64,000 nt of DNA, from contig JAEPQB010000001.1 in assembly GCA_017640725.1 (NCBI GenBank), forward strand, positions 558,001 through 622,000, written 5' to 3'. The position numbers were made by a program, and so were the translations under genes. Positions 1-64,000 of the stretch are shown here, one piece after another. The notes beneath the pieces were generated by a model. The model was given only the letters and a program-made list of their open reading frames with translations, did no database searches and was not told where the DNA came from. Positions within the stretch are counted from its first letter, which is position 1, and every line of letters begins with the position of its first letter. This DNA is from Kordiimonadaceae bacterium. Its GTDB lineage: Bacteria; Pseudomonadota; Alphaproteobacteria; Sphingomonadales; Kordiimonadaceae.

Positions 1-1
1 G

Positions 2-2239
2 TGGATCGAAAAACGCCGCGAGACTTTGCCAACCGGAGTTTCGTTGACACTTTGGACAGACCAGGCAGAAGACTTCAAAGGCCGTATGAGTACCATTATG
101 GGTGCCGCCGGTCAGGGCCTCATTTTGGTGATGGTTGTACTTATGCTGACACTGCGCCCGGTTGTTGCCTTCTGGGTGTCTGTTGGTATTGCTACCGCTT
201 ATGCCGGGGCCTTTGTTCTGCTACCGACCGTAGACGTTTCGCTTAATATGATCTCCACATTCGCATTTTTGCTTGTTCTGGGGATTGTAGTAGATGACGC
301 AATCGTAGTCGGCGAAAGCATCCATACGGAAAGCCAGAAAACAGGTGGTGGTATTACAGCGTCGGTCTTCGGCACTCAGTTAGTTGCCAAGCCTGTCATT
401 TTCGGCGTTTTGACGACCATTATTGCGTTTTTGCCCTGGATTTTCATCTCAGGTGCCACCAGTGAATTCACCAGGCATATTACCTGGGTTGTCATTCTGG
501 CATTGGTATTCTCGCTGGTAGAAGCTTTGCTTATTTTGCCAGCGCACTTGTCCAAACTTAAGCCCCGGGAACATCTGGGTCGGTTCGGGCAGATGCAAAA
601 GCGAATTGCCACTGGCATCACGACCTTTGCGGATCGATATTATCGGCCGGCAAGCAAATGGTCGGTCAACCATGGCTGGCTCGTAACCTCAATCTTTGTT
701 GCGGTTTATCTTTTGGTTGTCAGCGGAATTTTGGGCAATGGGTTTGTGAAAACTGCATTCCAGCCAGAATTCGAGTCTGAAGAAATCAACATTGACGTTT
801 CTCTCCCTGATGGCACACCGTATAGCCGTGCCGAGGAAGTGTTGGCGCAAATGCAAGAAGCCCAGGCGCGTCTGGTTGCTGAAGTGGAAGAAGAAACGGG
901 CGGCGAACTGCAGCTGATTGAAAATTGGTATACGCGGTCTCGCAGAGACAGTGTAATCGCCATCGTTAAATTGGCACCACCTGAAGTTCGGGCACTGCCA
1001 GCAAAAGAAGCAGCGCTTCGTTTGCGCGAGTTGATTGGCGATATTCCTGATGCCGAGGAAGTGACGGTTCGCTACACGCTCAATGACAACGACCCTGGTA
1101 TGCAGTTTTCGATCAGTCACCCGGACCTAGACTTGCTTCAAGAGGCTTCCGAAGACTTTATGGCACAACTGCGCACTTACGACGCTCTGTATGATGTTCG
1201 CGATAACATCACGGGTGCCACTGAAGAAATTCAGATGTCGTTGAAGCCGGGTGCTGAGAAACTTGATCTCACGATCGCAGAGGTTTCACGGCAAGTACGT
1301 CAGGCATACTTTGGCGAGGAAGTACAGCGGTTGCCACGCGAAGGCCAGGACGTAAAAGTCATGGTAAAATATCCAGTTGAAGCCCGCCGGAACATTGAAA
1401 GCCTGAAGCACTTCCGTGTGCGCACAAATGATGGCCGTGAAGTGCCGTTGGAATCAGTCGCAAACTTGACTTATGCGCCTGGTATCGACCGCATACTTCA
1501 TTGGGATCGTCGGCGTGCCACTATCATCAGTGCAGACCTGAAGGATGACGTTCGCGACCAGATAATGGAAGATCTGGACGAGAATTTCTTCCCAGCGTGG
1601 GAACAGCGGTTCCCCGGCGTTCAGCGTGGCGCCATTGGTCAAGCGGAAGGCGAAAGACGCTTCCTGCAAGAAGTTCTCTTTTTGTATCTGACGGCTTTCT
1701 TCGCCATGTACATGCTGCTTGCTATTGCGTTCCGTAGCTATTTCCAACCAATCCTGATTATGGTGGCAATACCATTTGCGTTTGTTGGCGCCGTCATTGG
1801 GCACTTTGCTACGGACTTGACACTCGCAATATTCAGCAACTTTGGTGTGGCTGCAGCCGCGGGCGTTGTGGTGAACGACAACCTTGTGCTTGTCGATTAC
1901 ACCAACCGACTGCGCGAACGTGGTGTCGAACATATTCAGGCGATTGTAGATGCGGGCGTGGCTCGTTTCCGTCCGATCTTCCTGACCACGCTCACCACCT
2001 TCATCGGCCTTGTGCCCATGATGCTGGAGAAGTCAACACAGGCGGCTTTCCTGAAGCCGATTGTGGTGTCATTGGCTTACGGCGTACTGACCGCCTTCTT
2101 CGTAACGCTGTTCCTGGTGCCTGCCCTCTATTCTGTGGGCTATGACATCCAGAAAGCAGCAGGTGGTGCCAAGCGCCGGGTGTTGGATTTGATTGGGGGT
2201 GGCAGACGCCCATCACCAACGCCGACACAGGCTGAATAG
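2..2239 (+). CDS. RND-family efflux permease (partial, 5' end outside window)
   Basis: This is an inner-membrane proton-driven pump of the resistance-nodulation-division superfamily, the permease of a tripartite efflux system. The frame is open from base 2, so the start lies upstream; about 745 codons remain of a protein usually near 1040. The first half shows the TM4 signature GIVVDDAIVVGE, whose paired Asp residues carry protons. A large periplasmic loop follows, and the second transmembrane block contains GVVVNDNLVLVDY. The last 20 residues are a Pro/Thr-rich tail. The membrane-fusion partner is presumably upstream. A rho-independent terminator follows the stop. Substrate cannot be told from sequence; it could be an AcrB-like drug pump or a related RND exporter. 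Confidence 0.93.
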   Translation, partial: WIEKRRETLPTGVSLTLWTDQAEDFKGRMSTIMGAAGQGLILVMVVLMLTLRPVVAFWVSVGIATAYAGAFVLLPTVDVSLNMISTFAFLLVLGIVVDDAIVVGESIHTESQKTGGGITASVFGTQLVAKPVIFGVLTTIIAFLPWIFISGATSEFTRHITWVVILALVFSLVEALLILPAHLSKLKPREHLGRFGQMQKRIATGITTFADRYYRPASKWSVNHGWLVTSIFVAVYLLVVSGILGNGFVKTAFQPEFESEEINIDVSLPDGTPYSRAEEVLAQMQEAQARLVAEVEEETGGELQLIENWYTRSRRDSVIAIVKLAPPEVRALPAKEAALRLRELIGDIPDAEEVTVRYTLNDNDPGMQFSISHPDLDLLQEASEDFMAQLRTYDALYDVRDNITGATEEIQMSLKPGAEKLDLTIAEVSRQVRQAYFGEEVQRLPREGQDVKVMVKYPVEARRNIESLKHFRVRTNDGREVPLESVANLTYAPGIDRILHWDRRRATIISADLKDDVRDQIMEDLDENFFPAWEQRFPGVQRGAIGQAEGERRFLQEVLFLYLTAFFAMYMLLAIAFRSYFQPILIMVAIPFAFVGAVIGHFATDLTLAIFSNFGVAAAAGVVVNDNLVLVDYTNRLRERGVEHIQAIVDAGVARFRPIFLTTLTTFIGLVPMMLEKSTQAAFLKPIVVSLAYGVLTAFFVTLFLVPALYSVGYDIQKAAGGAKRRVLDLIGGGRRPSPTPTQAE

Positions 2240-2273
2240 CCCTCTCTGCTCGAGAGGCTATCCTTGCAAACTA

Positions 2274-2302
2274 AAGGCCGCTGGAAACAGCGGCCTTTTT
2301 TA
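2274..2302 (+). terminator. Rho-independent terminator after the RND permease
   Basis: A perfect 8-bp stem (GGCCGCTG / CAGCGGCC) with a GAAA tetraloop is followed by a run of T. It lies 35 bases after the permease stop and 24 bases before the stop of the convergent ggt gene, so it mainly ends the plus-strand transcript. Confidence 0.9.
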
Positions 2303-2325
2303 TTGTTGTCTATTGTGTTCGCCGA

Positions 2326-4080
2326 CTAGTAGGCGGCAGCATGGGCTCCGGGTCGGCGATAGTCCGCCATACCGGAAATCAAACCGTCAGGGCGCAGGAT
2401 AATCGACATTGTGGCACCCAGCACGCGTTCACCCTCATTAAAGGACGCGAGGCCACTGACACTGTGACCCATTTCAGCAAGACGAAGGCGCGTGTCAACT
2501 GAATGACCGGGCTCCAGAATCAATCGGTCTGGGAACCACTGGTGGTGAATTCGCGGGCGCGCGGTTGCTGTTGCCACGCTCATATCAAACTCCATCGCAT
2601 TCAGGATGGTTTGGAACACAGACGTGATAATCGTTGAACCACCTGGTCCGCCCGCGGCCATGTATGGCTTGCCGTCTTTGAACAGGAACGTCGGTGTCAT
2701 GGAACTGAGCGGGCGCTTGCCGGGTTCAATGGCATTGGCCTCACCGCCCAAAAGACCAAAAGCGTTCGGTGTGCCCGGCTTGGCAGAAAAATCGTCCATT
2801 TCGTTGTTGAGCAGGAACCCTGCCCCGGCAACAACACGGCCATTTCCATAGGTGAAGTTCAACGTGTAGGTGTTAGCGACCATATTGCCGGCAGCATCCA
2901 TGGTGGAAAAATGCGTAGTGTCGTTGCTCTCATATGGAAGCTTCGGTGCAGGCGCGATTTCCGTGGACGGTGTCGCCCGTTCCAGATTGATGCGCCCACG
3001 AATGTTGGCGGCGTAAGCCTTGTCTGTGATCGCAGCAACCGGCACATCAAAATAATCCGGGTCACCCAGATACTTCGACCGGTCGGCGTAAGCATATTTC
3101 ATGCTTTCTGTCAGTCGGTGAATATAGTTTGCACTGTTGTGGCCCAGGCTTTTCATGTCCCAACCTTCAAGCACATTGAGCATCTGGATGACATGCACAC
3201 CGCCAGAGGACGGTGGTGGCATGGTCACAACCTCGAAATTACGGTACGTGCCACGCAGTGGCTCGCGTTCTTTGACCACATAGTTCTGCAAGTCATCATG
3301 TGTGATCAGGCCGCCATCTTTCTGCATGGTTTCAACAATGCGGTCTGCGACCCAGCCACGGTAAAAGCCGTCTGCACCGTTGGCAGCAATCGCCTTCAGC
3401 GTTGCGGCGAGTTCCGGCTGGCGGAAGAGTTCACCCTGTTGGTATGGTGTGCCGTCTTCTTTGAAAAACTGGGCTTTGGTCACCGGGTCTCCGCCCAACC
3501 GCTGTTGGTAGCGGCTCAGTGAGGCCTGCAAAGCCCAAGACATGGGGAAGCCCTCGTCAGCTAATCGAATAGCGGGGCCCATAACTGTTGCAAGGGGAAG
3601 CGACCCATATTTGCTGAGCGCCTGTGTAAGACCCATAACAGTGCCTGGTGTGCCTGACGCCTTTAAGCTGAAGCGCGCGCGGCGGTTGTCCACGTTGCCA
3701 GCGTCATCCAGGAACATGTCCCTGGACGCACCAGCCGGTGCCATTTCGCGGTAGTCGATCGCAATCACCCGGTCCTCGGATTTTAGATAGACCATCATAA
3801 ATCCACCACCACCGAGGTTGCCTGCCTGAGGGTGGGTCACCGCAAGCGCGAAGCCTGTCGCAACGGCAGCATCAATTGCATTGCCGCCTAGTTTCAAAAC
3901 CTCAAGGCCTGCCTCACTGGCGTAAAAGTCCTGGCTAACAACCATGCCTTTGCGCGCAAGCACCGGATGGAAACGGCTGTCATACGTGATAATTGGCGAG
4001 CCACCACTTTGGGCATGAAGGGCAGGCAGCGCACTGGCAACGCTAATGAGCGCAGCAACAAAAAGGGAAATAAAGCGCAT
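2326..4080 (-). CDS. ggt: Gamma-glutamyltransferase precursor
   Basis: Secreted Ntn-hydrolase that cleaves gamma-glutamyl bonds, for example of glutathione, and is made as a precursor that cuts itself into two subunits. The chosen start gives 584 residues, has GGAG 8 bases upstream, and begins with a signal peptide (MRFISLFVAALISV...ALHAQ), indicating a periplasmic enzyme. The autoprocessing and nucleophile Thr is about residue 388 in the motif DTTHFS. The small-subunit motifs PLSSMTPTF and GGPGGSTIIT follow. An in-frame upstream start 18 codons earlier would spoil the signal peptide. The gene is divergent from a nitrilase gene, with a 20-bp inverted repeat between them. Confidence 0.95.
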   Translation of the reverse strand: MRFISLFVAALISVASALPALHAQSGGSPIITYDSRFHPVLARKGMVVSQDFYASEAGLEVLKLGGNAIDAAVATGFALAVTHPQAGNLGGGGFMMVYLKSEDRVIAIDYREMAPAGASRDMFLDDAGNVDNRRARFSLKASGTPGTVMGLTQALSKYGSLPLATVMGPAIRLADEGFPMSWALQASLSRYQQRLGGDPVTKAQFFKEDGTPYQQGELFRQPELAATLKAIAANGADGFYRGWVADRIVETMQKDGGLITHDDLQNYVVKEREPLRGTYRNFEVVTMPPPSSGGVHVIQMLNVLEGWDMKSLGHNSANYIHRLTESMKYAYADRSKYLGDPDYFDVPVAAITDKAYAANIRGRINLERATPSTEIAPAPKLPYESNDTTHFSTMDAAGNMVANTYTLNFTYGNGRVVAGAGFLLNNEMDDFSAKPGTPNAFGLLGGEANAIEPGKRPLSSMTPTFLFKDGKPYMAAGGPGGSTIITSVFQTILNAMEFDMSVATATARPRIHHQWFPDRLILEPGHSVDTRLRLAEMGHSVSGLASFNEGERVLGATMSIILRPDGLISGMADYRRPGAHAAAY

Positions 4081-4121
4081 AAATAGGCTCCGTGATGTGG
4101 AAATTCGGGCACAAATAAATG

Positions 4122-4141
4122 ATAGAGTGTTCACACTCTAT
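4122..4141. promoter_or_regulatory. Perfect inverted repeat between ggt and nitrilase (operator candidate)
   Basis: ATAGAGTG-TTCA-CACTCTAT is a perfect 8-bp inverted repeat with a 4-base centre, 41 bases upstream of the ggt start and 69 bases upstream of the nitrilase start. The symmetry and position between two divergent genes suit a dimeric regulator's binding site. No regulator gene is adjacent and there is no T run to suggest a terminator. Confidence 0.5.
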
Positions 4142-4210
4142 TGTGTTCAAAAAATTTTTCTACACCCTTATACAAAACTGTAAGAACGTTATGCGCTGGG
4201 AGAAACCATA

Positions 4211-5188
4211 ATGAAGGTCATGCCAACCGTTGCCATTGTTCAGGAACCATCTGTTTTTCTGAACCTTGAAGCGAGTGTTGAAAAAGCGCTTGCGCATATC
4301 AAAGAGGCTGCTGCGGACGGCGCGCAGATCGTTTCGTTTGCGGAATGTTGGCTGCCCGGATACCCCGTATGGCTTGATTTTGCACCCAACGCCGCCGTTT
4401 GGGATGAACCAGGGGCAAAGGCGCTGTTTCGCTTGCTCGCGGAAAACAGCGTAGTTGCCGGGGACAAGTATCTAACAGCGTTTCAGTCGCTCAGCAAGGA
4501 CTTAGGGGTGTTCATTGTGCTTGGCACGCACGAACGCGAAGGGGCAACCCTCTACAACACCACCTTTACTTTTTCCCCCAGCCTGAATGCGCCGGTGCCG
4601 CACCGGAAACTTGTGCCAACCTACACGGAACGGCTGGTGTGGGGTCGCGGTGACGGGTCCACACTTGAAACCGTCGAAACGCCGTGGGGCGTGCTGGGTA
4701 GCCTGATTTGCTGGGAACACTGGATGCCATTGGCGCGCGCGGCCATGCACGCAAAGCAGGAATTTTTGCATATTGCTCAGTGGCCGATCGTGAAAGATAT
4801 GCATCAGATAGCAAGCCGCCACTATGCTTTTGAAGGGCGCTGTGCGGTGGCGGCAGCAGGTTCGATCATGACCAAGGGCGACATTATTGATGGCTTCAAG
4901 TCCTTGAATGTAAATGAACCGGACGCGGAAGCCATGCTGATGTCAATGCCCGGCGAGATGGCGGATTTTGTGCACAATGGTGGCAGCGCGGTTATCGCGG
5001 GTGACGGCAGCTACATCACCGAGCCCGTATTCGACCGGTCAGGCATCGTGTTTGGCGAGATTGATTTGAAAGTGCAGCGCGAAGCCGCACAAACCCTGGA
5101 TACAAGCGGTCATTACAGTCGCCCGGACGTGTTTGAGCTGACAGTCAACACCGCGCCACAGCCCGGTGTGAAGTTCAAAGACAGTTAA
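4211..5188 (+). CDS. Nitrilase / carbon-nitrogen hydrolase
   Basis: Nitrilase-superfamily enzyme of 325 residues that hydrolyses a nitrile, or possibly an amide, to the acid and ammonia. The catalytic triad is visible: Glu45 in FAECWLPGYP, Lys133 in HRKLVPTYTE and Cys167 in SLICWEHWMPLAR. The Cys-Trp-Glu context is that of true nitrilases rather than amidases. GGGAG lies upstream of the ATG. There is no signal peptide, so the enzyme is cytoplasmic. A second, diverged nitrilase is encoded at 32716-33648. The substrate is unknown. The gene is transcribed away from ggt; a shared regulator is possible but unproven. Confidence 0.9.
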   Translation: MKVMPTVAIVQEPSVFLNLEASVEKALAHIKEAAADGAQIVSFAECWLPGYPVWLDFAPNAAVWDEPGAKALFRLLAENSVVAGDKYLTAFQSLSKDLGVFIVLGTHEREGATLYNTTFTFSPSLNAPVPHRKLVPTYTERLVWGRGDGSTLETVETPWGVLGSLICWEHWMPLARAAMHAKQEFLHIAQWPIVKDMHQIASRHYAFEGRCAVAAAGSIMTKGDIIDGFKSLNVNEPDAEAMLMSMPGEMADFVHNGGSAVIAGDGSYITEPVFDRSGIVFGEIDLKVQREAAQTLDTSGHYSRPDVFELTVNTAPQPGVKFKDS

Positions 5189-5191
5189 GCC

Positions 5192-5707
5192 TTATTCCTG
5201 AGACTGCTCTTGCTCTGCGCGAACGCGGCTGCCCGGCACAACAAACTCAAGCCGGTTGCCGGATGGCTCCCGGATCATCATGTGAGTGGTTGGCCCCTGC
5301 CCCATAAATTCTGGCGCGAATTCAATGCGCACGCCTTCAGTTTCAAGGAATTTGGCATGCAATTCATGGAGTGCTTTCAAGCTTTTGACCGTGAAAGCCA
5401 GATGGTGCAGCCCCACATTATTGCGCCTATTGAAGGGCACCGCCGTTTCGGGATTGTTAACCCGCCACAGGGTCACAAACGAATTGCCGTCTGTGACAAA
5501 AATCGCCGGATACTCAGGGTCCCCACCCGCCTGGCGCCAGCCCAGAGTTTCTGTGAAAAATGCGGCTGAAGCCTCAAGGTCTTTCACAGCAAGCCCAATG
5601 TGGTTCACCCCTTCCGTCACGATTTCAGTATCTTCTTGAGCAGTCACCGCCGCGGAAAACAGAAAAAACGCCGCCGTCAGGCCGCGCACAAAACTCAACA
5701 ATTTCAC
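5192..5707 (-). CDS. Exported VOC-family (glyoxalase-like) protein
   Basis: A 171-residue protein with a signal peptide (MKLLSFVRGLTAAFFLFSAAVTAQ) and one vicinal-oxygen-chelate domain. The domain runs from VNHIGLAVKDLEASAAFFTETLGW to the C-terminal MIREPSGNRLEFV, with candidate metal ligands in NHIGL, GLHHLAF and NRLEFV. The family includes glyoxalase I, dioxygenases and resistance proteins; export to the periplasm is unusual for these, so no function is assigned. It converges with the nitrilase gene only 3 bases away. Confidence 0.85.
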   Translation of the reverse strand: MKLLSFVRGLTAAFFLFSAAVTAQEDTEIVTEGVNHIGLAVKDLEASAAFFTETLGWRQAGGDPEYPAIFVTDGNSFVTLWRVNNPETAVPFNRRNNVGLHHLAFTVKSLKALHELHAKFLETEGVRIEFAPEFMGQGPTTHMMIREPSGNRLEFVVPGSRVRAEQEQSQE

Positions 5708-5740
5708 AGATCATTCCTCCCCCAAAATAGTAGGCCCAGA

Positions 5741-5766
5741 AAAAAGGCTCCGCACGATGCGGAGCC
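5741..5766 (-). terminator. Rho-independent terminator after the YHS-domain gene
   Basis: Read on the minus strand, GGCTCCGCA-TCG-TGCGGAGCC forms a 9-bp stem followed by a T run. It lies just past the stop of the YHS-domain gene and before the VOC gene, so these two are probably separate transcripts. Confidence 0.85.
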
Positions 5767-5774
5767 TTGTGCTT

Positions 5775-6251
5775 TTATTCGCCCACAAACTGTGGGTAGA
5801 ATGTGTTTGCTTTGCTGATGAAGCCTGGGATGTCTTTCAACCAGTCTTCTTTAACGCTGGCGTCATAGTTGAGGTACAGTTTGCCATCAACAATTTCCCA
5901 CTGTTTTGGGTCGCCACTGGCACCGTAAGGACGCTCGCCTTTTTCACCGCCGGCCATTGCCCAGGCACAGTATCCGCCGTATTGCGGGGCATACTTCGCC
6001 GGGTCAGCAAGGAAAAGGTCCAGGTTTTCCTGGCTCGAGAAGCGCCAGTTTGCACCCATGTATTCAGTGCTGAATTTCTTTTCGCCTTTCACAGGCTTAC
6101 CTTCAGTAAAGTAAGCCACTGTGTCGTAACCACCAACTGCGCGGTTGTTAAACAAACCGGTGTAAATGGGGTCTTCTTCCGCTGCTGCAGCAACGCTAAC
6201 GCCGAACAGCACAAGTGCCGACGCGAGTATTTTTGAGATCATCTGTTTCAC
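5775..6251 (-). CDS. Exported YHS-domain protein
   Basis: A 158-residue protein with an N-terminal signal peptide (MKQMISKILASALVLFGVSVAAAA). The YHS-type segment reads VGGYDTVAYFTEGKPVKG, then a Trp-Arg-Phe motif (ANWRFSSQENLDLF) and PQYGGYCAWAMA. The YHS domain is a small fold found in metal-related and heavy-metal ATPase proteins; stand-alone exported versions are common in Proteobacteria, often near copper or redox genes, but no such neighbour is here. Its own terminator follows. Function unknown. Confidence 0.87.
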   Translation of the reverse strand: MKQMISKILASALVLFGVSVAAAAEEDPIYTGLFNNRAVGGYDTVAYFTEGKPVKGEKKFSTEYMGANWRFSSQENLDLFLADPAKYAPQYGGYCAWAMAGGEKGERPYGASGDPKQWEIVDGKLYLNYDASVKEDWLKDIPGFISKANTFYPQFVGE

Positions 6252-6394
6252 GATACTAGCCCTTATCGAAAATTTGGATCGAATGAATTGATGTCAGCCA
6301 TATAAGCGAAGGTTTGGCGGCATGCATCTCAACCCGGATAAACTATCCGTGTGCAAGCTGTGAAAAAGGACGAAAAACAAGCAAAAAGTGACGA

Positions 6395-7618
6395 TTAGTC
6401 ACCCAAAACAGAACGAAATTGCTCTTTTTCCACATCGCTCATGCCGAGCACCTGATCCAGAATTTCATCTGTATGCTCTCCGAGTTTGGGCGGCGCTCGA
6501 TGATACTCCACTTTCGTCGATGAGTAGGAAATCGGGCTGGCAATTGACGGCATTTTTTCCCCGTTTGCACGCTCAATCTCGACATGCAAGTTGCGCGAGA
6601 CAACTTGCTCGTTTTCAAACACGCGTTCCATGCCATTGATCGGACCGCCGGGCACTGTGTTGGCTTCAAGAAGTGCAACCCATTCGTCGGTTGTCCGGGT
6701 TTTCATGATGGCCTCAATTTCAGGAATAAGGGCATCCCGGTTCCTGACCCGGCCCGGATTGGTGATGAAGCGCTCGTCTGCGCTCAAGTCTTCACGACCG
6801 ACCGCCGTGCAGAAACGCGCAAACTGGCCATCATTGCCAATCGCCAGAATAATATGGCCGTCGCTGCTGGCAAAACTCTGGTAAGGCACGATGCTGATAT
6901 GCGCATTGCCCATGCGTTTGGGTTCGTTACCGGACACAATATAGCCAAGGGCCTGGTTGCCCATAATCGCCACCTGGGTGTCGAGAAGCGACATATCAAT
7001 ATGCTGGCCTTCGCCGGTTTTCTCCCGGTGATGCAGCGCCGCCAAAATGCCAATCACACCATAAAGGCCAGTGAACACATCAGCGGTCGCAATGCCGGTT
7101 TTCTGGGGGCCACCGCCCGGCAGGTCATCACGCTCCCCGGTCACGCTCATCATGCCACCCAGCCCCTGCACCAGAAAGTCATAGCCAGGACGGTCCTTAT
7201 AGGGCCCGGTGTGGCCAAATCCGGTGATGGAGCAATAGATGATGCCCGGGTTCACCGTCGAAAGCCCGGCAAAATCGAGCCCGTATTTTGCGAGACCGCC
7301 CGCCTTGAAATTCTCAATCACAATGTCGGACTTTTCGGCCAGCCGCTTCACCAGTTCCTGGCCGGCGGGCTGGGTAATATCGATGGTGATCGAGCGCTTG
7401 TTCCTGTTCGCCGACATATAGTAGGCGGCCATGCTTTCGCCCGGAGTGGCCTCGCTTTCAAAAAACGGCGGGCCCCAGCTTCGGGTGTCGTCCCCGGCGC
7501 CCGGTCGCTCGACCTTAATCACATCGGCGCCCAGGTCGCCAAGGCACTGGCCAGCCCAGGGGCCTGCCAAAACGCGGCTCAGGTCCAGTACTTTTATGCC
7601 TTTAAGTGGCCCTGCCAT
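6395..7618 (-). CDS. gcdG: Family III CoA-transferase, probable glutarate CoA-transferase
   Basis: CaiB/BaiF-type (family III) CoA-transferase of 407 residues. It opens with GIKVLDLSRVLAGPWAGQ, and the catalytic Asp is in the ADVFTGLYG segment, followed by GQHIDMSLLD. The start is set by AAGGAC 8 bases upstream; the reading frame extends 19 codons further 5' through a palindrome but has no ribosome site there. It lies 3' of gcdH on the same strand. In Pseudomonas the same trio gcdR-gcdH-gcdG activates glutarate with succinyl-CoA, so that role is inferred from context; related enzymes act on carnitine, formate or bile acids. Confidence 0.85.
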   Translation of the reverse strand: MAGPLKGIKVLDLSRVLAGPWAGQCLGDLGADVIKVERPGAGDDTRSWGPPFFESEATPGESMAAYYMSANRNKRSITIDITQPAGQELVKRLAEKSDIVIENFKAGGLAKYGLDFAGLSTVNPGIIYCSITGFGHTGPYKDRPGYDFLVQGLGGMMSVTGERDDLPGGGPQKTGIATADVFTGLYGVIGILAALHHREKTGEGQHIDMSLLDTQVAIMGNQALGYIVSGNEPKRMGNAHISIVPYQSFASSDGHIILAIGNDGQFARFCTAVGREDLSADERFITNPGRVRNRDALIPEIEAIMKTRTTDEWVALLEANTVPGGPINGMERVFENEQVVSRNLHVEIERANGEKMPSIASPISYSSTKVEYHRAPPKLGEHTDEILDQVLGMSDVEKEQFRSVLGD

Positions 7619-7650
7619 GTCAGTCCTTTTTTTGATTGATGCTGCGCCAG

Positions 7651-7711
7651 CCCTCTCCCCCACCCGGCCACCCAAGTATAATTCCGTGCGGTGGTCGGGT
7701 GGGGGAGAGGG
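7651..7711. repeat. GC-rich palindromic (REP-like) element between gcdH and gcdG
   Basis: Arms 7651-7672 and 7690-7711 are inverted repeats of 22 bases with one mismatch, which would be a G-U pair in RNA; the outer 16 pairs are perfect. The loop is 17 bases. The 5' arm starts CCCTCTCCCCCACCCG. There is no T run, so it is not a standard terminator. It looks like a dispersed extragenic palindrome and could stabilise or attenuate the gcdH-gcdG message. No second copy was seen in this window. Confidence 0.75.
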
Positions 7712-7729
7712 CCGGTGCAGACCCGCTAA

Positions 7730-8908
7730 TCAGAAAAACGCATGCAGGCCGGTTTGCGCCCGGCCCAGGATCAGCGTGTGAATGTCGTATGTGCCTTCAT
7801 AGGTGTTCACCGTCTCCAGGTTCACCATATGGCGCATCACATGATATTCGTCTGAAATACCATTGCCGCCATGCATGTCGCGGGACTGGCGCGCAATATC
7901 AAGCGCCTTGCCACAGCTGTTGCGCTTGATGATGGAAATGTTTTCAGGCGCCGCTGTGCCTTCATCCAGCATACGACCCACGCGCAAACAAGCCTGCAGG
8001 CCAAGCGTGATTTCGGTTAGCATGTCCGCGAGCTTCTTTTGCACCAGCTGCGTCTGCGCCAGCGGTTTGCCAAACTGCGTACGATCAAGCGTATACTGAC
8101 GCCCCGCATGCCAGCAGAACTCAGCGGCCCCCAGCGCACCCCAGGCAATGCCATAGCGCGCTTTATTGAGGCAACCAAACGGCCCACCCAGGCCTGATGC
8201 ATTCGGCAGCAGGTTTTCTTCGGGCACAAACACGTTATCGAGAACAATTTCACCAGTGATAGAGGCACGCAAAGAGAGCTTGCCTTCAATCTTGGGTGTG
8301 GAGAACCCCTCCATGCCGCGCTCAACGATAAAGCCACGAATTCGCCCATCGAGCTTCGCCCACACCACCGCAATGTCAGCAATCGGGCTGTTGGTGATCC
8401 ACATCTTCGCGCCCGTCAGGCGGTAACCGCCATCAACAGCTTCGGCGCGGGTTTTCATGCCACCGGGGTCAGAGCCATGGTCAGGCTCGGTGAGGCCAAA
8501 ACAGCCAATCATTTCGCCAGTCGCCAGCTTCGGCAGATATTTCTGGCGCTGCTCTTCACTGCCATAAGCGTTAATGGGGTGCATCACGAGTGAGGACTGC
8601 ACACTCATCGCGGAGCGGTATCCACTGTCAACGCGCTCCACTTCGCGCGCGATCAGGCCGTAAGCCACATGGTTCACGCCTGCGCCGCCGTACTCGGCCG
8701 GGATGGTTGCACCAAGGAGGCCCACTTCCCCCAGCTCGCGCATAATCGCGGGGTCAAACTTCTCGTGGCGGTTGGCCTCAAGGATGCGCGGCATTAAGTT
8801 ACCCTGGCAAAACTCGTGGGCAGACGCCTGAATAAGGCGCTCTTCTTCACTCAGTTGATCGGAAAGAAGGAAGGGATCATCCCACTTAAAAACTGGCTTG
8901 TCTGACAT
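7730..8908 (-). CDS. gcdH: Glutaryl-CoA dehydrogenase
   Basis: FAD enzyme that oxidises and decarboxylates glutaryl-CoA to crotonyl-CoA in lysine, tryptophan and glutarate breakdown. At 392 residues it has the usual length. It has the acyl-CoA dehydrogenase segments [15 protein letters not shown] and [15 protein letters not shown], the Arg-containing [16 protein letters not shown] segment, and the catalytic Glu in [17 protein letters not shown], which is characteristic of GcdH rather than of short-chain dehydrogenases. Its start ATG follows a weak AAGGATGTC stretch. It is the first gene of a unit with gcdG and is divergent from a LysR regulator. Confidence 0.95.
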
Positions 8909-9019
8909 CCTTGGCTCTCACCCTATAGTTAATGATTTGTGCGTATGCTTACAGCAACTAAACGCAGCTAAAAAGCGATGATTCTGTATATTTTCATGAT
9001 TTTTTGTTATGAACTTCTG

Positions 9020-9895
9020 ATGAAACGCAAGCTCCCTTCCTTAATCGCACTCGAATGTTTTGAAGCCGTTATGACGCACGGCCATGTCACGCGTGCTGCG
9101 GAAACCCTGAACCTGACGCAAAGTGCTGTCAGCAGGCAGATCAAATCGCTGGAAACATTTGTGCGACAACCCTTGTTCGCGCGCGAACGAAAGCGATTGG
9201 TGCCCACCGAGGCTGCCAAGCAGTTTGCTGAGCAGCTGACGCCGCTTTTGACCGAGCTTGAGAAAGAAACACTGCGCCTGATTACCTGGAGCGCTTATGA
9301 CCGGGTGCTCACGCTCGGCCTGCTGCCCACATTTGGATCACGCTGGTTGATCCCGCGCCTCAGCCGCTTCACGGGCGAGCACCCTGAAATTCAGATCAAC
9401 ATCGTGACTGGCCTAACGCACGAAGACTTTGTTGAAGCTGGCACGGATGTCGCCGTTCAATATGGCAATGGCAACTGGCCCGGGTTCGTCACGCACAAGC
9501 TGGTTGAAGAGACGGTGGTCGCGGCTGTAGCGCCAACTGCGGTGCCCGGTGACCACAAACCGTCCGTGAGTGACTTTGACCAGCTGCATATGCGCACACG
9601 GCCCGATGCCTGGCGCCAATGGGCGGATGCGACCGGCACGGAGATTTCAACCATGCAGGCCGGTACCCGGTTCGAAAATTTCACCATGATGATCGAAGCG
9701 ACCCGCGCCGGGCTCGGGGCCGCGATCCTGCCTGAGATGTATATCCGGGACGATCTTGAAAGCGGGCAGCTTGTCGCGCCATTCAGCGCGCCGGTAAAAA
9801 GCCCGGACGCTTATCATATTGTGTATGCGGAGCGTCATGCCGGCACAGAAAAAATCGAGGTTTTCAAAAACTGGCTGATCAGCGAAGCAGGCTGA
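9020..9895 (+). CDS. LysR-type regulator, probable regulator of gcdH-gcdG
   Basis: GcvA-like LysR transcription factor. An N-terminal winged helix-turn-helix (LIALECFEAVMTHGHVTRAAETLNLTQ... SAVSRQIKSLE) is followed by a substrate-binding domain with LGLLPTFGSRWLIPRL. The start at 9020 gives 291 residues and the conserved MKRKLPSL beginning; an in-frame ATG at 8978 would add 14 hydrophobic residues and neither has a good ribosome site. It is divergent from gcdH with about 110 bases between, the usual arrangement for a LysR regulator and its target. Glutarate or glutaryl-CoA as inducer is an inference. Confidence 0.88.
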   Translation: MKRKLPSLIALECFEAVMTHGHVTRAAETLNLTQSAVSRQIKSLETFVRQPLFARERKRLVPTEAAKQFAEQLTPLLTELEKETLRLITWSAYDRVLTLGLLPTFGSRWLIPRLSRFTGEHPEIQINIVTGLTHEDFVEAGTDVAVQYGNGNWPGFVTHKLVEETVVAAVAPTAVPGDHKPSVSDFDQLHMRTRPDAWRQWADATGTEISTMQAGTRFENFTMMIEATRAGLGAAILPEMYIRDDLESGQLVAPFSAPVKSPDAYHIVYAERHAGTEKIEVFKNWLISEAG

Positions 9896-9907
9896 TTGGG
9901 CTGCTAA

Positions 9908-10609
9908 TTACGTGGACCCAACTGAGCTCAGCTCCGGGTCACTCGTATAAGACCCCGCCAGCAGCCAGGCGATGCCGAAGGTCATCAGCGCCCAACCCTC
10001 AACCCAAAAGATGGCGTCGCTGCGCACCAGCCAAAAATGTACAATCCCATAAATTATGGCCATGCCAGCAATCATGGCGATGGCGAGAATGCGGTATGCC
10101 AGCGCGCGGCCCGGATGGCCTTTTTCTTTCGCCCTTTTTGAGAAAAACCACAGCAGCACGACCAAGCAGATGAATAGTGGTATCGCAGCCACATAGTGGA
10201 TCACATCTGCTGAGGTACCCAAGAACCCCGTGATAGCGTCAATCCAGGTTGATGGCGCAAAAACAGGGCAAGCCTGCCCAGTTGTGACCTGGTCTGCAGT
10301 GCATTCAATGTCTGTGGGGAACAAGGCGACAAACACGGCCAAAACCGCCGCCACCTTGCTGATGTAATATTCAAGATCGCGTCCGTGCTTGCCGTTGTAG
10401 GCCGCCAGAAAAAACCCGACAACAATCAGCGATCCCACAAACAAGTCGCCAGAGTTGGTCCAGTAGGTGGCGCTGATGGAGTTCACCGGCCAATAAACAT
10501 CGGAAAGCCAATAAGTGAAGAAGGCGAGGAATAGTGCGATCCCACCGACAATCTGGCGCATGGTTTTGTGATTGATTTGCCGACTTTGCAGAGCGTCCGT
10601 TTTTGTCAT
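9908..10609 (-). CDS. Unidentified multi-spanning membrane protein
   Basis: A 233-residue protein that I do not recognise with certainty. It has six to seven hydrophobic segments, the clearest being QIVGGIALFLAFFTYWL, FVGSLIVVGFFLAAY, VAAVLAVFVALFPT, IPLFICLVVLLWFF, ILAIAMIAGMAIIY and the C-terminal ALMTFGIAWLLAGSY. The loop between segments 3 and 4 has two Cys (IECTADQVTTGQACPV), a possible disulfide. The ATG at 10609 has GGAGGA 4 bases upstream, preferred over a start 9 codons earlier. It could belong to a DUF998-like group, but this is weak. Confidence 0.75.
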   Translation of the reverse strand: MTKTDALQSRQINHKTMRQIVGGIALFLAFFTYWLSDVYWPVNSISATYWTNSGDLFVGSLIVVGFFLAAYNGKHGRDLEYYISKVAAVLAVFVALFPTDIECTADQVTTGQACPVFAPSTWIDAITGFLGTSADVIHYVAAIPLFICLVVLLWFFSKRAKEKGHPGRALAYRILAIAMIAGMAIIYGIVHFWLVRSDAIFWVEGWALMTFGIAWLLAGSYTSDPELSSVGST

Positions 10610-10757
10610 TGCATCCTCCCCGCAGCTAAACTGCAACTTTAGCGGGAATTATTGCACGAATCGCAAGTGTGATAAACAGGCGACGCAAACAGGGCCAATC
10701 GGGTTGGACATGGCTAGACATCAGCCACTCGGTCTACCGCGGTAAAAACTGCCAAAA

Positions 10758-11282
10758 CTAACAGCCAGGCGGAATTTCCAGCTGTTCGGTTTCACCGATA
10801 TAGTGGTTAACCGCCTGCACTTCAGGCAGGTTTTTGTCGCCGTGAAGCGATATCAGGGCCCAGGCGGTGGCAAGCTCAAGGTCGATCTGTTCGGCCGTCA
10901 AGCTGCCTTCGCCCGAAAACTCAGCCAGTGCCAACCAAGGTAATCGCGGGTGTTCAGTTTGGGTGCAGGCGCACGGGATGCCGGGGTCTTGCGCGTTGCC
11001 TTCCTGCCGGGTTACAGCGGAATGCCACCAATGCTCGCAACCATCTTGCCCCCAGCATGTGAAGACCGTCGCCGCACAGCGAGACGACTTCAAACTCTGG
11101 ATCTCGTAGCTTGCGCCGCAACACCCGCCGTTATGCAGGTGCAGTGCAACATCAAGTGAACCGATTTTGCCCCCTTTGTGCGCCGCGATTTGTTTCATTT
11201 CGCGGATCATGGATGCTGGAACATCCTCAGGGCGGCTAATTCCCGTTTGACCTGATCCCAGAAAAATCCAGGACAGCTTCAT
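10758..11282 (-). CDS. Cysteine-rich hypothetical protein
   Basis: A 174-residue soluble protein without a signal peptide or a recognised domain. It has eight Cys in pairs and singles (HNGGCCGASYE, TCWGQDGCEHWW, PCACTQ, PPGC at the C-terminus) plus several His, which suggests metal binding or disulfides. AAAGG lies 8 bases before the ATG. It stands alone between a membrane protein gene on the same strand and a 375-base gap before an AraC regulator. No function is proposed. Confidence 0.7.
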   Translation of the reverse strand: MKLSWIFLGSGQTGISRPEDVPASMIREMKQIAAHKGGKIGSLDVALHLHNGGCCGASYEIQSLKSSRCAATVFTCWGQDGCEHWWHSAVTRQEGNAQDPGIPCACTQTEHPRLPWLALAEFSGEGSLTAEQIDLELATAWALISLHGDKNLPEVQAVNHYIGETEQLEIPPGC

Positions 11283-11657
11283 GCTTTTACCTTTCGGGGC
11301 CCATTCCTCGCCACCACGTTAACCATACGCCTATGCGCACCGAAAACATTGCAGCGTCTTGCTTTGATCTATCACTTTCTTGCTGAAAAGCCCGGGATTC
11401 CTTGACTTATGACCATACCAACCTTCATACTTGGCTCGCTATCAGAGGAATGACCGAGGAATCATACCGCTTGATCGCAAAGGCAGCCGATATGGTTCGG
11501 TGCCTTAACCGCTGTCCGTAGGGGGGATAGCTGTGGTCACTAACGCGTCGACATTGCATGTCGGCCAGCAATTGGCCTGTGCTTCGCTACCGAAACGTTC
11601 GGTTGCGTTAACAGAATTCCTGTACCCCACTCACGTGCTCAATCAAAGGTTCCCCCC
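11283..11657. other. 375-base intergenic region upstream of the araC-type gene
   Basis: No convincing gene. It holds a short perfect palindrome ACCGAA-ACG-TTCGGT at 11589-11603 and a possible sigma-70 pair TTGACT (11402) and CATACT with an 18-base spacer. Either could serve the downstream AraC-family gene, whose ribosome site sits just before 11658. Nothing else stands out. Confidence 0.5.
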
Positions 11658-12614
11658 ATGCAAGAGCCCGTGAACACTGATGCCATCCACCGCGCTTTAA
11701 TCGCAAATGCAACAATCGAAACCCCCATCGTTGCTTTTGAGGGCCAGGAAAACTTTCCTGATGCCCTGATCAAGTCCGTCGGGCTTGAGACAAAAAGCGC
11801 ACTCAAAGCCACATTGTGGCGGACGCCCCTGCAGGCATCGGTAACCCATCCGGACCCTCAGTTTCTGAGCCTAGTGCATCATTGCGCTGGGGGCCCGGTA
11901 TGGAGTTCTGACGAGCCGGACATCAAAGCTGTTGCCGGGAGTGCCACCCTGCATGACTGGCACGAGCCACAGGTTTGGCACAGTGAAGATACGGTAACTT
12001 TCAGCCACTATTATCTGTCGACCTCGCTGGTGAACGATGTGGCTGATGAGCTTTTTGAAACAGAGTTTGACCTGGATGACCTGCAGCGCTTTACCAATGC
12101 GCACGACAAATCCATGATCAACCTGCTGAACGCGGCATATGCTTCCATTTTCGGGGAAGAAAATGTTGGCAAGCTTGCACTGGATGGCTGGGCATTGTTG
12201 TTTTCTGAAACGCTGCTGCGCCGGTTTTCAAAACATGGCGAAAAACAGAACCCATCGCAGTTTGCCAAACTGCCACCCAAAAGCATTCGGGAGACAGTGG
12301 ACTATATCGAATGTCACCTGGACAACGATCTGTCGCTTGATGTTCTGGCGAAAATCGCGGCGATGAGCCCCTATCATTTCTCTCGACGGTTCAAGGAAAC
12401 CGTGGGTATGGCGCCGCATGCCTATGTGATGTATCGGCGTGCGCACAAAGCAAAAAACCTGCTGATCAATGGCAACTTGTGCCTGGCCCAAATCGCTTAT
12501 GATTGCGGATTTGCCTCGCAAAGCCACATGACCACTACGGTCAAAAAAGTTCTGGGCATTACACCGGCACGCCTGCGCAAGGAGGCAGGTCGCTTCCCAA
12601 GCAAGTTCGACTAA
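11658..12614 (+). CDS. AraC-family transcriptional regulator
   Basis: A 318-residue regulator with a C-terminal AraC double helix-turn-helix (about residues 215-310): DNDLSLDVLAKIAAMSPYHFSRRFKETVG, then the second motif CLAQIAYDCGFASQSHMTTTVKKVLGITP. The N-terminal 200 residues do not match the common cupin-type sensor and carry no obvious ligand motif. Its target is unclear: the following PAS protein is 94 bases downstream on the same strand and might be co-transcribed. The start is the ATG after a CCCCCC stretch and the ribosome site is weak. Confidence 0.9.
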   Translation: MQEPVNTDAIHRALIANATIETPIVAFEGQENFPDALIKSVGLETKSALKATLWRTPLQASVTHPDPQFLSLVHHCAGGPVWSSDEPDIKAVAGSATLHDWHEPQVWHSEDTVTFSHYYLSTSLVNDVADELFETEFDLDDLQRFTNAHDKSMINLLNAAYASIFGEENVGKLALDGWALLFSETLLRRFSKHGEKQNPSQFAKLPPKSIRETVDYIECHLDNDLSLDVLAKIAAMSPYHFSRRFKETVGMAPHAYVMYRRAHKAKNLLINGNLCLAQIAYDCGFASQSHMTTTVKKVLGITPARLRKEAGRFPSKFD

Positions 12615-12708
12615 GTGTAAAAACAGCAAATTCAAAAAACTTTTTTTCTGCAAATCTGAAGCTCAATAGCCAACGTACGCCCTGTGGGGGCGTTAACTGG
12701 CAGGGGTC

Positions 12709-13242
12709 ATGGGTGTGGCTTTTTCGCGCGTTCAGCGATGGCTTCAGGCAGCCAAGAATTTCACGACAGGAGATGCCAGGCTGGAGTCTATGTCTCCAGG
12801 CCAAGAAACCTTTTTGATGCGTTGGCTTGACAAGAGCGCCGCGTCACCTGGCGGCCTGCCAAGTAGAGCCGATTTCCCCCACCGTGAGTTTGCCAGCATT
12901 TTGCCGAACGCCGTTGTTTATTCGATTGCGCGAAGCCCATTGGACTTTGAATGTCGATTAATTGGCACGGAAGTCCGTTCCTTTTCCCATGCCGATTATA
13001 CGGGTTCTTTTGTATCTTCCTTGGACGGAAAAGGAAGAGGGTCAAAGCTTTGGCAACAGCTGGCACACGTCGTATTGGCGCGAGAGCCGCTATATGATCG
13101 TTTGCCCTATATGGGGCCCATTGCCTCTTTGCGTGATGTTTCCGTTTTGCTTTGTCCGCTAAGCAAAAGTGGTCAAACAGTTGATCAGATATTCCAGGTC
13201 ACACAATTTGTTCACCGCAAGTCCCTGGCTTTTACAGGGTGA
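12709..13242 (+). CDS. PAS_5-type domain protein
   Basis: A protein of up to 177 residues whose body matches the alphaproteobacterial PAS_5 pattern: SRADFPHREFASILPNAVVYSI, then DFECRLIGTEV and a Gly-containing loop (DYTGSFVSSLDG). Such proteins often are single sensor domains of unknown ligand. A better start may be the ATG at 12790 (CTGGAG just upstream), giving 150 residues. It precedes, in convergent orientation, a histidine-kinase-like ATPase gene, so a link to signalling is possible but not shown. Confidence 0.7.
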   Translation: MGVAFSRVQRWLQAAKNFTTGDARLESMSPGQETFLMRWLDKSAASPGGLPSRADFPHREFASILPNAVVYSIARSPLDFECRLIGTEVRSFSHADYTGSFVSSLDGKGRGSKLWQQLAHVVLAREPLYDRLPYMGPIASLRDVSVLLCPLSKSGQTVDQIFQVTQFVHRKSLAFTG

Positions 13243-13349
13243 AGCCATAAAAAGAGGCGCACCGAAAATTGGGGGGCTCGATGCGCCTCATGGAACGTGC
13301 TGATCCGGGGTCACGGAATGTGCCAGCACGCAAGTGAAATTTGGAATGC

Positions 13350-14042
13350 CTACATTTTTGACGTCAGAGCGACCCCCTCCAGTGGTTTGCTACTGGGCAG
13401 TGACAGGCGAAAAGCGCTGCCTTGCTTGCCAGTGTGCTTGAGTGCCAACCGGCCGCCCATCTCGGTCGCGAGCGCGAACAGCGACGGCAACCCAAGGTCA
13501 TTGTAGCTGCCCCCACGGTGGGCAACTTCATTGGCCCGCTCAGCAAACTGGCGAACAAGGCGCTCATCCAGCCCTGCGCCAGCGTCTCTCACATCAATTT
13601 TCCAGTCATGGCCGCGCCGATGAACATAAACAGATACCTTTCCACCGTTTTCAGCGGCAATGGTGGCATCTGCCGCTTGCTTCAGAAGGCTATGCAAAAG
13701 CTTGTTCAGGCTGGACTTGTCCATGCGGTCGGAACAGTCAGGCACACAGTGAATGTCAAACACCACCGCATCGCCGTAAACATTTTGAAGCTGGTCCTTG
13801 ATGTCTTGCAGCAGTTCCGCCAGATAAACCTCAGACTGACGGGCGGCGGTGCTATTGCCGGCGTATTTTTCTAGCGAACGGTTGCAAAAATCGCTGCAGG
13901 CGGCAGCCGTCTGTTTTATGCGTTCGGCAAGCGTCGCGACATTGTCTACGCCCTGCTCAAGCTTTTCAGCAGAGCTATTGATATCGTCCATCAATCGACG
14001 AACGTCATAGCTAAGATTAAGTATGTCACCCACGTGCTTCAT
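13350..14042 (-). CDS. Histidine-kinase-like ATPase-domain protein, degenerate, no phosphoacceptor His
   Basis: A 230-residue protein. The first 80 residues are predicted helical and look like a dimerisation segment, but lack the His-Glu phosphorylation motif. The rest resembles a HATPase_c fold: a DRMDKSSLNKLLHSLLKQAADAT helix, G1-like VRDAGAGLDE and a final G2-like NDLGLPSLFALATEMGG plus KQGSAFRLSLP. In the N-box the Mg-binding Asn is replaced (LLKQA instead of LLxNA). It may be a pseudokinase or a phosphotransfer or regulatory partner. It converges with the PAS_5 gene. Confidence 0.75.
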   Translation of the reverse strand: MKHVGDILNLSYDVRRLMDDINSSAEKLEQGVDNVATLAERIKQTAAACSDFCNRSLEKYAGNSTAARQSEVYLAELLQDIKDQLQNVYGDAVVFDIHCVPDCSDRMDKSSLNKLLHSLLKQAADATIAAENGGKVSVYVHRRGHDWKIDVRDAGAGLDERLVRQFAERANEVAHRGGSYNDLGLPSLFALATEMGGRLALKHTGKQGSAFRLSLPSSKPLEGVALTSKM

Positions 14043-14202
14043 GGTGCGGAACTCCCAACAAGTTTGGCACCCCCCTCTGCAATTCCTTTCAGTCTAGTCA
14101 CGCTTTCTGCTGCTGTTATTTCACCCGAAGGACTTTTCCTTTCATGATCTTGCCTATGGCTAAAATGGGAAAGCAGCGCCCTGATAAGAAGCGCAAGATC
14201 AC

Positions 14203-14233
14203 AAAAAAAGGCCGACCCCAAGGCCGGCCTTTT
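14203..14233 (-). terminator. Rho-independent terminator after the M13 peptidase gene
   Basis: On the minus strand, AAGGCCGGCC-TTGG-GGTCGGCC forms a stem with one G-U pair followed by seven T. It lies 20 bases after the peptidase stop. Confidence 0.88.
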
Positions 14234-14252
14234 CACTAAATTGCTGGTCGTC

Positions 14253-16337
14253 TTACCAGATGGCGACGCGATCTTCGGGTGCCAGATACAATGCGTCAGT
14301 TTCTTTGACACCAAACGCCTCGTACCATTCCGCCATATTGCGCACGACGCCGTTGACCCGATATTCAGCTGGTGAATGCGGGTCTGACTTCAGCCGGGCA
14401 ATCAAAGCATCGTCCCGGTACTTGCGCTTCCAGACCTGTGCCCAGGCAAGGAAGAAGCGTTGATCACCGGTCAGGCCGTCAATAACCGGCGCTTCTTCGC
14501 CGCCAAGCGAGAGCTTGTACGCGTGATACGCCATTGACAAGCCACCAAGGTCACCGATGTTTTCACCGAGGGTAAAACGCCCATCGACGAAGTTGCCTTC
14601 TACTGGCTCAAAAGTGTTGTACTGAGCAACAAGAGCGTCCGCTTTCACTTCGAAGTTGGAGCGGTCCGCGTCGGTCCACCAGTTGCGCTGAACGCCTTTA
14701 TCATCAGACTTTGACCCCTGGTCATCAAACCCGTGGCCCATCTCGTGCCCGATAACTGCGCCAATGCCGCCGTAGTTGACTGCCGGGTCTGCTGCCAGGT
14801 CAAAGAATGGTGGCTGCAGGATGGCGGCAGGGAACACAATTTCATTGAACTGCGGGTTATAGTAGGCGTTAACCGTTTGCGGCGTCATGAACCATTCGTC
14901 TTTGTTGGTTGGCCGTGAAAGGCGCGCGATCTGATCGGCATAATTATAGTTCGCCACTGACTTGGCGTTACCGAACAAATCACCTGCTTTGATTTCAATG
15001 CCCGACAGGTCGCGCCACTCATCAGGGTATGCGATTTTCGGATTGAAGGACGCAAGCTTGGCACGCGCTTCCACCTTCGTGTCTTCGCTCATCCAATCCA
15101 GGCCATCAATTCGCTGACCAAGCGCCGTGCGCAGGTTTTCAACCAGCTGCACCATTTCAGCCTTCGCTTCTGGTGGGAAATAGCGGTCCACATAAACCTG
15201 GCCAAGGGCTTCCCCAAGAGCGTTACGGGCGCCGACTCGTTGCACACCCCGTTCCCAGCGCGCGCGCTGTTGCGGCTGTCCAAACAAAGTCTGGCCAAAG
15301 AAACTGAAGCTTGCAGTATCAATTTCTTCAGATAGCAGCGCAGCATGATTGTTGATGAGGTGGTAGGTCAGGTATGCCTTCCAGTCATCAATTGAAATCT
15401 CGTTCACGAGCGCCACTGCGTCAGCAACAGGGTCCGGATGCGAGACATTGAGGTCTTCAAGGTCTGAAATGCCAGCGCCCGCCATGAAGGCATCCCAGTC
15501 GAAGCCAGTGTATTTGGCTTTGAAGTCCGCAACAGACATTGGATTGAAAGTCATGTCGCGGTTGCGGCGCTGTGCCCGGGGCCATTGCTTTTCCGCAATG
15601 CGTGTTTCAAGCGCAAGAATAGCCGCCGCTTTCTCTTCTGCGTTTTCAACGCCTGCAAAGGTCAGCATTTCTGCAATGTGCGCTACATAAGCTTCGCGCT
15701 TGGCGTTAAAGTCTTCGCTGTCCTGCAGGTAATAGTCACGGTCAGGCAAACCAATGCCACCGATGCCCATGTTCAGCACATAGCGATCTGGGTTTCCGCG
15801 GTTGATGCCAATGCCTGCCGTGATCGGCGAGCTTGTATTGTCACGACCAGCGGCACCAAAGGCGCGCACCAGGTCTTCCATGCTGTTAATGGAAGCGATC
15901 GCAGCAAGGGCTGGGCGCAGCGGCTCAATGCCCAGAGAATTTACCGTCTCGATGTCCATGTAGCTGTTGTAATAGTCGCTGATTTTCTGTTCGACTGACC
16001 CGGCTTCAAACGTGCCCGCTGCAAGATCATCGATGATTGATTTTGTTCGATCACGAGAGCGATCACCCAGCACATTAAAGGCGCCGTAGTTACTGCGGTC
16101 AGCCGGAATTTCGAACTCGTCAATCCAGGCGCCGTTAGCAGCGACAAAGAAATTTTCGCCCCAAGCGACGCTTGGTTTTGCGGCCGTCATATCGATACCA
16201 AAGCTGCCAAGCTCAGGCTTGGCTGCTTCGGCAACCATGTCTGTTTCATTGCTTGCAGTTGTGTCATTGCCGCTGTCAGAACACGCAGCCAGCATAAGCG
16301 CGCTCAGCGCCACTGATGTTTTCAAGAACTGTTTCAT
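14253..16337 (-). CDS. M13-family zinc metallopeptidase, lipoprotein (PepO/neprilysin-like)
   Basis: Envelope endopeptidase of the neprilysin family, 694 residues, cutting short peptides. A lipoprotein signal peptide ends in the lipobox LAAC (Cys19), so it is anchored to a membrane facing the periplasm or outside. The zinc site is HEMGH at about 531-535 with the third ligand Glu in ENIGDLGG near 590. The substrate-binding NAYYNPQFNEIVFP precedes it. The C-terminus ends RVAIW, lacking the Cys of the CxxW ending in many members. A terminator follows; MscS lies upstream on the same strand with a 164-base gap. Confidence 0.94.
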   Translation of the reverse strand: MKQFLKTSVALSALMLAACSDSGNDTTASNETDMVAEAAKPELGSFGIDMTAAKPSVAWGENFFVAANGAWIDEFEIPADRSNYGAFNVLGDRSRDRTKSIIDDLAAGTFEAGSVEQKISDYYNSYMDIETVNSLGIEPLRPALAAIASINSMEDLVRAFGAAGRDNTSSPITAGIGINRGNPDRYVLNMGIGGIGLPDRDYYLQDSEDFNAKREAYVAHIAEMLTFAGVENAEEKAAAILALETRIAEKQWPRAQRRNRDMTFNPMSVADFKAKYTGFDWDAFMAGAGISDLEDLNVSHPDPVADAVALVNEISIDDWKAYLTYHLINNHAALLSEEIDTASFSFFGQTLFGQPQQRARWERGVQRVGARNALGEALGQVYVDRYFPPEAKAEMVQLVENLRTALGQRIDGLDWMSEDTKVEARAKLASFNPKIAYPDEWRDLSGIEIKAGDLFGNAKSVANYNYADQIARLSRPTNKDEWFMTPQTVNAYYNPQFNEIVFPAAILQPPFFDLAADPAVNYGGIGAVIGHEMGHGFDDQGSKSDDKGVQRNWWTDADRSNFEVKADALVAQYNTFEPVEGNFVDGRFTLGENIGDLGGLSMAYHAYKLSLGGEEAPVIDGLTGDQRFFLAWAQVWKRKYRDDALIARLKSDPHSPAEYRVNGVVRNMAEWYEAFGVKETDALYLAPEDRVAIW

Positions 16338-16501
16338 GGTCCCCTCCCAGTCTTTACAAACTCAAAACGCGTGGACCAGCCATCCACGCTGCTCGGCACG
16401 CACCCTAAAAGAAGCGGCCCGCCTGTCAACAAGCGAGCCGGTAAATTTCCTGTAATCTGAACTTTAGATTAGCAATTTGAGGTTAAATCAGGTCTCAAAT
16501 G

Positions 16502-17329
16502 TTATTCATTAACATTGTAAACGGTGCGGATTGGATAAGGGATGTTGATGTCCTTCTCGTCAAAGGCTTCCTTGATTCCCTTCAGAAGGTCCCAGTTCAG
16601 CGCCCAATAGTCACCTGCGTCGCACCAGACCCGCAGCATGACATCAACGGCGCTATCACCAAGAGCTGACACCGCAATCACTGGCGCTGGTTCTGTGTGA
16701 CACCGTGTGTCTGCTTCAACAATGCCTTTGATGGTTTCCATCGCCTTGTCGATGTTGTCGTCATATCCAATCCCGATAACCACCTGCAAACGGCGCGTAT
16801 CATGGAAACTGAAATTGGTAATGGAACTGCCCCAAACATTGCCGTTCGGGATGGTGATGCGCACATTGTCAGGTGTATCGAGCTGGGTTGTGAATAGCGA
16901 AATAGCGTTTACTGAGCCAGACTCGCCGCCAACCGTAATAAAGTCACCGATCTTGAAAGGGCGAAATATCAACAGCATGACACCTGCCGCCAGATTCGAC
17001 AGTGTTCCCTGAAGTGCGAGACCGATAGCAAGGCCCGCAGCACCAAGGAGGGCAACCAGACTTGTCGTCTCCACCCCAAACTGGTCCAAGAGTGCAATAC
17101 CTGTGAATATGAGAACGATATATTTGCCGAGGCTCGCCAAAAAGGCAGAAACCGTGTCGTCGATTTTGCTGCTTTTGGCGAATAAGGCCGCAAGCCTTCG
17201 CTCTACTGCCCCCGCCAGCCAGACACCGATGACCAGAACAACAATGGCACCCAGTATCAAAAGTCCCAGGTCAATGCCCTGTGTCATCAACTCATCCCAG
17301 TTGATGGACTCGTCATTAAAAAAATCCAT
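16502..17329 (-). CDS. MscS-family mechanosensitive ion channel
   Basis: Small-conductance mechanosensitive channel, 275 residues from the ATG at 17329, which has GGGAG 7 bases upstream. Three transmembrane helices are visible: LGLLILGAIVVLVIGVWLAG, IVLIFTGIALLDQFG and the Gly/Ala-rich pore helix LLGAAGLAIGLALQGTL followed by SNLAAGVMLLIFRPFKIGD. The cytoplasmic beta domain has IPNGNVWGSSITNFS. It protects cells from hypo-osmotic shock. It resembles the short MscS type of E. coli. Confidence 0.95.
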   Translation of the reverse strand: MDFFNDESINWDELMTQGIDLGLLILGAIVVLVIGVWLAGAVERRLAALFAKSSKIDDTVSAFLASLGKYIVLIFTGIALLDQFGVETTSLVALLGAAGLAIGLALQGTLSNLAAGVMLLIFRPFKIGDFITVGGESGSVNAISLFTTQLDTPDNVRITIPNGNVWGSSITNFSFHDTRRLQVVIGIGYDDNIDKAMETIKGIVEADTRCHTEPAPVIAVSALGDSAVDVMLRVWCDAGDYWALNWDLLKGIKEAFDEKDINIPYPIRTVYNVNE

Positions 17330-17491
17330 GGAAAACTCCCTTTCCGCGCCCCCGCGCACACTATGCCGAATTATTGTTTCGCCGCCAAGAATTGGGAGCA
17401 ATTATTTCTAATGCCGATTTCTGCTGTCTGACTTTGATTTCTGATCGCCGAGCGCTACATGGACACTATGGCAACCCGACGGGAGGATGAG

Positions 17492-18577
17492 ATGACAGCC
17501 GCAGAATTAATGGTCAGCAAGGCCGATATCAGCAAAACCAAATTCAACTCTGATTGCGAGGCCGCGACACGCGCCCTTGAAGCTGGAGAAATCCGCTTTG
17601 AGCTTGAGCGGTTCGCATTCACCGCAAACAACATTACCTATGCCGCTTTTGGCGACTCGCAGCTGAAATACTGGAATTTCTTCCCGGCCCCTGAGGGCTT
17701 TGGCTTCGTGCCTGTTTGGGGATTCGCGACAGTCGCCGAAAGCACGCTCGATGATGTTGCGGTCGGTGACAAATATTACGGCTATTTTCCAATGGCGACG
17801 CACTTGATTGTTTCACCAGCTAAAAACTCGCCAGCAGGTCTTTTTGACAGCAAGGCTCACCGCGCTGAGTTGAGCCCAGTTTATAATTTTTACACCCGCT
17901 GCGCCGGTGATCCGGGTTACAAAGCAGACCTTGAAGAAATTCAGATGCTGTTCAAACCTCTGTTCACCACTTCGTTCCTGATTGATGATTTCCTTGATGA
18001 CAATGGCTTCTATGGTGCTGGTCAGGTGATCCTTTCAAGCGCCTCATCCAAAACAGCTTATGGCCTTGCTTTCCAGCTGGCGAAACGCAAAGGCATCAAG
18101 GTGATTGGCCTGACATCTCCCGGTAACGTGGATTTTGTTGCAGGCATGGGCCTTTATGACGAAACACTGGCTTACGGCGACATTGAGACACTCGATGGCA
18201 ACGTCCCAACAGTATATGTAGACATGGCCGGGAACGGCGATGTGCGCGCACGCATCCACACCCATTTTGATAATGAGCTCAAATACAGCTGCTCGGTTGG
18301 CGCAACCAACTGGGATCAGATGGGTAGCAATAAAGAGCTGAAAGGACCACAACCATCGCTCTTTTTCGCGCCGGCTCAAGCACAGAAACGCTCTGCTGAG
18401 TGGGGCAACGCTGGCTTGCAGCAAAAAGTAGCTGAAAGCTGGGTCGCTTTTGTTTCCCGCGCAGATGACTGGGTCGATGTGGTGAAAGAAAGCGGTGAAG
18501 AAGCGATGACCCGCATCTATGGCGCGGTGCTGGACGGCAGTGCCAGCCCGAAAAAAGGCTATGTAGTGTCCTTTTAA
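17492..18577 (+). CDS. DUF2855 family protein
   Basis: A 361-residue protein that resembles the DUF2855 family, whose fold appears related to medium-chain dehydrogenases/reductases. Visible features are AFTANNITYAAFGD near the N-terminus, the WGFATVAES segment and a Rossmann-like stretch QVILSSASSKTAYGLAFQLA. There is no zinc-ligand set. The start at 17492 has GGGAGG 5 bases upstream; an earlier ATG 11 codons 5' lacks one. No enzymatic activity is established for the family. It converges with the TRIC gene with one base between stops, and no terminator is seen there. Confidence 0.85.
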   Translation: MTAAELMVSKADISKTKFNSDCEAATRALEAGEIRFELERFAFTANNITYAAFGDSQLKYWNFFPAPEGFGFVPVWGFATVAESTLDDVAVGDKYYGYFPMATHLIVSPAKNSPAGLFDSKAHRAELSPVYNFYTRCAGDPGYKADLEEIQMLFKPLFTTSFLIDDFLDDNGFYGAGQVILSSASSKTAYGLAFQLAKRKGIKVIGLTSPGNVDFVAGMGLYDETLAYGDIETLDGNVPTVYVDMAGNGDVRARIHTHFDNELKYSCSVGATNWDQMGSNKELKGPQPSLFFAPAQAQKRSAEWGNAGLQQKVAESWVAFVSRADDWVDVVKESGEEAMTRIYGAVLDGSASPKKGYVVSF

Positions 18578-18578
18578 G

Positions 18579-19184
18579 TTATTTCGCGGTTGGAAGTGAC
18601 CAGCCGCGCATAATCCCGCCGGCGCGCGCTATAAAGGCGCTCGCCATCGCGACCCAAACCGCAACGGTTTCGGGCACACCAGCGTAAATCAGCGCACAAA
18701 AAACACCGGCCCCAATGAAGGCTGCTGTGGCGTAAATCTCGCCCCGCCGCATCACAATCGGGATTTCATTGCAAATCACATCGCGGATGATGCCCCCGGC
18801 CACACCGGTCACCACGCCCATCATGGCGGCAATCAGCACACTACCAGAGACCTCAAGCGCCTTTTCGGCCCCCGTGACGCAAAAAAGTGACAGGCCAACC
18901 GCATCAGCCCAAGTGAGGAACCGCAACCGACTTTCAATGAAACGAGCGAAGAAGAAGCTCGCGGCGGCAGCAGCGAGTGCGGCCCAAATCGGACCGGTGT
19001 TGGCGACCCAAAACACCGGTTCCCCGAGCGTAAGGTCACGAAGGGTGCCGCCGCCTATGGCAGGCATCATGGCAAGAACAGCCACGCCGAACATGTCCAT
19101 GCTTTTGCGAATGGCCGCCAGCGCACCACTGACAGCAAATACAAACACACCCGCCAAATCCAGAATGATGATCAGATCATGCAT
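18579..19184 (-). CDS. TRIC-type (UPF0126) membrane channel protein
   Basis: A 201-residue membrane protein with two repeats of three transmembrane helices, each with a glycine-rich turn: GGGTLRDLTLG and GGIIRDVICNEIP. This is the bacterial trimeric intracellular cation channel family (formerly UPF0126/YicG); bacterial members conduct monovalent cations in vitro. The ATG lies one base after the cobQ stop with GGAGG inside the end of cobQ, so translation is probably coupled and the gene is the last of the btuC-btuD-cobQ unit. What a cation channel does with corrinoid genes is unclear. Confidence 0.92.
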   Translation of the reverse strand: MHDLIIILDLAGVFVFAVSGALAAIRKSMDMFGVAVLAMMPAIGGGTLRDLTLGEPVFWVANTGPIWAALAAAAASFFFARFIESRLRFLTWADAVGLSLFCVTGAEKALEVSGSVLIAAMMGVVTGVAGGIIRDVICNEIPIVMRRGEIYATAAFIGAGVFCALIYAGVPETVAVWVAMASAFIARAGGIMRGWSLPTAK

Positions 19185-19185
19185 A

Positions 19186-20649
19186 TTAGACCTCCGCTGC
19201 GCGCCATAACGCGTCGACATCAAGACATGTTTCGAGCGCTTCGGCAACCGTATCCAGCGTGGCATTAATGCGATCCAGATGATCGACACGAGGGCCCCTC
19301 ATACCCAAAACCGCATTCAGGTAAGCAGCTCTGAATTCACCGTCATGAAGCAATCCATGCACATAGGTACCCATAATTTTGCCATCGGCTGATGCCGCAC
19401 CCAACGCGCGACCATCGCCAACGATATATTCCTTCGCATCTCTGCCGAGCCTTGTTTGACCCATATGGATCTCATACCCAGAGACCTTGCTTTCAAGCGC
19501 CGGGCAGTGCGCCTCCGTAATGTGCACCGATTTTATGGGCTCAAGGACCGTTTCGACGTCCAATAATCCAATACCAGCTTCAACTCCCGCGGCCCCCTCA
19601 ATACCCACTGGGTCTCTCACTATTTTACCCATCATCTGGTAGCCGCCGCAAAGTCCAAGAACGGGTTTACCGGCACGTGCATGAGCATAAACGTCAACTA
19701 TCCAGCCTTCATCTTTGAGGAACCGCAGGTCGCGCAAGGTCGATTTTGAACCTGGCAAAATGATCAAGTCAGCCGATTGCGGCAAGGGCGTGCCGGGCGG
19801 ACAAAACATCACGTCAATATCCGGGTCTGCCGCCAAGGGGTCGAGGTCATCGAAATTTGAGATTGAAGGCAGCATGGGCACTGCTACCAGTTTTTTGCTG
19901 CCACTTTTTGCCCGCTGGTGTTCCAGCACAACCGCATCTTCGGCAGGCAGTTCCCGAATAGCGCGCAGAAACGGGACGACACCGAAGTTCGGCCAGCCAG
20001 TTTTTTCTTCTATAACTTTCAAGCCGCCATCAAACAGCGAAACATCGCCGCGAAACTGATTGATGATTGTGCCCCGCACCAGTGCTTGTTCCTCAGGGGG
20101 CAACAGTGCATGCGTACCGGCAATAGCCGCGATCACGCCGCCGCGGTTAATATCACCCACTAGCACCACTGGTGTTTTTGTCGGCAAGGCAAAACCCATA
20201 TTTGCGATGTCGCCGGCACGCAAGTTGACTTCCGCCGGGCTACCTGCCCCCTCCACAAGCACAAGATCGGCATCTGCGCAGAGCCGCCGGTAGCTTGATT
20301 GCACGGTGGCCAACAGTTCGGCTTTGTGGGTGCGATAGTAGCCACTATCAATCGGGCCGTGCACCTTGCCTTGCACGACAAGCTGCGCGCCTTTCTCTGA
20401 CTCCGGCTTAATGAGGACGGGGTTCATGTCTGTGTGCGGCTCGGCCCCTGCGGCAACCGCCTGCAGCCATTGGGCGCGGCCAATTTCGCCGCCCTCCCTA
20501 GTCGCGGCGGCATTATTCGACATATTTTGCGGCTTGAATGGCAGGACAGTTAGGCCCCGATTTTTGAAAACCCGGCACAATCCGGCAACAAGCACTGACT
20601 TACCAACATCTGACCCTGTGCCCTGCAGCATAAGTCTGCGCGCCGTCAT
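19186..20649 (-). CDS. cobQ: Cobyric acid synthase
   Basis: Glutamine-dependent amidotransferase (CobQ/CbiP) that amidates four carboxylates of adenosylcobyrinate a,c-diamide in cobalamin synthesis. It has 487 residues. The N-terminal dethiobiotin-synthase-like ATPase domain begins with QGTGSDVGKSVL. The C-terminal class I glutaminase has the nucleophile Cys in GLCGGYQMMG and the His in GTYVHGLLHD. It is 3 bases downstream of the ABC ATPase gene and immediately followed by the TRIC gene. No other cob genes are in the window, so synthesis genes are elsewhere or the cell completes an imported precursor. Confidence 0.96.
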   Translation of the reverse strand: MTARRLMLQGTGSDVGKSVLVAGLCRVFKNRGLTVLPFKPQNMSNNAAATREGGEIGRAQWLQAVAAGAEPHTDMNPVLIKPESEKGAQLVVQGKVHGPIDSGYYRTHKAELLATVQSSYRRLCADADLVLVEGAGSPAEVNLRAGDIANMGFALPTKTPVVLVGDINRGGVIAAIAGTHALLPPEEQALVRGTIINQFRGDVSLFDGGLKVIEEKTGWPNFGVVPFLRAIRELPAEDAVVLEHQRAKSGSKKLVAVPMLPSISNFDDLDPLAADPDIDVMFCPPGTPLPQSADLIILPGSKSTLRDLRFLKDEGWIVDVYAHARAGKPVLGLCGGYQMMGKIVRDPVGIEGAAGVEAGIGLLDVETVLEPIKSVHITEAHCPALESKVSGYEIHMGQTRLGRDAKEYIVGDGRALGAASADGKIMGTYVHGLLHDGEFRAAYLNAVLGMRGPRVDHLDRINATLDTVAEALETCLDVDALWRAAEV

Positions 20650-20652
20650 GGA

Positions 20653-21438
20653 TCAGGGGTCCACAATAGATTTGGGTACGATGAAACTGTCACCGGCTTC
20701 ACTCCAGCGCGTGGCCGTTACACCAAACACGGACATTAAAAGCGCATCGTTGAGGACTTCTTCGGGGCTTCCGTCAGCCACTAGATTTCCATCGCTGATG
20801 ACTATGAGCCGGTCACAGAAATGCTGGGCAAGATTAAGGTCGTGCATCACAACAACGGCGCCGTGCTCGTGCGACACATGCGCCTTCAGGAGCGACATCA
20901 TTTCAAGCTGGTAGCGCGGATCGAGTGCTGCTGCGGGCTCATCGGCAAACAGGAAAGGCGCTTTGGAAGCAAGCGCCCTTGCCAGCATCACGCGCGCACG
21001 TTCTCCGCCAGACAAATGCGTCACAACACGGTCCCTGAATTCAAATGTACCGGTTTGACGCAACACGTCCTCGATGATGGCTTCATCTTCCTGGTTGGTG
21101 CCCTGCCAGGGTGTTTTGTGCGGCAGTCGCCCGAGTTCAACCAGGCTTTGCACAGTTAAAGGCCAATGCACGGCACCGCCTTGCGCAAGATAAGCGATAC
21201 GGCGGCCGCGCGTTTTGGCGTCCATCTCTGCGACGGAGGTTCCGTCAAAATGGATCGCCCCCGCACTTTCCACCAGACCTAAAAGTGCCCGCATCAGGGT
21301 TGTTTTGCCGGCACCATTAGGGCCCAGAAGCCCCACCATCTCTCCTTCGCGGAAAGATACGCTGATGTCGGACAAAATTTGTTTGGTTCCGAGTTTCACA
21401 GAGATGTTGCGGGCTTCAATGGATGCGGGCGTGCTCAT
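20653..21438 (-). CDS. ABC transporter ATPase, cobalamin/iron-siderophore type
   Basis: ATP-binding subunit of a BtuCD/FecCDE-type importer, 261 residues. The Walker A is GPNGAGKTTL, the signature LSGGERARVMLARAL, the Walker B FLFADEP, and the switch His lies in VVVMHDLN. It overlaps the permease gene by 4 bases and precedes cobQ by 3, so cobalamin or another corrinoid is the most likely substrate. The same family also imports heme and ferric siderophores. No binding protein or TonB-dependent receptor gene is in the window. Confidence 0.93.
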   Translation of the reverse strand: MSTPASIEARNISVKLGTKQILSDISVSFREGEMVGLLGPNGAGKTTLMRALLGLVESAGAIHFDGTSVAEMDAKTRGRRIAYLAQGGAVHWPLTVQSLVELGRLPHKTPWQGTNQEDEAIIEDVLRQTGTFEFRDRVVTHLSGGERARVMLARALASKAPFLFADEPAAALDPRYQLEMMSLLKAHVSHEHGAVVVMHDLNLAQHFCDRLIVISDGNLVADGSPEEVLNDALLMSVFGVTATRWSEAGDSFIVPKSIVDP

Positions 21439-22442
21439 CGCATGGTCTCCCGCGTTTTGAATATGATGTATAGGAATACCGGCGCGCCGATCACACCCAT
21501 CACAACACCGAGGCGAAGTTGACCATAACCAATCGGCAAGCGGGTTAGGATATCTGCCAACAATAATATGAGCGCGCCAAGCAGGGCGCTTGGCAGCAGA
21601 ATGCGTTTGGGCTCAAACCCAAACAGCGTGCGCGCCAGGTGAGGCACAACAAGCCCAACAAACCCGATGGCCCCGGCAACCGCGACCGTTGCACCAACAG
21701 CAAGCGATACGCCAATAACGATTCGGGTGCGTAACGACTTAATATTTACGCCAAGAGTGCGCGCCGTATCTTCACCGAGGCTGAGGGCATTCAGCCCCTG
21801 CCCTGCACCGGCCACCAATAGAATACCAACAGCCATAAAGGGGGCCGCCAACACGAGATCATGGAAAGAGCGGTTTTCAAGCGACCCCATCATCCACAAG
21901 ATCATTTCCTGCAAGGTCATGGGGTGCGGCGCAAAATTCATGACGAGCGAAATACCTGCTGCTGCCAAACTTGAGATGCCGACACCGGTTAAAATGAGTG
22001 TCAGCACGCTGGCGTCGCGCAGGGACACAGCGAGCAATATCCCTGTCGCGATCAAAGCACCGGCGATGGCACCAAGCGGCACTGCAAACGATCCAACTGC
22101 GCCAGCGCCAAGATAAATAACAATCACAGCCCCAAGGCTGGCAGAAGCCGACACTCCCACCACGCCGGGGTCAGCCAGCGGATTTCGAAGCAGCCCCTGC
22201 AACAGGGCCCCGGCATACCCAAGCGTGGCGCCGCAAAGCGCCCCGAGCAGTAGCCGCGGCAAACGCAAATCCTGGACAATAATGTTTGTTGCCGTATCGC
22301 TGGCGCCCAATAGACCCTGAACAAACTCTTTTGGCGACAGTGTTGTTTGACCAAACAAACCCGCCAGCAACGAGGCAACCAGCAGCAACAGCACTATCGC
22401 TGTCGTTGCGCCGATGGCTGAGCGTGCCGATTGTTGCTGCAT
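21435..22442 (-). CDS. FecCD/BtuC-type ABC transporter permease
   Basis: Polytopic permease of 335 residues with about ten transmembrane helices, for example TAIVLLLLVASLLAGLF and VAVAGAIGFVGLVVPHLAR; the latter segment, followed by a Gly-rich loop, is the ATPase-coupling region of this family. GALLQGLLRNPLADPGVVGVSA is the conserved N-terminal signature. First gene of the btuC-btuD-cobQ-TRIC unit. The gap to the upstream Lrp-type gene is only 78 bases, too short for a cobalamin riboswitch, so control is by another route or read-through from the Lrp gene. Confidence 0.93.
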   Translation of the reverse strand: MQQQSARSAIGATTAIVLLLLVASLLAGLFGQTTLSPKEFVQGLLGASDTATNIIVQDLRLPRLLLGALCGATLGYAGALLQGLLRNPLADPGVVGVSASASLGAVIVIYLGAGAVGSFAVPLGAIAGALIATGILLAVSLRDASVLTLILTGVGISSLAAAGISLVMNFAPHPMTLQEMILWMMGSLENRSFHDLVLAAPFMAVGILLVAGAGQGLNALSLGEDTARTLGVNIKSLRTRIVIGVSLAVGATVAVAGAIGFVGLVVPHLARTLFGFEPKRILLPSALLGALILLLADILTRLPIGYGQLRLGVVMGVIGAPVFLYIIFKTRETMR

Positions 22443-22520
22443 GAAAGGTCCCCGACGAAACTGGTCCTCTGGCTATAGGCCAAAGCAACAATGTTGGCCA
22501 ACCCTATCTGTGGTCACCTC

Positions 22521-22994
22521 TCAGGATATGTGGTGGAGCACAGGCAAACTGGTGGTATTTTTCACCGCGGTTAGCGCGATCGACGAGCTGATTTCGCGCA
22601 CGCCATCAATTTTGGACAAGTGATTCCAGAAGAACTCTTCATAGGCCTGAACATCGCGCACCTGCACCTTGAGGATAAAATCAATGTCGCCCATTAAAGT
22701 GTGACACTCCATAACCTCCGGAAAATTGCTGACGCGCTCAATGAACTCCGGCAAGCTATCGCGGTTTTGGGCCTGCATCTTGATATGCGCAAATACCATC
22801 ACGCCCAAACCCACTTTGGGCGCATCCAAAAGAATGGTTTGCTTTTTGATAATGCCCTCTGATTCCATTTTCTGAATGCGCCGCCAAACCGCGGACCGGC
22901 TGGAGGAAACCAAATCCGCGATGTCATTCAGCGACATGCTGGCATCTTCCTGCAAACAATCGAGAATGCGTGCGTCTGTTTTGTCAATATCCAC
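22521..22994 (-). CDS. Lrp/AsnC-family transcriptional regulator
   Basis: Leucine-responsive-type regulator. An N-terminal helix-turn-helix (MSLNDIADLVSSSRSAVWRRI) is followed by a RAM ligand-binding domain with the turn MECHTLMGDIDFILKVQV. The GTG at 22994 gives the family-typical opening (V)DIDKTDARIL and 157 residues; an in-frame GTG at 23048 would add 18 residues. It is divergent from a free-standing ACT-domain gene and lies upstream of the corrinoid operon on the same strand. Amino acids are the usual ligands. Confidence 0.9.
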   Translation of the reverse strand: MDIDKTDARILDCLQEDASMSLNDIADLVSSSRSAVWRRIQKMESEGIIKKQTILLDAPKVGLGVMVFAHIKMQAQNRDSLPEFIERVSNFPEVMECHTLMGDIDFILKVQVRDVQAYEEFFWNHLSKIDGVREISSSIALTAVKNTTSLPVLHHIS

Positions 22995-23124
22995 AATTTT
23001 TTCTCGTCTTTCACGATAATTTTGAAATATTGTCTCGAATATTCTCACAACTCAGCCACTTTAGGAACCCTTTTTCACAAACACCGCGATAGCTTTGCGT
23101 CGTCAGCGAATAAAGGAGCCCAAG

Positions 23125-23391
23125 ATGGTTATGAAAGGAAATAGCCGCACGCGTTTTTCAGTGCAGGCTGAGCTCGAAACAAGTACTTTGTCCCGTGTGC
23201 TGGAATTGTTCACAATTCGTGGCATGGTCTGTGACACGCTATCAGCGCGCAAAACCAATGATGGTCTGCAATGGATTGAGCTGGACTGCTCAGACCTTGA
23301 AGACCAGCATGCAACGGTGCTCCTCAACAAAATTCGCCAGATTATTACCGTCCGCTCTGCCCAGGCGGAGACAACCCTCCTCGCCTCCTGA
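23125..23391 (+). CDS. Free-standing ACT-domain protein
   Basis: An 88-residue protein that is nearly all one ACT-like domain: RFSVQAELETSTLSRVLELF, the turn FTIRGMVCDTLSARK and a C-terminal strand and helix ending QIITVRSAQ. It resembles the short regulatory subunit IlvM of acetolactate synthase, but no catalytic subunit is nearby. AAGGAG lies 7 bases before the ATG; an earlier in-frame start adds 10 basic residues and has no ribosome site. Divergence from an Lrp-type gene supports an amino-acid-sensing role, by inference. Confidence 0.75.
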   Translation: MVMKGNSRTRFSVQAELETSTLSRVLELFTIRGMVCDTLSARKTNDGLQWIELDCSDLEDQHATVLLNKIRQIITVRSAQAETTLLAS

Positions 23392-23417
23392 GGATCAAAC
23401 CCCCACAAGCCGAAGCG

Positions 23418-23444
23418 CGCCGGGCACAGAAATGTGACCCGGCG
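23418..23444 (+). terminator. Hairpin after the ACT-domain gene, probable terminator
   Basis: CGCCGGGCACA-GAAA-TGTG(A)CCCGGCG is an 11-bp stem with one bulged A, 26 bases past the stop. The T run after it is short and interrupted, so termination may be incomplete. Confidence 0.55.
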
Positions 23445-23550
23445 TGACTATTTTGGTTGTTCATGCCTGATTAAGGTTGATGCCACATAAACGAATGGCA
23501 CAGTATGTTGCAGTCGTTGCACGAAGGGGCAGCACAGGTCAGGAGTAAGT

Positions 23551-26037
23551 ATGGACGACGAACCTTTTGGAAACATCAATACCGACCTTAGTGTCACAGT
23601 AGGCGGAAGTGTTACTGGAACCATTGAAGAAGAGGGCGATGTTGATTTTTTCGCCGTTCAGTTGGAAGCAGGTGTCACCTATCAGATAGACCTCGAGGGC
23701 AGCCGCACGGGTCAGGGGTCACTGCTTGACCCATTCCTGACCGGTATATTCAATGCGGATGGTATCCCCGTTGCCAATTCAAACGATGATGGCGGCGTTT
23801 CCACCAATAGCCGGATTACATTCACACCCAGTGAATCCGGTACATATTTTATTGGTGCCAGTCACTTTGACAATTTTACGCTGCTGGACACAGGCAGCTA
23901 CACTTTGTTTGTCGAAGAAGCGGACCTCAGCACCCGACCTGATCCTATTTCCTTGTTCCAAGTGCCCGATACAGGTGACGTTATCATTGATACGCTCACC
24001 TTCTTTCAGGCTTACGGAAACGGTGTTGATACGGTTAACCTGACTTTCAGCATTCCCGGTGAAAACCCGGAATTTCGCACATCTTTCAACCTGGATGACG
24101 ACGATATTACCCCTTTCGCCATTCCATTGTCCCCCACGGCGGAAGGCTTTTTCCGGGACGGATTGGATCAAATCGAAGGCTTTGCCAACATTCGCTTCAC
24201 GGAAGTTGAAGATGAGGGCGAATCTTTCGGCACGCTCAGAATTTTCGGCAACACATTTTCCAGCGGCAGAACAATTGGTTTGGCCGGCTTGCCAAGCCAG
24301 TCTCCTGCGGGCAGCGATATCGCGATTTTCGAAGGCCGAATTGGCAGCGATGGTTTGCTGCGGTTTGTGGTGCTTCATGAACTTGGCCATGCGATCGGGC
24401 TTGAGCATGCTGACCTTGAAGAATCACCCGAATTCCCCGAAGAGTTTGCCGGTGCAGAATTTACGCTGCTTGTGCCCAGCTTTTCGTCGGTCTTTTTCCC
24501 GACCGCGACACGTGTGGACTTCTATCCAACCACCTTCAGCTATTTGGATATCGTGGCGCTGCGCCAAATATACGGTGCGCCCGACACACCGGAAACGGAT
24601 GATGTTTATACGTTTGATGTGAACGAACGCTATTGGGAAACCATTTTTGACACCGGCGGAACCGATACGTTGCAGATTATTGGTGGTGACGAAGCGGTTA
24701 ACATCAACCTGTCCCCGGACTCTTCTGCTTTTGGCGGATCCTTCATCGATGTCGGCACCACCATTCAGTATTTTAACTCCTTTGGCGGGCTTGTTGGAAC
24801 AAGAAGTGAAACGGTATTCATCAGCCCGGAAACGGTAATTGAAAACATCATCACATCCGACGGCGACGATGTGATTGTCGCCAATGCCGCCAACAACCGG
24901 CTGGAGGGAGGCCTGGGTGCGGACCGCATCCGCGGCGTGGGCGGCGATGATCGAATTCTGGGCGGCGGAGATGCTGACCGGCTTTCCGGCGGTGGCGGCA
25001 ATGACACCGTAATCGGCGGCGCCGGTAGCGATATTGCCGGTGGTGGCAACGGGAATGACGTTTTGTTTGCCGGCGCCGAAGATGCCGGCAATGACCTCGT
25101 TCTTGGCGACAATGGCAATGATGTTGTGGCAGGCGGTGCCGGCGACGATACGCTTGTTGGCGGAAGCTACATCGGCTCTGGCCTGATCGTTGCCGTATCT
25201 GCATCGGATGTTAACGGGACCGCAAGCGACACGCTATTTGGCGGCGCGGGTGACGATCTCATCATCACCGGTAGTTTTGAAGACACAGACGGCGACCGCA
25301 GTGTCGACAACGGCGAAATTGTCAATGGCAGCGGAAACAGTGTCGCCTTTGCCGGCACTGGTGACGACACCCTCTATGGCGGAGATGGTCACGAACAGTT
25401 GGGCGGCGGTACCGGCGATGACAGCATCTCGGGCGGCGCTGGCAACGACACCATATATGGCGGTCGCAATGACCAAGCCTCAACGTCTCAGAATGACCGG
25501 CTGGAAGGCGGTGATGGCAATGACATTATCTTTGCCTCGGGGGGTGCTGACATTGTGACTGGCGGCGACGGCGACGACTCGTTATTTGGCGGCAGCCAAA
25601 ACGACGAGGTTTCTGGCGGCAATGGCAATGACACCATTTTTGGCGGCACGGGTAATGACGTGGTCAACGGCGACGACGGCGCAGACGATATTTTTGGCGG
25701 CGGCGGTCGGGATGTCATCAATGGCGGCGCCGGCGATGACACATTGCGGCCCAGCGGTGGCAACGACACATTGTCGGGCGGCGCAGGCAGCGACGTGTTC
25801 ATGTTTGCGCAAAACCATGGTGCCGACCGGATTGACGATTTTGACCTGGACGACGACAGCTTGGACCTTTCTGGCACAATTACAGAATTTGCCAGTGTTG
25901 CAGAGGTTACAAACGCAGCAAGTGAGGTTATGCAAGATGGTCAATCGGGCGTGTTGATTGACACGGGCGGCACCAGTTCCATTTTCATTGTTGGATTATC
26001 ACTCGATCAGCTCGCTTCCGTTACAGTCCTGCTTTGA
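23551..26037 (+). CDS. RTX-repeat metalloprotease-like secreted protein
   Basis: An 828-residue acidic protein with no signal peptide, as expected for type I secretion. Residues 10-120 resemble a bacterial pre-peptidase C-terminal domain (GDVDFFAVQLEAGVTYQIDL). Residues 140-343 look like a matrixin/serralysin catalytic domain with the zinc motif HELGHAIGLEH at 276-286. From about 440 to 755 there are many glycine-rich calcium-binding nonapeptides (GGxGxDxhx), for example GGAGNDTIYGG. A hydrophobic C-terminal end follows. The Met-turn methionine is absent: there is no Met between residues 2 and 749. ABC/MFP secretion genes are not in the window. It may be an active protease or a diverged adhesin-like product. 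Confidence 0.9.
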   Translation: MDDEPFGNINTDLSVTVGGSVTGTIEEEGDVDFFAVQLEAGVTYQIDLEGSRTGQGSLLDPFLTGIFNADGIPVANSNDDGGVSTNSRITFTPSESGTYFIGASHFDNFTLLDTGSYTLFVEEADLSTRPDPISLFQVPDTGDVIIDTLTFFQAYGNGVDTVNLTFSIPGENPEFRTSFNLDDDDITPFAIPLSPTAEGFFRDGLDQIEGFANIRFTEVEDEGESFGTLRIFGNTFSSGRTIGLAGLPSQSPAGSDIAIFEGRIGSDGLLRFVVLHELGHAIGLEHADLEESPEFPEEFAGAEFTLLVPSFSSVFFPTATRVDFYPTTFSYLDIVALRQIYGAPDTPETDDVYTFDVNERYWETIFDTGGTDTLQIIGGDEAVNINLSPDSSAFGGSFIDVGTTIQYFNSFGGLVGTRSETVFISPETVIENIITSDGDDVIVANAANNRLEGGLGADRIRGVGGDDRILGGGDADRLSGGGGNDTVIGGAGSDIAGGGNGNDVLFAGAEDAGNDLVLGDNGNDVVAGGAGDDTLVGGSYIGSGLIVAVSASDVNGTASDTLFGGAGDDLIITGSFEDTDGDRSVDNGEIVNGSGNSVAFAGTGDDTLYGGDGHEQLGGGTGDDSISGGAGNDTIYGGRNDQASTSQNDRLEGGDGNDIIFASGGADIVTGGDGDDSLFGGSQNDEVSGGNGNDTIFGGTGNDVVNGDDGADDIFGGGGRDVINGGAGDDTLRPSGGNDTLSGGAGSDVFMFAQNHGADRIDDFDLDDDSLDLSGTITEFASVAEVTNAASEVMQDGQSGVLIDTGGTSSIFIVGLSLDQLASVTVLL

Positions 26038-26077
26038 ATGGACTGACCATGGATGGGCGGGCAAAGGGGAACCAGCC

Positions 26078-26770
26078 ATGACTTTGCCTGCCTATGGACG
26101 ACTAATGGGAAAACGCGCACTGGTGACCCAGGCCGAGGATTACATGGGCCCCGCGACCGTGGAGCATTTCGCGCGCGAAGGGGCGGAAGTTATCACGGAC
26201 AATTCCGTACTGACGGACCCAAACAGACCACAAGAACTGATCGAAAGTGCAGGCAACATTGATATTCTGGTCGCCAATCTGGCTTCAGAAAATCTTTTCG
26301 GCACGCTGGTTGACGACCTCGCAGATGATGATTTCGAGCACGCCTTTGAAGTCATGGTCTATCCCCTCCACCGCTTGGTGCGCGCCGTTGCCCCGCAAAT
26401 GAAAGCACGGGGTGCTGGCAAAATTATCGTGTTTGGCAGCGCTGTACCGCTTAAAGCCATGGGAAGACTTGCGGCCTACTCCGCTGCCCGAGGTGCCCAG
26501 ATTTCTTACGTTAAGTCTGTTGGCGTTGAACTGGCGCGGGACAATATTCAGCTTAATTTGATTGCCCAAAACTGGGTAGAAAACCCCGCCTACTATCCAC
26601 CTGAAATGCAGGAAAACCCCAAGTTTCAGGCCAACCTGAAGCGAGAAGTCCCTCTCGGCCGTTTGGCGCGTGCCGAAGAAGACACAGCACTCGCCGTGTT
26701 CCTGGCCTCTGATGAAAGTGATTTCTTTGTTGGCCAAGCCATCCCATTCAGTGGTGGATGGACTCAGTGA
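26078..26770 (+). CDS. Putative halohydrin dehalogenase (SDR fold)
   Basis: A 230-residue protein of the short-chain dehydrogenase/reductase fold that lacks the NAD-binding TGxxxGxG. Instead it has T17-x4-Y22-x-G24 (TQAEDYMG), the halide-pocket motif, and S121-x12-Y134-x3-R138 (GSAVPLKAM... AYSAARG), the Ser-Tyr-Arg triad of halohydrin dehalogenases; ordinary SDRs have Lys. These enzymes turn vicinal haloalcohols into epoxides, releasing halide, and open epoxides with cyanide, azide or nitrite. The segment VENPAYYPPEM and the ending GQAIPFSGGW also fit. AAAGGGGA precedes the ATG. It is 40 bases after the RTX gene. Natural substrate unknown. Confidence 0.85.
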   Translation: MTLPAYGRLMGKRALVTQAEDYMGPATVEHFAREGAEVITDNSVLTDPNRPQELIESAGNIDILVANLASENLFGTLVDDLADDDFEHAFEVMVYPLHRLVRAVAPQMKARGAGKIIVFGSAVPLKAMGRLAAYSAARGAQISYVKSVGVELARDNIQLNLIAQNWVENPAYYPPEMQENPKFQANLKREVPLGRLARAEEDTALAVFLASDESDFFVGQAIPFSGGWTQ

Positions 26771-26817
26771 CGCAGCCTTGAATGATTTCTTTGACATTCT
26801 CTTGGGGATGAAGAATT

Positions 26818-26847
26818 TTGCTCACACGCTTTGGTCTCGTTTATAGT
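26818..26847 (+). promoter_or_regulatory. Probable sigma-70 promoter upstream of ubiX
   Basis: TTGCTC at 26818 and TATAGT at 26842-26847 are separated by 18 bases, 27 bases before the TTG start of ubiX. The -10 is strong and the -35 partial. Confidence 0.4.
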
Positions 26848-26874
26848 TGTGAGCGGTTGGTCTAGGAGTGGCTC

Positions 26875-27462
26875 TTGAGCGATAAGAAAAAACTGATTGT
26901 CGGCATTGGCGGCGCCAGCGGCGTCATTTATGCGATCCGCTTACTTGAGGTACTGCGCGCGTCAACCGATGTGGAAACACATTTGGTGATGTCCAAAACC
27001 GCCCGCATGAATATCAATATCGAAACAGACATGTCTGTTGCGGACGTAGAAGCACTGGCTGATGAAGTGCACAACATCGCACAAGTGGGTGCCTCTATCG
27101 CCAGCGGGTCGTTTAAAACGCACGGTATGATTGTCGCCGCTTGCTCCATGAAAAACCTGTCTGCGATCGTGCACAGCCACGCAGATGACTTGCTCACCCG
27201 AGCAGCAGACGTGGCGCTTAAAGAGCGACGGCGGCTGGTGCTGATGCCGCGCGAAACACCGCTGCATGCTGGCCACTGCAAATTGATGATGGAAGCCAAC
27301 CAATTGGGGGCCATTGTCGCGCCGCCGATGCCAGCTATGTATACCAAGCCCCAATCGCTTGATGACATCGTCAATCATACCGTTGGTCGCGTACTTGATT
27401 TATTCGAATTTGAGACCGGCCTTGTTGACCGCTGGCAGGGTCCCGGCTCGAACGGCACATAA
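26875..27462 (+). CDS. ubiX: Flavin prenyltransferase UbiX
   Basis: Flavin prenyltransferase of 195 residues that attaches a dimethylallyl group to FMN, making the cofactor of UbiD-type decarboxylases in ubiquinone synthesis. Motifs: GIGGASGVIYAIRLLEVL for FMN, the conserved GSFKTHGMIVAACSM loop, and the C-terminal RRLVLMPRETPLHAGH and MPAMYTKPQSLDD. It starts with TTG, 6 bases after TAGGAG. Stop and the next start are 2 bases apart, so it is co-transcribed with the epimerase gene. UbiD is not in the window. Confidence 0.95.
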   Translation: MSDKKKLIVGIGGASGVIYAIRLLEVLRASTDVETHLVMSKTARMNINIETDMSVADVEALADEVHNIAQVGASIASGSFKTHGMIVAACSMKNLSAIVHSHADDLLTRAADVALKERRRLVLMPRETPLHAGHCKLMMEANQLGAIVAPPMPAMYTKPQSLDDIVNHTVGRVLDLFEFETGLVDRWQGPGSNGT

Positions 27463-27464
27463 CC

Positions 27465-28439
27465 TTGATTGACTATCGACTAAGCATCGAAACGTGGGAC
27501 CTGAAGGTGCCGTTTGTTATCTCGCGGCGACAGTGCGACAGCGCTGAAGTCCTAACCATCAAGCTTGAGCATGCTGGTGCGGTCGGTCGCGGTGAAGCGG
27601 CAGGCATCAACTACAAAGGGGAAACCCCCGCCACCATGCGGGCAGAGCTCGAAGCCTTTATGATGCAACATAAAGAGCCGTTAACACGTGACCTGTTGAT
27701 GGATATCTTGCCGGCTGGTGGTGCGCGCAATGCCCTTGATTGCGCCTTTTGGGACCTTATGGCCAAGCGCACGGGCAAAAGCATTTTTGACCTGACCGCC
27801 AGTTTAGCCAAGCCAGTTACTTCAGCAATAACGCTCAGCATCGATGCGCCGGCAAGGATGGCGAGCAAAGCAATTGAAACTCCGAGCTCGGTGCTCAAAT
27901 TGAAACTTGCAGACAAAAGCGCGCTTGAATGCGTGGCAGCAGTTCACCAGGCACGACCGGACGCTGAGATAATCGTGGACGCCAATGAGGCGTTGAATTT
28001 TGACCTGCTCAGGGACCTTGCGCCGAAGCTCAATGACATGAATGTAAAGCTGATTGAGCAACCCCTGCCGCGCGGCGAAGATGACTGCCTTTCGGAATAC
28101 AAAAGTCCCGTTCCCTTGTGCGCTGACGAAAGCTGCATGACAGCGTCCGATGTGCCGCACCTGCGGACCCTTTATGACGTGATCAATATCAAACTTGATA
28201 AATGCGGCGGTCTAACAGCGGCGCTTGACCTCGCGACGGCTGCGGAATTGCACAGCATGGATATGATGGTGGGCTGCATGCTAGGCACATCGCTTGCTAT
28301 GGCGCCCGCAATGGTGATTGCACCGCGCTGCAAGTATATTGACCTTGACGGCCCTATGCTGCTCAAAAACGATCGCGAGAATGGTCTTGCCGTCAAAGAC
28401 GGCACCATCGAACCGCCATCGCCGCTTCTTTGGGGCTAA
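27465..28439 (+). CDS. Enolase-superfamily dipeptide epimerase (L-Ala-D/L-Glu epimerase-like)
   Basis: A 324-residue member of the mandelate racemase/muconate lactonizing subgroup. Metal ligands are Asp in IIVDANEAL, Glu in LIEQPLP and Asp in PLCADES. The acid-base pair is Lys in LKLKLAD and Lys in VINIKLDKCGG, which marks the dipeptide-epimerase type that helps recycle murein peptides. The specificity could differ; many relatives act on other dipeptides. It begins with TTG 2 bases after the ubiX stop, so its translation is probably coupled to ubiX. Confidence 0.88.
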   Translation: MIDYRLSIETWDLKVPFVISRRQCDSAEVLTIKLEHAGAVGRGEAAGINYKGETPATMRAELEAFMMQHKEPLTRDLLMDILPAGGARNALDCAFWDLMAKRTGKSIFDLTASLAKPVTSAITLSIDAPARMASKAIETPSSVLKLKLADKSALECVAAVHQARPDAEIIVDANEALNFDLLRDLAPKLNDMNVKLIEQPLPRGEDDCLSEYKSPVPLCADESCMTASDVPHLRTLYDVINIKLDKCGGLTAALDLATAAELHSMDMMVGCMLGTSLAMAPAMVIAPRCKYIDLDGPMLLKNDRENGLAVKDGTIEPPSPLLWG

Positions 28440-28545
28440 GGAATCACGCACATTTGGTTACACATGAAACGATTTGGCTTGCGCGCGCGTGCCCCATCAG
28501 GCAATAGAGCCATAGTATTTCACGCTTAAAATATGGGTTTCCGGC

Positions 28546-29574
28546 ATGAAAGCACTCGTCAAACAAGAAGCAGATGTTGGCCTTTGGCTGCAGGATGTGC
28601 CCGAGCCTGAAATGGGCATCAACGATGTTCTGATTAAGGTGAAACGCACCGCCATCTGCGGCACCGACATGCACATCTACAATTGGGATGAATGGGCACA
28701 AAAAACCATTCCAGTACCGATGGTAGTGGGCCACGAATTTGTCGGCGAAATTGTTGATGTTGGCAGCAATGTCATTGACTTTCACGCCGGGCAGCTGGTG
28801 TCTGGCGAAGGGCATGTGGTGTGTGGCCGCTGCAGGAACTGCATGGCAGGTCGCAGACACCTTTGCGCCCACACAAGTGGCATCGGCGTGAACCGTCCGG
28901 GTGCCTTTGCAGAGTATGTTTCGCTCCCGATGTCAAACGTATGGGAACACCGTGACGGTATTGACCTGGATGTGGCGTCTCTGTTTGACCCTCTTGGCAA
29001 TGCCGTGCATACCGCGCTGCAATGGGACTTGCTTGGCGAGGATGTGCTGATCACGGGCGCGGGCCCAATTGGCGCCATGGCAGCAGCGGTTTGCCGGCAT
29101 GCAGGCGCGCGGCATGTTGTGATTACAGACGTGATCCCGGAGCGCCTTGAGCTCGCGAAAAAACTTGGCGCGACCCGCACGGTCGATGTGCGCAATGAAA
29201 GCCTCAAAGATGTGCAGGCCGACCTTGGCATGAGCGAAGGCTTTGATGTGGGCCTGGAGATGTCCGGCAACAGCATGGCTTTTAACGATCTGATTGAAAA
29301 CATGTGCCATGGCGGCAAGGTCTCCATCCTCGGCATTCCGGCCCAAGGTGCCGACATCAACTGGGAAACTGTGATCTTCAACATGCTGACGCTCAAGGGC
29401 ATCTATGGCCGCGAGATGTATGAAACCTGGTACAAAATGTCTGTGATGATTGAAAACGGACTGGACATAATGCCAGTAATCACCCACCGCCTGCCCTTCA
29501 CTGAGTTTCAGCAGGGGTTTGATCTGATGAATGCGGGCGACGCCAGCAAAGTTGTGCTGAACTGGGAAGCATAA
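28546..29574 (+). CDS. tdh: L-threonine 3-dehydrogenase
   Basis: Zinc medium-chain dehydrogenase that oxidises L-threonine with NAD to 2-amino-3-ketobutyrate; 342 residues. The catalytic zinc site is [14 protein letters not shown] with [12 protein letters not shown], and the structural zinc Cys cluster is [15 protein letters not shown]. The Rossmann segment is [18 protein letters not shown]. It starts 10 bases before kbl and forms with it the classic tdh-kbl operon. Confidence 0.97.
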
Positions 29575-29583
29575 GGACACGCT

Positions 29584-30774
29584 ATGTACGGAAACTTCAA
29601 GGACCATTTGGCCGGTGAAATTACGGGTATCCGCGAGGCGGGTCTGTATAAAAACGAACGCCAGATCACGACACCGCAAGGGGCGAGTGTTGGCATCTCT
29701 GATGGCGCGCAAGTCATTAACCTGTGCGCCAACAATTATTTGGGTCTGGCGCAGCATCCAGACGTGAACGCGGCCGCCATGCAGGGCCTCAAGGATTGGG
29801 GTTACGGCATGGCAAGTGTGCGCTTCATTTGCGGCACGCAAACATTGCACAAGCAGCTTGAAGACGTGTTGAGCGACTTCCTGGGCGCAGAAGACACCAT
29901 CCTGTACCCAAGTTGCTTTGACGCCAATGGTGGCTTGTTTGAAACCATTCTCGGCCCAGAAGACGCTGTGATTTCTGACGAGCTCAATCACGCCAGCATC
30001 ATTGACGGCGTACGCCTGTCAAAAGCGATGCGCTATCGCTACAAAAACAACAATATGGACGACCTGGAAGGCAAGCTGAAAGAAGCCGACGCGGCGGGTG
30101 CGCGCTACAAATTGATCACTACCGATGGTGTATTCTCCATGGATGGCTATATCGCGCAGCTCGACAAAATCTGCGACCTGGCGGACAAATACAATGCCCT
30201 GGTGCATTTTGACGATTGCCACGCGACCGGCTTTGTGGGCGCAGGCGGCAAGGGCACTCACGAGCATTGCGGTGTCATTGACCGTGTTGACATCATCACC
30301 GGCACACTTGGCAAAGCACTTGGCGGTGCATCAGGTGGTTACACCAGCGGGCGCAAGGAAATTGTTGAGCTGCTGAGACAGCGCTCACGGCCCTACCTGT
30401 TTTCCAACACTGTGGCCCCACCGGTTGTGGCCGGTGCGATCAAGGCAATTGAACTGGTGACCCAGTCAAACGATTTGCGCGAGCAGCTTGCAGACAATAC
30501 CGCGTATTTCAGAAGCGGTATGGAAGCGCTGGGGTTTGACCTTCTGCCCGGTGAGCACGCTATTGTGCCCGTCATGCTGTACGACGCGGCGACCGCCGCA
30601 GAGTTCGCCGACGAGATGCTGAAGCGCGGAATTTATGTGGTGGCATTCTCTTATCCAGTGGTACCAAAAGGCAAAGCCCGCATCCGCACACAGATGTCTG
30701 CGGCGCTCACCCGCGCCGATTTGGACAAAGCTATCGGCGCATTTGGTGAAGTGAAGCAATTGCTGGGGGTTTAA
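29584..30774 (+). CDS. kbl: 2-amino-3-ketobutyrate CoA ligase (glycine C-acetyltransferase)
   Basis: PLP enzyme of the alpha-oxoamine synthase family, 396 residues, that splits 2-amino-3-ketobutyrate with CoA into glycine and acetyl-CoA. The conserved N-terminal stretch is [15 protein letters not shown], the Asp of the PLP pocket is in [11 protein letters not shown], and the Schiff-base Lys is in [17 protein letters not shown]. It is separated from tdh by 9 bases. The pair lets threonine serve as a carbon and glycine source. Confidence 0.97.
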
Positions 30775-30896
30775 TCTCCCCCAATAAACTAATTTCTGGA
30801 CTGTGGGGTCTTGTGGCCTAAATTCCTTTGGCATGAGTTTCCGCCCGCGCGTTGAATAAAAATGCACCATCGGGCTCACCAAGGAGAGAGAGCGAC

Positions 30897-31856
30897 ATGG
30901 CACTGCCAGAACAGCTTCAGAATTTGCGCATTCCGGTGATTGGTTCACCGCTTTTCATCATTTCAAACCCCGACATTGTTATCGAGCAATGCAAAGCTGG
31001 CATCGTGGGCTCCTTCCCGGCGCTCAACGCACGCCCTGGCCCGGTTCTCGAGGAATGGCTCAAGCGCATTACCGAAGAACTGGACGCCTATAATCAGGCA
31101 AACCCTGACAAACCGGCTGCACCGTTTGCTGTGAACCAGATTGTGCACCGCTCCAATGATCGTCTGCAGCATGATGTGGACATGTGCGTAAAATACAAAG
31201 TGCCAATCATCATCACCTCACTGGGTGCCCGTGTTGAAGTGAACGATGCGATTCACTCTTACGGTGGCATCGTTCTGCATGACATCATCAACAATAAGTT
31301 CGCCAAAAAGGCCGTGGAAAAAGGCGCGGATGGCCTGATCGCTGTAGCAGCGGGTGCCGGCGGCCATGCAGGCACAACGTCACCGTTCGCCCTGGTGCAA
31401 GAAATCCGTCAATGGTTTGATGGCCCAATTGCGCTGTCCGGATCCATCGCCACCGGTGATGCGGTCTTGGCCGCAGAAGCCATGGGCGCAGACCTCGGTT
31501 ACATTGGCTCCGCATTCATCGCGACCAAAGAGGCCAACGCGGATGAGCGCTACAAGCAATCGATCGTTGATTATGCCGCAGACGACATTGTCTACACAAA
31601 CCTGTTCACTGGCGTGCACGGTAACTATCTGAAACCATCCATTTTAGATGCCGGCATGGACCCGGAAAACCTGCCGGAAAGTGACCCGTCAAAAATGAGC
31701 TTTGGCTCAGGCGGTAGCGAAAAGTCCAAAGCCTGGAAAGACATTTGGGGTTGCGGCCAGGGCATTGGTGCGATCGACAAAGTGCAGACCACTGCGGAGT
31801 TTGTGGACCAGCTTGCAGACCAGTATTTCGCCGCAAAAAAGCGGGTTGCCGCATAA
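30897..31856 (+). CDS. Nitronate monooxygenase (2-nitropropane dioxygenase-like)
   Basis: FMN enzyme of 319 residues that oxidises alkyl nitronates such as propionate 3-nitronate, releasing nitrite. The TIM-barrel motifs are PVIGSPLFIISNP at the start, GADGLIAVAAGAGGHAGT and SGSIATGDAVLAAEAMGAD. AAGGAGAGAG 5 bases before the ATG sets the start. The sequence matches the class with the HAGT loop; members include trans-enoyl-ACP reductase FabK relatives, so substrate is not certain. It is separated from kbl by 122 bases and has its own terminator. Confidence 0.87.
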   Translation: MALPEQLQNLRIPVIGSPLFIISNPDIVIEQCKAGIVGSFPALNARPGPVLEEWLKRITEELDAYNQANPDKPAAPFAVNQIVHRSNDRLQHDVDMCVKYKVPIIITSLGARVEVNDAIHSYGGIVLHDIINNKFAKKAVEKGADGLIAVAAGAGGHAGTTSPFALVQEIRQWFDGPIALSGSIATGDAVLAAEAMGADLGYIGSAFIATKEANADERYKQSIVDYAADDIVYTNLFTGVHGNYLKPSILDAGMDPENLPESDPSKMSFGSGGSEKSKAWKDIWGCGQGIGAIDKVQTTAEFVDQLADQYFAAKKRVAA

Positions 31857-31882
31857 AGCACGTAAAATTATTCGTCACAGTG

Positions 31883-31918
31883 GGGCGTTGTCCAAGCGGG
31901 CAGCGCCCTTCTTTTTTG
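31883..31918 (+). terminator. Rho-independent terminator after nitronate monooxygenase
   Basis: GGGCGTTGTCC-AAGC-GGGCAGCGCCC makes an 11-bp stem with two G-U pairs and is followed by TTCTTTTTTG. It lies 26 bases after the stop. Confidence 0.88.
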
Positions 31919-32029
31919 CGGGCTAGTTCAATCAGACTGCACTTTAAACCCTTAATCCGACCCTTCGCCCTATCAGTTTACCAGCCAAACGGCATATCGT
32001 TCACTATAGGGCACATGAAGGAGGGACTG

Positions 32030-32719
32030 ATGACACGACAGCTCGGGCTTATTTTGTTTTCTGTGATGTTCTGGACATATTCGGCGACGGCGCTGCAGGA
32101 CAGCATCACGTCTGGCGAGATAGAGACATCTGACGGCACCGAGTTTGTGACCATCGTTCGGCCTACGTCGCCAGATTTCACCGTCTCCTACCCCATTCTG
32201 TTTTCACCCGGTAGCCGTGACTATCCTGAACCCACCTTCTTTTGGGGAGATGAACCATCAAATCTGGGTTGGCTGATCGTTCAAACCGAACAGCTTTACC
32301 GGGGTGGGCCAGAAGACCTGAAGCGCGTGATGGATGCAGCCATGGCGAAACTGCGCCAAGAGGGCTTCCAAATTGCTGACGTGCATTTGATAGGGTGGAG
32401 CGCAAGCAGCGGCGCCGCCGCCCGCCATGCCGCTGCAATGGGTGCTGAAATTCGCTCTGTTTCTTTCATCCCCGGTTATGGTGGCGGTCGCAGTGTTGAG
32501 CGCATGTGCGCGCACAAAAACCTGCGCGTGAATTTCATCACCGGCTCAAAAGACGGCAGCTGGCTCAGGGGCGCAGAAGGCATGCGTGACAAGCTGTTGT
32601 CTTGTGGCAACCAGCATGTGGCCTTTCACGTCATTGAAGATGGTGGCCATGTGCTGCGTGAAATTTCTGGCGAGCCGCTGTTCAACGTGCTCAATGCAGC
32701 ACGCCCAAATGCGCATTAG
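32030..32719 (+). CDS. Exported alpha/beta-hydrolase-like protein
   Basis: A 229-residue protein with a signal peptide (MTRQLGLILFSVMFWTYSATAL). The nucleophile elbow is HLIGWSASSGAAA (Ser in the GxSxS setting) and the C-terminal His is in VIEDGGHVLRE, as in alpha/beta hydrolases; the acid residue may be Asp in FITGSKDGSW. GGAGGG before the ATG sets the start. No specific substrate can be named. Its stop overlaps the stop of the convergent second nitrilase by 4 bases (TTAG). Confidence 0.75.
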   Translation: MTRQLGLILFSVMFWTYSATALQDSITSGEIETSDGTEFVTIVRPTSPDFTVSYPILFSPGSRDYPEPTFFWGDEPSNLGWLIVQTEQLYRGGPEDLKRVMDAAMAKLRQEGFQIADVHLIGWSASSGAAARHAAAMGAEIRSVSFIPGYGGGRSVERMCAHKNLRVNFITGSKDGSWLRGAEGMRDKLLSCGNQHVAFHVIEDGGHVLREISGEPLFNVLNAARPNAH

Positions 32720-33648
32720 TCTGTCTGCTCGGTCACAATCTTTTGTGGCCGTTCGTCCACTGTCAGAGTGAATATGTCTGGCCGCGCATAGTGGCCGACC
32801 ACATCCATGTCGTACTTGCCACGGGTGATTTCTGCCTTGTCCAATTCTGCGGTCAGGATGGTTTCCTTGCCATAAACCGGTTCTGCCAACACTTTGCCAA
32901 GCGGTGAGACGATGCAGCTGCCGCCGCGGATCAGCACCGTGTCTGGCGCATCGCCCTGCACCGGCTTGAAATCGGCGGGGCCGTTCCCACGTGTCATGAA
33001 CTGGCAGGCAGACAGCACAAAACACCGACCTTCAAGCGCGACCGTTTGCATTGTGGGCAGCCATACGTCGCGGTCATCGACTGTCGGCGCACAGTAAAAC
33101 TCAACGCCCTTTTGATACATCGCGAGCCGTAGTTGCGGCATATAGTTTTCCCAGCAGATCGCACCACCTAACCTGCCAATGTCGGTTTTCGGTGCCGCAA
33201 GCGTTGAACCGTCACCAAAGCCCCACACCACACGCTCAAGCGCAGTTGGCATCAGCTTGCGGTGCTTGCCAAGCAACGATCCATCGGATGAAAAATATAA
33301 AGCCGTGCAATAGAGCGTACCGCCGTCTCGCTCGATCACGCCGACAACCAGGTTGGTATTGTTCTTGGCGGCCATCTCACCGATGGCGGCAACCTCCGGG
33401 CCCGGTACATTAATGGCACTCTCGTAGTAGCGCCGAAAATCGTCGCGCCCTTCATCTGAGCGAGAGCCAAGCCGCACACCAAAATCGATGCCTTTGGGAT
33501 AGCCACCGACAAAAGCTTCGGGAAACACCACAAGGTTGGCTTTCTCAGCCGCCGCTTTTGACGTCCAGTCACCCAACTTTTCAATCGTTTTAGGTGTATC
33601 AAAAAGCGGTGTGCCCACCTGCACCACCGCGCCAATGATTGTGGTCAT
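32716..33648 (-). CDS. Nitrilase (second copy in the window)
   Basis: Nitrilase-superfamily enzyme of 310 residues with a complete triad: Glu in FPEAFVGGYP, Lys in KHRKLMPTALERV and Cys in GGAICWENYMPQLR. The CWENYMP motif is that of classical aliphatic or aromatic nitrilases. GGAGATT lies 5 bases before the ATG at 33648. It has no signal peptide. It differs clearly from the copy at 4211-5188, so the two are unlikely to be recent duplicates. It converges with the hydrolase gene and is near nitronate monooxygenase. Substrate unknown. Confidence 0.92.
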   Translation of the reverse strand: MTTIIGAVVQVGTPLFDTPKTIEKLGDWTSKAAAEKANLVVFPEAFVGGYPKGIDFGVRLGSRSDEGRDDFRRYYESAINVPGPEVAAIGEMAAKNNTNLVVGVIERDGGTLYCTALYFSSDGSLLGKHRKLMPTALERVVWGFGDGSTLAAPKTDIGRLGGAICWENYMPQLRLAMYQKGVEFYCAPTVDDRDVWLPTMQTVALEGRCFVLSACQFMTRGNGPADFKPVQGDAPDTVLIRGGSCIVSPLGKVLAEPVYGKETILTAELDKAEITRGKYDMDVVGHYARPDIFTLTVDERPQKIVTEQTD

Positions 33649-33778
33649 GTTCAATCTCCAACCAGCCCTCATGAACAATAGTCAGGTTTGCCAGCCGCAC
33701 CAGCATTCATTGCTAGCCATAACAAAAGCTTGATGTTAGCGTTTTCTATACAGTTCTTGAGTTGGGGGAATCACAAAG

Positions 33779-35227
33779 ATGATGAAAACTGTTTGCTCGT
33801 ACTTGGTCGGGTTGATGCTGTGCGCCTTTTTATCAGTCAGTGGTGCTGAGGCACAAAAGACCACTCGCAAAGTACAAGCTATTAGCCTGGCAACCCATAA
33901 AGAGTTCGAGCGCATACAACTCGCCCTTGAGCAACACGATTTAGTTCAGGCCAAAAGCCTGGTTCAGCAACTGTTGAATAAAGAAGGGGCCAGAGAGTAC
34001 GAACGTTCGATTGTGTGGCAATATAATGCACAGATCGCTTTTGCAGAGGAAAATACTCCCGAAGCCATCCGTTCCTTTGAAAATGTACTTCTGCTGAAAG
34101 ACTTCATCCCAGTCGCTCAAGCACACGGAGCTATGTATATATTGGCTCAATTGCATTTTTCAGAAAGTGACTTCCGCAAAGCATACGAAGTTGCTTCCGA
34201 CTGGAAAGACTTGGTGCCCCAAGACTATGTCAATGCTGCTCAATGGCAGTTTTTGTCGATGCTTGCATACTACGTGGGCGACTACGCTCGCACCGTTGCT
34301 GACCTAGAGAAGTTTTTTGACGTAATTGATAATGCTCAACGAAATTCAAGAGGCGCTAAAAACATGTATTTGTTTTTGGCCGCAGCCCACTGGCAACTGG
34401 AAAGCTATGAGGACAGTTGGAATGCCATCCGAGCCATTGTTTCGGACAAGTTTTATGAAGACATTTGTGGTGTTGCTGTATTTGTCCTGTCAGCACAAAA
34501 CAGTGAAACCCTTTTGACTGAGGATTTGTCAAAATATCCACAATGCGCAGATGCTGAAAAAACGTTATCCCCAATCGACTATCTGACGGAGCTACGCAAC
34601 GGTCCAGATGCGCCAACGCCAATGCTAGTTGAAGAACAACACTTGTCTCAACTACCACTGAATGCGTCAAAAACGCCTCGGTACCCAGAGCGCGCTGTGG
34701 CGGAAGGCATTAGCGGGTACGCATTGGTTGAGTTTACGGTACTCGAAGATGGTTCAGTAGACCCGGATAGCGTGCAAGTGCTTGAATCCCATCCAAAAGG
34801 ATATTTTGAGGAAGCGGCCAGCAAGCAAGCAAGTGAATTCAAGTATAAGCCCATGATCCTCAATGGAGAGCCGCAAAAAGTTCAGGCGATCCGTTACAAG
34901 TTCAACTACAACTTCCATGCCCTGCCAGCACGCGGCAAAAATGGCGCAACAGTTCAGCCAGTTGTTTTTGCCCAACCTCGTTATCCCCGCAAAGCGCAAG
35001 AAGAGGGCGTCGAGGGGTACGTTGTGGTGGAGTTTACCGTCAAAAAGAACGGCCGCGTCTCAAAAGGGTCCATCAAAGTTATTGAAGCCGAGCCAAAGGG
35101 CTATTTCGAGGAAGCCGCGATTGCAGCCATGAAGGCCATGAGATATGAGCCACCTAAAGTGAATGGAAAATCGAAGAAGGTTAAAAAAGTTCGGCACAGG
35201 TTCAGCTTTAATCTGAGAAAAGATTGA
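33779..35227 (+). CDS. Periplasmic protein with TPR-like region and two TonB C-terminal domains
   Basis: A 482-residue protein. A cleavable-looking signal peptide (VGLMLCAFLSVSGAEAQ) is followed by about 260 residues of helical repeats resembling TPRs (for example HGAMYILAQLHFSESDFRKA). Two TonB_C domains follow at about 295-378 (TPRYPERAVAEGISGYALVE) and 395-482 (QPRYPRKAQEEGVEGYVVVE). Each repeat contains PKGYFEEAA. TonB normally has an uncleaved N-terminal membrane anchor and one C-terminal domain; this one seems to be exported, so it may bind TonB-dependent receptors or other partners rather than carry energy from ExbBD. Confidence 0.85.
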   Translation: MMKTVCSYLVGLMLCAFLSVSGAEAQKTTRKVQAISLATHKEFERIQLALEQHDLVQAKSLVQQLLNKEGAREYERSIVWQYNAQIAFAEENTPEAIRSFENVLLLKDFIPVAQAHGAMYILAQLHFSESDFRKAYEVASDWKDLVPQDYVNAAQWQFLSMLAYYVGDYARTVADLEKFFDVIDNAQRNSRGAKNMYLFLAAAHWQLESYEDSWNAIRAIVSDKFYEDICGVAVFVLSAQNSETLLTEDLSKYPQCADAEKTLSPIDYLTELRNGPDAPTPMLVEEQHLSQLPLNASKTPRYPERAVAEGISGYALVEFTVLEDGSVDPDSVQVLESHPKGYFEEAASKQASEFKYKPMILNGEPQKVQAIRYKFNYNFHALPARGKNGATVQPVVFAQPRYPRKAQEEGVEGYVVVEFTVKKNGRVSKGSIKVIEAEPKGYFEEAAIAAMKAMRYEPPKVNGKSKKVKKVRHRFSFNLRKD

Positions 35228-35275
35228 AGGCCCGTTGTGCGAAACCCCGCGGGACATCAACAGCCGCCATTTCAG

Positions 35276-35303
35276 TTGACAGACCACCCGAAATCCGTAT
35301 AGT
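35276..35303 (+). promoter_or_regulatory. Strong sigma-70 promoter of rplU-rpmA
   Basis: TTGACA at 35276-35281, a 16-base spacer and TATAGT at 35298-35303 are near consensus. The transcript would start around 35310 and carry a leader of about 140 bases before rplU. Nothing in that leader is recognised as a riboswitch or tRNA. Confidence 0.8.
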
Positions 35304-35448
35304 CCGCGCGATTACCGGCGAAACCATGGTTTGGCCGACAGTTATACTATTGAAAAATAGTCAGCGGAAACCGCCCAAAGTGTGGGATATTTCAAAGGGT
35401 TAGGCCCCACCCGGTTTGCTGCGGCACGATAAACAGAAAGGAACTGTG

Positions 35449-35823
35449 ATGTTCGCAGTTGTAAAAACTGGCGGTAAACAATACCGCGTTACCGAAGGCG
35501 ATGTCCTGAAAGTTGAGAAACTGGACGCCGAAGTTGGTAAAAAAGTAAAGCTCGACGAAGTCCTGATGATCGGTGACGACAAGGGTGTTAAAGTAGGCGA
35601 GCCACTCGTGAAAGGCGCGAATGTAACCGCTGAAGTTCTCGAGCAGAAAAAAGATAAGAAAATCACGGTCTTCAAAAAGAAGCGCCGTCACAACTACCGC
35701 CGTAAAAAAGGCCATCGCCAACAAATTACGGTTCTGCGTGTGACGAAGATCGCTAAAACCGCAGCCAAAAAAGCGCCTGCGAAGAAGGCTGAAACTGAAA
35801 CCAAAGAAGCTGCAGCCGAATAA
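35449..35823 (+). CDS. rplU: 50S ribosomal protein L21
   Basis: Large-subunit ribosomal protein of 124 residues. The N-terminus [18 protein letters not shown] and [16 protein letters not shown] are typical of bL21. A C-terminal Ala/Lys/Glu-rich extension of about 20 residues ([18 protein letters not shown]) is common in Alphaproteobacteria. AAAGGAA precedes the ATG. It is 30 bases upstream of rpmA. Confidence 0.98.
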
Positions 35824-35853
35824 GGCGCGGTACAGTATAAGGAGTAACCTCTC

Positions 35854-36105
35854 ATGGCTCACAAAAAAGCTGGTGGTAGTTCCCGTAACGGCCGCGACAG
35901 TATTGGTCGCCGCTTGGGTGTAAAAAAATTCGGTGGCGAGAATGTTCTTGCCGGCAACATCATTGTTCGTCAGCGCGGCACCAAATGGTACCCTGGTGAA
36001 AATGTTGGCATGGGCAAAGACCACACGCTGTTCGCGCTCGTGGAAGGCCAGGTTAAGTTTTCCAAAGGCAAAGGCGACCGCGCTTTTGTTTCTGTTGTAA
36101 GCTAA
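35854..36105 (+). CDS. rpmA: 50S ribosomal protein L27
   Basis: Large-subunit protein of 83 residues that reaches the peptidyl-transferase centre. The N-terminal [16 protein letters not shown] and the segment [20 protein letters not shown] are diagnostic. It is followed by a strong terminator, so obgE downstream is not transcribed from the same unit. Confidence 0.98.
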
Positions 36106-36129
36106 ACCAACCGACAAAAAGTGTTGAAG

Positions 36130-36157
36130 AAGGCGGGCCATTTGGTCCGCCTTTTTT
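36130..36157 (+). terminator. Rho-independent terminator after rpmA
   Basis: AGGCGGGCC-ATTT-GGTCCGCC with a G-U pair makes an 8-bp stem followed by six T. It lies 24 bases past the rpmA stop. Confidence 0.88.
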
Positions 36158-36173
36158 GTTTGGATTCAACAGT

Positions 36174-36202
36174 TTGTGCACTGTTAACACTTTATATACA
36201 AT
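36174..36202 (+). promoter_or_regulatory. Promoter of the first chemoreceptor gene (copy A of a duplicated upstream block)
   Basis: TTGTGC at 36174-36179 and TACAAT at 36197-36202 are separated by 17 bases. The surrounding stretch from about 36171 to 36215 is almost identical to the block upstream of the second chemoreceptor gene (38552-38596), including the common core TTAACACTTT. Confidence 0.65.
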
Positions 36203-36291
36203 TTTATGACGAAATAGAACCTGCATAGGTTTAGCAAGCTTGGGGCGTGCCTGGTGGTGTTTTGGGGCCCACCGTACGCAAGGAGCTAATA

Positions 36292-38457
36292 ATGGAGAAG
36301 TTTCTAAACCAATTTGGCATTGGTACACGCATTCTGTCGCAAATATTTGTGCCCATGGTGGTAATCGTTGGACTTGCAGTCGCATTGGGGCTGGAAGCCT
36401 ACAATTCGTCACGTGAGGCAGCTGCGATCAATCAAGTGGTGCGTTTTGCCCCCAACATCAGTGATCTCATCCATGAGCTCCAGAAAGAGCGCGGCAGGTC
36501 TGCTGCCTATTTGGACACCAATGGCGCTGCGCAGGCCCGCGCTGCCTTGGCTGATCAACGGGACTTGGTAGATACAAAACTCTCTGAGTATCTGTCTGCC
36601 TACCGGGCATTTCCCTTTGAGGAGTATGAAGCAACCCTGCGGACGCGGCTTTCTGACGCCAATGACACCTTGGACACTCTATCCAGGATGCGCAACCGGA
36701 TTGACGGTTTGAGTGTTCCTGTCGCCGCCATGGTAGACTTCTATTCCGGCACTATTGAGCGGTTGTTTTTCGCGATGAAGGGCATTGCTCTCACCACGAC
36801 CGATGCCTCTATCACACGCGAATTCAAGTCGTTTGTCAGCTTGCAGATGGCCAAGAACTTCGCTGGCCTTCAGCGTACAGCAGGCAACCTCGGCTTCAAT
36901 AATGGTGCTTTTGAGCCGTCTGGCCTCAAGGACTTTTACGACCTTGCTGCAACTGAAAATGCGTATCTGAGCACCTTCAAGGATTTTGCTCCGCTTGCGG
37001 TTTCGCGCTACTTCGACGACACGGTTCAGGGTGCTTCTGTCGACTCTGTGCGCAAAATGCGCGCTTACGTTTTAAGCACCGATGGTCAGGTGGGCACTGA
37101 AACTTATACTGGCCAACAATGGTTTAACTTAACCACAGATCGCATCAACCTGATGAATGAAGTGGTTGCCTTCGCAAACCAGAATATTTTGAGTGCCACC
37201 GCCGATCTGGAGCAACAGTCGACTTCCTACCTCACAATGGTTGTTGGCCTTGTTGTGGTGGCCGGCATCGGCGTAATTTCATTTTCGCTGGTAGTATACC
37301 GCAGCATTGCCAAACCGATGGCGCGGCTCGAAAACAACATGACGGCAATTGGGGAAGGCGATCTGTCGACGGACGTTCTCTACACCGACTATGGCAGTTC
37401 CATTGGCAAGCTTGCCAACTCCATTGATGAATTGAAAAATAACAACATCCAGCGACTGAAACTGGAGCGGGAGGCCAAACAGGCCGAACTGGAGCGACAG
37501 CAAGAGGAAGAGGCCGCACGCCAAAGAGAAGCCGAGCATTTGGCTAACGAGCGCAAAAAAGAGCGCGAAATCGCTGAATTGCAGCGGTTCAAGGTTGAAG
37601 AGTCTGAAAAGCTGACCGCTGAATTTGAAGAACAAGTCACTTTCCTGGTGAAAGCACTCACGCTTGCCGCGCAAGAGCTGGACAATACCTCACGCGCTAT
37701 GGCGGAACAGGCGCAGGAAAACAAAGACCAAAGCGGCCATGCTGTGGAAGCCTCTACGCAGACCGATGCAAATGTTCAGACAGTGGCGTCTGCAAGTGAA
37801 GAATTAGCGGCGTCCATTACTGAAATCCAGCGCCAGGTGGAGCGCTCCACCAACATCACCGCGACAGCCGATGAGCGTGCCGGGGAAGCAGTGATGGTTG
37901 CAGAAACGCTGAAAGAGTCTTCCGAAATGGTGGGCGAAATTGTTGAACTCATCAGCAACATTGCTGCTCAAACCAATTTGCTGGCCCTGAACGCAACCAT
38001 TGAAGCAGCGCGGGCTGGCGAAGCTGGTAAAGGGTTTGCTGTTGTTGCCCATGAAGTGAAAGACTTGGCAAGCCAAACTGCGAAAGCAACCGAGCAAATC
38101 GCAGCGCAAGTTGCCAGTATTCAGGAAGTATCCTCGGATATCACGGAAGCGATTTCTTCGATCAAGGAATCGGTGGCTGAAACGGCTGAGACATCTTCAG
38201 CTGTCGCCTCAGCCATTGAACAGCAGTCTGCAGCGACCGCCGAAATTGCGCGCAATGCACAAGAAGCCCAGGTCAGCACCCGTGAAGTTGGGGAACGCTT
38301 ATCGAGCGTGCACGAGGTCGCAGAACGTACTCAATCGTCGTCACAGAATGTCGCAAGTTCGTCTGACAGCCTTGCCTCACAAACCGGCGCCCTCCAGTCA
38401 CAGTTCACCGACTTCGTTAAGAAGATCAGCGAAATCCAGCAGGCAGAAGCCGCGTAA
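36292..38457 (+). CDS. Methyl-accepting chemotaxis protein with NIT-type sensor (copy A)
   Basis: Transmembrane chemoreceptor of 721 residues. TM1 is about 14-34, TM2 about 310-332. Between them a helical periplasmic domain with [16 protein letters not shown] resembles the nitrate/nitrite-sensing NIT domain. A HAMP segment follows ([17 protein letters not shown]), then a charged coiled coil and the signalling hairpin with [20 protein letters not shown] and [15 protein letters not shown]. There is no C-terminal receptor pentapeptide. AAGGAG precedes the ATG. It reports to CheA/CheW, which are elsewhere. It is a paralogue of the next gene. Confidence 0.93.
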
Positions 38458-38478
38458 CCAAGACCCCGTTCCAATCGA

Positions 38479-38506
38479 AAAAAGGGCGCTAAGGCGCCTT
38501 TTTTGT
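38479..38506 (+). terminator. Rho-independent terminator between the two chemoreceptor genes
   Basis: GGGCGC-TAA-GGCGCC, preceded by A and followed by six T, lies 22 bases after the first chemoreceptor's stop. The two receptors are therefore separate transcripts. Confidence 0.75.
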
Positions 38507-38554
38507 GTCCTCAGTACAGGCATGCAAACGGGGAACATCAATGATAACAATAGT

Positions 38555-38583
38555 TTGTGCATAATTAACACTTTTTATACAAT
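38555..38583 (+). promoter_or_regulatory. Promoter of the second chemoreceptor gene (copy B)
   Basis: TTGTGC at 38555-38560 and TACAAT at 38578-38583 have a 17-base spacer, as in copy A. Nearly all of about 45 bases match copy A with only a few changes. Confidence 0.65.
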
Positions 38584-38663
38584 TTTATGGAGAAATATGA
38601 TTCACATGGGTTGCAGGCATTAATTGGCAGAGTGAAGGGCTGCTCTGTAAGCGCAGGACTAAA

Positions 38664-40898
38664 ATGATGGAGAAACTACTCAACCAATTTGGCATCGGCA
38701 CACGCATTTTTTTGCAAGTCTTTGTACCACTCGTATTGGTTATTGGCTTGGCTGCCATTTTGGGGTTCAGGGCATACAGCACTGCCAATCAAGCGGCTTC
38801 GATCAATGTCATTGCGACCTTTACGCCGAGCATCAGTGACCTTGTGCACGAATTGCAAAAAGAACGGGGGCGTTCGGCCGGCTTCATCGCCTCCCAGGGC
38901 GCAGCAGCCCAAACGAACGGTATGCAGAACCAGCGCGTCGACACAGACGCCATTCTCCAAAGCTTCTATACGGCGCACCGGGATTTTCCCTATGAGCAAT
39001 TTGACACCAGCTTTCGCGAAAGAATTGAGAGCGCCATCGGCCAGCTTTCAAGCTTGAACACAAAACGGGCGGAGGTTGATGCCTTCCAGTTGTCAGTGGG
39101 CCAAATGGCCGGCTACTACACAGGCACCATCAATACGCTGTTGTTTGCGGTTAAGGGCGTTGCTCTCACAGGTGACGAGGCAAAGGTAACTCGACAACTC
39201 ACAGCTTACGTCAGCATTCTGGAAGCGAAAGAACAGGCTGGCATTCAACGGGCGATGGGGAATGTCGGCTATAGCAAGGGCGTGTTTGAACCCCTGATTT
39301 TGAAGAGGTTTTACGAATTAGGGTCGTCCGAAGCATCCTATGTGAAAACTTTTGGCGAGTTTGCCAGTAAACCGGCAGCAAACTTCTTTGATGAAACCGT
39401 TACCGGCGGTGCCGTAGATGCTGTTACGGATATGCGGGAGTTTGTTGTTGCGTCCGACGGCGAAGTGGGCACAGAGCGATATTCGGCACAAACCTGGTTT
39501 GCCCAAACGACTGACCGCATAAATCTGCTGAATGATGTTGCACGCTTCAGCAACCAGGAGATTTTGACTACCACTGGTCAGTTGCAATCTGAATCCAACA
39601 CCTATCTGCTGATATCTGTCGCCGTCATTGCGGTCGCCTTTTTCGCAGTGCTTTCTTTCTGCATGATTGTGTACCGCAGCATTGCCAACCCGATGCACAC
39701 GCTTGAACAGCAAATGGTTGCGATCAGCGAAGGCAACCTTGACGTTACCGTACCTTACACTGATTACGGTAGCTCAATCGGCCGCATGGCCAGTGCTGTA
39801 GAGAAACTGAAGGCGAACAGCATTGAGCGGCTGAAACTGGAGGCGCAAGCCGCTGAAGTGGAGAAAGAACGCCAACAAAACCTTGAGCGTCGCCGAACAG
39901 AAGAAGCCCGCCAGGCAAAAGCTGAACAAGAGCGTGAGCGCGCAGAAGCTCAGGAACAAAAGCGCAGAATGGAAGAGTCTGAAAAGCTAACAAAAGACTT
40001 TGACGAGCAAATTACTTTTGTGCTGAAGGCCCTCGATATGGCTGCGAGCGAACTCAACAACACCTCAAGAAACATGGTGGACCAGGCGCGTAAAAACGAA
40101 AACCAGAGTTCGAGCGCCGCTGAAGCGTCGGTCCATACCGACGCCAACGTAAAATCGGTGGCCGCTGCCAGCGAAGAATTATCTGCGTCGATTAAGGAGA
40201 TTCACCGCCAGGTTGCCCGGTCAATTGAAATTACACGAAAAGCGGACCAGCGCGCCAACGAAGCAGCAAACGTTGTAGACAGCCTCAGCAGTGCTTCCGA
40301 CAAAGTTGGCCAAATCGTTGAACTTATTGATGCGATCGCAAACCAAACAAACATGCTGGCACTAAACGCCACAATCGAATCGGCACGCGCAGGCGATGCA
40401 GGCAAAGGCTTCGCTGTTGTCGCACAGGAAGTTAAAGCACTGGCTGACCAAACGTCTAATGCTACAGATGAAATCAGCGTTCAAGTCGATACTATCCAGT
40501 CGATATCGTCCGACTTGGCCACGTCTGTTCAAGCGATCAAAGACGTGATGGGGGAAACCGCTTCCATTTCCACAGAAGTTGCCTCAGCCATCGAGCAACA
40601 AAGTGCTGCAACTGCAGAAATTGCCAGGAATGCACAAGAGGCTCAAGCATCGACACAGGAAGTTTCAGATCGATTGCAAGATGTACGCAATGTAGCCGAG
40701 TACACACGCGAATCGTCCAGCACAGTGTCGCTGTCTGCTACAGATCTGTCCTCACAGACAATTACACTCAAAGAGCAATTCGGTAGTTACGTTGAAGGCA
40801 TCAAGCGTGTGAACAATGGTGAGAGTGTTGAAAACCAAGCTCAACACCACCAACCGGCCCAACCACGGAACAAGGCGCCTAATTTGGCAGTTGTTTGA
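38664..40898 (+). CDS. Methyl-accepting chemotaxis protein with NIT-type sensor (copy B)
   Basis: Chemoreceptor of 744 residues, with the same layout as the upstream copy: TM1 near 15-37, a NIT-like domain with [18 protein letters not shown]2 near 310-335, HAMP ([17 protein letters not shown] is the equivalent region), a Gln/Glu/Arg-rich coiled coil and a signalling hairpin with [20 protein letters not shown]. The C-terminus carries an extra His/Gln-rich tail ([12 protein letters not shown]). ATG at 38664 or 38667. The sensor domains differ most, so the two receptors probably sense different ligands. Confidence 0.93.
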
Positions 40899-40986
40899 GC
40901 AACAGCCATAGGAGCAAACGCTATCACCTGCCTTTATTTTTGCAGCGGAAGGTGCTCTGCATCTTTGCCTTGGTCAATTGTTCTGA

Positions 40987-42066
<1,080 letters not shown>

Positions 42067-42081
42067 GGAGCAAAAGCCGTC

Positions 42082-43209
42082 ATGACATCCAGCTTGCTCA
42101 CTGACCAATTCAATTCAGCCAACCGCATCGTTATCAAAATTGGCTCGGCGCTATTGGTGGAAAATGGTGACCTGCGCCTTGATTGGCTCACCGCTTTGTG
42201 CGCTGACATTGCGGCACTCGTCGAAAACGGCAAACAAGTGGCGCTTGTTTCCTCTGGTGCGGTGGCGCTTGGCCTGAAGGGCCTCGGTTTTGAAACCCGA
42301 AGCAATAAGCTCGAGGATGCGCAAGCGGCGGCAGCTGTCGGTCAAATCAAACTGGCACAAGCCTACCAGTCTGGTTTTGCCGCTCTCGACCTGACCATCG
42401 CGCAAATTCTTTTGACACTTGACGACATGGAGCATCGCCCACGGTACCTAAACGCCCGAAATACGGTCGAAACATTGCTGGAAAAAGGGATCATCCCTGT
42501 TTTCAATGAAAACGACAGCGTGGCCACCAGCGAAATACGCTTTGGTGACAATGATCGGCTGGCCGCTCGTGTCGCGCAAATGATGGGGGCCGATCTGCTG
42601 GTGCTCTTGAGCGATATTGACGGGCTTTACACAACTGATCCGCAGCGCAATGATGACGCTGAGTTTATTGATCATGTGACTGAGATCACACCGCAGATTG
42701 AAGCAATGGCGGGCCCTCCTGCAGAAGTAACCGTGGGCACAGGCGGGATGGTTACAAAACTGATGGCCGCGAAAATCGCCGTGTCAGGTGGATGCTCGAT
42801 GCTGATTATGGATGGCCGGGCGCCCTCGCCCATCAAACGACTGGAAGCCGGTGAACGAGGTACTTTGTTCACTGCCAAGTCTGACCCGCTCACGCTGCGC
42901 AAGCAGTGGATTCAGGGCATGATGGCACCAAAGGGATTTTTGCACATTGATGCAGGCGCCGTCGCGGCGCTTAAAAAGGGCGCAAGTCTGCTGCCGGCAG
43001 GAATTGTTTCAGTAGAGGGCAGCTTTGGGCGTGGTGATCTGGTTGCCTGTATGGGGCCGGACGGTCATTTGGTCGCTCAAGGCATCGTCGCCTATGACGC
43101 AAACGACGCTGATCGAATTGCAGGTGTAAAATCTGCGGATCTGATCCATATTCTAGGATATGTCGGTCGTGCTAATCTGATCCACCGCAATGACCTTGTG
43201 CTGTTATAG
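42082..43209 (+). CDS. proB: Glutamate 5-kinase
   Basis: First enzyme of proline synthesis, phosphorylating glutamate; 375 residues. The amino-acid kinase domain has [12 protein letters not shown] and [16 protein letters not shown], and [10 protein letters not shown] is the nucleotide region. A C-terminal PUA domain (about 285-375) is present, as in the longer, proline-inhibited type. It lies 16 bases after obgE and 18 before proA. Confidence 0.97.
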
Positions 43210-43226
43210 CGAGTAAGAGTGGTCCT

Positions 43227-44492
43227 ATGTTTGACGAAAAAAATATTGAATCCATGATGGATGACCTGGGAGTGCGGGCGCGCAATGCTGCCTCAACGCT
43301 CGGTCTCGCCTCCACTGATGCCAAAAACACGGCGCTTGTTGAAGCAGCCAAAGCGCTTCGCTTGCGGCGCGAGGAAATATTAGCGGCCAACAAAAAGGAT
43401 GTTGCCTTCGGTCAAGACAAAGGCCTTTCAGCGGCCATGATTGATCGTCTGCTGCTTGATGATGATCGTATTGACGGCATCGCAGCTGGCTTGGAAGCCA
43501 TTGCAGACCTCGATGATCCGGTTGGAGACGAGCTGGCGCGCTGGAACCGTCCAAATGGCCTCGATATCGCGCGTGTCCGGGTCCCACTTGGTGTGATCGG
43601 CGTTATTTACGAAAGCCGTCCAAACGTAACCGCTGACGCCGGCGCTTTGTGCTTGAAAGCTGGCAATGCCGTTATCCTGCGTGGCGGCAGTGAGAGCTTT
43701 CACTCCAGCAGCGCGATCCATCAGTGCCTGATTGAGGGTTTGAAGGTCGCAGGACTGCCCGAAGACGCCATCCAGCTCGTGCCAACCCGCGACAGGGCCG
43801 CAGTCGGCAAGATGCTCACCATGTCAGGCGTCATCGACATCATCGTACCCCGCGGCGGTCGCTCCCTTGTGGAGCGCGTACAAACAGAGAGCCGTGTGCC
43901 TGTATTTGCCCACCTTGAAGGCATTTGCCATGTGTTCCTGCATGAGATGGCGGACCCGCAAAAAGCGCTGGATATCGTCGTGAACGCCAAGATGCGCCGC
44001 ACAGGGATTTGCGGCGCCGCTGAAACCCTATTGGTTGATAGTGGTGCTATCGGGATGCTGATTGCGATTTTGGACGCCTTGGTTGACGCGAGATGCGAAG
44101 TTCGCGGCGACAGCGCCGTTCAGGCAATGAATAGCAATGTCATCGCGGCAACAGAGGCGGATTGGACCACCGAGTATCTGGATGCAGTTTTATCCATCAA
44201 AATCGTTGATGGTCTCGAAGGTGCCCTTGACCATATCGCCAACTATTCTTCAAACCACACAGATTGCATCGTCACGGAGGATGCCGGAGCAGCCGAAGAA
44301 TTCCTAACAAAAGTCGACAGCGCCATCGTGATGCATAATGCCTCCACGCAGTTCGCGGATGGCGGCGAGTTCGGCATGGGCGCAGAAATTGGCATTGCAA
44401 CTGGCCGCATCCATGCCCGCGGCCCCGTCGGCCTTGAGCAGCTCACAAGCTTCAAATATCAGGTCCGTGGCACCGGGCAAACCCGGCCCTAG
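43227..44492 (+). CDS. proA: Gamma-glutamyl phosphate reductase
   Basis: Second enzyme of proline synthesis, reducing glutamyl phosphate with NADPH; 421 residues. It is an aldehyde-dehydrogenase fold enzyme. The conserved [30 protein letters not shown] and the catalytic Cys in [13 protein letters not shown] are seen. It is followed by nadD 6 bases downstream. Confidence 0.98.
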
Positions 44493-44498
44493 GCAGGC

Positions 44499-45128
44499 AT
44501 GAAATCGCGCAAACAGCCATTTTCCTTGATCCGCCATGCAAACGCGTGGCGCGGCAGGCGCGTAGGCCTTTATGGCGGCAGCTTCAACCCGGCGCACGAA
44601 GGCCATATCCATGTGGCGTCAGAAGCCTTAAAGCGGCTGGACCTGGACGCGATTTGGTTGATGGTCAGTCCGGGAAATCCACTGAAGAGTCAGTCCGACA
44701 TGGCCAAGCGCAAACGGCGCAAAAAAAGCCTCGAATCGCTTGTTGGCAACCGACCGGGCATGGTGGTCACGGATATCGAGAAGAAACTGGGCACACGCTA
44801 TAGCGCGGACACAGTCCGCGCTCTAAAAAGTGGCATGCCAAAAACCGACTTCATTTGGGTGATGGGAGCAGACAATCTTGACAGTTTCCACCTGTGGAAA
44901 GAATGGCAAATGATCGCCCAAACACTACCCATTGCGGTTTTTGACCGTCCGGGGTATTCTGTCAGCGGCTTAAACAGCAGGTTTGCTCGGCAATTCGCCA
45001 ACTTTCGCGTTTCACCGAACGGACTTATGAAAGCCAGTGCACCGGCTTGGACCTTTGTGCAAATACCAAGACACAGCGGTTCGGCCACAAGTATCCGTCT
45101 CCATAAAGGCAATAAATGGTGGCGATAG
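44499..45128 (+). CDS. nadD: Nicotinate-nucleotide adenylyltransferase
   Basis: Makes deamido-NAD from nicotinate mononucleotide and ATP; 209 residues. The nucleotidyltransferase motif is YGGSFNPAHEGHI and the C-terminal ISxTxIR-like motif is SGSATSIRLHKG. ATG at 44499 leaves 6 bases after the proA stop. The proBA-nadD-rsfS order is usual in Alphaproteobacteria. Confidence 0.97.
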   Translation: MKSRKQPFSLIRHANAWRGRRVGLYGGSFNPAHEGHIHVASEALKRLDLDAIWLMVSPGNPLKSQSDMAKRKRRKKSLESLVGNRPGMVVTDIEKKLGTRYSADTVRALKSGMPKTDFIWVMGADNLDSFHLWKEWQMIAQTLPIAVFDRPGYSVSGLNSRFARQFANFRVSPNGLMKASAPAWTFVQIPRHSGSATSIRLHKGNKWWR

Positions 45129-45144
45129 ATGAAAGGAAACCTAC

Positions 45145-45564
45145 TTGCACGCATCATCGGAGACGCATAGCGTCACTGATCCTGTCCCGGCAATGAGCGC
45201 CGAGGATCTTTTGAAATCCGTCATTGCATCCTTGGATGACAATAAGGCGGAAGATATCACTTCCATCGATTTAGCAGGCAAAACCGGCATTGCAGACTTT
45301 ATGGTCATTGCAAGCGGTCGTTCGCAGCGTCAGGTTGCAGCGCTGACTGACTATGTCGTCAAGGGCCTGAAGGCACTTGGCCACAAGGACATGATCGTTC
45401 AGGGCCTTGAGCAAGCTGATTGGGTATTGATCGATGTGGGTGATGTGATTGTTCACATTTTCCGTCCAGAAGTGAGAAGCTTCTATAATCTGGACAAAAT
45501 GTGGGCGACCGACATTGAAGAAAACGCCGACGACAACGAAGGCGAAGAGCGCGTACTGAATTAG
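45145..45564 (+). CDS. rsfS: Ribosomal silencing factor RsfS
   Basis: A 139-residue protein that binds L14 on the 50S subunit and blocks subunit joining when nutrients are short. The family core is DLAGKTGIADFMVIASGRSQRQ and DWVLIDVGDVIVHIF. It starts with TTG after AAAGGAAA. A hydrophilic acidic tail follows the domain. Confidence 0.96.
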   Translation: MHASSETHSVTDPVPAMSAEDLLKSVIASLDDNKAEDITSIDLAGKTGIADFMVIASGRSQRQVAALTDYVVKGLKALGHKDMIVQGLEQADWVLIDVGDVIVHIFRPEVRSFYNLDKMWATDIEENADDNEGEERVLN

Positions 45565-45641
45565 GTTTCTGCAGCCATTCCTGATGGCTGCATGGGGAAC
45601 TCAATTCTGTTTAACCGGGCGTAAGCTTCGGAGAAGGTTCC

Positions 45642-46103
45642 TTGCACATTTCAATCATAGCGGTTGGGCGCATGCAGCGCGGTCCAGAACAGACGCTGAT
45701 GGATGATTATCTGCGCCGCCTGCCCTGGAAAACGTCCGTCACAGAAATCGATATCAAAAAGCAAGCTGCAAACGCGGAAGAGCGCAAAGCACGCGAGGCA
45801 GAGCGACTGCTCGCCGCAGTGCCAGACGGCGCAGCACTCGTGCTACTGGACGAACGTGGCAAAGCCCTGACATCTCGCAATCTCGCCGGCAAGGTCGATG
45901 ACTGGCAGTCCACTGGCTATAGCCATATTGCTTTTATGATCGGCGGCGCGGACGGTCTGCACAGCTCCGTACTTGCGCGCGCCGACCTTAAACTGGCACT
46001 GGGTGCGCTTACCTGGCCGCATATGATGGTCCGGGCAATGATTTCCGAACAAATTTACCGCGCCTGGTCGATTAATGCTGGGCATCCGTATCATCGCGAC
46101 TAA
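45642..46103 (+). CDS. rlmH: 23S rRNA (pseudouridine1915-N3)-methyltransferase RlmH
   Basis: SPOUT-fold methyltransferase that modifies pseudouridine 1915 in 23S rRNA; 153 residues. The knot motifs FMIGGADGLHSSV and the C-terminal ISEQIYRAWSINAGHPYHR are diagnostic. It starts with TTG after GAGAAGG. Confidence 0.97.
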   Translation: MHISIIAVGRMQRGPEQTLMDDYLRRLPWKTSVTEIDIKKQAANAEERKAREAERLLAAVPDGAALVLLDERGKALTSRNLAGKVDDWQSTGYSHIAFMIGGADGLHSSVLARADLKLALGALTWPHMMVRAMISEQIYRAWSINAGHPYHRD

Positions 46104-46138
46104 ACTGTCGGCCTGTTTGTAAGTCAGGACTTAGACCC

Positions 46139-47713
46139 ATGAGCCAAAATACTGCTTCCGTTCAAAAGCCCGTTGTTCTTTGCATCCTTGATGGGTGGGG
46201 ATACCGCGAAGAATTAGCGGACAATGCCATCAAGCAGGCAAACACACCGACCTATGATCGCCTTTGGAACCAGTGCCCTCGGGCCTGGCTCAAAACCAGC
46301 GGCCTGGCGGTGGGGCTCCCTGACGGGCAAATGGGCAATTCCGAAGTTGGACACATGAATTTGGGAGGGGGCCGCGTCGTGTTGCAGGACCTGCCCCGCG
46401 TTGACGATGCGATCGAAACTGGCTCACTTGCCGAGAACCCTGAGCTGGTTTCTTTCATAGAAAAACTTAAAGCAAGCGGCGGTGCCGCCCACCTGATGGG
46501 CCTTCTGTCACCGGGCGGCGTGCACAGCCATCAGGATCATATGGCCGCACTGGCAAACATGCTTGCAGCCGAAGGCATCGCGGTGCATGTCCACGCTTTC
46601 CTTGATGGCCGGGATACACCGCCGCAGTCCGCGCTCGAATTTATCGAAAAATTCGAAGCGGACCTGAATACGCCTGAGCTCGCCAAAATTGCGACGGTTA
46701 CCGGGCGCTATTATGCGATGGACCGGGACAAACGCTGGGACCGGGTGGAACGTGCATATGCTGCCCTGACCACCGCAGCCGCGGAGCAGTCAGCAAGCAA
46801 CGCGACTGATGCCGTTGAGCAAGCCTATGCGCGCAGCGAAAATGATGAATTCACTGCCGCAACCATTATTGGCGACTATGCCGGCATAGCAGAAGGCGAC
46901 GGCCTGCTGATGGCAAATTTCCGCGCCGACCGGGCACGGGAAATTTTGACAGCGCTTTTGGACCCGGCATTTGACGGTTTTGAGCGGGTTATGGTGCCGC
47001 AGTTTGCTGCTGCCCTCGGCATGGTAGAATATTCAACGGCCCTGAGTGAATTCCACCCCATCCTGTTTCCGCCACTGGAAATTAAAAATAGCCTCGGCGA
47101 AGTGTTGGCCGACAACACCGTGCCCCAACTTCGTATCGCAGAAACCGAAAAGTACGCGCATGTAACTTTCTTCTTCAACGGGGGCATTGAGCCGGTGTTT
47201 GAAGGCGAAGATCGAATTTTGGTGCCCTCGCCAGATGTAGCGACCTACGACTTAAAACCCGAGATGTCGGCCCCTGAAGTGACCGACAAGCTTGTGGAGG
47301 CTATCAAAAGCGGCAAGTACGGCGCCATCATCGTCAATTTCGCAAACCCTGACATGGTGGGCCACACTGGCGTCATGAGCGCTGCCATCAAGGCCGTCGA
47401 AACCATAGACGCCTGCCTCGCGCGCCTCGAAGACGCAGTCAACGCCGCCGGTGCAGCCATGCTGGTTACTGCCGACCACGGCAATGTGGAAATGATGATG
47501 GATCACGACAGCGGCCAGCCCCACACAGCCCATACGTCTTTTGATGTGCCGGTGATAATGGTGAACCACGACATGGTCCTTGAAGATGGCAGCCTGTCCG
47601 ACATGGCGCCGTCTATGCTGCATATTATGGGACTGAGGCAGCCGGTTGAAATGACGGGCCGGAACCTGGTGACCGATGTGCCGTTCCAGATTGAGGAACA
47701 GCAAACTGCTTAA
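46139..47713 (+). CDS. gpmI: 2,3-bisphosphoglycerate-independent phosphoglycerate mutase
   Basis: Mn-dependent enzyme interconverting 3- and 2-phosphoglycerate; 524 residues. The alkaline-phosphatase-like metal site is built from CILDGWGYRE, the phosphorylated Ser in QMGNSEVGHMNLGGG, and TADHGNVEMMMDHD. It overlaps envC by 38 bases. Confidence 0.97.
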   Translation: MSQNTASVQKPVVLCILDGWGYREELADNAIKQANTPTYDRLWNQCPRAWLKTSGLAVGLPDGQMGNSEVGHMNLGGGRVVLQDLPRVDDAIETGSLAENPELVSFIEKLKASGGAAHLMGLLSPGGVHSHQDHMAALANMLAAEGIAVHVHAFLDGRDTPPQSALEFIEKFEADLNTPELAKIATVTGRYYAMDRDKRWDRVERAYAALTTAAAEQSASNATDAVEQAYARSENDEFTAATIIGDYAGIAEGDGLLMANFRADRAREILTALLDPAFDGFERVMVPQFAAALGMVEYSTALSEFHPILFPPLEIKNSLGEVLADNTVPQLRIAETEKYAHVTFFFNGGIEPVFEGEDRILVPSPDVATYDLKPEMSAPEVTDKLVEAIKSGKYGAIIVNFANPDMVGHTGVMSAAIKAVETIDACLARLEDAVNAAGAAMLVTADHGNVEMMMDHDSGQPHTAHTSFDVPVIMVNHDMVLEDGSLSDMAPSMLHIMGLRQPVEMTGRNLVTDVPFQIEEQQTA

Positions 47714-48908
47714 GACCCTTTCAGCTCTCGTTATTCTTCTATTGGGCACCGGCTTAGGGTCTGCGCTGGCATCGGCTCAAGAGTCGCCCGATGACGCAAA
47801 AGAGAAACTTGAAGAAATCGAAGCCGAAATTGAAGCCGGTCGGCGCCAGCAAGGCATTCTCGAGCGCCAAAGTCAGCGCGCACGCCGGCAAGCCGATGCC
47901 TTGTCTGCAGACCTGATCGAAAGCGCACGCGCGATCCAATTGGCGGAAGGCAATGTTTCACGGCTGGAAACACGTATCCAAGACCTGGAAACTGAAACGG
48001 CATCCAAACGGGATGCTTTGCTGTCCAATAATGAGAATATCGTGGAACTGATTGCCGCCATCGAACGTCTTTCCAAAAGGCCTGCGGTACTGACACTTTT
48101 GAAGCCAGACGACGCGCTAACAACGGCCCGGTCAACCGGCCTCATGGCGTCGCTTGTGCCTCTCATCGACGAACGCGCCGGGGCGTTGCGAACTGACCTG
48201 GAAATTTTGGCCAAAATTCAAACGGACCTGTCCAACGAGCGCTTCAACCTGAAGAACGAATTACAGGGCTTAACCAATAATCAAGATAGATTGGCTATTT
48301 TGCTTGATGAACGGAAAGCGGAGGCGGGGCAAGCCAACCAGCGTGCACGCCAGTTGGAACGTGAGCTACGCGAGTTTGCTGACGAAGCGAGGTCCTTGCG
48401 GGAATTGATCGCGAAACTCGAACAGCAGGCCGCAAACCGGCGTGCCATCGCAACCAGGCGTGATAGACCGGATGCTGTGGAGCGACCATTTAGCAGCCTC
48501 GGGCGCGCACTCGGCGACCTCAAAGGCCAATTGCCTTATCCAGCAGTTGGCCCAATCGTGCAGCGGTTCGGCGTGCAAGACGGTGCCACAACTGCAAAGG
48601 GTATTCGCATCCGCGCACGGGACGGTGCACAGGTGATTTCGCCTTATGATGGCAGTGTCGTTTATGCGGGGCCGTTTAGAAATTATGGTCTGCTGTTGAT
48701 CATCGACCATGGAGGCGGTTACCATAGTCTTCTGGCCGGTTTTGAAACACTGCAAAGCGCGGTGGGCCAGTGGGTTTTGATGGGTGAGCCCGTCGGAACC
48801 ATGCCAAATGGTTCTGCCGAAGGCAGTTTGTATCTGGAGCTTCGCCGAGGGGGACAGGCGATCAACCCGCTACCCTGGTTGCAACGGCAATCAGCAGCGG
48901 CTCGGTGA
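47676..48908 (+). CDS. envC: Murein hydrolase activator EnvC (degenerate M23)
   Basis: Periplasmic activator of cell-division amidases, about 410 residues. A signal-peptide-like hydrophobic stretch (LSALVILLLGTGLGSALASA) precedes a long coiled coil (about 40-270), then an M23/LytM domain. The domain lacks the zinc ligands: KGIRIRARDGAQ replaces HxGxD, HSLLAG replaces HTLYAH, and LYLELR replaces LHFEIR, so it is a non-catalytic activator. The ATG at 47676 lies within gpmI and lacks a clear ribosome site, so translation is probably coupled; a shorter start inside gpmI is possible. Confidence 0.9.
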   Translation: MCRSRLRNSKLLKTLSALVILLLGTGLGSALASAQESPDDAKEKLEEIEAEIEAGRRQQGILERQSQRARRQADALSADLIESARAIQLAEGNVSRLETRIQDLETETASKRDALLSNNENIVELIAAIERLSKRPAVLTLLKPDDALTTARSTGLMASLVPLIDERAGALRTDLEILAKIQTDLSNERFNLKNELQGLTNNQDRLAILLDERKAEAGQANQRARQLERELREFADEARSLRELIAKLEQQAANRRAIATRRDRPDAVERPFSSLGRALGDLKGQLPYPAVGPIVQRFGVQDGATTAKGIRIRARDGAQVISPYDGSVVYAGPFRNYGLLLIIDHGGGYHSLLAGFETLQSAVGQWVLMGEPVGTMPNGSAEGSLYLELRRGGQAINPLPWLQRQSAAAR

Positions 48909-48945
48909 ACTAGAGAGTTAGAAGTAAGTGATGAAAGGTAACCAC

Positions 48946-50277
48946 ATGCGAAATCTGATGACCGGCGCAATGATGGCTTTAATGATGTCTGTGCCAAGCA
49001 TGGCAGACAGCAGTTCCAAGGAGTCGGAGCTGTACAACCAGCTTGATACCTGGGCCAACATTCTTCGGCTTGTCAGTGAAAACTATGTGGATGAAGTTGA
49101 CGAAAAGGAACTCGTCGAAGCTGCTATTCAGGGCATGCTTCGCTCATTAGACCCACACTCCACGTACCTAAACCCTGATGTATATCAACAGGTTAGGGTG
49201 CAGATGGAGGGTGAGTACGGCGGCCTCGGCATCGAAGTGCAGATGGAAAATGGCATCGTCAAAGTAGTATCACCGATTGATGAAACACCTGCTGCCAACG
49301 CCGGCATCCAGGGCGGTGACTTGATTACGCACATTGATGGCAATGCTGTTATGGGCAAAACGCTGACGGAAGCCGTTAAGGAAATGCGCGGCCCAGTGGG
49401 GTCTGACATCACCATAACGGTCGTGCGTGAAGACACAGCTGAGCCATTTGAAGTTGAAATTACTCGTGAGAAAATTCTGGTCCGCTCGGTGCGCCACCGG
49501 GTGGAAGACGAAACCATCGGATACATCCGCGTCACCACTTTCAATATGCAGTCTGGCGCCGGTGTTGAAGACGCCATTGAAAGTATCGTTGAAGAACTGG
49601 GCGACAATCTTGACGGGGTGATACTGGACCTTCGGAACAACCCAGGCGGGCTGCTCGATGAGGCGATTCGCATTTCGGACGCATTTTTGGACAAAGGTGA
49701 GATCGTTTCGACCCGTGGACGCATTCAAAATAATAACAGTCGCTGGTATGCAACCAGCGGTGACATGTTAGACGGTGTACCGGTTGTTGTATTGACGAAT
49801 GCCTACTCTGCATCAGCGTCGGAAATCGTTGCGGGCGCACTACAGGACCATCGCCGCGCCATCATTCTAGGCGATCGCACCTTTGGTAAAGGCACAGTAC
49901 AAAGTGAAATCCGACTGGGCCGCACCGGTAACCAGGCCGTTCGCCTGACCACAGCACGCTATTTTACACCGAGTGGCAAATCCATTCAGGAACGCGGCGT
50001 TGAACCCGATATTGAGGTACTTTTCCCCAATCAGCGACGGGCCAGTGCGCGCCGCGAAGCTGATCTGCAAGGCCACATTGAAAACGATCAGATCAGTCTG
50101 GACCGTGCCGGTGAAATTGATGAGCCGGTGCTCGAAGAACTGGAATTGGAAGAGCCAGCGGACCCAGAAGCACCACAGGCCGACGTCCAGCTTCGCTATG
50201 CAATCAAGCTGTTGAAAAACATGTCGCGGTTGCCGCAGGCACAGATTGCAGAAGCGCAACAAACAAACAGTCGTTAG
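48946..50277 (+). CDS. ctpA: S41-family carboxy-terminal processing protease
   Basis: Tail-specific-type serine protease of the periplasm, about 443 residues. A signal peptide (MTGAMMALMMSVPSMA) comes first, then a PDZ domain (about 80-165) and the S41 core with the catalytic Ser in NAYSASASEIVAG and Lys in TFGKGTVQSEI. AAAGG 7 bases before 48946 favours that ATG; GTG/ATG at 48928/48931 would add 5 to 6 residues. A Glu/Pro-rich tail follows the core. It sits just downstream of envC, as in many Alphaproteobacteria. Confidence 0.95.
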   Translation: MRNLMTGAMMALMMSVPSMADSSSKESELYNQLDTWANILRLVSENYVDEVDEKELVEAAIQGMLRSLDPHSTYLNPDVYQQVRVQMEGEYGGLGIEVQMENGIVKVVSPIDETPAANAGIQGGDLITHIDGNAVMGKTLTEAVKEMRGPVGSDITITVVREDTAEPFEVEITREKILVRSVRHRVEDETIGYIRVTTFNMQSGAGVEDAIESIVEELGDNLDGVILDLRNNPGGLLDEAIRISDAFLDKGEIVSTRGRIQNNNSRWYATSGDMLDGVPVVVLTNAYSASASEIVAGALQDHRRAIILGDRTFGKGTVQSEIRLGRTGNQAVRLTTARYFTPSGKSIQERGVEPDIEVLFPNQRRASARREADLQGHIENDQISLDRAGEIDEPVLEELELEEPADPEAPQADVQLRYAIKLLKNMSRLPQAQIAEAQQTNSR

Positions 50278-50358
50278 ATTGCATTCAGCTGTTGATTGAT
50301 TCTTAAGGAATTCATGCGTATTTTCCTTGAGTTAGCACACAAACTGGCTTGAGGGTTT

Positions 50359-51351
50359 ATGCCTACAACATTCAGATCACTGGCTATCGCGTGGGCAGTT
50401 TGCCTGACTATTGTGCTCGGCGGCATCACGATCCTCGAAGCAACTTATGATCCGGAAGCCAATCAACCTGCGGAAGTCACGGAAAACCCTGTTGGCGAAG
50501 AAGTAGATTCGGGCCCAACAGCACCGCCGTTCCGGCCGATCCCTGTTCAGGCATCGGAAGATTTCCTCGAGATCAGTGATCAGGGCCCACTGCCCATTGT
50601 CAGCAGTTCTGGTGAACGGTCTTCAGAATACTATGCCGCTACGCCAATCATGGCGCCAGACGCAGCGAAGATTGCTATCATTGTAACAGATATGGGCATG
50701 CAGTCCCGTCGTACACGGCGCGCGCTGGCCGAAATGCCTGACAATACAACATTCGCTTTTTCACCGTTTGGCCAAGGCAATAGCGGCTGGGCCGAACAGG
50801 CGCGCAGAGACAACCATGAAGTCCTGCTGATGGTGCCTATGGAGCCTATAAATTACCCCCAGGACGACCCAGGCGTGCTCACGCTTCTGGTTACCAATCC
50901 ACCAGATCAAAACTTACGCTGGTTGAGGGAATCGCTTTCGAAAGCGACTGGCTATGTCGGTGTACTGAGCCACAAAGGCTCTCGCTTTACAGCAGCTATT
51001 GATAGCATGCGCCCCATCATGCGCGAGCTGGCGGGACGTGGTGTTATGTATGTGGACAGTCAGGACAGCCAATATACCGTTGGCCCGGAGCTGGCTGCCA
51101 ACGCTGGCATACCGTTCGCCGTAAACAGCCGCATTGGATTTTTGGATGAAGAGCCTTCAGCGGCTGTGATTTCCGAGCGGCTTGACGAACTTGAACGCAT
51201 GGCAAAGCGCACAGGGTCTGCTGTTGGCATTATCCGCCCACTTCCGGTTTCCATGAATGCTGTTAGCATTTGGGCTGGTGGCCTTGAGAGCCGGGGTGCG
51301 GTTCTGGTACCGATTTCGCAGGTTGCTGGCCTGCAATCAATCGAGCCATAG
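50359..51351 (+). CDS. Divergent polysaccharide deacetylase (YibQ-like)
   Basis: A 330-residue protein anchored by an N-terminal helix (LAIAWAVCLTIVLGGITI), with a low-complexity Pro/Glu linker and a divergent NodB-like domain: IAIIVTDMGMQSRRTRRAL, then EVLLMVPMEPINYPQDDPG and VMYVDSQDSQYTVGPELA. The family (DUF610/YibQ) is usually found next to envC and ctpA, and takes part in cell-wall turnover by an unproven mechanism. Stop is 3 bases before the rppH start. Confidence 0.9.
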   Translation: MPTTFRSLAIAWAVCLTIVLGGITILEATYDPEANQPAEVTENPVGEEVDSGPTAPPFRPIPVQASEDFLEISDQGPLPIVSSSGERSSEYYAATPIMAPDAAKIAIIVTDMGMQSRRTRRALAEMPDNTTFAFSPFGQGNSGWAEQARRDNHEVLLMVPMEPINYPQDDPGVLTLLVTNPPDQNLRWLRESLSKATGYVGVLSHKGSRFTAAIDSMRPIMRELAGRGVMYVDSQDSQYTVGPELAANAGIPFAVNSRIGFLDEEPSAAVISERLDELERMAKRTGSAVGIIRPLPVSMNAVSIWAGGLESRGAVLVPISQVAGLQSIEP

Positions 51352-51354
51352 GCG

Positions 51355-51810
51355 ATGGCACTGCCGTACCGTCCCTGTGCCGGCATTTTGCTTCTTAACA
51401 GTAATGATCAGATATTTGTTGGGGAACGCCTGGACCGCCCAGGTGCATGGCAAATGCCGCAGGGCGGCATTGATGAAGGCGAGAGCCCCGAAGTTGCAGC
51501 GCTTCGTGAATTGGAAGAAGAAATTGGTGTTCGCGCTGATCAAGTGCAGTTGCTTGCACAAACGCAAGACTGGGTTCTTTATGATTTGCCTGACCATCTG
51601 AAAGGCAAGATGTGGGGCGGCAAATTCGCGGGCCAGAAACAGTTGTGGTTCAAACTGCGATTATTGGCGGACGACGAGGCCATCGATATTGAAACGTCAC
51701 ACCCCGAGTTTGGGCGCTGGAAATGGTCAGACCCAAGCACTGTGATTGAAGAAATCGTCGACTTTAAGCGCGACGTGTACCAGCGCGTTATTGATGAGTT
51801 GATGACATAA
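51355..51810 (+). CDS. rppH: RNA pyrophosphohydrolase
   Basis: Nudix hydrolase of 151 residues that removes pyrophosphate from the 5' end of mRNA, starting decay. The Nudix box runs GGIDEGESPEVAALRELEEE then IG. The Tyr-Arg-Pro opening (MALPYRPCAGILLLN) and PDHLKGKMWGGKFAGQKQ are typical of RppH. Last gene of the long plus-strand run; a bidirectional terminator follows. Confidence 0.96.
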   Translation: MALPYRPCAGILLLNSNDQIFVGERLDRPGAWQMPQGGIDEGESPEVAALRELEEEIGVRADQVQLLAQTQDWVLYDLPDHLKGKMWGGKFAGQKQLWFKLRLLADDEAIDIETSHPEFGRWKWSDPSTVIEEIVDFKRDVYQRVIDELMT

Positions 51811-51842
51811 AAAAAGCGCCGCCTAAAGGCAGCGCTTTTTGA
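51811..51842. terminator. Bidirectional terminator between rppH and atpC
   Basis: AAAAAGCGC and GCGCTTTTT form 9 pairs, with an internal C/A mismatch and CC-TAAA-GG core. A runs precede and T runs follow, so it ends both rppH (plus) and atpC (minus), the two operons meeting head-on. Confidence 0.9.
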
Positions 51843-51861
51843 AATTCATTCAATCAGAAAA

Positions 51862-52266
51862 TCAGGAAACGATCTCAGAGAGAGCTGTCATCCAGGCCAG
51901 CTCTTTTTCAGCTGCCGCACGAGCCACATCGTCCGCTGCGGCGCTTAGGCTTGCTTCAGCGTCTGCGATTTTTGCGCTCAGGTCAGCTGCATCAACATCA
52001 TCAAGCTGGATCGCTTCTTCAGCCAGAATGGTCAAACCCTCTGGGCTGATCTGCGCGAGGCCGCCTTTGACAAACAAACGCTCTGCGTCGCCGCCTTCGG
52101 TTTCAAAAATCTCAACCACTCCGGGGCGGATCGTGGACATCATCGGTGCATGTTGTGGCATTGCCGCAAAATCACCGTCTGCGCCCGGTACCACAACCAT
52201 GGCAGCCTGAGCGTCTTTGAGAAGACGCTCGGGAGAGACAATTTCAAAATGAAGCATATCAGCCAT
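51862..52266 (-). CDS. atpC: F1 ATP synthase subunit epsilon
   Basis: Central-stalk subunit of 134 residues. The beta-sandwich start (LHFEIVSPERLLKD) and VVVPGADGDFAAMPQHAPMM are typical. It is the last gene of the F1 operon, 14 bases after atpD. Confidence 0.97.
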   Translation of the reverse strand: MADMLHFEIVSPERLLKDAQAAMVVVPGADGDFAAMPQHAPMMSTIRPGVVEIFETEGGDAERLFVKGGLAQISPEGLTILAEEAIQLDDVDAADLSAKIADAEASLSAAADDVARAAAEKELAWMTALSEIVS

Positions 52267-52280
52267 GGGCTACGCTTTCC

Positions 52281-53702
<1,422 letters not shown>

Positions 53703-53725
53703 TTACACTCCTTCGTGTAACGTTC

Positions 53726-54619
53726 TTAAAGCGCTTCCGCGCCCGAAATAATTTCAATCAATTCTTTGGTGATGTTGGCCTGACGGGTCCGGTTGTACGT
53801 GATCGTCAAGCTGTCAATCATGTCGCCTGCATTGCGGGTTGCGTTGTCCATCGCGGTCATGCGCGCACCTTGCTCAGACGCTGCGTTCTCGAGAAGACCA
53901 CGGTAGATCTGAACCGCTACGTTGCGCGGCAGCAAATCATCAAGGATCGCTTCTTCGCTTGGCTCGTAATCGTATACGGCGCCGCCAAGGTCATCGCCCG
54001 CATCATTCTCGTTCGCGGCTTCATCAAGGGAAGCCGGAATGAGCTGCTGCTTGGTTGTGACCTGCACGAGCGCTGACTGGAACTTGGCGTAAAAGAGTGT
54101 TGCCACATCAAATTCGCCGCGCTCGAACATCGCCAGCACTTCAGCTGCAATCGGTTGCGCATCGCCAAAGCCGATATTCTTGACGCCAGACAGGTCCTTG
54201 AGGTCAATAATCTTGTCTTCAAACTCACGGCGAAGGATCACATGACCCTTTTTACCGATGCACAAGATTTTAACCGTCTTGCCAGCGTCAACCAGCTTCA
54301 GGATATGAGCGCGTGCCGCTTTCACGATGTTGGTATTGAAACCACCGCAAAGGCCACGCTCAGATGTTGCCACGATAACGAGCTGCACGTCATCAGAACC
54401 GGTTCCCGCCAACAATGGCGAAGCACCCGGCTGATCCTTGACCGCCTGGCCAAGACCGTTCAGCACTTTTTCCATCCGCTCAGCGTAAGGACGCGCAGCC
54501 TCGGCTGCTTCCTGTGCCCGACGCAGTTTAGAAGCCGCCACCATTTTCATGGCTTTGGTAATCTTCTGCGTCGACTTAACAGAATTGATGCGGATTTTTA
54601 GGTCTTTAAGGCTTGGCAT
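53726..54619 (-). CDS. atpG: F1 ATP synthase subunit gamma
   Basis: Rotor subunit of 297 residues with the N-terminal coiled-coil [20 protein letters not shown] and the C-terminal [29 protein letters not shown] is the conserved middle motif. It includes an acidic insertion ([18 protein letters not shown]) seen in many alphaproteobacterial gamma subunits. Confidence 0.98.
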
Positions 54620-54644
54620 AGCTCAGCCTCTCCTCATCAACGTC

Positions 54645-56177
54645 TTAGCTAAACGACTTTGCGAAAGTGTCGAGGATCGACTTCAGGCTTGAAGTCGTAT
54701 CGTCGGACAGTTTCTTCTCGTTGCGAATTGCTTCCAGAACATCAGCATGCTTGGCGCGAACTTCGCCGAGGAACTGCTCTTCAAAGCGCGTTACGTCAGT
54801 TGTTGCAACGCCGTCCAAATAACCGTTCACACCAGCAAAAATGGAAACAACCTGCTCTTCAACTGGCAGCGGGCTGTATTGGCCTTGCTTCAGAAGTTCA
54901 GTCAGGCGGGCACCGCGGTTTAGAAGCTGCTGTGTCGCAGCGTCAAGGTCGGAACCGAACTGCGCGAAAGCTTCCATCTCACGGTACTGTGCAAGCTCAA
55001 GCTTAATAGAGCCGGCCACCTGCTTCATTGCTTTGATCTGTGCTGCAGAACCCACACGAGATACTGACAGACCCACGTTAATCGCAGGACGGATACCCTT
55101 ATAGAAGAGTTCAGTCTCGAGGAAGATCTGACCGTCGGTGATCGAAATCACGTTAGTTGGGATGTATGCAGATACGTCACCAGCCTGTGTTTCAATAACC
55201 GGCAGTGCGGTCAATGAACCACCGCCGCGCTCGTCAGACATTTTCGCTGCGCGCTCGAGAAGACGGCTGTGCAGGTAGAATACGTCACCAGGGTATGCTT
55301 CACGTCCTGGAGGGCGACGAAGCAGAAGTGACATCTGACGATAAGCAACTGCTTGCTTGGTAAGGTCATCATGTACGATCACTGCATGCATGCCGTTATC
55401 ACGGAAGAACTCACCCATCGCCGTACCAGTGTATGGCGCCAGGAATTGCATTGGTGCTGGCTCAGACGCTGTTGCAGCAACAACGATTGAGTACTCAAGA
55501 GCACCATTTTCTTCGAGGGCTTTAACGATCTGAGCAACAGTTGAACGCTTCTGACCAACCGCAACATAGATGCAGAAAAGCTTGCCGCTATCATCAGCAG
55601 CCGCATCGTTTGTTGGCTTCTGGTTGATGAAAGTGTCAATCGCTACCGCTGTTTTACCAGTTTGACGGTCACCAATGATCAGCTCCCGCTGGCCACGGCC
55701 AACTGGTACCAGTGCATCAATCGCCTTCAGGCCAGATTGCATTGGCTCAGAAACTGATTGGCGTGGGATAATGCCCGGCGCTTTCACTTCAACCCGTGAG
55801 CGTGTCACGTCTTCAAGTGGGCCTTTGCCGTCGATTGGGTTGCCAAGGCCGTCTACCACGCGACCAAGCAGACCTTTACCAACAGGCACGTCCACAATGG
55901 CGCCTGTCCGCTTAACGGTGTCGCCTTCTTTAATGCCACGGTCATCACCGAAAATAACGATACCAACGTTATCGCTTTCCAGGTTCAGCGCCATGCCCTT
56001 GATGCCGCCTGGGAATTCAACCATCTCACCAGCTTGAACCTGGTCGAGGCCGTATACACGGGCGATACCGTCACCAACAGAAAGAACGGTGCCGACTTCA
56101 GAAACTTCAGCGTCCGTTCCAAAATTTGCGATCTGATCTTTAAGGATCTTAGAGATTTCCGCTGCACGGATATCCAT
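54645..56177 (-). CDS. atpA: F1 ATP synthase subunit alpha
   Basis: Non-catalytic nucleotide-binding subunit of 510 residues. The Walker A is [13 protein letters not shown], and the conserved [20 protein letters not shown] is present. Its ATG shares one base with the atpH stop (TAATG), indicating translational coupling. Confidence 0.99.
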
Positions 56178-56737
56178 TATTGAACCCCTTTCATAGCGAT
56201 TGCGAGGTTATCGAGTTTAGTTTTCAAAGAGCTATCGATCATTCGAGAGCCCACTTTTACTTTCAGTCCGCCCAGCAGGCTTTCGTCGACGATCTCGTCG
56301 ATCGCAACGTCCTGGCCCAGAGCAGACTTCAAATTCTTTTGCAGAGCTTTTGACTGTGTCGCCGTCAGCTTAGCCGCGCTGGTTACGCTCGCGTTCACTT
56401 CACCGCGCTGGTCAGCAACCAAGCGGTCAAAAGCACTCAGGATAGAGTTGAGCGATGTCAGGCGCCGATTCGCAGCGAGCACACCGAGGAATTGTCCGGT
56501 CAGCGCATTGAAGCCAGCTTTGTCTGCAATCGCAGCAACGCCTTTGGCCTGGTCTTCACTGGTAATGACGGGTGATGCCACCAAGGCGCCGAAATCGTCG
56601 CTCTCAGTCAGCATGGTGCGGAGGCTTGCAAAATCAGCCTCAACGGCTTGCAACGCATTGTTTTCATTGGCGAGGTCAAAAATTGCCAGCGCATAGCGGC
56701 CAGACAAACCAGAAACAATCGCTTTGTGCGAGGTCAC
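56177..56737 (-). CDS. atpH: F1 ATP synthase subunit delta
   Basis: Peripheral-stalk subunit linking F1 to the b subunits, 186 residues. It begins with GTG ([18 protein letters not shown]), with GGGGAC 8 bases upstream. The C-terminal [21 protein letters not shown] is the family signature. First gene of the F1 operon. The F0 genes are not in the window, as usual for Alphaproteobacteria, which keep them elsewhere. Confidence 0.96.
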
Positions 56738-57105
56738 GTCAGACGTCCCCTGAAATAATGACAGAACCTGTCGGCTCGAAAATGTGAGGCACCCAGAACG
56801 AGCAACTCTCACGCTCAAAATGTATGGCCGCTTTAATCCAAGGATTTCCCTCAAATTTGGCGCTAGCCAGCCAAAATGCGTGCTCCCTCTAGCATAGAGA
56901 TTTGGCCCTTGCAAGCGGGCATATGAGAGATCGTCGATTCTCCGGTTTTGGGTATCAAAATTGTGAGATGTTTGTTGGCAAATAACTGGTCTTGTGCCCC
57001 TGTGTTTGGCTCGATTTCGTAAGGCTCTGTATTGCTGCAATTTGTTGACGTTGTTAGACTCAACTTCATATCTGCACCAGTTTGCGCTCAAGGGGGAACA
57101 GACCT
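56738..57105. other. 368-base divergent intergenic region between atpH and the sulfotransferase gene
   Basis: This should hold the promoter of the F1 operon on the minus strand, but I cannot pin it with confidence. On the plus strand TTGACG at 57045-57050 and ATATCT at 57068-57073 (17-base spacer) form a plausible promoter for the sulfotransferase gene. No gene is seen here. Confidence 0.45.
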
Positions 57106-57786
57106 ATGCCAATTCTCAGGAAAGACGGACGCAAGATATATTTTGCCCACGTGCCCAAATGCGCCGGTTCGTCTCTCTATAACCTCCTAATGGCCGAAGG
57201 CTGGTACATGTCCAACTTTGGTCGACCGCAGGGCCCACTTGGCACAACAGGCACGGCAAAGATGATTCGCGACGAGTTCGGCATAACCGATCTGCAGAAA
57301 GAGGGCGACTATTCCCAGGTGGTGTCGAGCGTGCAGCATGTAACTGCCGACATTTGGGGCGGTTGGGGGCCTTTTGACAGCAGCTTTGCACTGGTGCGTC
57401 ATCCATTAGCGCGCTTCAAGTCGGCCTATTCCTATCGATACGTCACCACAATTGGCAACAATAACGTCAAGCACACCCCGGCCACGCTTGCTGAGTTCAA
57501 CAGTATTATGTTGCCATTTTTCCAAAATGACTTTCAGAAAGCGCCGCACTCCTTCGACAATCATTTTCGACCCATGCTCGACTTTTTGCTGGCTGACACA
57601 AAAGTCTATGCGCTCGAGCATGCAGGAATGGGCCAACTCTGCGCAAACCTTGGTCTCTCAGGTCCTCTGCCACATGAAAAAAAATCAAACTTCTATGTGG
57701 ACCTAAGCCCAGAGCTGCTGGCTTTTGCACAAGAGCAATATGAAGATGATATCGAATGGTATGAGGACATGTTCCCTGCGGCATAA
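57106..57786 (+). CDS. Sulfotransferase-family protein
   Basis: A 226-residue protein with the PAPS-binding motifs of the Sulfotransfer_2 type: the 5'-phosphosulfate loop FAHVPKCAGSSLYN near residue 15-30, and the 3'-phosphate motif FALVRHPLARFKSAYSY. Relatives sulfate carbohydrates or other acceptors, though the acceptor here is unknown. GGGGGA 9 bases before 57106 sets the start over an upstream one. It converges with priA with 9 bases between. No glycan or capsule genes are adjacent. Confidence 0.88.
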   Translation: MPILRKDGRKIYFAHVPKCAGSSLYNLLMAEGWYMSNFGRPQGPLGTTGTAKMIRDEFGITDLQKEGDYSQVVSSVQHVTADIWGGWGPFDSSFALVRHPLARFKSAYSYRYVTTIGNNNVKHTPATLAEFNSIMLPFFQNDFQKAPHSFDNHFRPMLDFLLADTKVYALEHAGMGQLCANLGLSGPLPHEKKSNFYVDLSPELLAFAQEQYEDDIEWYEDMFPAA

Positions 57787-57795
57787 ACTCGCTGC

Positions 57796-60015
57796 CTAGA
57801 GGAAACTGTGCGGGTCGATGTCTATCTTGAGTTTGACACCCCGCTCCGGCTTTGCCGCGCGCACCCATTCACGAACCAGCCTTTGCAAACCTGAACGCTT
57901 GGCGCTGTGCACAAGCATACGCATACGGTGCAGTCCGCGGATTCGGGCGAGTGGTGCCGGGGCTGGTCCCAAAAACTGCACACCCTCAAGCGCTGGGGCA
58001 GCAGCAGCAAGTCTGCGACCATATTCAAGAACGTCTCTGAGCTCCGGGCCTGAGAGAACCAAGGCCGCTAGTTGCCCAAAGGGTGGCATCGCATGACGCT
58101 CGCGGCTATCGCGTTCCGCTTGCATGAACGTGTCGCCGTCTCCTGACAACAGTGCCTGGACAACAGGATGCTCTGGCTCATAGGTCTGCAACAACACGCG
58201 CCCGGGCTTTTCCGCGCGCCCTGCCCGCCCGGCAACCTGCACCAGCTGCTGATACGTGCGCTCGCCAGCGCGCAAGTCGCCGCCGCGCAAGCCCAGATCC
58301 GCGTCCACCACCCCGACCAGCGTTAGATTCGGGAAATGGTAGCCCTTGGTCACAATCTGGGTGCCCACCACAATGTCCACCGCACCGGCGGCGATTTGCT
58401 CAACCATTTGCGCGGTCTGGCGCGGGTTGGTCATCGTGTCACTGGTCATCACGCTGATGCGGGCTTCCGGGAACAGGGACTTTGCTTCTTCAAAAAGCCT
58501 TTCCGCACCCGGGCCACAGGCGACGAGTGCGTCTTCCGTGTTGCACTCCGGGCACGCCTCGGGCGTCGGGCGCGTAAGGCCACATTGGTGGCACTGGAGT
58601 TCTCGCTTAAAACGATGCTCCACGAGCCATGCCGAGCAGTTGGGGCATTCAACGCGGTGCCCGCACGTTCGGCACAGGGTGAGCGGGGCATAGCCGCGCC
58701 TGTTCAGAAACAGCATGACCTGCTCACCAGCTGCCAAGGTCGCTTCCATCGCATCCTTCAGGGACGGCGCAATCCAACTGCCCGCCACGGGTGCTTCACT
58801 GCGCATATCGACAGCTTGCATGTCGGGCAGAACTGCCGCGCCAAACCGCTCACGCAGCATCAGTTTTTCATATTTGCCGTCATTTGCGTTGATCAGGGTT
58901 TCGAGGGAGGGTGTGGCGCTTGCCAGCACAATGGGGCATTCCGCAAACTTGGCACGCACCACAGCCATATCGCGGGCGTGGTAAAGCACCCCGTCCTCCT
59001 GCTTGAAGGAAGGGTCGTGTTCCTCGTCAACAGTGATGAAAGCAAGCTGTTTGAATGGCATGAACAGGGCAGAGCGCGCACCTACAACGACGCGGGCCTC
59101 GCCGCTCGCAACCGCACGCCAGGCACGGCGACGCTGTGCCATACCGATGCCCGAGTGCCAAACCACAGGTGTGACGCCAAACCGGGCCTCGAATCGACTG
59201 AGCCACTGCGCGGTCAGCGCAATTTCAGGTACCAGCACCAATACTTGCGTTCCGGGCTCTTTCAAGGCCTCTACAAGACCTTCAAAATACACCTCGGTTT
59301 TGCCGGACCCGGTGATGCCATCCAAAAGAAACGGTTTGAACCCGCCTTGCCACACCTGACCCGCGATCGCTTCAGCAGCCATGGTTTGTTCGTCAGAAAG
59401 CTCGGGCCCTTCGATATTCATATCGGGTTGGGCAAACGGCGCATCAACTGAAACTTCGACAGGTGTAAGTGCTCCCGCTTTCGCAAGACCTTGAACGACC
59501 GCAGTTGAGACACCGGCGCATTCCGACAGCACGGTTGCGGTCATGGGCGAATCTATTGACGCAGTCTCAAGCGCAGCCTGACGTGCGTCCGTCATACGCA
59601 GGCCGTCTGGCACATCCGCCTTTAAATAGTGCGTTTTGACCGGCACATCGCCCAACGCCGCTGGCACTGACAGGCACATGCGCAAAACGGCGCCTTGTGA
59701 CGACAGGGTGTAAGCCGCAACCCAATCGACAAACTTCATCAGATCATCCACCATTGGCGGCAGTGCAAGAACCGACTCGATAGGTTTGAGCTTGCTGAGC
59801 GGCAGAGTCTTCCCATTCGCCTCGTCTGTTGGCCAAACCACACCCACAGCAGTTCGCCCTGACAGCGGAACGCGCACGAGCGTGCCAGGCGCGGGCACTG
59901 GCATGTCTTCCGGCAAGCGGTAATCAAGCGGCCCCTTAAGCGGCAACGGCAAAAGAACAGACAGGCGCAAATGCTCTTGCGACGGCTCTCCTAAATCCAT
60001 TGCCTGCTGGTTCAT
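57796..60015 (-). CDS. priA: Primosomal protein N' (replication restart helicase PriA)
   Basis: DNA helicase that reloads the replisome at stalled forks; about 739 residues from the ATG at 60015, the usual length. The Walker A is [12 protein letters not shown], the DEAH-type box [13 protein letters not shown], and the zinc-binding cluster runs [21 protein letters not shown] and CPEC. The C-terminal ends with IDIDPHSFL, a typical PriA ending. An in-frame start 20 codons upstream is possible but lacks a better ribosome site. Confidence 0.96.
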
Positions 60016-60175
60016 CCTGAACGACCTTTTCCTCGGTTCGTTCACGACCATAAGAAAGCCGCCGCGCCATCGCAATCACCCATTAAACTTGAATTCAACG
60101 CGAATCTTGGTTAAGCGCAGGCAAGCAACGTGCGCAGCCGCACCATCGCATTCTTACATTGCCCAGGAGGCCACC

Positions 60176-60829
60176 ATGAAATTCTTCCTCGACACCGCCA
60201 ACATTGATGAAATTCGCGAAGCAAACGCAACCGGTCTTTTGGACGGCGTTACTACAAACCCGTCGCTCATCAAAAAAGCGAACCGCGACTTTTTCGAAGT
60301 GATTGCGGAAATTGCCAAGGAAGTAGATGGGCCTGTTTCTGCTGAAACCACAGCACATGACCATGAAACCATGCTGAAAGAGGGTCTTAAGTGCGCAAAA
60401 ATCGCTGACAATATTGCGGTGAAGGTACCATTGACCATCGACGGCCTCAAAACATGTAAGGCCCTGCGGTCTGAGGGCATCATGGTGAATGTAACACTGT
60501 GTTTCTCGGCCAATCAGGCGCTTTTGGCGGCAAAAGCTGGTGCAACATTCATTTCACCGTTCGTCGGTCGCCATGACGACGTTGGTTTTGACGGCATGGA
60601 GCTGATCGAAGACATCCGCACCATCTATGACAATTATGACTTCGACACTGAAATTCTGGTCGCATCTGTGCGCCACCCGGTTCATGTGCTCGAAAGTGCG
60701 CGCATCGGTGCTGACGTTGCCACTTTCCCATGGGCTGTGATGCAAAAGCTCTTTAACCATCCACTGACGGTTAATGGCCTCGCAGGCTTTGACAAAGACT
60801 GGGCGGCAACCGGCTTCTCAATTCTTTAA
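60176..60829 (+). CDS. Fructose-6-phosphate aldolase / transaldolase-like protein
   Basis: A 217-residue class I aldolase of the small transaldolase type (TalC/FsaA). The first strand [16 protein letters not shown] and the motif [10 protein letters not shown] are diagnostic; the Schiff-base Lys is in [20 protein letters not shown] 4 bases before the ATG sets the start. Such enzymes act in the pentose phosphate pathway as transaldolase or split fructose 6-phosphate; the two are not separable by eye. It has its own leader divergent from priA. Confidence 0.93.
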
Positions 60830-60849
60830 CCCGAAAAACAGGTTGAGCT

Positions 60850-61110
60850 TTGGAAAATAACAAAACGCCCACCCGGTTCCCCTGGAGGCGGGTGACGTTA
60901 TTGTGTGTTTCAACTGTCAGTATTCTTTTTCTGTTTTTGGGACTGGTTAGTCCATTGGTCTGGGCTGATGCTGAAACATTCTTCTCAAAGCAGTTCTGGA
61001 TCAATTATGGTCCTATGTTGATCAAATTTTCTGCAATGGGCATACCCTTTGTGTCTGGACTGATAGTCTTGCAGTCTTGGTGGGTATGGAAAAAAGAAAA
61101 CCATGAGTGA
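60850..61110 (+). CDS. Small two-helix membrane protein
   Basis: An 86-residue protein starting with TTG. Two hydrophobic segments (VTLLCVSTVSILFLFLGLVSPLVWA and LIKFSAMGIPFVSGLIVLQ) flank a polar loop with AETFFSKQFWINYG. It overlaps the next gene by 8 bases, so the pair is probably co-translated. I do not recognise the family. Confidence 0.65.
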   Translation: MENNKTPTRFPWRRVTLLCVSTVSILFLFLGLVSPLVWADAETFFSKQFWINYGPMLIKFSAMGIPFVSGLIVLQSWWVWKKENHE

Positions 61111-61759
61111 CGCTTTTCATTCGTTGCAAGAAAACACTCATTGGCCTGACACCAAAGACGTGCAAGCGTGGGACTATACCCTTGGCGGACGCGGGCGGGA
61201 ACTTGTCGACAACGTCATCTATGAGGTAAACGCGGGTCTTCTCCTTGAGATTGGTTGCTTCCTGTGCGCCTCCACGCGCCGCTGGCTGACCAAGCACCCA
61301 AAACTAAAAGTCATCGGCGTGGATCCGTGGGATGATGATCTTATTCGCCAGGTTGGCCGCTATATCGGCCGTCCGAACTTGACGCGCAAATACCCTGAGC
61401 GCGCCACACAGATGAAAATGCTGGCGGACATCACTAACAACAAACCTTTCCCCACCGCCATGGCCAATGTGGTTGAGTTTAGAGACCGCTTCATTCCATT
61501 TCGCGGCTGGTCACCTGATGCGCTTAGGGCGATTAAAGACGCAGGTATTGAGCCAGACGTAATTTACATCGACTGTGACAAAAAGCCGGACGAACTTGAG
61601 GTCAGCCACGAACTTTGGCCGAACGCCCGCATTACAGGTGATGACTGGCACTGGAGCCGCACCAAAGGCTACCCCATGCGTCAGGTGGTTTATGCCTTCG
61701 CGGAAAAGCATGGTTTCAGCGTTGAAGCCGAGGGTGCCACCTGGGTACTTCACCCCTAG
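61103..61759 (+). CDS. Class I SAM-dependent methyltransferase-like protein
   Basis: A 218-residue soluble protein. The segment LLLEIGCFLCASTRRWL resembles the Gly-rich SAM loop (ExGxxxGxST) of the Methyltransf_24 type, followed by the acidic VIGVDPWDDD at the end of strand 2 and IYIDCDKKPDELE at strand 4. The third Gly of the loop is replaced, so binding should be tested. Co-transcription with the small membrane protein is likely from the 8-base overlap. No substrate is suggested. Confidence 0.72.
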   Translation: MSDAFHSLQENTHWPDTKDVQAWDYTLGGRGRELVDNVIYEVNAGLLLEIGCFLCASTRRWLTKHPKLKVIGVDPWDDDLIRQVGRYIGRPNLTRKYPERATQMKMLADITNNKPFPTAMANVVEFRDRFIPFRGWSPDALRAIKDAGIEPDVIYIDCDKKPDELEVSHELWPNARITGDDWHWSRTKGYPMRQVVYAFAEKHGFSVEAEGATWVLHP

Positions 61760-61784
61760 ACAAACGCACATCTGCTGATTACAT

Positions 61785-61812
61785 AAACGCTGTCGACTTA
61801 CGGAGCGTTTTT
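61785..61812 (+). terminator. Weak terminator-like hairpin after the methyltransferase-like gene
   Basis: AAACGCT and AGCGTTT make 7 pairs with a 12-base loop, then TTGA. It is 25 bases past the stop. The stem is short for a strong terminator. Confidence 0.4.
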
Positions 61813-61935
61813 GACTTACTGCAACGAGACCCGCTGAAGCCTGCCCCTCAACCAAGTTGAGCTGGCAGGTCAATAGAACCCCTCCTCCACACGCGTGGCC
61901 GGAGCAGCAATTCTATTGTGCGGAGCGAACTCCCC

Positions 61936-62193
61936 GTGAATATTTCAAAATCAGAACAACGTGCGCTGCATGCCTTGGCGCAGGGCGGACGCATATTAAT
62001 TGAACGCGACGAGCGCCGGAAAATCAACAAAGCAAGCTGCGTGAACCGGGAAGGTTGGTATTTGTCCGGCTTTTCAATTGAGCTTTTTAAACGGCTTAAG
62101 CGCAGGCGCTTTATTGCAAGCCGCGGGGGTGGTCCTTACCGGATCACCTTGCATGGACTGGTGAGCGTGAGAGCCCAGCTTGATAACCGCTAA
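61936..62193 (+). CDS. yjhX: YjhX family protein (UPF0386)
   Basis: An 85-residue protein matching the UPF0386/YjhX family over its whole length: VNISKSEQRALHALAQGGRI at the start, VNREGWYLSGFSIELFKRL in the middle and RGGGPYRITLHGLVSVRAQ then LDNR at the end. It begins with GTG, as its homologues begin with MNISK. In E. coli YjhX is described as the toxin of the YjhX-YjhQ pair; no acetyltransferase-like antitoxin is next to it here, so toxicity is not implied. The domain looks like a winged helix. Confidence 0.92.
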   Translation: MNISKSEQRALHALAQGGRILIERDERRKINKASCVNREGWYLSGFSIELFKRLKRRRFIASRGGGPYRITLHGLVSVRAQLDNR

Positions 62194-62194
62194 T

Positions 62195-62224
62195 AAAAAG
62201 ACAGGAGGTGTGATACCTCCTGTC
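62195..62224 (-). terminator. Rho-independent terminator after the minus-strand lipoprotein gene
   Basis: GACAGGAGGT-GTGAT-ACCTCCTGTC is a perfect 10-bp stem. On the minus strand it is followed by TTTTTATTA, so it ends the gene at 62246-62812; on the plus strand it lies just after yjhX but lacks a T run. Confidence 0.8.
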
Positions 62225-62245
62225 CTACTGGTTATGCCGATGGTG

Positions 62246-62812
62246 CTAGTGGCCTAACACGATCTGAACCGATGCGGTCTGATCTATCGCGTTACCCAGG
62301 CCGATGAGTTTCTCAAGAATCAGCTGGATATTGTTTCGAACAGCCCCTTCGTTCGCAAGCTGAAGGCGTTTTGAACCCAATAGAGAGTCGCCAAATGCTG
62401 CCGTATATTCGGAATGAAAAACTTCGTCGAACAAGACCGAGCCGTCTGTCGTATCGGTCAAACGATACTTTACATCAGCCTTCACCGTCATGTTCAGTCC
62501 AATAAAGGGTTGATTTAGCTCTACCAGCTCCACATCCAGCCGATAGCGCGCGTCGTTTTCCGCAAGCATAGTGTGCAGCGCGAGTGTTTGCTCGAGCGCA
62601 TCCTTGAACGATTCGTTTGAGATTTGCGATGTCCACAAAGCGTTGGTTTCTTTGCCGCCGTCAACACCGCCAACCTGGACAGCTTCCCTGACCGGGTGTC
62701 CTTCCTCAATATTTTTTTCCGGACTGAATGGAACAACCATTGAGCCTGTGCGTGCGCCTGAAGCACAGGCTGACAAAAGTAAAACTAGAGATGCTACAAG
62801 AATATTGCGCAC
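62246..62812 (-). CDS. Putative lipoprotein
   Basis: A 188-residue protein with a lipoprotein signal (MRNILVASLVLLLSACAS). The GTG at 62812 has GGGGGA 5 bases upstream and gives the proper signal; longer starts do not. The mature part alternates strand and helix, with a segment DARYRLDVELVELNQPFIG. This resembles LPP20/YajG-like envelope lipoproteins in layout, but the family is not recognised. It is divergent from another lipoprotein gene 90 bases away. Confidence 0.75.
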   Translation of the reverse strand: MRNILVASLVLLLSACASGARTGSMVVPFSPEKNIEEGHPVREAVQVGGVDGGKETNALWTSQISNESFKDALEQTLALHTMLAENDARYRLDVELVELNQPFIGLNMTVKADVKYRLTDTTDGSVLFDEVFHSEYTAAFGDSLLGSKRLQLANEGAVRNNIQLILEKLIGLGNAIDQTASVQIVLGH

Positions 62813-62901
62813 TTTATCCCCCAATATATTGTTAAAAAAACACTTCATATCGGAAATGGTTGATATATAAAAGCTTTCAATTGATCTGGGGGACGCCAAA
62901 A

Positions 62902-63276
62902 GTGAATTTTCGAGTAGCCGTTTTAGCATCTGCATTTTTTCTGTCGGCATGCGGCGGACGTGCATCAGAAATTGTCAGTATTGAACGCGAATCCGACACT
63001 TTGTTGAGCTGCGAACATTTAGCGGCGGAGTATCGGGTCAACGCCAGCAGAATTCCTGAACTGCAAACCGAACGATCCAATCAAAATGGCAACAATGTCG
63101 GCCTTCTTTTGGTCGCACCGCTATTTTTGGATTTCTCCGATACGGAAAAAAAGGAAATTGAGGCGCTGAAGCAGCGCAATAATCGCCTACTTGGGTTGAT
63201 GCAGCAAAAATCCTGCGAGGCGCTTCATTCCGACGTACCAGACTTTGACAATATTGAGAGCGACGCTACTCAATAG
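62902..63276 (+). CDS. Putative lipoprotein with coiled-coil segment
   Basis: A 124-residue protein starting with GTG (VNFRVAVLASAFFLSACGG), a lipobox-type signal. GGGGGAC lies 8 bases upstream. The mature part has one Cys (LLSCEHLAAEYRVN) and a hydrophobic stretch NNVGLLLVAPLFLDF, then a Lys/Glu-rich helix (DTEKKEIEALKQRNNRLLG) and a second Cys (QKSCEAL), perhaps a disulfide pair. Family unknown. Divergent from the other lipoprotein. Confidence 0.7.
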   Translation: MNFRVAVLASAFFLSACGGRASEIVSIERESDTLLSCEHLAAEYRVNASRIPELQTERSNQNGNNVGLLLVAPLFLDFSDTEKKEIEALKQRNNRLLGLMQQKSCEALHSDVPDFDNIESDATQ

Positions 63277-63314
63277 ATTGAGGTACCACGGACCAAAAGA
63301 CTTTGGCCGATCAA

Positions 63315-64000
63315 TCAATCCTGGCGTTTCACCCAATTGACGTGGCCCATTTTGCGGCCAGGCCGCGGGTCATGCTTACCGTAATGATGAACGCTGGCTG
63401 TTGGGTCCGCGAAGTAACCGTCAAGGTCCAGAATGTCTTCACCGAGTAGGTTCTTCATGCGCACGGTGCCAAGCGCGCCCGTATTGCCAAGCGGCAGATC
63501 ACAAATAGCGCGAATATGTTGCTCAAACTGGCTGGTGACTGCACCGTCCATTGTCCAGTGGCCCGAGTTATGAACCCTGGGTGCGATCTCATTGACGATG
63601 ATCTGGCTGGTGCTATCGATCACGAACATTTCAACGCCCACAACCCCAACATAATCAAGCGCGTTGGCAACCTTGGTTGCCATAACTTTGGCCTTTGCTT
63701 CGACGCGGTCGCTTACCGTTGCCGGCACATCGGTCGTATCCAGAATATGGTTGGTGTGAACATTTTCCCCGACAGGAAACGCCGCCACGTCACCGGAAGC
63801 ACTGCGCGCCACAATCACGCTGATTTCGCGATCAAAGGGCACAAACCCTTCAAGGATCGCCGGCGTGTTATTGGTCACATCTAAAACCACCTCGAGGTCT
63901 TTTTGTGTCTTGATCAGCTTCTGGCCTTTACCGTCATAGCCAAAGCGTCGTGTTTTTGCGACAGATGGCCGTCCAATTTTTTTGAAGGCTGCTTGCAGGT
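63315..64000 (-). CDS. purK: N5-carboxyaminoimidazole ribonucleotide synthase (partial)
   Basis: ATP-grasp enzyme of purine synthesis. Only the C-terminal part is in the window; the frame runs off the right end, where the conserved VAKTRRFGYDGKGQ is seen. Downstream are ILEGFVPFDREISVI, the metal-binding NEIAPRVHNSGHWT and SQFEQHIRAI, then GLPLG-like and NLLGED. The start lies beyond 64000; the partner purE is expected upstream there. Confidence 0.95.
   Translation of the reverse strand, partial: LQAAFKKIGRPSVAKTRRFGYDGKGQKLIKTQKDLEVVLDVTNNTPAILEGFVPFDREISVIVARSASGDVAAFPVGENVHTNHILDTTDVPATVSDRVEAKAKVMATKVANALDYVGVVGVEMFVIDSTSQIIVNEIAPRVHNSGHWTMDGAVTSQFEQHIRAICDLPLGNTGALGTVRMKNLLGEDILDLDGYFADPTASVHHYGKHDPRPGRKMGHVNWVKRQD

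Follow-up and report, generated by a model that had tools for sequence, protein, structure and literature searches.

The question raised by this locus is whether the open reading frame at 26078..26770 on the + strand of the window (the whole 64,000-nucleotide stretch of Kordiimonadaceae DNA analysed here) encodes a halohydrin dehalogenase (HHDH) or an ordinary SDR, and what such an enzyme would do in its host. HHDHs are of value in the synthesis of chiral building blocks. The gene, assigned on the basis of its reading frame, homology and a fold match, encodes 230 amino acids followed by a stop codon, and a probable Shine-Dalgarno sequence, AAGGGG, was read at 26064..26069 (+), 8 bases before the ATG at 26078. 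Two motifs were located in the translation. The first, T17-QAED-Y22-M-G24 (26126..26149, +), represents the nucleophile (halide) pocket and aligns with T14, Y19 and G21 of HheB; the second, S121-x12-Y134-x3-R138 (26438..26491, +), represents the catalytic triad and aligns with S118, Y131 and R135 of the same enzyme. Translation and a motif check reproduced exactly the reading frame, coordinates and numbering of these six residues given in the original prediction, which had also described the protein as SDR-like without the NAD-binding glycine motif. Inspection of the sequence bore this out, TQAEDYMG standing where the SDR cofactor motif, T-G/A-x3-G/A-x-G (PMC11976700), would be. The same source describes both HHDH motifs as found here and mentions natural variants at the Thr position. 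A genome search revealed a single HHDH in the host together with 12 other SDR matches; in the seven of these that were examined, the HHDH motifs were absent (0/7), Lys was present (7/7) and the glycine motif was found in 6/7. With a GC content of 54.1%, close to the 53.6% of the whole window, the gene shows no sign of fresh acquisition.

Generic annotation would make the protein an ordinary NAD(P)-dependent SDR oxidoreductase. Pfam adh_short_C2 matched with 112 bits and adh_short was also above its cut-off, both carrying generic SDR names only, and the 25 NCBIfam matches listed, out of 202, were generic SDRs as well, scoring 79–113 bits against cut-offs of at least 215; among these 25, no model reached its curated cut-off and none was an HHDH model. 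The solved structures give a different picture. The best sequence matches were 7b73 (HheD2; PMC9629495) at 5.7e-71, 4zd6 (HheB) at 2.6e-66, 5b12, and 8xxb (according to its title an HheD8 mutant with chloride) at 6.9e-62, followed by far weaker matches to 6a41 (1.7e-34; 35.9% identity, calculated from joined pieces) and halohydrin epoxidase A (7e-28) and by others weaker still. An AlphaFold model of the monomer, computed from 30 aligned sequences (the window protein and 29 relatives), had a pLDDT of 92.2 and a pTM of 0.90. Foldseek ranks 1–9 with this model were all HheD2, HheB or HheD8 (1.2e-28 to 8.8e-26; TM by query 0.93–0.95; rmsd 1.1–3.1 Å), after which came 6a41 (3.5e-19), the first NAD-dependent SDR (8.7e-19) and others weaker, so that the predicted fold is closest to known HHDHs with NAD-dependent SDRs far behind. 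The missing glycine-rich motif, Arg in place of Lys, the best matches being HHDHs in both sequence and structure, and the contrast with the SDRs of the same genome together lead us to reject an ordinary SDR, a reading to which we attach almost no credence. The region 26078–26770 thus very probably encodes a cofactor-independent HHDH, as judged from sequence and modelled fold, and is one more enzyme of known catalytic type, a new member of the HHDH family.

The original prediction had called the known family small. That description is dated, since a single scan using one genome per species resulted in 53 loci, 50 of them at 50% identity or more. The triad S-x12-Y-x3-R was kept in all 50 of these and T-x4-[FY]-x-G in all 49 that have an N-terminus (L040 is cut off); when the window protein was aligned with 29 of the 50, T17, G24, S121, Y134 and R138 were invariant. 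The HHDH motifs are not chance matches, and their conservation, together with the structural matches above, upholds the identification as an HHDH. The remaining three loci were without the Ser-Tyr-Arg triad (L050 and L051 have Lys, L052 has neither motif); these were rejected as HHDHs, being ordinary SDRs, and neither the trees nor the counts over 51 loci given below include them. Motif-based identification has precedent, as a search with the two motifs identified 37 HHDH genes, and activity was confirmed for a selection of 19 (PMC4989007). Relatives of HheD12 are described from all marine species but one of the Pseudomonas pertucinogena lineage (PMC6922532). Within the host order, 9 of 196 genomes matched at 1e-30, eight from Kordiimonas plus a more distant one (L069). 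The latter sequence (L069 79-600), from another family of the order, is truncated and 41% identical, and keeps S-x12-Y-x3-R.

By analogy with characterised HHDHs, the enzyme most likely converts vicinal halohydrins to epoxides without needing a cofactor, and we infer from the same relatives that it would be a homotetramer lacking NAD. In such a mechanism, which follows the Ser-Tyr-Arg scheme described for HHDHs in PMC4989007, Ser121 would hold the vicinal halo-alcohol while Tyr134, its pKa lowered by Arg138, would take the proton of the substrate; the resulting alkoxide would displace the adjacent halide to give the epoxide, and the released halide would sit in the pocket lined by Thr17, Tyr22 and Gly24. 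Because the reaction is reversible, the enzyme should also open epoxides with anions, namely azide, cyanide, nitrite or halide.

Genes surrounding the HHDH gene offer little to this chemistry. Directly upstream lies a gene for an RTX serralysin-type metalloprotease (23551..26037, +; 828 amino acids, with the sequence HELGHAIGLEH), which ends 40 bases before it. Downstream are ubiX, encoding a flavin prenyltransferase (26875..27462, +), and a gene for a DgcA-like racemase of the enolase superfamily (27465..28439, +; 394 bits, slightly below the NCBIfam cut-off of 400). Genes resembling tdh and kbl are also among the neighbours. The earlier observation that the neighbours give no dehalogenation pathway therefore holds for the window. 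As ubiX had one match in each of 18 of the 19 genus genomes, it is regarded as a housekeeping neighbour. The DgcA-like racemase was considered as a partner of the HHDH and set aside, the enolase-family gene on plasmid pSA2 (see below) being only 21% identical to it over 152 positions. Further downstream, a nitronate-monooxygenase-type gene (30852-31856, +) lies 4 kb and a nitrilase-type gene (32716-33678, -) 6 kb from the HHDH gene. As HHDHs accept cyanide and nitrite, the two genes were considered as suppliers or users of these anions and set aside; clusters containing them were seen in 6/8 and 3/8 of the Kordiimonas loci, respectively, several of these loci being too short for a verdict.

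The HHDH gene was present in 8 of the 19 genus genomes (7 of 15 when only genomes with a completeness of 90% or more are counted), seven of these eight being the genomes of loci L001–L007. In all eight loci the RTX protease gene is directly upstream on the same strand (in L006 it is cut by the contig end), with a gap of 31–66 bases over the possible start codons, and a simple scan for promoter-like and terminator-like sites on the + strand detected none in this gap. The closest protease copies in the seven other HHDH-bearing genomes were 64–71% identical; in the 11 genomes lacking HHDH, identity did not exceed 56%. These observations would fit a functional operon in which an exported protease and an intracellular enzyme are under one control. 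However, the same eight genomes also share the closest copies of ubiX (71–84% identity vs 50–56% in the others, one of which had no match) and of the DgcA-like gene (56–67% vs at most 48%), and since the protease, DgcA-like and ubiX copies behave alike, the eight genomes give the impression of a single clade that has inherited this gene order. Two HHDH-bearing genomes moreover hold further protease copies at 56–57%, and no biochemical logic links a protease to an HHDH. A functional link between the two is possible; that they make up a functional operon we consider unlikely. Another gene stands between HHDH and ubiX in 5/8 loci, with a formyl transferase domain in L001, and an alignment of the intergenic DNA of the eight loci revealed no shared element.

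Genes for the further conversion of an epoxide were sought elsewhere in the host genome. No epoxide hydrolase of the EHN type was found there (the EHN search matched 1/14 control genomes), nor any haloalkane dehalogenase match at E<=1e-15. Two weak epoxide-hydrolase-like matches (26–30% identity) were obtained, one with an internal stop. Across the genus, haloalkane-dehalogenase-like genes occurred in 4/8 genomes with HHDH and 2/11 without. The host genome contained 21 matches to the GST_N_3 family of glutathione S-transferases (GST), a family that matched 6/14 control genomes, and no GST was found near any of the eight Kordiimonas HHDH genes. Outside the window, the host genome also has four matches to PF04820 (Trp_halogenase) at 454–633 bits; as this family matches 5/14 control genomes, halogenase function is not implied.

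An enzyme derived from SDRs by loss of NAD binding could also have its main reaction elsewhere, for example in the opening of epoxides with another nucleophile, halohydrin turnover being a side activity. In chemistry this overlaps with the HHDH assignment; it differs in the role proposed. The absence of dehalogenation genes around the HHDH gene in the window and its restriction to fewer than half of the genus genomes, always behind the protease gene, are in its favour, and PMC4989007, published in 2016, allows for other physiological functions, noting that only two of the HHDH genes then known adjoin an epoxide hydrolase gene. Against it, the motif residues are as in HheB and HheD2, and some relatives adjoin genes for epoxide hydrolases or haloalkane dehalogenases. 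We regard a mere side activity as a real contender but on balance improbable, and the enzyme's natural substrate could be something other than a halohydrin. Returning to the HHDH reading, the natural role could, tentatively, be halohydrin removal or epoxide turnover, acting on compounds that a marine bacterium encounters. A halohydrin that the cell produces or takes up from its surroundings could be converted to an epoxide and then perhaps conjugated to glutathione.

The gene sets around relatives in other bacteria are more interesting than the window gene itself, and their epoxide-handling neighbours give hints, at the level of annotation, of the natural job of HHDHs. These sets were annotated on one or two loci each and carried to the others by clustering; in 6/50 loci the HHDH was read by match coordinates, and neighbour calls there and elsewhere are approximate. 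Among relatives of about 50–60% identity, an epoxide hydrolase gene is adjacent in L033, L045, L046 and L128, and a haloalkane dehalogenase gene in L046 and L048. In Hwanghaeella (L045) the epoxide hydrolase gene overlaps the end of the HHDH gene, its product best matching 8hgu, the isobutylene epoxide hydrolase 9c2g and 1ehy, and in the Halieaceae-titled L033 an epoxide-hydrolase-like gene lies 58 bases upstream. On plasmid pSA2 of Novosphingobium resinovorum (L128 6808-8681), an annotated epoxide hydrolase gene is located 11 bases upstream of an HHDH that is 51% identical to that of the window and has Ser for Thr in motif 1 (S-x4-Y-x-G). This plasmid, typed as conjugative, was the only plasmid record matching at 1e-30. 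In Roseomonas sp. MO-31 (L048 2119-3845), the first ATG of a haloalkane dehalogenase gene (NCBIfam PRK00870, 311 bits; cut-off 265) is 47 bases after the HHDH stop codon, and a divergent TetR gene precedes the HHDH gene.

Other sets include GST genes. At 14 loci, L014 and its kin, most of them titled as gammaproteobacteria, genes for glyoxalase I and a GST are located downstream of HHDH, with malate synthase G in 8 and an RND pump in 8. A TetR regulator had been considered for the 204-amino-acid gammaproteobacterial neighbour and was rejected, Pfam identifying a GST; likewise, L014 has an alpha/beta hydrolase (14797-15612) whose best matches mark it as esterase-like, and it was discarded as an epoxide hydrolase. 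In the alphaproteobacterial loci L027, L028 and L031, one of them titled PS1 clade, a GST gene abuts the HHDH start and a gene for O6-methylguanine-DNA methyltransferase follows 166–205 bases after the HHDH match; L027 has in addition a TauD-type dioxygenase and a ferredoxin reductase upstream. This combination looks like an electrophile-handling set. Loci from Rhizobiales contain genes for TetR, acyl-CoA dehydrogenase, alcohol dehydrogenases (L018) and branched-chain-type ABC transporters.

Counted over the window and its 50 relatives, a GST was found within 8 kb of HHDH in 20/51 loci and within 1 kb in 13/51, and none was shown in 31/51. GSTs occurred in 5 of 17 synteny groups, or in 3.7 on average when one random member was taken per group, compared with 1.26 expected from a density of 349 Pfam GST_N_3 matches in 16 genomes (65.7 Mb), giving P(>=4) of about 0.03. 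This linkage is weak because the test was post hoc, the HMMs were seeded from the same loci, one merged group holds 23 loci and the density comes from 16 genomes. Mapped on the tree with all rows, the state 'GST or epoxide hydrolase within 1 kb' required 8 changes (L022, L040 and L044 not counted); with the group table and without unlabelled rows, 3 changes were needed for GST and 2 for epoxide hydrolase.

The genus Kordiimonas is marine. Its HHDHs might represent their own subgroup of a wide, largely marine radiation of enzymes that make or clear epoxides from natural halohydrins, the epoxide being passed to GSTs, epoxide hydrolases or DNA-alkylation repair; we offer this as a speculative proposal, more doubtful than probable. 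If true, the physiological role of HHDHs would lie in natural organohalogen metabolism and not in the breakdown of industrial pollutants. Given an HHDH that one clade of a marine genus retains on its chromosome, and relatives linked to epoxide hydrolase, GST and haloalkane dehalogenase genes, the question of role becomes testable by knockout and substrate screening. A literature search, covering few subscription papers, returned no paper on HHDH in Kordiimonas and none joining HHDH, glutathione S-transferase and epoxide.

One relative brings several of these activities together. In Bradyrhizobium erythrophlei GAS478 (L046, FSRD01000002.1, 7995-10552), the end of the HHDH gene overlaps by 4 bases with a frame of 628 amino acids (8666-10552), the N-terminal half of which is an epoxide-hydrolase-like domain 66% identical to the enzyme of L045, and the C-terminal half a LinB-like haloalkane dehalogenase (7pw1, 2.7e-121; PRK03592, 476 bits, cut-off 241). 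From its sequence this is an apparent epoxide hydrolase–haloalkane dehalogenase fusion, the second half of which may start from an internal start. In the class, 37 of 385 genomes matched the frame (E<=1e-110), all from query residue 286 on, that is, in the dehalogenase part; a check on 10 of the 37 loci revealed neither a fused epoxide hydrolase nor an HHDH within the short flanks. Among the matches listed in the literature search, which covered few subscription papers, titles and abstract openings named no such fusion. By annotation, this natural locus places next to one another the three activities that make up the synthetic trichloropropane pathway. According to PMC5539299, that pathway was assembled artificially from a haloalkane dehalogenase, HheC and EchA, and there had been no report up to then of a natural organism degrading 1,2,3-trichloropropane aerobically; genes of this kind seemed very rare in databases in 2012, according to PMC3414701.

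Phylogenetic analysis placed the eight Kordiimonas HHDHs in one clade in tree 1 (99/97), which includes an outgroup row (L055) read as a 39-amino-acid fragment and has long branches, and in tree 3 (100/99), from which all SDR outgroups and 6a41 were dropped and to which L128 was added. In tree 2, without L055, L057, L058 and L047, they were unresolved at the base, and deeper forks were poorly supported. An AU test on tree 2 rejected a single clade of Kordiimonas, HheD2 and HheD8 (log-likelihood 39 lower; p 0.001, a descriptive value as the group was chosen after tree 1 had been seen). The HheD references were HheD2 and HheD8 only, the latter a triple mutant; no HheE was recognised among the solved structures listed, and the trees included no verified HheE. 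Because the test rejects this clade, a simple D-type label, judged against these two references, was rejected for the window HHDH, to which no subtype is assigned.

Compared with known enzymes, the window HHDH is closest to HheD2 (7b73), its top match in both sequence (53.8% identity over 221 residues) and fold, which has the same triad but Phe as the aromatic residue of motif 1, where the window HHDH has Tyr. The B-type HheB of Corynebacterium sp. N-1074 (4zd6; 50.2% over 223 residues) shares that Tyr as well as an identical triad; in the trees it forms a long branch with sequences titled Halieaceae, Rhodobiaceae and Myxococcota, apart from Kordiimonas. HheD8 (8xxb, the triple mutant with chloride) is 47.7% identical and its fold match ranks ninth; it groups with HheD2, apart from the window HHDH. 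The N-P-x-Y-[YF]-P loop of the window HHDH is as in HheD2 and HheD8, and less so in HheB. With classical SDRs (FabG and glucose 1-dehydrogenase models) it has in common the Rossmann fold and the Ser and Tyr of the triad; it differs from them in having no NAD motif and in having Arg for Lys.
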